DNA of 32,766 nt from positions 1-32,766 of the forward strand of contig SYHX01000075.1 of the NCBI GenBank assembly GCA_005799025.1, in the 5' to 3' direction. Of this stretch, positions 1 through 32,766 are shown in pieces. The notes beneath the pieces were generated by a model, which did no database searches, had not been told where the DNA came from, and saw nothing but the letters and a program-made list of their open reading frames with translations. This stretch comes from Bacteroidota bacterium. Its GTDB lineage: Bacteria > Bacteroidota > Bacteroidia > UBA7662. A program made the translations under genes and the position numbers. Position 1 is the stretch's first letter, and every line of letters begins with the position of its first letter.

Positions 1-1
1 G

Positions 2-436
2 GTTTATGTGATTCCGGTGGAGGCCTTGGAGCCGGTCATTCTTAGCCTGATGAAGGTCGATGAATACTTGAATGTCAAAGAAATCAGCCCCGAGGACCGA
101 AGGAATATTTTTGTTATTCTAGGACGATTTGCACATTTGACTAAACGTCGTCTGCAGGTGGATCAGTTTTTTGCGAACGAATCCCTGAGTTTGGCGACCG
201 AAACCGAAAATCGATTGCCCGAAGAAATGCGCAGAGAAGTGGCCGAAATCGAAAAATCGGTACGGCTCAACCCCCCCCAAGAACGGACCACCAAAGAAAT
301 TGGTTTGAATGCCTTGAGTACCCAACATAAGAAAATCGAAAAGGGATTGCGGGAACGCGGTGTGCTTCCGGAATCCGAAAACCTAGCCAACGGACTTAAC
401 GAATTGCCGCTGTACAGCCCTGATCAAGAGGGTTAA
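2..436 (+). CDS. C-terminal part of an unidentified protein, probably truncated by the window start
   Basis: Frame is open from base 2 with no upstream stop; the tracked start is a GTG; no family recognised; same strand and 38 nt upstream of the aminotransferase. Confidence 0.55.
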   Translation, partial: VYVIPVEALEPVILSLMKVDEYLNVKEISPEDRRNIFVILGRFAHLTKRRLQVDQFFANESLSLATETENRLPEEMRREVAEIEKSVRLNPPQERTTKEIGLNALSTQHKKIEKGLRERGVLPESENLANGLNELPLYSPDQEG

Positions 437-474
437 CCGATAAAAAGTAATATTGATAGCTTGTACCTTCGTTT

Positions 475-1794
475 ATGTTGCAACAACTAACCGACAAGAA
501 TCGGCTCACCAAGGCCCATACCCAAGCCTACCGTTCTAGTCTAGCCCTCAACCGAAATGCCGCTGGATTTAGCAAGGAATTCAAGGAAGGTATCTACACC
601 CTCGTTTGTGATAAGGCGTCCGGGCCTTATGTCCACGATTTGGATCAAAATAAGTATATTGATCTTACCATGGGCTTTGGTTCCTTGCTTTTTGGGCATA
701 ATTATGAACCGATACGTCAGGCAATTCAAGATCAGTTAAGTCAATCCTGGTCTGTAGGCCCTATTTCTCCTTTGGCGGGTCAATTGTCCCAAGAAATTGT
801 TCTAGCCACCGGCGTCGAGCGGGTGGCTTTTTTTAATTCGGGAACCGAAGCCGTCATGGTGGCTTTGAGGTTAGCCAAGGCTATTACCCAGAAAAAGCAT
901 ATTGTTTTCTTCAAAGGATCCTATCACGGGACCTTTGATTCTTTGTTATCCCTCAAAAATGATCCCCATAGCGGAGTGGCCAAAGAAATGGTTCCAGGGG
1001 TTACCCAAGGTATTCTCAACGAATCCTATCTATTGGAATACGGATCCGAGGAAAGCTTGGAGTTTATTCGTAAAAATTCGGATCATATTGCAGCTGTCTT
1101 AACGGAACCAGTTCAAAGCCGTAATCCCGGTTTGCAACCCCGGGCTTATTTGCATGAACTTCGAAAGATTACGGAAGAAAAGAACATCGCCTTGGTTTTT
1201 GACGAGGTTATCACTGGGTTTCGCATCGGCTTGGGAGGAAGTCAGGAATATTTTGGGGTACAAGCCGATATTGTAACGTACGGGAAGGTCATAGGGGGTG
1301 GCTTGCCCTTGGGGTTGGTGGCAGGCAAGGCTCGTTTTCTTGATGCCACCGATGGTGGATTTTGGCAGTACGGGGATGATTCGGGACCGGTGGTCAAAGC
1401 CACTTTTGTCGCAGGTACCTTTTGTCATCATCCCTTGGCGATGGCCTCGTCGCTCAAGGTTCTTGAAATTCTTCGAAATTCCAATGGCCAAATTTTGCAT
1501 GACCTGAATCAAACAACGGCTGCCTTATGCGACCGATTCCAGAAATTTTTTGATCAAAACAAATATCCTATTTCGGTTCATCATTTTGGGTCCTTATTTC
1601 GGTTTACCACCCCTGGTAAGTCCAGTCTGCTTTATTATCAACTTTTGCTCAACGGGGTTTATGTATGGGAGGGTCGTAATTGTTTTCTTTCACCATCCCA
1701 TACGCCGGATGTTTTGGAAAGATTGGAGGAGCAGTTGATCCAATCGTGTTATGCGTTGGAGGCCCAGGGCTTGCTTAAGAAATCTGCACCATGA
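475..1794 (+). CDS. PLP-dependent class-III aminotransferase, resembling glutamate-1-semialdehyde aminotransferases and the AMT domains of hybrid PKS/NRPS enzymes
   Basis: Motifs DLTMGFGSLLFGHN, VAFFNSGTEAVMVALRLA, GSYHGTFDS, TEPVQSRNPGLQP, FDEVITGFR, TYGKVIGGGLPLG (PLP lysine). Confidence 0.9.
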   Translation: MLQQLTDKNRLTKAHTQAYRSSLALNRNAAGFSKEFKEGIYTLVCDKASGPYVHDLDQNKYIDLTMGFGSLLFGHNYEPIRQAIQDQLSQSWSVGPISPLAGQLSQEIVLATGVERVAFFNSGTEAVMVALRLAKAITQKKHIVFFKGSYHGTFDSLLSLKNDPHSGVAKEMVPGVTQGILNESYLLEYGSEESLEFIRKNSDHIAAVLTEPVQSRNPGLQPRAYLHELRKITEEKNIALVFDEVITGFRIGLGGSQEYFGVQADIVTYGKVIGGGLPLGLVAGKARFLDATDGGFWQYGDDSGPVVKATFVAGTFCHHPLAMASSLKVLEILRNSNGQILHDLNQTTAALCDRFQKFFDQNKYPISVHHFGSLFRFTTPGKSSLLYYQLLLNGVYVWEGRNCFLSPSHTPDVLERLEEQLIQSCYALEAQGLLKKSAP

Positions 1795-2849
1795 ACCCTG
1801 TTGTTCTTTTGGAAGAAGACTCCTTCCGCATATTGCGGCATGAAGGTATACCCGCTGAGGCGCTTGCCTTCTTGGATGAAATAGCTTGGGGCAGCGAAGG
1901 CGCGGTTTACGAAAACAAGAACACCAAGGAACACAGCCGCCATATACATCGCCCAGTCCTCATGGCGATTCATTCAGGTGATCAAATATTAGCGACGGCC
2001 GTTTTTTGTCATACCAAGGTTGGGATTGCTGCATCTTATCTTAATTGTTATTATGTGCGGTATTTTGCCTCATCCCCCAAAATCAGAGGACAGGGGCTTA
2101 TCAAAAAATACGGTATTCGTGTCATGGAATTGGTGAGGGAAGACGTTCATGCCCCTACGGTCTTTTTTGCCTGCGTGGAGCGTGGTAACAAACCCTCTTT
2201 CAAAACGGTCCAAAGCGCAGGTTATCAGCATACATGGACCGCTACCACCAACGGGTTCAGTCGATTTTTCCCCAGGTCCATGGAGGGGGTCGAGCAAGTG
2301 ACAACGCCGACGCAACGCGAGGAAGTACTTGCTTTGTTAGGGACCCAGTACCGCGAACATGCATTGGTTCAATTTGATTCCATTTTCTTGCATGATCAGT
2401 ATTACATATTGCGTATCAAAGGTCAAATCGTCGCCGGTCTTCAATACCATCGTGCCCATTGGGTGGTTAATCGTATGGCAGGCTGGTCAGGGAAGTTATT
2501 ACTCAAAATATTACCTCAAATCCCATTGCTAAATCGCATTTTTAACCCAAATAAATTTGAATTTTTGGCCTTGGAGGGCATTTATATCCGACCAGGATTC
2601 GAAAAGGAATGGGGCAGGCTTGTTGAAGATGTTTTGGTCAAAACAGGCATGCGATCCGCGATGTATTGGATGGGTGCAACTTGTCCAATTCGAGAAAGAA
2701 TTCAAGGGGCTGTGGGCCCCGGATTATTGCATCCTTTTGTTAAGGATTCGGATGTTTATGTTATGGCATCTTTTCATGATGTAGATAAGGGAAGGATACA
2801 ACAAATTCAGACCTTACCCTTGTACGCCTCCGGGTTTGATTATGTTTAG
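1791..2849 (+). CDS. GNAT-like N-acyltransferase
   Basis: ATGA overlap with the aminotransferase stop; FASSPKIRGQGLIKKYG and GNKPSFKTVQSAGY resemble GNAT acetyl-CoA-binding and C-terminal motifs. Confidence 0.6.
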   Translation: MNPVVLLEEDSFRILRHEGIPAEALAFLDEIAWGSEGAVYENKNTKEHSRHIHRPVLMAIHSGDQILATAVFCHTKVGIAASYLNCYYVRYFASSPKIRGQGLIKKYGIRVMELVREDVHAPTVFFACVERGNKPSFKTVQSAGYQHTWTATTNGFSRFFPRSMEGVEQVTTPTQREEVLALLGTQYREHALVQFDSIFLHDQYYILRIKGQIVAGLQYHRAHWVVNRMAGWSGKLLLKILPQIPLLNRIFNPNKFEFLALEGIYIRPGFEKEWGRLVEDVLVKTGMRSAMYWMGATCPIRERIQGAVGPGLLHPFVKDSDVYVMASFHDVDKGRIQQIQTLPLYASGFDYV

Positions 2850-3891
2850 TCGATTTTTGGAACGATTGGATATCCTTTGGCACTGGAAATCATGGCCATG
2901 GGAAATACTTTACTTTCCGGTTACCCTGTATGTGGTCATGGTGGGTTTGATCCGCTCCGGCCATGTTTTTTACTTTGCGGCGGCAAACCCCAAATTACCC
3001 CTTGCAGGTTTTGCCGGAGAATCCAAACATGAAATTATTCAGAGGATTCCGAAGGAATGGAAGCCTAAAACATTATATGTTACAAATCAAGATACCCTGG
3101 ATGAATTAGCCCCCAAGATATCGGATTTGAACATGTCTTATCCGCTCTTTGTTAAACCCGATGTGGGAGAGGGCGGTTATTTGGCGACGAAGGTGGACAG
3201 CTGGGAAGATCTGAAAGTTTATCATGAAAGCCATGCTATGAACTACCTTGTACAGGATTTTGTGCAACACGAATTGGAGGTTAGTGTATTGGTGCACAAA
3301 GCGATGGGTTCACTGCAAATAAGCAGCATTACGGAAAGAAGCCATCTAAAATTGGTTGGAAATGGGACTTCTACCGTTCGGGATTTGTTGAAAGGCATAC
3401 CCTTTATTCGCCATCGTTTATCGAATATTTTGGCCAAATGTCAATCCTATGCCGATTTGGTTCTACTGGATGGGCAAGTATGGGAACCGACCTCTCTAGG
3501 TAATTTGGATTATGGTTCTGCTTATTATGATATCACTAACCAGTCTATCCCCCTATTTAGAAATGTCTTGGAATCCATTAATGATCAAGTGGATTTATTT
3601 GATTATGCCCGCTATGATTTGAAAAGTGCAAGCAGGGAAGATTTGTTTAACGGCAAATTTCAAATTTTAGAAATTAACGGTGTCAAAGGCTTACCGATTC
3701 ATATTTATGATTCCCGTTGTAGTTTTTGGAACGGGCAACGAGAAATATTCAAACACTGGGGATATGTTTTAACCCTTAGCCAACGTAATCAAAAACAAGG
3801 CGCCAAGGTCCCTGGATTTCGTCAGGGGCTAGCCTATTTAATTCATCATCAACGAACTCTTCAATTATCCTTAAATCCTCGAATATGTTAA
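2836..3891 (+). CDS. ATP-grasp ligase with an N-terminal hydrophobic segment
   Basis: YPLFVKPDVGEGGYLATKV, YLVQDFVQHELEVSVLV, SHLKLVGNGTSTVRDLL, FQILEINGVKGLP resemble D-Ala-D-Ala-ligase-type ATP-grasp motifs; overlaps the upstream CDS by 14 nt. Confidence 0.75.
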   Translation: MIMFSRFLERLDILWHWKSWPWEILYFPVTLYVVMVGLIRSGHVFYFAAANPKLPLAGFAGESKHEIIQRIPKEWKPKTLYVTNQDTLDELAPKISDLNMSYPLFVKPDVGEGGYLATKVDSWEDLKVYHESHAMNYLVQDFVQHELEVSVLVHKAMGSLQISSITERSHLKLVGNGTSTVRDLLKGIPFIRHRLSNILAKCQSYADLVLLDGQVWEPTSLGNLDYGSAYYDITNQSIPLFRNVLESINDQVDLFDYARYDLKSASREDLFNGKFQILEINGVKGLPIHIYDSRCSFWNGQREIFKHWGYVLTLSQRNQKQGAKVPGFRQGLAYLIHHQRTLQLSLNPRIC

Positions 3892-4331
3892 AAAGTCCCT
3901 TTTTCTTCCTTGTCGTACTGCTTACTTATGAGCCGTTACTCGCTCAAAATAACAAAATTAGTCACTCGTTAAATCTCACAGGGGGTACGTTCCTTTTGTT
4001 CAACTAAGGGTCCTTGCATTATGAACTGCTTGAAGAACGTAGGCACGTCCATACTTTTATCCAAAGCGGATTGAGCTTGGGCTATGATTTATGGAACGAG
4101 AAGTTTATTACAACACCTTTTGCTCGGTTGGGGTTTTTGGCCGGAGCGAATTCCCATTATTTTGAGGCAAGCGCGGGTGCTGGTTTGTACATATGGTCGG
4201 GTGATGGTCCGGAATTGCTGCCATCCGCAACTGTGGGGTATCGGAACCTTAATCTGGATGGTCGTAGTATTGTTCGTTTTGGCATAGGTTTTCCGGACCT
4301 CCTTTATTTCGGTTATGGCTGGCGTCTTTGA
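3885..4331 (+). pseudogene. Short outer-membrane beta-barrel-like protein interrupted by one in-frame TAA (4005-4007)
   Basis: ATG 3885 gives MLKSPFFFLVVLLTYEPLLAQNNKISHSLNLTGGTFLLFN*, then the same frame continues GSLHYELLEERRHVHTFIQSGLSLGYDLWNEKF...LYFGYGWRL to 4331. Confidence 0.7.
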
Positions 4332-6376
4332 AGAGCATCCTCGGTTTGAATGCGCTGGCGGTAAAAGCGATGCATGGTGACCACATGGGGGAAGCTCAGG
4401 CAAGCGAGGAAGACAAAGAACGAGCCTTCGGGCCCAAAGTCCAGGGGCGGGAGCCAATCCTTGAAGGTGTAGAACATTCCCATCAGGAGCCAAGCGCCGG
4501 AATGAAAGGGGAGGGCGGCCCTCCAAAGGGTGGGCGAACTAAGTTGGAGACCCCGTCGCAAATCCCGCCAACCGATTCGGCTGTGTTGGCCGATGAAATA
4601 CAAACCAAAGGCGTGCATCAAGGGGAGTTGCGAAGCAATCATCAACCATAGGGACGTCCAGAACAACGCACTCTGACGGTGGTAAACCCCTGCAATGGTC
4701 CAAATCGTCATAAAACCCACCGGCAGGGACCAGGTTGTATCGCGTTGGGTCATGGCCTGCACGATGTTACGGGTTTCTTCGGGATGGGTGCCGGTGATGT
4801 AGGCCAGGACCGACAGCCCCCATGCCAACGATAGGAAACGGTTCATTCCCCAGGAACGCCCATCCGCTTGGCCAAAATGCCAAGCCGAATACCCCACAAA
4901 AAACAACAGACTCCACCAGGGCCACAGGAACCAAAACCATAACATCAACAATCCCAGCCCAATATAAACCAGTACCATGGCGGGTGTGGGAAGCCTTTGG
5001 AGCCGTCCGCTTTGTAACAAATGATCAACCGCTCCGTGGGGCAGTCCCAGGAGGACCATGCCCAGGACCAGACCCAGATTGGCCACCACCGAATAAACCG
5101 AAGGCAGGGCCTGCAGGCCCATCAAAAGAAGAGCCAATAACAACAAACGCAAAGGCCAGCTGACGTGACGCTCCCACAGGGCGACCAAAAAAGGCTTCCA
5201 GGGCAAATGCATCAACATCCGCAGATCGTATTGCCAAGTGGATTTTTCGTCCATAAAGCGCAGGACCGAGGAAAGGGGTGTGCCCGCAAAGAGTTGTTCA
5301 AAAATCATTTTGCCTTGATGGGGGCGCCGGCGCAGAATATGCAGGAGCAGTCCGTCCAGGAAGGCGTAGCGGGGATGGGCGTGTTGCGGTTTCCAGGGCT
5401 TTGTTGTAGGGACACGAGCATCGAGTTGCTGATGGAAAGAGGCATGGGCTGCCCAATGCTGTGCCAGTTCCTGCGCTTGTTGGTGCATGGTCTTGAATGC
5501 GTAACCGGTGCTGGGCTTGAGGGCGTGGTTGCGGGTCCCTATGGGCACCACGCCGTTGAGGCGATGGCGTTCGCTGAGGGGGTTGCGATGCTCGGCCATG
5601 GGAATGATGCCCTGCTCCCGGTGAGTGATACGGTACGTGGCTTGGTCCGGCAAGGCGTCCCTGAGGTAATCGCGCAGGCGTTGTTCGGCCAATTCGGCCT
5701 CCAGGATCGCGGTACCAAAACGTGTGAGCTCTACCAGAACCCGGTTCTCCGCAAAGGGCAGCATGTAAACAAACTGCGTAGCCCCGTCCTGCGGCACCTC
5801 CAAATCCATGAGGGTCACCCCCGCATCGCTTTGCCAAGAAAAATCCGTTTCCACCACCCACCCGTAAAAACTCTGCGCCAAATCAGGCTGGGCCATATCA
5901 GGTTGTGCCGAATCAATAGGCATATTATCAAGTTGGGGCGGTCGGGAATCCAGGACCCACCGAGCCCGCACCTTCTCCGACCCGCAAACCGCATAGGCGC
6001 CTTGGTCATCAGCGCCCACGCTCTCCACCGCCTCGGCCCTCAGTTCCCAGCCGTTGGCCGCCATACGCTGGCTCAAATCCTCGTAGAGGTCCAGGCTGTT
6101 GACCTGGTGGTAACGTAGTGGGGCGATCGAAACCAGGGGCTCCCGCCCACCGCGCGCCTTCTCCCACGAATGTCCAATCAAATCCCCCAAGTCCGCCACC
6201 ACCGGTTCCGTATCCTCCGCCCAGAAACAAAACGTCTTGTCGTTACGGCTTTTGGGGTCCGGGTCCACGAACAAAACCCGCTGACCGGCCAACAAACCCG
6301 CTCCCTCCAACGCACGCGCTGTTAGGGCGGCTGATGCCCCTCGGCCCACAAAGAGAAAGTCCACGTCCCTTGCCAT
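4313..6376 (-). CDS. Fusion protein: N-terminal lycopene beta-cyclase (CrtY-like) and C-terminal Brp/Blh-like beta-carotene 15,15'-dioxygenase
   Basis: N-terminal half: DFLFVGRGASAALTARALE, NDKTFCFWAED, FYGWVVETD, YMLPFAENRVLVELTRF, GIIPMAEHRNPL, SSVLRFMDEKS. C-terminal half: GLPHGAVDHLL, GYSAWHFGQAD, YFIGQHSRIGW, SFPHVVTMHRFYR in a multi-TM context. No stop across the junction near 5170. The tracked ORF starts at 6421; the ATG at 6376 (MARDVDFLFVGRG) is the better start. Confidence 0.9.
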   Translation of the reverse strand: MARDVDFLFVGRGASAALTARALEGAGLLAGQRVLFVDPDPKSRNDKTFCFWAEDTEPVVADLGDLIGHSWEKARGGREPLVSIAPLRYHQVNSLDLYEDLSQRMAANGWELRAEAVESVGADDQGAYAVCGSEKVRARWVLDSRPPQLDNMPIDSAQPDMAQPDLAQSFYGWVVETDFSWQSDAGVTLMDLEVPQDGATQFVYMLPFAENRVLVELTRFGTAILEAELAEQRLRDYLRDALPDQATYRITHREQGIIPMAEHRNPLSERHRLNGVVPIGTRNHALKPSTGYAFKTMHQQAQELAQHWAAHASFHQQLDARVPTTKPWKPQHAHPRYAFLDGLLLHILRRRPHQGKMIFEQLFAGTPLSSVLRFMDEKSTWQYDLRMLMHLPWKPFLVALWERHVSWPLRLLLLALLLMGLQALPSVYSVVANLGLVLGMVLLGLPHGAVDHLLQSGRLQRLPTPAMVLVYIGLGLLMLWFWFLWPWWSLLFFVGYSAWHFGQADGRSWGMNRFLSLAWGLSVLAYITGTHPEETRNIVQAMTQRDTTWSLPVGFMTIWTIAGVYHRQSALFWTSLWLMIASQLPLMHAFGLYFIGQHSRIGWRDLRRGLQLSSPTLWRAALPFHSGAWLLMGMFYTFKDWLPPLDFGPEGSFFVFLACLSFPHVVTMHRFYRQRIQTEDALQRRQP
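5873..5917 (-). repeat. ~15-nt imperfect tandem repeat inside the CrtY half
   Basis: Encodes IDSAQ-PDMAQ-PDLAQ; DNA units aatcaggctgggcc / atatcaggttgtgcc / gaatca. Confidence 0.6.
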
Positions 6377-6518
6377 TTGGCCTAAGTTATTCCAACGGCG
6401 GCTTTTTTGAGCACATGACAACCCACAAATTGCATCATGGTATATCAGCGTTTTGACCTTATTTTTTAATTAACAAATATTTATAATCAATGGATGGACA
6501 TACGTAAATTTTTAAAAC

Positions 6519-6737
6519 ATGAAAAAAAATCTATGGAGTCTTGTGATTTTGTTGGCCATGGCCTCGCCCAACCTCACCCAAGAAGCTTTCAAATTTGACC
6601 TGGATCAAAAATTCTATCTACTGACCAATCTTGATTATTTAGGGTCTAATCCCGAATTTTCTAATATCGAAATCACGACAAGTATTGGAAGCCGAAGAAA
6701 AAGCACCGCGAGTCAGTTCCTTGAATTTGGGGTTTAG
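6519..6737 (+). CDS. Short secreted protein or truncated outer-membrane protein remnant
   Basis: MKKNLWSLVILLAMASPNLTQ signal-peptide-like start; only 72 codons, ends at TAG with further open codons in the same frame. Confidence 0.4.
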   Translation: MKKNLWSLVILLAMASPNLTQEAFKFDLDQKFYLLTNLDYLGSNPEFSNIEITTSIGSRRKSTASQFLEFGV

Positions 6738-6865
6738 GGTGGCCCTCAAAATTTAAAATTCCAGAACCCCTCGTTTTATTTTGTTGGTATCAGGATTTTC
6801 TGTAGCGAATTCCATGTGTAATAGGTTCAAGTTAAGCTTGACTGGAAATAGTAGAACTAACACGT

Positions 6866-7583
6866 GTGATTGCCCTAAACATCATCTCAGGCATCGGCTT
6901 GTTGTGGCTTTTTAAGTTTTTTGCTTTTGTTCACTTCAGGGCTCAATGGGCACAGTACAAGGCAAACCAGGCGCTGCTGGCGACCGTGAATAAGTCCTAC
7001 CGGGGGACTCGGTCGGAGCGTAAGTTGGTGCTGAGACTTCTACTTAGTAACTTTTCTTCTAAGGCTTTATACAACGATTTATACCTGGACATGACCCGTG
7101 GTCGTTATTCTCAATTGGATATCGTCTTGGTCACGAAGGTTGGAGTGGTGGTTTTTGAGATCAAAGAAATGAGTGGTTGGATTTTTGGTTCAGACCATCT
7201 TCAACACTGGACCTAGGTTTTGGCGTATGGTAGGCAGCGTAATCGCTTTTACAACCCTGTTCTTCAAAACCAAAAACATATCCAGGACCTTCGTTCCCAA
7301 TTGCCGTAGTTCGCAAAGTTGCCTTTTTATTATGCCCTTTTTTTTTGATGGGTTTTGTGAATTCAAAAAGCTTCATAACATTCCTTCAGATATTTATTTG
7401 GATCGTTCGTGGGATTTTACGAATATTTTATAGACACTGCTCACTAACAAACCACCTGATGAATACGCAGACAAAGAGGAGCTTATTAGCTTTCTTAAAA
7501 CCGTCGTCCAAAACGGTGAGAATTCTGCGATTCGACGGCAACATATCCAAAATGTGCACAAGTTTATGTCAAGTCGTGGCTGA
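6866..7583 (+). pseudogene. Decayed NERD-domain (nuclease-related domain) gene
   Basis: YRGTRSERKLVLRLL, SQLDIVLVTKVGVVVFEIKEMSGWIFG match the NERD pattern; continues past TAG as VLAYGRQRNRFYNPVLQNQKHIQDLRSQLP, another TAG, then after a frame change at a T-run FFDGFCEFKKLHNIPSDIYLDRSWDFTNIL, a third TAG, then TNKPPDEYADKEELISFLKTVVQNGENSAIRRQHIQNVHKFMSSRG*. Confidence 0.75.
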
Positions 7584-7599
7584 GACCGTCAGCACTTTG

Positions 7600-7802
7600 G
7601 TGTGCTTCAAGGCCTTGGCGACTTTAATAGAATTAATTTGCTTAGGTCTAAAGGGTTGAATAAATTTAATCTTAATTTTGTGTTCCTTGCACCAATTCTC
7701 AAAACTTTGGAGGTGAAATCAGGGCCGATACCGGTCTTGAAGAGCTGGGGTATACCATTTTGGACAATAACGCTTTCTAGGGTCCTCATAAGACTTTTGT
7801 AG
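7600..7802 (-). mobile_element. Relic of an IS3-family-like transposase OrfB (rve integrase core)
   Basis: Minus strand: MRTLESVIVQNGIPQLFKTGIGPDFTSKVLRIGARNTKLRLNLFNP resembles the TDNGPEFTS..F..WC...I...FIQP core; a second frame reads IKFIQPFRPKQINSI, implying a frameshift. Confidence 0.6.
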
Positions 7803-7885
7803 GGGGACTCAATTTGATACCTTTATTAAAAATTGGGCTAGGTGTATTTTTTGCTATGTGCAATATAAAGTCCGGATCGCTTGTT

Positions 7886-7926
7886 CAAACGGCAATAAAG
7901 GTCTCGAAAGGTCTTTTTGCCGTTTG
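7886..7926. repeat. Inverted repeat / hairpin
   Basis: caaacggcaa (7886-7895) and ttgccgtttg (7917-7926) are perfect 10-nt inverted arms with a 21-nt loop. Confidence 0.7.
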
Positions 7927-7936
7927 CTTTCATAAA

Positions 7937-7968
7937 TTGCACTTATTAGTTGAACTCAGCTATCTTTA
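7937..7968 (+). promoter_or_regulatory. Bacteroidota-type promoter candidate for the 7990 operon
   Basis: TTG (7937-7939), 21-nt spacer, TATCTTTA (7961-7968), similar to TTTG-N19-21-TAnnTTTG; 21 nt before ATG 7990. Confidence 0.45.
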
Positions 7969-7989
7969 AGTTAAAATCTCTCATAAGTA

Positions 7990-8517
7990 ATGAAAAAATA
8001 TAGCATAATCTTTCTTTTTTTATTAGCGATCTCATGTAAAAATAAGGAAATACAGAAAAATACGACTTCCAAAAGGGACTCTGTTCCTGTTGTAGATTCC
8101 AGTGTAAACAGGTTTTATAAAATCAATGAAATTCGTGTTAAGATTACACGGAATGATACCTTTAAAGTATGGCCCTACGAGTTTTATGGGAATTATACTT
8201 TCCAAGGCCTAAAGAATTTATCGTCAATAAATCTAGAGTTTACTTTCGAGGATACAGATTCTCTAGTATATTTTTCCGATGAACGTAATGAATTTGGTCA
8301 ATTGCACAAAAAGGGAGATAACTTTATTTTACTTCGTTTACAAAACTCAGAGGGAGAATATCTCAATAGAGAGTTGATTCCTGGCAATCGATATAAAATT
8401 ATCTATGCCTATTTTAACGATAGCGAGTCACTTAGGTCCCTCAAATACACTACCAACAATAGTGGTTATTATATTGTCGATTTGGTTTCAGATACTTTGC
8501 AATTCTCGAGGGATTAA
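7990..8517 (+). CDS. Putative lipoprotein of unknown function
   Basis: MKKYSIIFLFLLAISCK lipobox-like signal; stop 2 nt before the next start. Confidence 0.7.
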   Translation: MKKYSIIFLFLLAISCKNKEIQKNTTSKRDSVPVVDSSVNRFYKINEIRVKITRNDTFKVWPYEFYGNYTFQGLKNLSSINLEFTFEDTDSLVYFSDERNEFGQLHKKGDNFILLRLQNSEGEYLNRELIPGNRYKIIYAYFNDSESLRSLKYTTNNSGYYIVDLVSDTLQFSRD

Positions 8518-8519
8518 GT

Positions 8520-9485
8520 ATGCTTTTTCGAGTAGCAATTTTCTTATTTATTTTTGGATTATTTCTTTTGAAAGCCAATAAATTAATTGGGAAGTCTCAA
8601 GAACCTTATGACCCGAACATTGATTTATCATTGTGTGTTTTTGAGAGTGATAAAGATTTTTTAGGACATAAATACCGGTCTAAAGCTCCTGAGGGTACTG
8701 TCATGAATTGCATTGGGTTTGTCAGGTATATTGCCACGATAGGATCAGGGGTTAAACTGAGTTCAGATGCCCAACAAACTGTTAATCAAGTTTTTGGGAT
8801 TCCCTTTGGCGAAATTATGCACGGTGATTTGTTGTTTTTTGAGGGAAGAAAGCCAAGGACTAAGAGGGTAGGCCATGTAGCCATGGTAAGTGGTTTTGGG
8901 CCTGATAGAATTGAAATACAGCATAGCTGCTCTAGGAGAATCATTGTTGAGAAATATCCGAATGATTATTACCAAAAACGGTTTTTAAGTGCTGGACAAT
9001 TTCTTCCTATAAATATTGGGAAAGTAAAGCTTGGATTTTGTGCTTTTTCGCCAAATAATGGAACGGTTTCCATTAATAATCATAAAAATGTCAAAGTGAT
9101 TATTGAAAAACTTAATCAGCAATGTGATCTTGAAGTTGTTTCATTTCACGGAGGCGATGAAGGTGATTTATTTTGTTATCTTTCCAATGGCACAGAATTC
9201 TATATAGGAGAAAATCGCGCAAATTTGAAAAAAATTACTCACTGTGCTTTGAACGCTGGCGCTGATTTAATATTAGGCCATAGGCCGCATATACCTAGAA
9301 CTTTGGAAATTTATAAAAATAAACTTATTTGTTGTAGTCTTGGAAATTTTGTAACCTACTGCAGATTTAGTCTAAGCGGACCAAAAGGATTAGCGCCTAC
9401 ATTGAAGGTGGAATTAAACGAAAATGGGGATTTTTTTCAGAAAAAATTGTCTCATTTAGACAAGAAGGTGAAGGCCGGCCTATGA
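8520..9485 (+). CDS. NlpC/P60-like cysteine peptidase domain joined to the C-terminal half of a CapA-like (PGA_cap) domain
   Basis: NlpC/P60: MNCIGFVRYI, HGDLLFFEGRKP, VGHVAMVSGF, IEIQHSCS. CapA-like: CDLEVVSFHGGDEGD, ALNAGADLILGHRPHIPRTLEIYKNKLICCSLGNFVTY. Expected tail continues in the -1 frame to 9628. Confidence 0.7.
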   Translation: MLFRVAIFLFIFGLFLLKANKLIGKSQEPYDPNIDLSLCVFESDKDFLGHKYRSKAPEGTVMNCIGFVRYIATIGSGVKLSSDAQQTVNQVFGIPFGEIMHGDLLFFEGRKPRTKRVGHVAMVSGFGPDRIEIQHSCSRRIIVEKYPNDYYQKRFLSAGQFLPINIGKVKLGFCAFSPNNGTVSINNHKNVKVIIEKLNQQCDLEVVSFHGGDEGDLFCYLSNGTEFYIGENRANLKKITHCALNAGADLILGHRPHIPRTLEIYKNKLICCSLGNFVTYCRFSLSGPKGLAPTLKVELNENGDFFQKKLSHLDKKVKAGL

Positions 9486-9628
9486 TTGATTCTTTCCTAA
9501 AGGTCGCGCTACTTATCAAAGAAGCAAGTGAGAATGATTTCGCAAATGGGCAATTAAGAATTGATTTGAATGGAAATCTGAATCTTACAGGCTTCAGGAA
9601 GTCAAATGGTAAAGATTTAGTATGTTGA
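9448..9628 (+). other. -1-frame continuation of the CapA-like domain (frameshifted tail)
   Basis: The -1 frame reads IVSFRQEGEGRPMIDSFLKVALLIKEASENDFANGQLRIDLNGNLNLTGFRKSNGKDLVC*, a better CapA C-terminus than the tracked KLSHLDKKVKAGL*; it ends overlapping the next ATG (9622). Confidence 0.6.
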
Positions 9629-10947
9629 TTATAAGATTATTACCGCTTATGCTACTTGCGCTAGCCTGTGGCAACAAGCCGAACCAAGAGGGCGAGGTAA
9701 AAGTTGTAAAGACCAAAATCAAGGATTTATCCCAGGAACAGGTCGAAATAATTGCCAAGACCAATGGCTGCTATTTACCCTTGACAAGAAATAGTAAATT
9801 TTTTTCTAAGTATGTTACAAAACGACTTGTGTTTAATGACCTCATGAATATGACCTTAGACACTCTTCATCCTTTTCGAAACCGATATATTGTAGGAGAT
9901 ATGAATGTCCTTGATGATAGTGGTAATGTAAGAGGTCTAATCGAAGTGAATCCCCGTTTGCATCTTTTAAAAGATTTTTCAAATGTCGACACAGCTCTTT
10001 TAATGAAATTGCAAAATTCTCATCTTCTAAGGGATTTTGATGTTCAAGATTTTGTGGGTTCAAATCATAGGTTGAATGCAAAAGAAAAAAAAGATTTGGT
10101 TGATTTTCATTCAAGCGTTTGGAAATATTATACCCCGGGGCTAAATCGTAAATTTGCTTTTTCTGGCGGTTCGTTTTATGCCGCCGGGCAAAAGTTATGC
10201 CTTTGCGAGGCCTATGAGGATACACTTATTGAGGTTGCGAGATTCGGGACCTCAGGTAAGCGTATGGACCCTATAATTACCGTTGATTCATCAGGTACAG
10301 AAAGAATAAGGCATATTGAATATATTCCCATAGGAATCAAGCGGGATTATTACGGCTTTCATTACACAATTAGTTCAAAAAACTGGGAAACAGAAAGAAA
10401 TTATAAGGGATATGCGCAGCATCATGATTCTGTTTTGGGGGGCGGTAATGATCGAGTTACAATTTTCAGGAATAAGGTCGAATTACCCAACTTTTTGCTG
10501 ATGCAGCCTATGCCATGTAATAAGAAGGCTATGCCCCAAAATGGAATTCACGAAGTAGCATTAAGAGAACTCTCAAGGGGCATGTTAGGTTCCGCTAACA
10601 GCATTGGTTGTATTCGAGTCACTGACTTTGCCTCAAAATTTTTGCGATGGTGGACTCCACAAGACGCTAATTTTTTCATTTTGTATACAGATAGTCAATA
10701 TATAAAAGTCTTTTCAAAAAACAATTCTTTGGTCATTTTTCCTTTCAAGAATAAACCGGAAGGAGATGCATTCCGTAAATGGCTTATTCTAACCTATCCA
10801 ATTCAAGCTAAACAAATGGAAATTTCTGAGAGTGGCGCTTTTGATAATGGTTTTATATTAGATGCTCATAATATATATGGTATGGAATACGAGCGGTATA
10901 AACTTAATTTGGCCAAGAAAGTATCAAAGAGTAATAGAGGTATATGA
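9622..10947 (+). CDS. L,D-transpeptidase (YkuD-like) lipoprotein
   Basis: Lipobox LLALACGN; NGIHEVALRELSRGMLGSANSIGCIRVTDFASKFLRWW matches the H...S.GCIR catalytic motif. Confidence 0.85.
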   Translation: MLIIRLLPLMLLALACGNKPNQEGEVKVVKTKIKDLSQEQVEIIAKTNGCYLPLTRNSKFFSKYVTKRLVFNDLMNMTLDTLHPFRNRYIVGDMNVLDDSGNVRGLIEVNPRLHLLKDFSNVDTALLMKLQNSHLLRDFDVQDFVGSNHRLNAKEKKDLVDFHSSVWKYYTPGLNRKFAFSGGSFYAAGQKLCLCEAYEDTLIEVARFGTSGKRMDPIITVDSSGTERIRHIEYIPIGIKRDYYGFHYTISSKNWETERNYKGYAQHHDSVLGGGNDRVTIFRNKVELPNFLLMQPMPCNKKAMPQNGIHEVALRELSRGMLGSANSIGCIRVTDFASKFLRWWTPQDANFFILYTDSQYIKVFSKNNSLVIFPFKNKPEGDAFRKWLILTYPIQAKQMEISESGAFDNGFILDAHNIYGMEYERYKLNLAKKVSKSNRGI

Positions 10948-11834
10948 TGAGACCATTATTTTTTATAATTTTTCTGATTAGTACAGGTCTTGCATCAATT
11001 TTGGCCTATGGTCAGAATTTGGTAGATAGTTCTAAAAAAGAAACTCTCGTTCCTTTTTATGCATTCAAAAATGATTTGTTAAATAAACTTGATTACGAGG
11101 AATTACGTGTTCACATTGATCGATTTAATGGAGTATTGTTTAAAGATCAGGATTTATTGGCTTTAGGTGATTATTTAACAACAAGATCGGAATTTATTAA
11201 TTTATTGGGAACATCGGATAATAAAGGACTATTCCCAATTCCTAAGTCTATGATTTCATCCAATATTAATTTGGATTTACTTTTAGGAACAGAAAGATTC
11301 TTTTTTAATTCTCTGCGGTCGTTTAATTGGGGTTATGGTCCCCGTTGGGGCAGAATGCATCGTGGACTAGATTTGGGGCTTGTTACGGGGGATACAATTC
11401 GTTCTTCATTTAGTGGGATTGTACGTTATGCAGAATTTAACAACGGGGGGTATGGCAACTGCATTATTGTTTCCCATTTGAATGGCCTTGAATCTTTGTA
11501 TGGTCATTTGAGTAAAATCAATTGTATGGCCGGAAGTTTTGTCTTTGCGGGACAAGTAGTTGGTTTGGGTGGTTCCACAGGTAGAAGTACTGGCCCACAT
11601 TTACATTTTGAATTTAGATTCAAAGGGCAATCGCTTGACCCTCTTATTTTGGTAGATTCCTCGTCCTGGAAATTGAAGAGCAATAGTTTCGTTTTGTTAC
11701 CTTCCTATTTGAAAGACCCTGATAGACGTATAATTCAAAAATCGAGTCAAGTTTATAAAGTATCTAAAGGAAAGAAAAAAAAACGAAATAGACCAAAAAA
11801 GGCTTCAAAAACATCTCCCAAAAAACAAAAATAA
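10944..11834 (+). CDS. Secreted M23-family metallopeptidase
   Basis: Signal peptide; HRGLDLGLVTGD, LYGHLSK, GPHLHFEF motifs; Lys-rich C-terminus; ATGA overlap with the upstream stop. Confidence 0.9.
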   Translation: MMRPLFFIIFLISTGLASILAYGQNLVDSSKKETLVPFYAFKNDLLNKLDYEELRVHIDRFNGVLFKDQDLLALGDYLTTRSEFINLLGTSDNKGLFPIPKSMISSNINLDLLLGTERFFFNSLRSFNWGYGPRWGRMHRGLDLGLVTGDTIRSSFSGIVRYAEFNNGGYGNCIIVSHLNGLESLYGHLSKINCMAGSFVFAGQVVGLGGSTGRSTGPHLHFEFRFKGQSLDPLILVDSSSWKLKSNSFVLLPSYLKDPDRRIIQKSSQVYKVSKGKKKKRNRPKKASKTSPKKQK

Positions 11835-11851
11835 AAAAATAATTTAAACGT

Positions 11852-13039
11852 ATGGAAAATTTACCTTTTTATTTGAAATCTAGATTGTTTTATATACTTT
11901 ATTCTTTTATTCTTTTTTTATTCCTTTCTTGCGGCAACGATAAGAAGGTCAAGGATAAAGAAATAATTAACGAGGAGGATTCAACACGGAATTTGAGCAA
12001 TTGGGACAGTTCGGTTATGTTTTTTTCAGGTCTGGGCAATACCAAAGAATTTACTTTGGACTTTCCCTATGACACCTTATTTTACAGGCTGAATTCTGAT
12101 AGCATGAACTCAAATTTTCGTGATATCCGTTTGAATCGATTGGACAAAATGACAAAATGGTTCGATGAAATTTTAAAAAGCATTAAGGTTCAGTCTGATT
12201 TGCCCGTTTTTTATCCTTTTTCTGGAGGTGATTTTATCCATATGAATGCGCTTTATCCGAATGCGTCTTCTTATTTAATGCTGGCATTGGAGCCTGTTGG
12301 GACTTTTCCGAACTTCACTGAATTAGCTCCTAAAGATCAAAATACAGCTTTGTTGGAGGGAGCTAATTTACTTAGGGATATTTTCAAAAGAAGTTATTTC
12401 ATCACTTGGAATATGGAGAAAGATATCAAAAGCAATACCTATTTAAAGGGAATTTTGCCCACGGTATTATGGGGTATGGCGGTAACAAATCATTCTATTT
12501 TAAATGTACAAAGTATTACTTTGGACAGCGCCGGTCAGTACATATACAAACACATTAACCCCGGGGATTCATCAGGGATTGGTGTAAAAATTGAATTTAT
12601 CAAAAAAGGAAGCAATCAAGTTAAACAACTGATTTATTTTTCTGCCGATGTTTCGAACGCTGGACTCAAAAATAATAAAGCTCTTTCAGCCCTCTTGAAC
12701 TCACTACCGCCACACAACTCTTTTGTCAAAGCGGCGTCATACTTAATGCATTTTCCTGATTTTTCCAAAATTCGAGGTCATATATTGCGATTAAGTCAAG
12801 GGTATCTTCAAGATGATACAGGCATTCCATTTTCATCTTTTGATACAGCCAAGTTTTCCATCTATTTGTATGGTGACTACGAAGAACCTGTGGCTGATTT
12901 TCCAAGTGAAATGTATCAGTTGGACTTAAAGGAAGCTTATGTTGATTCCTTATTTTACAAAGGGTCACTACCTTTTTCTCTCGGTTATCATTGGAGTTCT
13001 AAAAAGCAAAATCAAATGTTTGTGCATAAATTAAACTGA
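11852..13039 (+). CDS. Putative lipoprotein of unknown function
   Basis: Hydrophobic N-terminus ending LFLSCGN lipobox; no family confidently recognised. Confidence 0.7.
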   Translation: MENLPFYLKSRLFYILYSFILFLFLSCGNDKKVKDKEIINEEDSTRNLSNWDSSVMFFSGLGNTKEFTLDFPYDTLFYRLNSDSMNSNFRDIRLNRLDKMTKWFDEILKSIKVQSDLPVFYPFSGGDFIHMNALYPNASSYLMLALEPVGTFPNFTELAPKDQNTALLEGANLLRDIFKRSYFITWNMEKDIKSNTYLKGILPTVLWGMAVTNHSILNVQSITLDSAGQYIYKHINPGDSSGIGVKIEFIKKGSNQVKQLIYFSADVSNAGLKNNKALSALLNSLPPHNSFVKAASYLMHFPDFSKIRGHILRLSQGYLQDDTGIPFSSFDTAKFSIYLYGDYEEPVADFPSEMYQLDLKEAYVDSLFYKGSLPFSLGYHWSSKKQNQMFVHKLN

Positions 13040-13045
13040 AGCTCT

Positions 13046-14350
13046 TTGTCAAAGCGTTACAACCTAAAGGTGGCAATCAACGTAGTTGTTGCCAACATGA
13101 TCGGAACCGGGATTTTTACCACTCTCGGTTTTCAAGTTGCTCCAAATGCAATTCCAGATATTTTTACTATTTTATTTATTTGGTCTTTGGGTGGAATTTT
13201 GGCTCTTTGTGGTGCTACCTGTTATATTGAAATTGCAACGGCATTCAAAGAGAATGGTGGCGAATATACTTTTCTGCGAAAATTATATCATCCGATATTA
13301 GGTATTGCAAGCGGTGTAGTTTCTTTGATAAGTGGGTTTTCTGCCGCAATTGCTGGTTTAGCCTTAGCCGCTGGTGAGTATTTAAAACCGATTTTTGGAT
13401 CAGATAACGCCGTCTATGTCTCAGTTGCATTATTAACTTTTGTCTTTTTATTTCAGACTTTGGGAGTTCTCTTGGGCGGATATATTCAGGTTTTTTTCAC
13501 TGGTATTAAGGTATTAACTGTAGTGGTAATTATAGCCTTACCAATATTTTTTCAAACTGAGAGCGGATATAATCCAGATTTTACATTACTTCCTACACCC
13601 CAAACATTGAATTTTTTGTTTAGCTATCAATCTGCTAATGCTTTAATATGGGTAATGTTTGCGTATTCTGGCTGGAATGCCGCAATCTATATCACAGAAA
13701 ATTTAACAGATCCAATTAAAAATTTACCTAAGGCTTTGATTTATGGTACTGTATTTGTGATGGTAATATATTTAATGGTCAATATTTCAATTATGTATTC
13801 TGTTCCATTTTCAAAAATATCAGGTGTTGTAGATGTCGCTAATGTCGTAGCTCATCAATATGCAGGGGATTGGGGTTCTTTGATCTACAGTATTTTGGTT
13901 TCGATTTCTTTGCTTGCAGGAATGAATGCAATGTTTATAAGTGGTTCTCGCGTTTTCCAGAAAATGGCAGTTGATTTTCGTCTTCCAAAGATATTTTCCG
14001 GAGAAACATTCAACGGTTCTCTTGTTAGCGCGTCATTTTTTGTTTATGCAATAGCACTTTTTTTTGTGGTTTTTGCCAACTTTCAAACAACTATTGAATT
14101 TGTTGGAATTACCTTAACGCTCTATTCTTCGTTAGTTGTTTTTGGCGTGTTTTTAATTCGACGGAAAAATGGTGAGTATTCACACCGTATAAAAGCCATA
14201 GGATACCCACTTTCCCCTATATTGTTCCTCGTAGGCGCTTTCTGGATGTTCTCCTTTTGCGTTACCGAAAATCCTATGTCTTTGATTTATTCATTGCTTC
14301 CACTATTTCCAGCATCATTGATTTATTATTTCACTGAATATAGATCTTAA
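13046..14350 (+). CDS. APC-family amino acid permease
   Basis: Starts at TTG; NVVVANMIGTGIFTTLGFQ, WSLGGILALCGATCYIEIATAFKENGGEYTFL; multi-TM. Confidence 0.9.
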   Translation: MSKRYNLKVAINVVVANMIGTGIFTTLGFQVAPNAIPDIFTILFIWSLGGILALCGATCYIEIATAFKENGGEYTFLRKLYHPILGIASGVVSLISGFSAAIAGLALAAGEYLKPIFGSDNAVYVSVALLTFVFLFQTLGVLLGGYIQVFFTGIKVLTVVVIIALPIFFQTESGYNPDFTLLPTPQTLNFLFSYQSANALIWVMFAYSGWNAAIYITENLTDPIKNLPKALIYGTVFVMVIYLMVNISIMYSVPFSKISGVVDVANVVAHQYAGDWGSLIYSILVSISLLAGMNAMFISGSRVFQKMAVDFRLPKIFSGETFNGSLVSASFFVYAIALFFVVFANFQTTIEFVGITLTLYSSLVVFGVFLIRRKNGEYSHRIKAIGYPLSPILFLVGAFWMFSFCVTENPMSLIYSLLPLFPASLIYYFTEYRS

Positions 14351-14402
14351 CGCCTATCCTACTCAAGAACTTTAATATGTTTTTTTGCATATTTTCTTTA
14401 AT

Positions 14403-15026
14403 ATGAAACGGTTTCCTTTAATACCATTTCTTTTTATTTCCACTGTTGCTGTTCAAGCACAACAATCTACGGTATATCTCTTTTCGATTGAGACCAGTAC
14501 TTATGATGAAAGTACAGGGCAAGAAATTCCGGAAGAGGTGAGGGCGTTCCCTATTTTGATGGTTAATTCCGGTCGGTATATAGGTTTTACAGTTGAGAAT
14601 AATGATTTTTCATTAGTTACCATTTCACAAATTTTAGATTCAGGTAATTTTGTTTTTGGTGTTTCAAAAGATAGTATCCCAAGTAGGTACTTAATTTCAA
14701 AAAAGAGGCAAAGCGATTATTCCGGTATCTACGGCGTTCTTTCTAGCCGCCCAAAAGAGAAATTATTAACGAATGATTCTTTAGCTTCAGTGCGAAAACT
14801 TAAAGGCACTAAGTCATCACCGCTTTTAATTAAACGAAAGCGTGATTTGTACTTAGGAGGCGGATATTACACGGATATTTTATTAGGAAAAGTTGACCTT
14901 GATGGGGATAATTACGGGGAATTAGTTTATTTAAGTCAGGAATCCGAAGGTGTTTTTTATCAGATTTTATCCTTTAAAAATAACAAGTGGAATAAGGTAT
15001 TTGAGGGCGGCTATCGAGGGCTTTAA
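14403..15026 (+). CDS. Secreted protein of unknown function
   Basis: MKRFPLIPFLFISTVAVQAQ signal peptide from ATG 14403; tracked start at 14385 is an upstream TTG. Confidence 0.65.
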   Translation: MKRFPLIPFLFISTVAVQAQQSTVYLFSIETSTYDESTGQEIPEEVRAFPILMVNSGRYIGFTVENNDFSLVTISQILDSGNFVFGVSKDSIPSRYLISKKRQSDYSGIYGVLSSRPKEKLLTNDSLASVRKLKGTKSSPLLIKRKRDLYLGGGYYTDILLGKVDLDGDNYGELVYLSQESEGVFYQILSFKNNKWNKVFEGGYRGL

Positions 15027-15069
15027 TAGTATGTTTGAAATAACCTCTCAACTTTTTTACCTCAACATC

Positions 15070-15882
15070 ATGAGTATTTTACGCCTAGTTTCAATTTTTA
15101 ATTTTTGTGTTAGTTTGTTTCCGATGAGGACCTTTTCTCAGAGTACTTTTTTTAGCCTTAATGGAGGACTTGCCTCCGGCTTGAGTACCCAGACGTTCGG
15201 TAATTTTTATAATTATACAGAAAACACAGACTTTTTCACCAATGAACAAGTTTATGTTTCTTTAGGTAATGGTTTCAACTTAGGAGCCGCGATAGGATAT
15301 ATGTTCAATAATAATTTGGGTTTGGAATTGGGCTTGAATTATTTAAATGGCGCAGAGGCCATCGCCAAAGACATTTATTTAGATGGAACAACCGATTATT
15401 CAATTTCTTCGAACATCCTTTGCACGAATCCGTCATTAATATTGGCAGCAGGTATGCAAAAGTTAAATCCTTACGCCAAAATAGGACTTGTTATTGGGTC
15501 AGGTAACATCGAATACCGTATTAAAGAGAATGTAGATGGGGATATAGCAGAACAGACTTTGTCTATGAATGGCGGACTTGCTTTTGGTCTTAATGCTTCT
15601 TTTGGACTTATGTTTAAGAGATCGGAGGCCGTTTCTTTTTTTACAGAGTTTTCAATGATAAACATGTCTTATGCGCCTGAAAAAGGTGAAATTACGGAGG
15701 CAACCTTTAACGGACGTGATATATTGCCAAGTTTAACGACTAACGACAAGAAGTTTGAATATTTGGATAAAATTATTTATACCGGGGGTCCACCAAGAGA
15801 TTCAGAACCAACCCAATCTCTAAAAGTCAAATATCCTTTTGGAAGTTGGGGTTTAAATGCAGGAATTCGTTTGAGTTTTTAG
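15070..15882 (+). CDS. Outer-membrane beta-barrel protein
   Basis: Signal sequence then alternating hydrophobic strands such as NGFNLGAAIGYMFNNNLGLELGLNYLNG; C-terminal SWGLNAGIRLSF. Confidence 0.75.
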   Translation: MSILRLVSIFNFCVSLFPMRTFSQSTFFSLNGGLASGLSTQTFGNFYNYTENTDFFTNEQVYVSLGNGFNLGAAIGYMFNNNLGLELGLNYLNGAEAIAKDIYLDGTTDYSISSNILCTNPSLILAAGMQKLNPYAKIGLVIGSGNIEYRIKENVDGDIAEQTLSMNGGLAFGLNASFGLMFKRSEAVSFFTEFSMINMSYAPEKGEITEATFNGRDILPSLTTNDKKFEYLDKIIYTGGPPRDSEPTQSLKVKYPFGSWGLNAGIRLSF

Positions 15883-15903
15883 TAAATTTCAAAAACGCTA
15901 GAA

Positions 15904-16077
15904 ATGGGTAAAATCCTTTTTTTATTATTCTTTTTTGATTTTGTAATGGTAAGTAACGCGCAGACCTTTCTTCGCAAAGGTTATAGTTCCTATGGGGATG
16001 TTCTCTATAATTGGGATGGTCAAAATATGCGAAAAGGCTCAGGTTCTTACGGAGACATTTTCTACACCACGGATTAG
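15904..16077 (+). CDS. 57-aa secreted peptide with two KGxxSYGDxxY-type repeat units
   Basis: MGKILFLLFFFDFVMVSNAQTFLRKGYSSYGDVLYNWDGQNMRKGSGSYGDIFYTTD*; signal peptide; absent from the ORF track because of its length. Confidence 0.65.
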   Translation: MGKILFLLFFFDFVMVSNAQTFLRKGYSSYGDVLYNWDGQNMRKGSGSYGDIFYTTD

Positions 16078-16134
16078 AAATTCCCTTTAGCTACTTTAGT
16101 TTACATTATTTAATAACGAATTATTCTGCTGGCC

Positions 16135-16719
16135 TTGAAATTTCTTGTTGAAAATCTAAAAAGGATAATTGTTTTTTTGATCCTTTGTATTGTCTTGGAC
16201 GGTTGCGAGAATAATTATAATTCGAATACTCGTCTTCTAAATAAGAATCAAAAGGATTCCATTCTTGGTTTCGAACGTTTAAGGCTGCGAATTGATTCTC
16301 TCGAAAAGCGTTTGGCATTGGACTCATTGTCGAAGGATAATAACGGGTCATTGTTAGATTCTTTAGGATTAGCTTGTGTAGAATTGGCCAATAGTTACCA
16401 GAACACGCCTCATGCGCCGGTGGCGTTGTGGAAGGCTGCTAGGGCTTTTCGTACTGCTGGTTCCTTTGCTCAGGCTATTGAATGTGGCAGGGCATTGGCT
16501 GATGCTTTTCCACAACACAATCTAGCTCCATCGGCTTTGTTTTATAATGCCCTGATTTTTAATGAGGATTTAGAGAACGTCGCTTCAGCGGAATTTTATT
16601 TAGATCGTTTGCTAGATGATTACCCTGTCGATAGTTTAGCGTCCCAAGCAAGGGCCATGAAGGGCCTGTTGGGCCTTAACGATAAAGAATTAATGAATAA
16701 GATCCGTAAAGGGAATTGA
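16135..16719 (+). CDS. TPR-like lipoprotein
   Basis: TTG start; LDGCENN lipobox; APVALWKAARAFRTAGSFAQAIECGRALADAFPQHNLAPSALFYNALIF resembles TPR/BamD-like repeats. Confidence 0.65.
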   Translation: MKFLVENLKRIIVFLILCIVLDGCENNYNSNTRLLNKNQKDSILGFERLRLRIDSLEKRLALDSLSKDNNGSLLDSLGLACVELANSYQNTPHAPVALWKAARAFRTAGSFAQAIECGRALADAFPQHNLAPSALFYNALIFNEDLENVASAEFYLDRLLDDYPVDSLASQARAMKGLLGLNDKELMNKIRKGN

Positions 16720-16775
16720 ATCAATTGAATTACGTTGTTGAATATGCAATATTGCTAGCTTTGAAAAGTTCTTTA

Positions 16776-17564
16776 TCATAGCGTACTGCTAATGCGATGC
16801 ATTAGATCATTTGGGGTCAGTGGGTCGGAGAATTGCCCATTGTCCGCTAATACGATTAGACCACTTTCCTCTGATACAAGAACCACCAAGGCGTCGCTAT
16901 TTTCACTCATCCCCAATGCGGCTTTATGCCTCATGCCATGTTTAGTGGATGGGTTTGAATTGTGCTCTTCTAAGGGAAGAACGCATGAGGCGGCTTGGAT
17001 ACGGCCTTTGGCGAGAATGACCGCGCCGTCGTGGAGCGGCGATTCTTTGCGGAATATGGCTTCCAGCAAGTCGGAGCTGATCAAAGCATCAACGGGCATT
17101 CCAGTGGCCGCAAAAAGTTTCAATTCAGAGGTCCTTGCAATAACAATTAGTGCCCCTGTTCGATTTTCGGAAAGCCTTGCGCATGCCTCGGATACAGCCC
17201 GAATCCAACCCTGTTCCTCTTGTTCGTTGTAGACTACCCCATCCATAAGCCTTCCCAGTTTGCCTAACTTTGAGGGCTCCGCATTCCTCCCAATCATTAA
17301 AAGAAATTTCCGAATTTCGGGCTGAAAGACAATGATCAAAGCAAGAACGCCCAAGCCCACAAATTGCTCTAAAAGCGCTGAGAAGAGAGGCAGTTCCAAC
17401 CATTGAGCTAATTGAAAAAGTAAATTGAAAGCTAAAACCCCCACAAGGAGGTAGACCACCAAACTGCCTCGAATCATGCGCCACGCTAAGGCAAGAAGGA
17501 TACCTACCAGCGACAAGTCAAACAGGTTATGCCAATTCAACCATGTTTGTAGGGCTTCTTGCAT
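16776..17564 (-). CDS. cdaA: Membrane diadenylate cyclase (c-di-AMP synthase)
   Basis: N-terminal TM helices, GVLALIIVFQPEIRKFL, HDGAVI and GMRHKAALGMSE motifs; start ATG at 17564. Confidence 0.92.
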   Translation of the reverse strand: MQEALQTWLNWHNLFDLSLVGILLALAWRMIRGSLVVYLLVGVLAFNLLFQLAQWLELPLFSALLEQFVGLGVLALIIVFQPEIRKFLLMIGRNAEPSKLGKLGRLMDGVVYNEQEEQGWIRAVSEACARLSENRTGALIVIARTSELKLFAATGMPVDALISSDLLEAIFRKESPLHDGAVILAKGRIQAASCVLPLEEHNSNPSTKHGMRHKAALGMSENSDALVVLVSEESGLIVLADNGQFSDPLTPNDLMHRISSTL

Positions 17565-17571
17565 GACAGAA

Positions 17572-18435
17572 TTATTGTTTTGTAGGGAATAAGGAGGGCA
17601 ATTCCTGGCATAGCTGCACACATTGAACAGCCTCTGCAACGTCATGTACTCTAAGTAGTTTTACTCCTTGAAGGATTGCGACGGTGTTCATTACCGTTGT
17701 GCCGTTGAGGGCATTATCGGGATTGATATTCAATGTTTTGTACACCATCGATTTGCGCGATATCCCCGCCATGACTGGAAATCCGAAACGGGTCAAATGC
17801 CGTAAGTTGGCTAGGATTTCAAAATTTTGTTCACGAGTTTTGGCAAAACCAAAACAAGGGTCCAGAACGATATCCATAGCACCTTGATTTTGAAGTTCAA
17901 TTGCCTTGGAAAGCAGCGTTTCAAAAACTTCTGCACTCACATCATGGTATTCGGTGAGGGACTGCATGGTCGCAGGATTTCCGCGCAAATGACCAAGGAC
18001 GTAGGGTACTTGAAGATCCAAGATTGTGGAATGCATGGCAGGATCCAAGGTTCCACCAGCAATATCATTGATCATGCAAGCACCGGCCATAATGCCGGTC
18101 CTAGCGACCTTTGCGCGGAACGTATCGATGGAGATCAACGCATCGGGAATATGCTTCAGAATACATTCAACGCCGGACTGGATGCGATCGGATTCAAGGG
18201 ATGCATCCACAGGGCTGGCCCCCGGTCTTGTCGAACAAGCCCCCAAATCCAAAAGGTCTGCCCCTGCGGCCAACATGGCCCCCGCTCGTTCTACGAGGTA
18301 TGATTCGCCCTCATGAACACGACTGCCCGCATAGAAGGAGTCCTCGGTCAAATTAAGAATTCCCATGATTCGTGGTTGATCCAAGGAGATCAAGATGCCC
18401 TTGCAAACCAACGAAAGGGATGAATCCGCTATCAT
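17572..18435 (-). CDS. folP: Dihydropteroate synthase
   Basis: IMGILNLTEDSFYAGS, DLGACSTRPGA, SIDTFRAKVA, INDIAGG, LDPCFGFAKT, GISRKSM. Confidence 0.95.
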   Translation of the reverse strand: MIADSSLSLVCKGILISLDQPRIMGILNLTEDSFYAGSRVHEGESYLVERAGAMLAAGADLLDLGACSTRPGASPVDASLESDRIQSGVECILKHIPDALISIDTFRAKVARTGIMAGACMINDIAGGTLDPAMHSTILDLQVPYVLGHLRGNPATMQSLTEYHDVSAEVFETLLSKAIELQNQGAMDIVLDPCFGFAKTREQNFEILANLRHLTRFGFPVMAGISRKSMVYKTLNINPDNALNGTTVMNTVAILQGVKLLRVHDVAEAVQCVQLCQELPSLFPTKQ

Positions 18436-18438
18436 GGC

Positions 18439-18448
18439 GTAAATTTAC
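18439..18448. promoter_or_regulatory. Palindrome GTAAATTTAC in the 25-nt divergent folP/DUF1599 spacer
   Basis: Reads TAAATTTA on both strands, similar to the TAnnTTTG box; spacer is 18436-18460. Confidence 0.35.
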
Positions 18449-18460
18449 CCCTAATCTCTG

Positions 18461-19027
18461 ATGAAGACCCTATTGGAATTTGACGCCGTACTGGCCGAAT
18501 GTAGATCCCTGTTTAAAGCAAAAACCCGCGATTACGGGACTTCATGGAGGATTTTTCGTCTTCCATCCTTGACTGATCAGCTGTACATCAAGGCCTGCAG
18601 GATTCGCAATATTGAATCGAGCGGGATTCATAAAGTAGAGGAAGGGGTGAGACCTGAACTTATTGGCCTAATCAATTACAGCATTATGGCCTTGATTCAG
18701 CTGGAAATGGGGGTGCCCGCCGGTGCTTCCTTGGATAAGCCGGAGATTATGCCCTTGCACCAAGCCTTGAAACATTTTGATCGGCATACCGCCGCTAACC
18801 GTGCGTTGCTGGCGAACAAAAATCACGATTACGGCGAAGCCTGGAGAGAAATGCGACCCTCTTCGTTGACTGACATGATTATGGTCAAATTAATGAGGAT
18901 CAAGCAAATTGAAGACAATGATGGACAGGCCTTGGTGAGTGAGGGGGTAGAAGGCGGTTACAGGGATATCATCAATTACGCCGTATTTGCCCTGATTCGA
19001 AACGACGGACATGTTGTTAATCTATAA
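18461..19027 (+). CDS. DUF1599 family protein with two tandem copies of the domain
   Basis: Copy 1: KTRDYGTSWRIFRLPSLTDQLYIKACRIRNIE...LIGLINYSIMALIQ; copy 2: KNHDYGEAWREMRPSSLTDMIMVKLMRIKQIE...YRDIINYAVFALIR. Confidence 0.85.
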   Translation: MKTLLEFDAVLAECRSLFKAKTRDYGTSWRIFRLPSLTDQLYIKACRIRNIESSGIHKVEEGVRPELIGLINYSIMALIQLEMGVPAGASLDKPEIMPLHQALKHFDRHTAANRALLANKNHDYGEAWREMRPSSLTDMIMVKLMRIKQIEDNDGQALVSEGVEGGYRDIINYAVFALIRNDGHVVNL

Positions 19028-19036
19028 TTTTATACG

Positions 19037-20176
19037 ATGAAAATGATAATCCACCTTATTAGATTCCTGACCGGAGCCTTGTTTATTTTCTCGGGACTCA
19101 TCAAGGCCAACGATCCTTTGGGCTTTGGTTACAAGTTGGAAGAGTATTTCGTTGTTTTTGGCACGGAATTCATGGCTCCACTGGCTACTGGGATGGCCAT
19201 TGCTATTTGTGTTCTCGAGGTTGTGTTGGGGGTAGCCTTGTGGGTGGGGTGGAAGGCTAGGGCGGTGATATGGTGGCTTTTGGCCATGATTCTGTTTTTC
19301 ACCTTTTTGACTTTTTATTCGGCATGGTTCAATAAAGTGACCGATTGCGGGTGTTTTGGAGATTTTCTCACATTAACCCCATGGCAGAGCTTCTCCAAGG
19401 ATGTGGTCTTGCTTGTGATGATAGGGTTATTGGCCCTCAACCGCAAAACCATACGTCCATGGGGTCCTACTTTCTTGGGGCCGTTCTTGGTGGGTTTAAC
19501 CGCAATCGGCACCATGGGTTTTGCTTTTTATACCTGGAATAATTTGCCCTATTTGGATTTTAGGCCTTATGCCGTTGGGAAGAATTTGCCCGAAGGCATG
19601 GCCATCCCGAAAGGTGCCCCCGACGATGTTTACAAGGATATATGGTATTATCGCGTAGATGGTAAGGTAGGCACCTATACCACCAAACAGGCACCTTGGG
19701 AAATCACCCAAGCCAATGGCAAGAACGCGGAATATGTCAATCGCAAAACAGAACTTGTAAGTAAAGGCTACAAGCCTCCTATTCATGATTTTGTGATTAG
19801 CGATCTCAATGGGAATGCTTACACAGATGATTTTCTGCAGGCCGAACATTGCTTATTGGTGATTTCTCCCTTTCTGGACAAGGCCTCCGGGGATGCGTGG
19901 ATCAAAGTGGCTGGTGCATTGGCGTGGGCCCGCAGCCGGGATGTTCGAATTGCGATTTTGACCGGCAGCGGCAAGGAAGCGATCGAGTCCTTCATGACCC
20001 AATATGATGCTTCGCAATGGCCTTTCTATCAGTGTGATGGAACGGTATTGAAGACCATGATGCGCTCCAATCCAGGGCTTATGGTCCTTCGTAAAGGTAC
20101 CGTGAAGGCACTCTACCCCTCGAGAACTTTCCCGGATGCCAAGGCCTTGGCGGCATTGACCGGCTTGCAGCCTTAG
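19037..20176 (+). CDS. DoxX-like / BT_3928-family membrane protein
   Basis: FLTGALFIFSGLIKANDPLGFGYKLEEYF, VTDCGCFGDFLTLTPWQSFSKDVVL. Confidence 0.8.
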   Translation: MKMIIHLIRFLTGALFIFSGLIKANDPLGFGYKLEEYFVVFGTEFMAPLATGMAIAICVLEVVLGVALWVGWKARAVIWWLLAMILFFTFLTFYSAWFNKVTDCGCFGDFLTLTPWQSFSKDVVLLVMIGLLALNRKTIRPWGPTFLGPFLVGLTAIGTMGFAFYTWNNLPYLDFRPYAVGKNLPEGMAIPKGAPDDVYKDIWYYRVDGKVGTYTTKQAPWEITQANGKNAEYVNRKTELVSKGYKPPIHDFVISDLNGNAYTDDFLQAEHCLLVISPFLDKASGDAWIKVAGALAWARSRDVRIAILTGSGKEAIESFMTQYDASQWPFYQCDGTVLKTMMRSNPGLMVLRKGTVKALYPSRTFPDAKALAALTGLQP

Positions 20177-20221
20177 GACCCGTTGCATGGCCTCTTTGGG
20201 ATTTGTTTCAGTTGATAGGGT

Positions 20222-21322
20222 ATGGGATTGAAACGCTTCGGGATTAGCTTTGGCTGGATTCGTAGATTCACCGGGTCCTGGCTTTGGCAAAGATCCTTGC
20301 ATGCCCTCATGGTGTTATGGGGTTTGGCCTCGATGGTCTTTGTGTTGTTCTATGTGTTGCCTGCGGATTCAGCCCAAATGACCTTGGGTCAACGATCTGA
20401 TCCCGAGACCCTCCAAGAAATTCGAGCCGAACTGGGCCTGGATTTACCTTGGGGCCAGCGTTACTTTTATTTTTTGAACGACTTATCTCCTGTATCGATT
20501 CATAAGCAGTCTGAAGCCCCCATTAGATCGTTTAGGTTGTTGCCCATAGGCCGAACCAATGCAATCTACATTAAGTTTCCCTATCTAGGTAAATCATATC
20601 AAAGTCGCCGAGATGTGGTGACTATGGTGGTCGATGCTTTTGAAGGAACCCTGGTTCTGGCTGTATCAGCCATGGCTATGGCCACCTTGATGGGAATAAC
20701 GATGGGAACTTTGGCGGCCTATACGCGTTCTGGTTGGATTCGATCCCTACTACTGGGTTTTTCTATGGCAGGTGTAGCAGCGCCATCATTTTTGGTGAGT
20801 TTGTTGTTGGCTTATCTTATGGGTTATGTTTGGGGACCCTGGACGGGGCTACCCATGAGCGGCCATCTCTGGGAATTGGATCCTTGGAACGGCCCTCAAC
20901 TGCAATGGAGGAACCTTCTGCTTCCTGCCTTGACGCTGGGCATTCGGCCTTTGGCGGTGGTCGTCCAGTTGACCAAAGATTCGGTAGGCGATGTTTTGCA
21001 GCAAGATTATATTCGTACTGCCCAAGCCAAAGGTTTGTCGAAGTTCCAAGTATGGAAGCGGCATGTGATGCCCAATGCTTTGAATCCTATTGTTACGGCC
21101 TTGTCGGGTTGGCTTTCGTCGCTGTTGGCAGGCGCTGTTTTTGTGGAATATGTTTTTGGTTGGAAAGGTATGGGGAAAATGACGGTCGACGCTTTAATGG
21201 TTTTTGATTTGCCTGTTGTTATGGGAGTTGTGTTATGGTCTGGATTTCTTTTTGTTCTCATTAACAATGTAGTGGATTGGCTATATACGGTATTGGATCC
21301 CAGGGTACAGCTCAACGCTTAA
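20222..21322 (+). CDS. DppB-like ABC transporter permease (peptide/nickel type)
   Basis: LPADSAQMTLGQRSDPETLQEIRAELGLDLP, DYIRTAQAKGLSKFQVWKRHVMPNALNPIVT (EAA-loop type), VEYVFGWKGMG. Confidence 0.88.
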   Translation: MGLKRFGISFGWIRRFTGSWLWQRSLHALMVLWGLASMVFVLFYVLPADSAQMTLGQRSDPETLQEIRAELGLDLPWGQRYFYFLNDLSPVSIHKQSEAPIRSFRLLPIGRTNAIYIKFPYLGKSYQSRRDVVTMVVDAFEGTLVLAVSAMAMATLMGITMGTLAAYTRSGWIRSLLLGFSMAGVAAPSFLVSLLLAYLMGYVWGPWTGLPMSGHLWELDPWNGPQLQWRNLLLPALTLGIRPLAVVVQLTKDSVGDVLQQDYIRTAQAKGLSKFQVWKRHVMPNALNPIVTALSGWLSSLLAGAVFVEYVFGWKGMGKMTVDALMVFDLPVVMGVVLWSGFLFVLINNVVDWLYTVLDPRVQLNA

Positions 21323-21354
21323 TCATCAGAAAGCATTCTTCGGCAGGCAAATTC

Positions 21355-21945
21355 ATGGAAGATTCTAGTGTGTATCCTAAGCCCTCTTTTGAATCCCCCA
21401 ATGGGGAGGATGAATTGCGATTCAGGCCTGGGAGAATTTATTTGGTGGGCATGCCCGGAAGTGGTAAAAGCAGCTCAGGCAAGCTACTCGCTAGGCTTTT
21501 GGGGTATGCTTTTGAGGATTTGGATTCGGTAATAGAACAAACCTCAGGGATGTCGGTGAATGAGATTTTCACCCACAAGGGAGAGGATTATTTCAGGGAG
21601 TTGGAAACTAAATGTTTGGAACTTTTCCACACTCGCAGCACCTTGGTTCTTGCCACGGGTGGAGGTGCAGTAATGAACAATATGGATCGCATGCTTCAAC
21701 ATGGCTGGGTCCTGTGGTTGGATATACCGGTGCATGAGTTGATACGTCGTGTTTCGATGGGTGCCGAACGAAGACCTTTGTTTCGAAACCTCTCTAAAGA
21801 TAAATTGGAAATGAAGTTGTGGGAGCTTTATCGCCAACGTCTATCGTTGTACGCTCTCGCTCATCGAAGGGTTGGGGATGAGCAGGCCCTGCTGGATTGG
21901 GGTCAAAGGATTTTGTTCTTGCCATCTGCTGAGTCGATTCGCTAA
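21355..21945 (+). CDS. aroK: Shikimate kinase
   Basis: IYLVGMPGSGKSSSGKLLARLLGY, FEDLDSVIE, EDYFRELETKCL, LATGGGAV, RRPLF. Confidence 0.93.
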   Translation: MEDSSVYPKPSFESPNGEDELRFRPGRIYLVGMPGSGKSSSGKLLARLLGYAFEDLDSVIEQTSGMSVNEIFTHKGEDYFRELETKCLELFHTRSTLVLATGGGAVMNNMDRMLQHGWVLWLDIPVHELIRRVSMGAERRPLFRNLSKDKLEMKLWELYRQRLSLYALAHRRVGDEQALLDWGQRILFLPSAESIR

Positions 21946-21989
21946 GTTTATTTCTGCTGAAAGGGCCGGTGTTGAACTAAATTCGTGCC

Positions 21990-24305
21990 GTGAATTGGTT
22001 GGATGACTTGAATCCCGCTCAGCGGGGCGCGGTGGAATGCGGTGAAGGCCCCGTGATGATTATCGCAGGGGCCGGTTCCGGCAAAACACGGGTTTTGACT
22101 TACCGGATGGCTCATTTAATTCATAAAGGGGAGGACCCTTTTCAGATTTTAGCCCTCACCTTCACCAACAAAGCGGCCGGGGAAATGAGGGAACGCATCG
22201 AGGCTTTGATTGGGCACCGAGCCAAATCCTTATGGATGGGAACCTTTCACTCGGTTTTTGCTAGAATATTACGCCGACATGCAGAATTACTGGGTTATCC
22301 CACCAACTTTACCATTTACGATGCCGACGATAGCAAATCCCTGATCAAGAACATTATTCGGGAGCTGGACTTGGACGATGCCTATTACAAGGCCTCCAAC
22401 CTCTATGCTCGAATTTCTTCGGCCAAGAACTCTATGATCTTGGTGGAGGATTATTCGGGAGACCCCGCCCTCATCGCAGGGGATAAGGCGGCTGGAAGGC
22501 CTCGATTTGTAGAGGTTTATCGCACCTACGTGGAGCGTTGCCACCGATCGGGGGCTATGGATTTTGATGATTTGCTTTTGAATATTTTCAAGCTCTTGGA
22601 CCAATATCCGGAGGTATTGAATTTGTATCAGGTTCAATTCAAACATGTGTTGGTGGATGAGTTTCAGGATACCAACAGGGTTCAATATCGTATTGTTCGC
22701 TTACTTTCCGCCATGCATCGTAATATTTGTTTGGTAGGCGATGATGCCCAGAGCATTTATGCATTCCGAGGCGCAGTTATTGATAATATCCTGAATGTTC
22801 ACCGGGATTATCCGGAACTACAAACCTTTCGTCTAGAACAAAATTACCGATCTACGGGCAACATAGTGGGGGCTTCGGGGTCTGTCATCGCTCAAAACAA
22901 CAAACAAATTCCCAAGGAATTGTGGACGCAGAATCCTGTGGGCGATTTGATTCGTTTGCTGCGTTGCGTAAGTGACAACGAAGAGGGCAGGATGATTGCG
23001 GCCGAGTTACATGCGGCCAAGCATCAATTTCGTTTGAACAATAAGGACTTCGCCATACTATACCGAACCAATGCCCAGTCGAGGGCCTTCGAAGAAGCTT
23101 TGCGTAGGCAGAATATTCCCTACAAGGTGATCGGGGGGGTGAGTTTTTACCAACGCAAGGAGATCAAAGATTTCTTGGCCTATCTGCGACTTGTGGTGAA
23201 TCATGCAGACGAGGAAGCTTTGCGAAGAGTTATCAATTACCCTGCGAGGGGTATAGGTCGGACTTCGATGGACAAATGGATTTTGGAAGCCGATCACGAG
23301 GGTTTAACCCTATGGCATATGCTGGTCGCGATGGAGCAGGGTCATCCATTGGGAAAGGGCTTAGGATCCGCTGGCCGCAAAATGTCGGATTTTGCTAGAG
23401 CCGTACAGGTTTGGGCAGTGGCCGCGCTACGCGACAACGCGATTGCCCTTGCAAGACAAGTTTGGAAGCAATCGGGCTTGCATACCGAGCTTCAAAGCGA
23501 TACCACCGTCGAAGGGGTGAATCGTTTGCAGAATGTGGAGGAATTGCTTAACGCCATTGAGGAATTTTGCGAATCGGACGAGGCCGTTACGGATGCCGTA
23601 ACTGGAGAAGATGATCGCAGTATTGGAGCTTTTCTGCAACATATCGCCTTGTTGACTTCTGCTGACGAAAACACGGAGGAGGCGGATCGGGATTATGTAA
23701 GCATGATGACAGTACATCAGGCCAAAGGCTTGGAGTTCGAGCATGTCTTCGTGGTGGGCTTGGAGGAAGATTTGTTTCCATCGGCCATGGCGCGCGATAG
23801 CCGTTCCGATTTGGAAGAGGAAAGGAGACTTTTTTATGTGGCGATTACAAGGGCCCGAAGAAGGTTGTGTCTCAGTTTTGCATTGACCAGATTTCGATTT
23901 GGCTCTTTGTGTTATGGGGAGCCTAGCCGTTTCCTTTTTGAGATGGACTCTAAGTTTCTGGAGCAGCCTTCCTTGCTTCGAACGGGTTCGCCAAATACAG
24001 GGAACTTTTACCCCCCATCCATGGCCCGATTAAAACCCATGCAAAGCTCGGGGCCATCACGATTTCCGCCCCCCGCTTTGGTCGGTAATGCATCGGCCAA
24101 GAAGGCTCCCGAAACCAATGGGCCGGGGGATGACCCTGCCACATTCAACGTAGGAGACCGGGTGGAGCATTTTCGCTTTGGAGCAGGCCGCATTGAGGTC
24201 CTGGAGGGTCGTTTTCCCGACACCAAGGCGACTATTATCTTTGAGCGCCATGGAACCAAGCAAATTCTACTCAAATTTGCCCGCCTCACCAAAATCCTTG
24301 GCTAA
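21990..24305 (+). CDS. UvrD/PcrA-type superfamily 1 DNA helicase
   Basis: GTG start; LNPAQRGAV, AGAGSGKTRVLTYR, LTFTNKAAGEMRER, VDEFQDTNRVQY, LVGDDAQSIYAFRGA, LEQNYRST, VSMMTVHQAKGLEFEHVFVVGLEE, RLFYVAITRAR. Confidence 0.95.
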   Translation: MNWLDDLNPAQRGAVECGEGPVMIIAGAGSGKTRVLTYRMAHLIHKGEDPFQILALTFTNKAAGEMRERIEALIGHRAKSLWMGTFHSVFARILRRHAELLGYPTNFTIYDADDSKSLIKNIIRELDLDDAYYKASNLYARISSAKNSMILVEDYSGDPALIAGDKAAGRPRFVEVYRTYVERCHRSGAMDFDDLLLNIFKLLDQYPEVLNLYQVQFKHVLVDEFQDTNRVQYRIVRLLSAMHRNICLVGDDAQSIYAFRGAVIDNILNVHRDYPELQTFRLEQNYRSTGNIVGASGSVIAQNNKQIPKELWTQNPVGDLIRLLRCVSDNEEGRMIAAELHAAKHQFRLNNKDFAILYRTNAQSRAFEEALRRQNIPYKVIGGVSFYQRKEIKDFLAYLRLVVNHADEEALRRVINYPARGIGRTSMDKWILEADHEGLTLWHMLVAMEQGHPLGKGLGSAGRKMSDFARAVQVWAVAALRDNAIALARQVWKQSGLHTELQSDTTVEGVNRLQNVEELLNAIEEFCESDEAVTDAVTGEDDRSIGAFLQHIALLTSADENTEEADRDYVSMMTVHQAKGLEFEHVFVVGLEEDLFPSAMARDSRSDLEEERRLFYVAITRARRRLCLSFALTRFRFGSLCYGEPSRFLFEMDSKFLEQPSLLRTGSPNTGNFYPPSMARLKPMQSSGPSRFPPPALVGNASAKKAPETNGPGDDPATFNVGDRVEHFRFGAGRIEVLEGRFPDTKATIIFERHGTKQILLKFARLTKILG

Positions 24306-24342
24306 TCCTCCGCAAGTTCATTTGTCCCAAATCCCTAGTTTT

Positions 24343-24975
24343 ATGGAGTACAATACCGTCCGACCCCCGCTTCGCGTTCCCGAATATGGTAGGGGAATTC
24401 ATTCCATGGCCGAACATTTACGGACCATAGAAGACAAGGCAGAACGCAACAAAGCGGCCCAAACCCTGATTGAGGTGATGCAACAGCTGCACGGTGGGTC
24501 CAAGGAAGGATCGGACTACCAGCAGAAACTGTGGGATCATCTCTTTGAGATGGCAGGCAAGGATGTGGAAATTGAATCACCTTTTCCTAGGCCTGAGCAT
24601 AGCCTTGTGTTCAATCCCGATGCGAGACTTCCATATCCCAAACGCAATATCAAGATAAGGCATTATGGACAATTTGTTGAAACAATGATTGCCACTGCAG
24701 TTGCTCTTGAGGAAGGTGAAGAACGCAAAGCCTTCTGTGAAGCCATTGCAAATTTCATGAAAATGAGTTATCGTAATTGGAACAAGGTAATGCTCAACGA
24801 TGAGGTGGTTTTTGCGGATCTTCGTAAATTATCAGGAGATCAAATTCAATTAAGTACCGAGGATACCGTATTGGAAACCAAATTCGCTCCATTGCCCTCT
24901 AACAACGAATTTAGTCGAGGGAAGAAACCTTTCAAGAAAAAACCTTTTTTCAAAAAGAAATTCAGACCCTCATGA
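24343..24975 (+). CDS. DUF4290 family protein
   Basis: MEYNTVRPPLRVPEYGRGIHSMAEHLRTIEDKAERNKAAQTLIEVM...; basic Lys/Phe-rich tail. Confidence 0.8.
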   Translation: MEYNTVRPPLRVPEYGRGIHSMAEHLRTIEDKAERNKAAQTLIEVMQQLHGGSKEGSDYQQKLWDHLFEMAGKDVEIESPFPRPEHSLVFNPDARLPYPKRNIKIRHYGQFVETMIATAVALEEGEERKAFCEAIANFMKMSYRNWNKVMLNDEVVFADLRKLSGDQIQLSTEDTVLETKFAPLPSNNEFSRGKKPFKKKPFFKKKFRPS

Positions 24976-26297
24976 ACCCTACGACACGCGATACCTTGGT
25001 GGTGGAAGGTGGGCATCCTCTTGCAGGGTGCATAACACCACAAGGCGCCAAGAACGAGGCCCTTCAGGTCCTTGCGGCTGTTCTGCTCACGGAGGAGACG
25101 GTGACTATGCATCGATTGCCGGATATTTTGGATGTTAGGCATTTGATTGATCTGCTCAAAGGACTGGGGGTCAAGGTGGACAATTTGGGCAAGGGATCCA
25201 TGCGCTTCACCGCCGAAAAACTGGATACAGCTTTTTTTGAGGGCGAGTCTTTCAAGCAAGGGGGTGCTGGTTTGAGAGGTTCCATCATGCTCTTGGGTCC
25301 TTTGCTTGCTAGGCAAGGATGGGCTATGGCACCACGACCTGGTGGTGACAAAATTGGGCGTCGTCGATTAGACACTCACTTCATGGGCTTGCAGGCCTTG
25401 GGAGCAAAACTGGTCCCCACCGAGGAGGGCGGTATGTATCGGGTAGAGGCCAAGGAATTGAGGGGTACCCATATTTTGTTAGACGAGGCCTCGGTCACGG
25501 GAACCGCGAATGTGGTGATGGCCGCCGCCTTGGCCAAAGGGGTTACAACGATATACAATGCGGCTTGTGAGCCCTATATTCAGCAGCTTTGTAGGCTAAT
25601 TAATGCCATGGGTGGCCGTATTGATCCTGATTCGATTGGGTCGAATTTGCTCCGCATTGAAGGGGTAGATCGACTTCATGGTGCAGAGCATAGGCTATTG
25701 CCGGATATGATCGAGGTAGGTAGTTTCATGGGATTGGCGGCCATGACTCGCTCCTCCTTGCGCATCCAAGATGCTGCCCCTGCCGAGTTAGGGATCATCC
25801 CCGAGGTTTTCCGTCGCATGGGCTTGCAGGTTGATGTTCAAGGGGAAGACTTGTGGATCCCTCAACAAGATCATTATACCATTGATCATTTCATGGATGG
25901 CTCCATCCTCACAGTCTCCGATGCTCCTTGGCCAGGATTTACCCCGGATCTGTTGAGCGTGGTTCTGGTGATGGCAACGCAGGCCAAAGGCTCGGTATTG
26001 ATTCATCAGAAAATGTTTGAAAGCCGCTTGTTCTTTGTCGATAAGCTGATTGATATGGGAGCGCAAATTATCTTGTGCGACCCGCACAGGGCCACCGTTA
26101 TTGGCCTTGATCATGTTCATCCTTTGAGTGGCATACGTATGACCTCGCCGGACATCCGGGCCGGTGTTGCTTTGCTGATTGCTGCTTTGTCTGCCCAGGG
26201 TACAAGCTATATAGACAATGCTTTCCAAATAGACCGTGGCTACGAGCATATTGTGGATCGGTTGAGTGCATTGGGGGCTAGTCTGCATCGGATTTGA
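24972..26297 (+). CDS. murA: UDP-N-acetylglucosamine 1-carboxyvinyltransferase
   Basis: GAKNEALQVLAAVLLTEE, LRGSIMLLGPLLARQGWA, PGGDKIGRRRLDTHFMGL, SVTGTANVVMAAALAKG, PDIRAGVALLIAAL. Confidence 0.95.
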   Translation: MNPTTRDTLVVEGGHPLAGCITPQGAKNEALQVLAAVLLTEETVTMHRLPDILDVRHLIDLLKGLGVKVDNLGKGSMRFTAEKLDTAFFEGESFKQGGAGLRGSIMLLGPLLARQGWAMAPRPGGDKIGRRRLDTHFMGLQALGAKLVPTEEGGMYRVEAKELRGTHILLDEASVTGTANVVMAAALAKGVTTIYNAACEPYIQQLCRLINAMGGRIDPDSIGSNLLRIEGVDRLHGAEHRLLPDMIEVGSFMGLAAMTRSSLRIQDAAPAELGIIPEVFRRMGLQVDVQGEDLWIPQQDHYTIDHFMDGSILTVSDAPWPGFTPDLLSVVLVMATQAKGSVLIHQKMFESRLFFVDKLIDMGAQIILCDPHRATVIGLDHVHPLSGIRMTSPDIRAGVALLIAALSAQGTSYIDNAFQIDRGYEHIVDRLSALGASLHRI

Positions 26298-26309
26298 TCC
26301 TGTATTGTA

Positions 26310-26341
26310 TTTGATTTTGGGCCAAGGTTGGCCTATCTTCG
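26310..26341 (+). promoter_or_regulatory. Bacteroidota-type promoter candidate for ndk
   Basis: TTTG (26310-26313), 20-nt spacer, TATCTTCG (26334-26341), 16 nt before ATG 26358. Confidence 0.5.
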
Positions 26342-26357
26342 CGACCGAAAATTAATT

Positions 26358-26777
26358 ATGGCGAACAACCTTACCTTCACGATGATCAAGCCCGATGCAA
26401 TGGCAGACGGGTACATGGGCAAAATTATTGCTCAAATCCAAGCCGCAGGCTTTGCTTTCAATGCCTTGAAAATGACGAGGCTGAGCAAGGCGCAGGCCGA
26501 GGCTTTCTACGTCGTTCACGCCGCGAGACCATTTTATGGAGAATTGGTGGATTTTATGTCCTCGGGGCCCATCTTGGCCGCCGTCCTAGAGAAAGAGAAT
26601 GCCGTCGCTGAATTCCGTACTTTGATTGGTGCGACCAATCCTGCGGAAGCGGCCGAAGGCACCGTACGTAAACTCTATGCCCGTAACATTGGCGAAAACG
26701 CCATTCACGGAAGCGACAGTGATGAGAATGCAGCCATCGAAGCAGCTTTCTTCTTCTCAGGACTCGAAAGAGCCTGA
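26358..26777 (+). CDS. ndk: Nucleoside diphosphate kinase
   Basis: [68 protein letters not shown] (catalytic His). Confidence 0.95.
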
Positions 26778-27864
26778 TAGCAAACCCACTGTGGTGATTG
26801 TTGGTGCCGGTTTGGCGGGCACCGTCTTGGGTCGAACCCTGGAGAGACAAGGCAGTTCCATTCAAATTTGGGACCATCCCAACCTTGGTTCGGCAAGCCA
26901 GGTTGCTGCTGGCATTTGGTGTCCAATCAATTTCCACCGTTTAATTCCAGGTTGGAGGGCCGATGAGGCCATTCCTTGTATGTTGGCCTTTTTTGCGGAG
27001 GAGGAGCGTCACTTTGGTATGCAATTCATGCATAGTGTTCCCTATTGGAAGCCGCTCCTCGAAGACGAGCAAGTTGCGCATTGGCGTCGCAAAATGGAAG
27101 AATTACCCGAATGGCTGGACTTGAGAGAGGGAGATCAGGATGCCCTTGACTTGAAACGGATTTGCCATCATTGGGGCGTGAAGGCGTGGGGAGTCGTGAG
27201 GGCGTCAGGTTGGTTAAATATAGAGCAATACCTGCAAGCATGCCGCGCAGATTGGGTCCGTAAAGGCTACATACACGAAGGGCCTTACAAGGAATCCATG
27301 GCGAATGAAATCCTTGGAATTAGCCATTCTACCATGCTTGTCGATGCTCGTGGGTATTTTGCGTGGCAAGAACGGCAAGTGGGTCAAGAATCTGCGGTCG
27401 GCCAAGAGGGGGTCTTTCCCAAAAGATCAGTGGCCGCCATGCGCCCTGCCCAGGGAGAGCTTGTGGAATTTGACTTGGAAGGTTGGCCCCAGGATGTTTT
27501 GCTTAAGAAGGAATTGTTTATTCAGCCGTTGGGCGGGCAACGCTTTAGAGCAGGGGCCACATTTGAGTGGAGCCGATTGTCACCTATTCCTACCGAGGAA
27601 GGTAGGGCACGTTTGAATGCCGACTTGCAGAAAATGTTAGGACCATGGTGGTCCAAGGTCAAGAATTTGTATTACAAAGCCGGTATTCGCCCTTCTTCCC
27701 ATGACCGTAGACCTTACGTAGGCGCAGATCCTACAAGGATTAATCATTTTGTTTTCAATGGTTTCGGGGCCAAAGGCGTGCTCCTCGCCCCCTTGATGGC
27801 GGAAGAATTGACTGCTTTAATGATCCATCATCAATCCCTGCATCCAGAGGCTGCCCTTGGCTAA
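26722..27864 (+). CDS. FAD-dependent oxidoreductase (DAO-like)
   Basis: [30 protein letters not shown] Rossmann motif; [31 protein letters not shown]; probable start at 26722 or 26728, overlapping ndk. Confidence 0.8.
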
Positions 27865-27888
27865 GGCTAGCCCGCCATCTACTAAATG

Positions 27889-28878
27889 TTACGGATTGAG
27901 TAAATCGTTCAGGGCAGGATCCAAATCTGGATATCGAAAGGTAAATCCTGTATCCATTATTTTCTGCGAGGAGGCTTTGACACCTTGCAAGAGGAGATCG
28001 GATCTTTCGCCCATGATCCACCGAAGGGGCCAGGCGGGTACGGCCAGCCACAGTGGGCGATGAACGGCATCGGCCAGCCTGCGCATAAAATCAAGGTGGC
28101 GGCGGGGCAAAGGAGCAACAGCATTGTAAATCCCTGGCGACCAATTGGGCGCGAACAAGGCATGGGCAATCAGGAGTACCATATCCTCTTCGTGAATCCA
28201 GGACATCCATTGACGACCACTCCCGATGGAGGCGCCGAGCCCGAGGCGGGTCACAGGTAAGAGAGGTCCAAGCAGGCCACCACGGGCGGAGAGCACCAAC
28301 CCAATGCGCAGGGTCGTTAGCGGAGCAATGACGTTTAGGGGTTGGGTGCTTTGTTCCCAAGCCTGAGTGAGCTCCGCGAGGAAGCCTTGGCCTTGGGGGG
28401 CTGATTCGAGGGCTAATTCTTCCCCGGATTGATAATAACCAATTGCGGAAGCGGTTACAATGCGTTGAATGCATCCTTGAGGAGCTTCTGCCAGGATTTG
28501 TTTCAAGAAAATTGCGCTGATGGTGCGGCTCTCCAATAATTCTTTTCGACGTTTGCCCGTCCATGCCCGGTCGGCGATCCCTGCACCCGCCAGGTTCACC
28601 GCATGGGTGACACCCGCCAATGCCGCCCTATCCACCTGGCCCAAGGGGGGATTCCACACCCAATGCGTGACCAATCCCGGGTTCTGTCCCTGATCCACTT
28701 GCGCTGGGGGCTCTTTGGGACCCTGACCGTGGTCGCTCTTTAACGTGCGGCCCAGAATCCTGGCCTCGCAGCCCATACCGGCAAGTTTGCTGGCAAGGGC
28801 CGTTCCGATTAAGCCGCTACCCCCCGTTATAAGGATTACAGGGCGATTTTGACCTATATTATCTATTTTATGTTGCAT
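27889..28878 (-). CDS. TIGR01777-family NAD-dependent epimerase (YfcH/SulA-like)
   Basis: VILITGGSGLIGTALASKLA, HAVNLAGAGIADRAWTGKRRKELLESR, TASAIGYYQSGEE, PLTTLRIGLVLSARGG; ATG at 28878. Confidence 0.9.
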   Translation of the reverse strand: MQHKIDNIGQNRPVILITGGSGLIGTALASKLAGMGCEARILGRTLKSDHGQGPKEPPAQVDQGQNPGLVTHWVWNPPLGQVDRAALAGVTHAVNLAGAGIADRAWTGKRRKELLESRTISAIFLKQILAEAPQGCIQRIVTASAIGYYQSGEELALESAPQGQGFLAELTQAWEQSTQPLNVIAPLTTLRIGLVLSARGGLLGPLLPVTRLGLGASIGSGRQWMSWIHEEDMVLLIAHALFAPNWSPGIYNAVAPLPRRHLDFMRRLADAVHRPLWLAVPAWPLRWIMGERSDLLLQGVKASSQKIMDTGFTFRYPDLDPALNDLLNP

Positions 28879-28906
28879 ATGCAATATTTTTATTCGTTGG
28901 AAAAGC

Positions 28907-28914
28907 TAATTTTG
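28907..28914 (+). promoter_or_regulatory. TAnnTTTG-like box upstream of sucA
   Basis: TAATTTTG; no clear -33 TTTG seen at the expected spacing. Confidence 0.35.
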
Positions 28915-28952
28915 CTGAGAAATCACCATCAAAGTTCCCTATTTCAAAATCC

Positions 28953-31640
28953 ATGCATCAATTTTCGTTTTTGACCGCCTCCGATGCCGTGGCCATCGAA
29001 GCATTGTACCAAGAATACAACAACGATCCCGCCTCGGTGGATTTGCAATGGGCCAGGTTTTTTGAGGGATTTGATTTTGCGGCAACCGACGCTAGATCCA
29101 AGGGCGGGGATGCAAGGGATGTACAGGTGGCCCTTTTAATGGAAGCTTATCGTAGCCGTGCCCATCTAGTTTCACAGACCAACCCCATCCGTCCCCGCAA
29201 AGACCGGAATCCGGGTTTGGCCCTTGATAATTTTGGTTTAACGGATGCTGATTTGGACCAAGGATTTGCGGTGACAGGTGGTGTTGCATTGCGCGAATCT
29301 CTTTCGCGTTTGCAGCGGATTTATTGCGGTAGCATTGGTATCGAATTTCAGCATATTCGTGAGAAAGAAATCCGGGATTGGTGCAAGGATTATTTTGAAC
29401 AACGCCCTGAGGATTACGGGTTTGATTTGGAAAAGAAAAAGCGAATTTTGGGTAAACTCAATGAGGCGGTAGTCTTTGAGAATTTTTTGCATAAGAAATT
29501 TGTAGGCCAGAAGCGCTTTTCGCTTGAAGGAGGAGAAAATACCATCCCCGCGCTGGATGCCATCCTTCGTCGTGGAGGTGAATTGGGTGTGGAGGCCGTG
29601 GCCATCGGTATGGCTCACCGTGGGCGCCTTAATGTACTGGCCAATATACTTGGAAAAACGTACGAATATATATTCAACGAATTTGAAGGCATCAAAGACC
29701 CTGATCTTAGTTTCGGGGATGGAGATGTCAAATATCATTTAGGCTTTGCATCCCAATTCGCTTGGGCAGATGGCCACGAATTGCATCTTGATTTGGTACC
29801 CAATCCATCGCATTTGGAGGCTGTGGATCCGGTCTTGGAGGGCTTTGTCCGCGCCAAGTGCGATATGTTGTATAACAAAGACTATTGTAAGATTTTGCCA
29901 GTCTTGATTCATGGCGATGCGGCTTTGGCGGGTCAAGGAGTCACTTCGGAAGTCGCCCAAATGTCCGGACTCAAAGGCTACCTTACAGGGGGGACCCTTC
30001 ATTTTGTGATCAATAACCAAATCGGATTCACTACGGATTTTGACGACGCCCGCACCTCGGATTATTGTACATCGGTCGCTTTGGGCTTGGGTTGCCCTGT
30101 ACTCCACGTCAACGGTGATGATGCGGAGGCTGTGGTTTTTACGGTGGAGATGGCTGTCGCTTTCCGGCAGAAATTTGGCCGGGATGTCTATGTGGATATG
30201 CTTTGTTACAGAAGGCATGGGCACAACGAATCCGATGAACCCAAATTCACTCAACCCACCCTATACGGACTGATCGAGAATCATCCCGACCCTCGCAGAG
30301 TTTATAGCAGCAGGTTGGAGCTCAGTGGTCAAGTAACAGCCGACTTAGCGGTCGAAATGGAAGAGAAATTCAAGGCCTTGCTGCAAGACCGCCTCAACAA
30401 AGTCAAACAGAACGAGGTCCAATACACGCTCCAACCTTTGGAAAAGGAATGGCAGGTGATGCGCAAATCCTCTTACGAAGATTTCAACTCTTCGCCGAAT
30501 ACGGCCGTCTCCCAGGAAAGCCTCGCCAAGGCGATCAAGGCATTGACCACGGTACCCGATGATTTCCAGGTTCTGCGCAAAATGGATAAGTTAATGAAAG
30601 AGCGCCAAAGCGCTTTTGAGCAGGGGAAAATCAATTGGGCCCTTGCAGAATTGTTAGCTTACGGTTCCTTGTTGCTGGAGGGTAGAAAGGTTCGGATATC
30701 CGGTCAGGATGTGGTGAGGGGGACTTTCTCGCATCGTCATGCGGCTGCCAGGGATGAACGTAATAACGAATTGCATGTTTTTTTGAACCATATAGCCTCG
30801 GGGGAGCAAGGTGCCTTTTCTATCTACAATTCCTTGCTTTCGGAATATGCGGTACTGGGCTTTGAATACGGATACTCCATGGCCTCTCCCAATGCCTTGG
30901 TGGTATGGGAGGCTCAGTTTGGTGATTTTTCGAACGGAGCTCAAACCATCATCGATCAATTCTTGAGCAGCGGCGAATCTAAATGGCGGCGAATGAGCGG
31001 TTTGGTTCTGCTCCTACCCCACGGTTACGAAGGTCAGGGCCCGGAACATTCCAGTGCCAGGCCGGAGCGTTTCCTGCAATTAGCGGCTGAGATGAACATG
31101 GTGGTGGCCAATTGCACCAGTCCAGCAAATTTCTTTCATTTGTTGCGACGACAACAAGCCTGGGCTTTCCGTAAACCTTTGGTCGTGATGACCCCCAAGG
31201 CCTTGCTTCGTCATCCTGCCTGTGTTTCATCCTTGAATGAGCTAACCCAAGGAGGATTTCAAGAAATCATCGACGATCCTCATGCCGATCCACGCAAGAT
31301 TCGTCGGGTCTTGTTCTGCACGGGCAAAATTTACTATGATTTGTTAGCATATTCCCAAGAAAACCAACGCAAGGATGTGGCCATTGTTCGCTTCGAACAA
31401 TTGTACCCCATGCCAGAGCCTCAATTGGACGCCGTCTACCTGCGCTATCCCAAGGCTGAATTTTATTGGGTTCAAGAAGAGCCCAAGAACATGGGTGCAT
31501 GGACCTATATGCTTCGCTTCGAGCAAAATCGCTCCCTCAAATTAATCTCGCGCAAGTCCAGTGCCTCACCTGCCACGGGTTACGCCAAGGTGCACGAACG
31601 TGAGCAGCAAGGCCTTGTTCAGCAGGCGTTTACTTTGTAA
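28953..31640 (+). CDS. sucA: 2-oxoglutarate dehydrogenase E1 component
   Basis: ALYQEYNNDPASVDLQWARFFEGF, IGMAHRGRLNVLANILGK, SQFAWADGHELHLDLVPNPSHLEAVDPVLEG, HGDAALAGQG, INNQIGFTT, YRRHGHNESDEP, LPHGYEGQGPEHSSARPERFLQ. Confidence 0.97.
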   Translation: MHQFSFLTASDAVAIEALYQEYNNDPASVDLQWARFFEGFDFAATDARSKGGDARDVQVALLMEAYRSRAHLVSQTNPIRPRKDRNPGLALDNFGLTDADLDQGFAVTGGVALRESLSRLQRIYCGSIGIEFQHIREKEIRDWCKDYFEQRPEDYGFDLEKKKRILGKLNEAVVFENFLHKKFVGQKRFSLEGGENTIPALDAILRRGGELGVEAVAIGMAHRGRLNVLANILGKTYEYIFNEFEGIKDPDLSFGDGDVKYHLGFASQFAWADGHELHLDLVPNPSHLEAVDPVLEGFVRAKCDMLYNKDYCKILPVLIHGDAALAGQGVTSEVAQMSGLKGYLTGGTLHFVINNQIGFTTDFDDARTSDYCTSVALGLGCPVLHVNGDDAEAVVFTVEMAVAFRQKFGRDVYVDMLCYRRHGHNESDEPKFTQPTLYGLIENHPDPRRVYSSRLELSGQVTADLAVEMEEKFKALLQDRLNKVKQNEVQYTLQPLEKEWQVMRKSSYEDFNSSPNTAVSQESLAKAIKALTTVPDDFQVLRKMDKLMKERQSAFEQGKINWALAELLAYGSLLLEGRKVRISGQDVVRGTFSHRHAAARDERNNELHVFLNHIASGEQGAFSIYNSLLSEYAVLGFEYGYSMASPNALVVWEAQFGDFSNGAQTIIDQFLSSGESKWRRMSGLVLLLPHGYEGQGPEHSSARPERFLQLAAEMNMVVANCTSPANFFHLLRRQQAWAFRKPLVVMTPKALLRHPACVSSLNELTQGGFQEIIDDPHADPRKIRRVLFCTGKIYYDLLAYSQENQRKDVAIVRFEQLYPMPEPQLDAVYLRYPKAEFYWVQEEPKNMGAWTYMLRFEQNRSLKLISRKSSASPATGYAKVHEREQQGLVQQAFTL

Positions 31641-31711
31641 GTGTTGCAACAAAAACCCGTGAATGCGTAACAATTGATTATCCAATCCAATGATCAGAAA
31701 ATTGAATTTAT

Positions 31712-32766
31712 ATGGCACAAATTGAGGTGATTATTCCGGTGGTGGGTGAATCCATATCGGAAGTGGTGATCGGTCGCTGGTTCAAGAAAGACGGTGACGT
31801 AGTCCAAATGGATGAAATGTTATGTGAATTGGAAACCGACAAGGCCACCATGGAACTGAATGCCGAGCAAGCAGGCATTCTCAAAATTGTTGCAGCTGAG
31901 GGTAGCACCATTTCAGTTGGCGCCTTGGTGGCGACGATCGAAAGTTCCGGCGTTGCTTCAGCTCCGAACCCAGCATCCAACGTCCCCGCTGCGGATTCTC
32001 TGGCTACGGAACCGTTATCCCCAGTCCCAACGGCAGTGTCCACAACCCCTGCCTTAGGATCCACTGCGGCCCCTATTTCTGTTCCAGCCTCCGCTTCGGT
32101 CGTGATGAATGCGCCCGTTGCTCCCCATTCCGATAAAACTGTTCAAACCAGTACTCCAAGCGGGCCTCAGCGCAGAGAGAGGATGAGCCAACTCCGCAAA
32201 ACCATCGCAAAGCGATTGGTCGCCGTCAAAAACGAAACAGCTATGTTGACCACCTTCAACGAGGTCAATATGGGCCCTTTGATGGAAATGAGGTCGCGTT
32301 ATAAAGATTCTTTCAAGGAGAAATACGGGGTGGGTTTGGGATTCATGTCGTTGTTCAGTAAGGCGGTATGCCTAGCCATGAAGGAGTTTCCGGTCATCAA
32401 TGCGTCCATTGACGGGGAGGAATTGCTTTATCACGATTACGTGGATTTGAGTATTGCGGTCTCTGCGCCTCGCGGCCTTATGGTTCCTGTCGTTCGGGGC
32501 GCGGATCGCATGGTCCTGCATGAAATTGAGAGGGAGATCGCGCGTTTGGCTGCCAAGGCCAGGGAAGGGACCCTTTCGGTGGATGAAATGGCGGGGGGCA
32601 CCTTTACCATTACCAACGGTGGTGTTTTTGGATCCATGCTCTCCACGCCCATTATTAACGCCCCTCAAAGTGCCATCCTGGGGATGCATAATATTGTAGA
32701 GAGGCCCATTGCCCTGAAGGGTCAGGTGGTTATTAAGCCCATGATGTACCTGGCCCTCAGCTACGA
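31712..32766 (+). CDS. sucB: 2-oxoglutarate dehydrogenase E2 (dihydrolipoyl succinyltransferase), truncated by the window end
   Basis: [23 protein letters not shown], lipoyl motif [11 protein letters not shown], catalytic domain [16 protein letters not shown]...[10 protein letters not shown]...[32 protein letters not shown]; open to the window end and so missing from the ORF track. Confidence 0.95.

Follow-up and report, generated by a model that had tools for sequence, protein, structure and literature searches.

Results

A single open reading frame encodes lycopene cyclase and carotene dioxygenase domains

The DNA analysed is a stretch of 32,766 nucleotides from a Bacteroidota bacterium (contig SYHX01000075.1), referred to below as the window. 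On its minus strand, a frame runs uninterrupted from position 6421 (TTG) or 6376 (ATG) down to a stop codon at 4313-4315. Translation probably begins at the ATG at 6376, which is preferred because the closest full relative (L009, 69% identical) starts at the same place; the resulting crtY-blh fusion gene (4313..6376, minus strand) would encode 687 amino acids. The first-pass annotation had given a 702-aa product; the frame is indeed open that far, from the upstream TTG, but the likely start yields the shorter protein. Its claim that one uninterrupted frame carries both enzymes was confirmed by the Pfam search it had proposed: an FAD-type lycopene cyclase and a Brp/Blh dioxygenase were found, each of them complete and matching its model far above the curated cut-off and over nearly the full profile. 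Elsewhere in the window (475-3891), the plus strand carries what resembles a small biosynthetic operon: three overlapping genes coding for a class-III aminotransferase, an unknown protein of 352 aa, and a weakly ATP-grasp-like protein of 351 aa.

The FAD-dependent lycopene cyclase (CrtY) domain occupies residues 6-396 (5189..6361, minus strand). It matched Lycopene_cycl (PF05834, 3.6e-50) with 171.6 bits against a gathering threshold of 23.4, covering profile positions 1-375 of 380. The G11/G13 dinucleotide-binding motif (GxG) and E216 are, together with F51 and W52, invariant in an alignment of 74 fusions, and G11, G13, F51, and E216 align with the annotated CrtY of Pantoea agglomerans and with a Streptomyces lycopene cyclase family protein. 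E216 is the counterpart of the Glu in the LIED motif of the Pantoea enzyme (E196), which we take to be the known catalytic acid. Scores against the NCBIfam CrtY equivalog TIGR01789 (66.4 bits, cut-off 215.2) and the subfamily TIGR01790 (111 bits, cut-off 209.5) fell below the cut-offs; these are naming thresholds, and assignment to the broader class of FAD-dependent cyclases rests on Pfam, with no claim to the exact equivalog. Since the equivalog cut-off is not reached, the profile does not settle beta-ring specificity or bicyclisation.

The Brp/Blh-type beta-carotene 15,15'-dioxygenase (BCD) domain follows at residues 439-669 (4370..5062, minus strand). It matched PF15461 (2.8e-30) with 106.3 bits against 28, covering profile positions 2-264 of 267, and also passed the cut-off of NCBIfam TIGR03753, blh_monoox (120.8 against 95.25).

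The junction between the two domains comprises residues 397-438 (~42 residues; 5063..5188, minus strand), in agreement with the earlier placement near base 5170; AlphaFold2 secondary structure and the spacing in the 74 fusions support it. In the AlphaFold2 model, the end of the cyclase passes without a long linker into hydrophobic helices 407-421 and 425-449, so that membrane helices come immediately after a Rossmann-type FAD domain in the predicted fold. The model, built from the alignment of the 74 fusions, has a pLDDT of 88 and a pTM of 0.82; a model of the dioxygenase alone, made without an alignment, was discarded (pLDDT 55, pTM 0.25). Foldseek matches were geranylgeranyl reductases and other FAD enzymes and reflect the cyclase half only, while a sequence search of solved structures with the fusion returned no match.

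A missed stop codon or frameshift at the junction, which would have undermined the first-pass reading, is excluded, because dozens of genomes, each assembled independently, share this single-frame joint, and the distance from F396 to H447 hardly varies among the 74 sequences (50-58 residues). Within the genus, purifying selection acts on both halves across near-full length, with dN/dS of 0.18-0.25 for the cyclase and 0.13-0.20 for the dioxygenase (~0.13-0.25 overall); one cyclase fragment of 100 codons gave 0.38.

Histidine residues of the dioxygenase half

H447, H500, H598, and H664 are common to 35 fused and 33 other Bacteroidia BCD sequences. The first three are also invariant in the 74 fusions, and H664 is present wherever the sequence extends to it. 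H531 and W603 are typical of the fusions, being invariant there; H531 was found in 18 of the 33 other BCD sequences. In Blh of the uncultured marine bacterium 66A03, His21, 78, 188, and 192 are each reported to be essential in the review PMC9227343, which cites Kim 2009. Counterparts of three of these four are present in the fusion as H447, H500, and H598, the equivalence being set only by motif and via BCDs of other classes.

The position of H192 is taken by Gly602 in the fusion, and by Gly, Ser, or another residue in the compared Bacteroidia BCDs, whether fused or single, while eight BCDs from other classes have His there. Loss of H192 is therefore a trait of the Bacteroidia lineage that was not caused by the fusion. 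From the alignment, either H192 would be dispensable in the Bacteroidia subfamily or another residue would replace it; as the position is not His, the metal site must either be built differently or draw on H664 or H531 for its completion. H531 is a candidate substitute.

The fusion is widespread among Bacteroidia

The first-pass annotation had treated the fusion as a departure from normally separate genes. It is instead a common architecture: when related genomes were searched as that annotation had suggested, BCD matches were obtained in 72 of 395 sampled Bacteroidia genomes (71 above the cut-off), and at least 32 of the 395 encode an intact fusion, always as a single frame of 650-718 aa with the cyclase first. 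Five further fusions in this sample are broken or run off a contig end. The search of 84,980 species genomes confirmed 402 relatives, and 75 of the best 80 loci hold a single-frame two-domain fusion. Most of the best-matching fusion genomes are MAGs, and lakes or ponds are named in many of their titles; those titles that come with NCBI ranks point to Flavobacteriales, Chitinophagales, Saprospirales, Cytophagales, and Sphingobacteriales. Three fusions belong to a family outside class Bacteroidia (G560, G575, and G668; L244-L246), and in at least one of them (L244) a rhodopsin lies downstream of the fusion. Another fusion locus, L161, is from a MAG titled Candidatus Kapaibacterium. No relative turned up when viral contigs were scanned with the fusion alignment, nor when phage records were searched with the dioxygenase half.

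Several individual loci deserve mention. In a genome of the same genus (G014 contig C30, L003/L226), the fusion frame is split by indels inside the cyclase near residue 360, reflecting either an assembly error or a pseudogene. G081 carries, in addition to the fusion, a separate truncated-looking BCD adjoining a rhodopsin (contigs C1 and C2). A BCD within a 958-aa frame in G585 was rejected as a fusion, since this long, GC-rich frame does not match a cyclase.

Rhodopsin and other carotenoid genes

A rhodopsin is encoded in 31 of the 32 fusion genomes (Fisher p 3.6e-22, uncorrected for relatedness); in the remaining one, G249 (84% complete), a rhodopsin was sought and not found. The rhodopsin gene lies within 3 kb of the fusion in 20 of the 32, 17 times directly upstream on the same strand, and in the named loci it adjoins 56 of the 75 fusions, in most cases co-oriented and no more than 150 nt away.

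The absence of a rhodopsin from the window, noted earlier, is real: the single rhodopsin of this genome is on another contig, C12. It has the D-T-E pump motif and the Schiff-base lysine, and among solved structures it is closest to proteorhodopsins. Carotenoid genes were likewise located on other contigs. Contig C51 (L075, 444-5796) carries a crtI - crtB - unknown 186-aa gene - crtD-like - cruF-like cluster, which suggests acyclic or monocyclic hydroxy-carotenoids as the main pigments. Two polyprenyl synthases and a CrtZ-like FA_hydroxylase (a ring hydroxylase candidate without an NCBIfam name) are encoded outside C51.

A search of this genome for a second CrtY-type cyclase found only the fusion, and none was found in 27 of the 32 fusion genomes, this one included. 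A stand-alone CrtY from a different lineage is present in two genomes of the same genus (G014 and G018). The gene neighbouring the stand-alone CrtY of G018 also has no close match in the genome studied here, so an assembly gap may explain the missing enzyme.

Origin of the fusion

The BCD tree unites all fused domains in a single clade (support 100/99), which also holds one apparently single-domain member (L033) and two sequences at contig edges. In the cyclase tree, a single origin of the fused cyclases was not rejected (p 0.52). There, crtY from three unfused operons linked to rhodopsin or blh (L026, L029, and L037) falls together with the fused cyclases, and this group stands apart from ordinary stand-alone CrtY. 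In unfused neighbours, the distance from the crtY stop to the likely blh start is -29 to +4 nt, i.e., the genes abut or slightly overlap, and they could therefore be fused, with nothing lost, by a small indel or stop loss ahead of the crtY stop. Unfused rhodopsin-crtY-blh operons are thus the likely precursor.

Fusions of the window's own family do not form one clade (p 5.8e-5), which points to horizontal transfer. The single-domain dioxygenase L033 (G237 C146:2263-3006), nested in the fused clade, has a different gene upstream and is possibly a product of fission; G237 also has a second single BCD beside a rhodopsin.

Discussion

The fusion very probably is a membrane-bound bifunctional enzyme that makes retinal for proteorhodopsin in two steps, from lycopene through beta-carotene. 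From sequence and its genomic setting we infer the two activities, the metal site, any channelling, and that the first half yields beta-carotene. The N-terminal FAD-dependent cyclase would close the ends of lycopene at the membrane surface, giving beta-carotene. The multi-helix Blh domain at the C terminus, its metal held by His ligands, would then split beta-carotene at the 15,15' bond, and the two resulting retinals would load the co-encoded proteorhodopsin. The fusion most likely arose once, by in-frame joining of neighbours in a rhodopsin-crtY-blh operon, and then spread horizontally through Bacteroidia together with rhodopsins. Counting against this reading are the lack of His at the H192 position, the location of this genome's rhodopsin on a separate contig, the failure to find a rhodopsin in G249, and the cyclase score below the equivalog cut-off. 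The first-pass view of two consecutive steps leading to retinal is borne out by the domain searches, the residue conservation, and the rhodopsin linkage. Its proposal of a dedicated retinal synthase is only partly supported, as the lack of a detected second CrtY-type cyclase in 27 of the 32 fusion genomes means that the cyclase half may also feed other pigments.

How the intermediate moves is where two of the readings part. The fusion could act as a channelling synthase, taking in lycopene and giving out retinal without release of beta-carotene, and so maintain a private retinal branch for rhodopsin; we advance this tentatively. Channelling, if it occurs, would let cells that otherwise make acyclic or monocyclic pigments keep such a branch. 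Alternatively, and with a likelihood approaching an even chance, the domains work independently in the membrane, and their joining fixes only one-to-one expression and transfer as a single gene; both activities are kept, and only the path of the intermediate differs from our preferred explanation. The unfused relatives, in which stoichiometry is already coupled by abutting or overlapping genes of one operon, agree with independent domains, as do the scarcity of second CrtY enzymes, given which free beta-carotene may be needed elsewhere in the cell, and the CrtZ-like ring hydroxylase candidate in this genome. However, the single frame and its nearly constant spacing over deep divergence speak weakly for more than co-expression, as does the whole-model pTM, which might suggest a defined domain arrangement, and L033 is the only apparent reversion to a stand-alone dioxygenase seen.

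It is improbable that the cyclase closes one end only, giving gamma-carotene, or has another ring specificity, in which case the dioxygenase would act on a monocyclic carotenoid and yield one retinal and an acyclic aldehyde. The CrtD-like and CruF-like enzymes of this genome, typical of acyclic or monocyclic hydroxy-carotenoids, would fit such chemistry, and so would the score of the cyclase half below the equivalog cut-off; against it, the cyclase is close to crtY of rhodopsin-crtY-blh operons, and Blh enzymes are known for cleaving beta-carotene. That the fusion is two genes joined by an assembly or sequencing artefact has a negligible probability: the broken frame in G014 indicates that such errors or mutations do occur, but recurrence of the joint in 75 of the best 80 loci, independently assembled, and the strongly supported clade refute it.

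The proposed two-step synthesis of retinal by one fused protein matters because a cell's access to retinal determines whether a rhodopsin gene is of any use to it. A one-gene, two-step retinal module travelling with rhodopsin would help explain the spread of rhodopsin phototrophy among lake Bacteroidota. The fusion should be recognised in annotation, as pathway checks that expect separate crtY and blh genes can miscount. As a compact natural enzyme, it would also lend itself to the engineering of retinal or vitamin A production and to tests of channelling of a hydrophobic intermediate.

A search of the open-access literature found no description of a CrtY-Blh fusion. The nearest relatives within Bacteroidia are the unfused rhodopsin-crtY-blh operons (e.g., in G279, G174, and G103), which have the same two enzymes in the same order with rhodopsin beside them, but as two abutting or slightly overlapping genes rather than one. 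The 66A03 Blh shares the family and three of the four essential His residues with the fusion; it differs in being a single-domain protein and in having H192, which the Bacteroidia type lacks. In Verrucomicrobiota rhodopsin operons (PMC10284914), a CrtIB fusion is found, with crtY and blh listed as further genes of the cluster. It resembles CrtY-Blh in that successive enzymes of the retinal pathway are fused within a bacterial rhodopsin cluster, but it joins phytoene synthase and desaturase, i.e., the early steps. Thecamonas trahens has a four-domain CrtI-CrtB-CrtYc/d-Blh protein (PMC10016063), in which cyclase and Blh likewise share one polypeptide with the cyclase before Blh. That protein is eukaryotic and its cyclase is of the unrelated CrtYc/d membrane type, whereas CrtY-Blh is bacterial, has two domains, contains an FAD-dependent cyclase of the CrtY type, and is linked to rhodopsin. 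Fusing consecutive carotenoid enzymes is already known, and CrtY-Blh appears to be a new combination.
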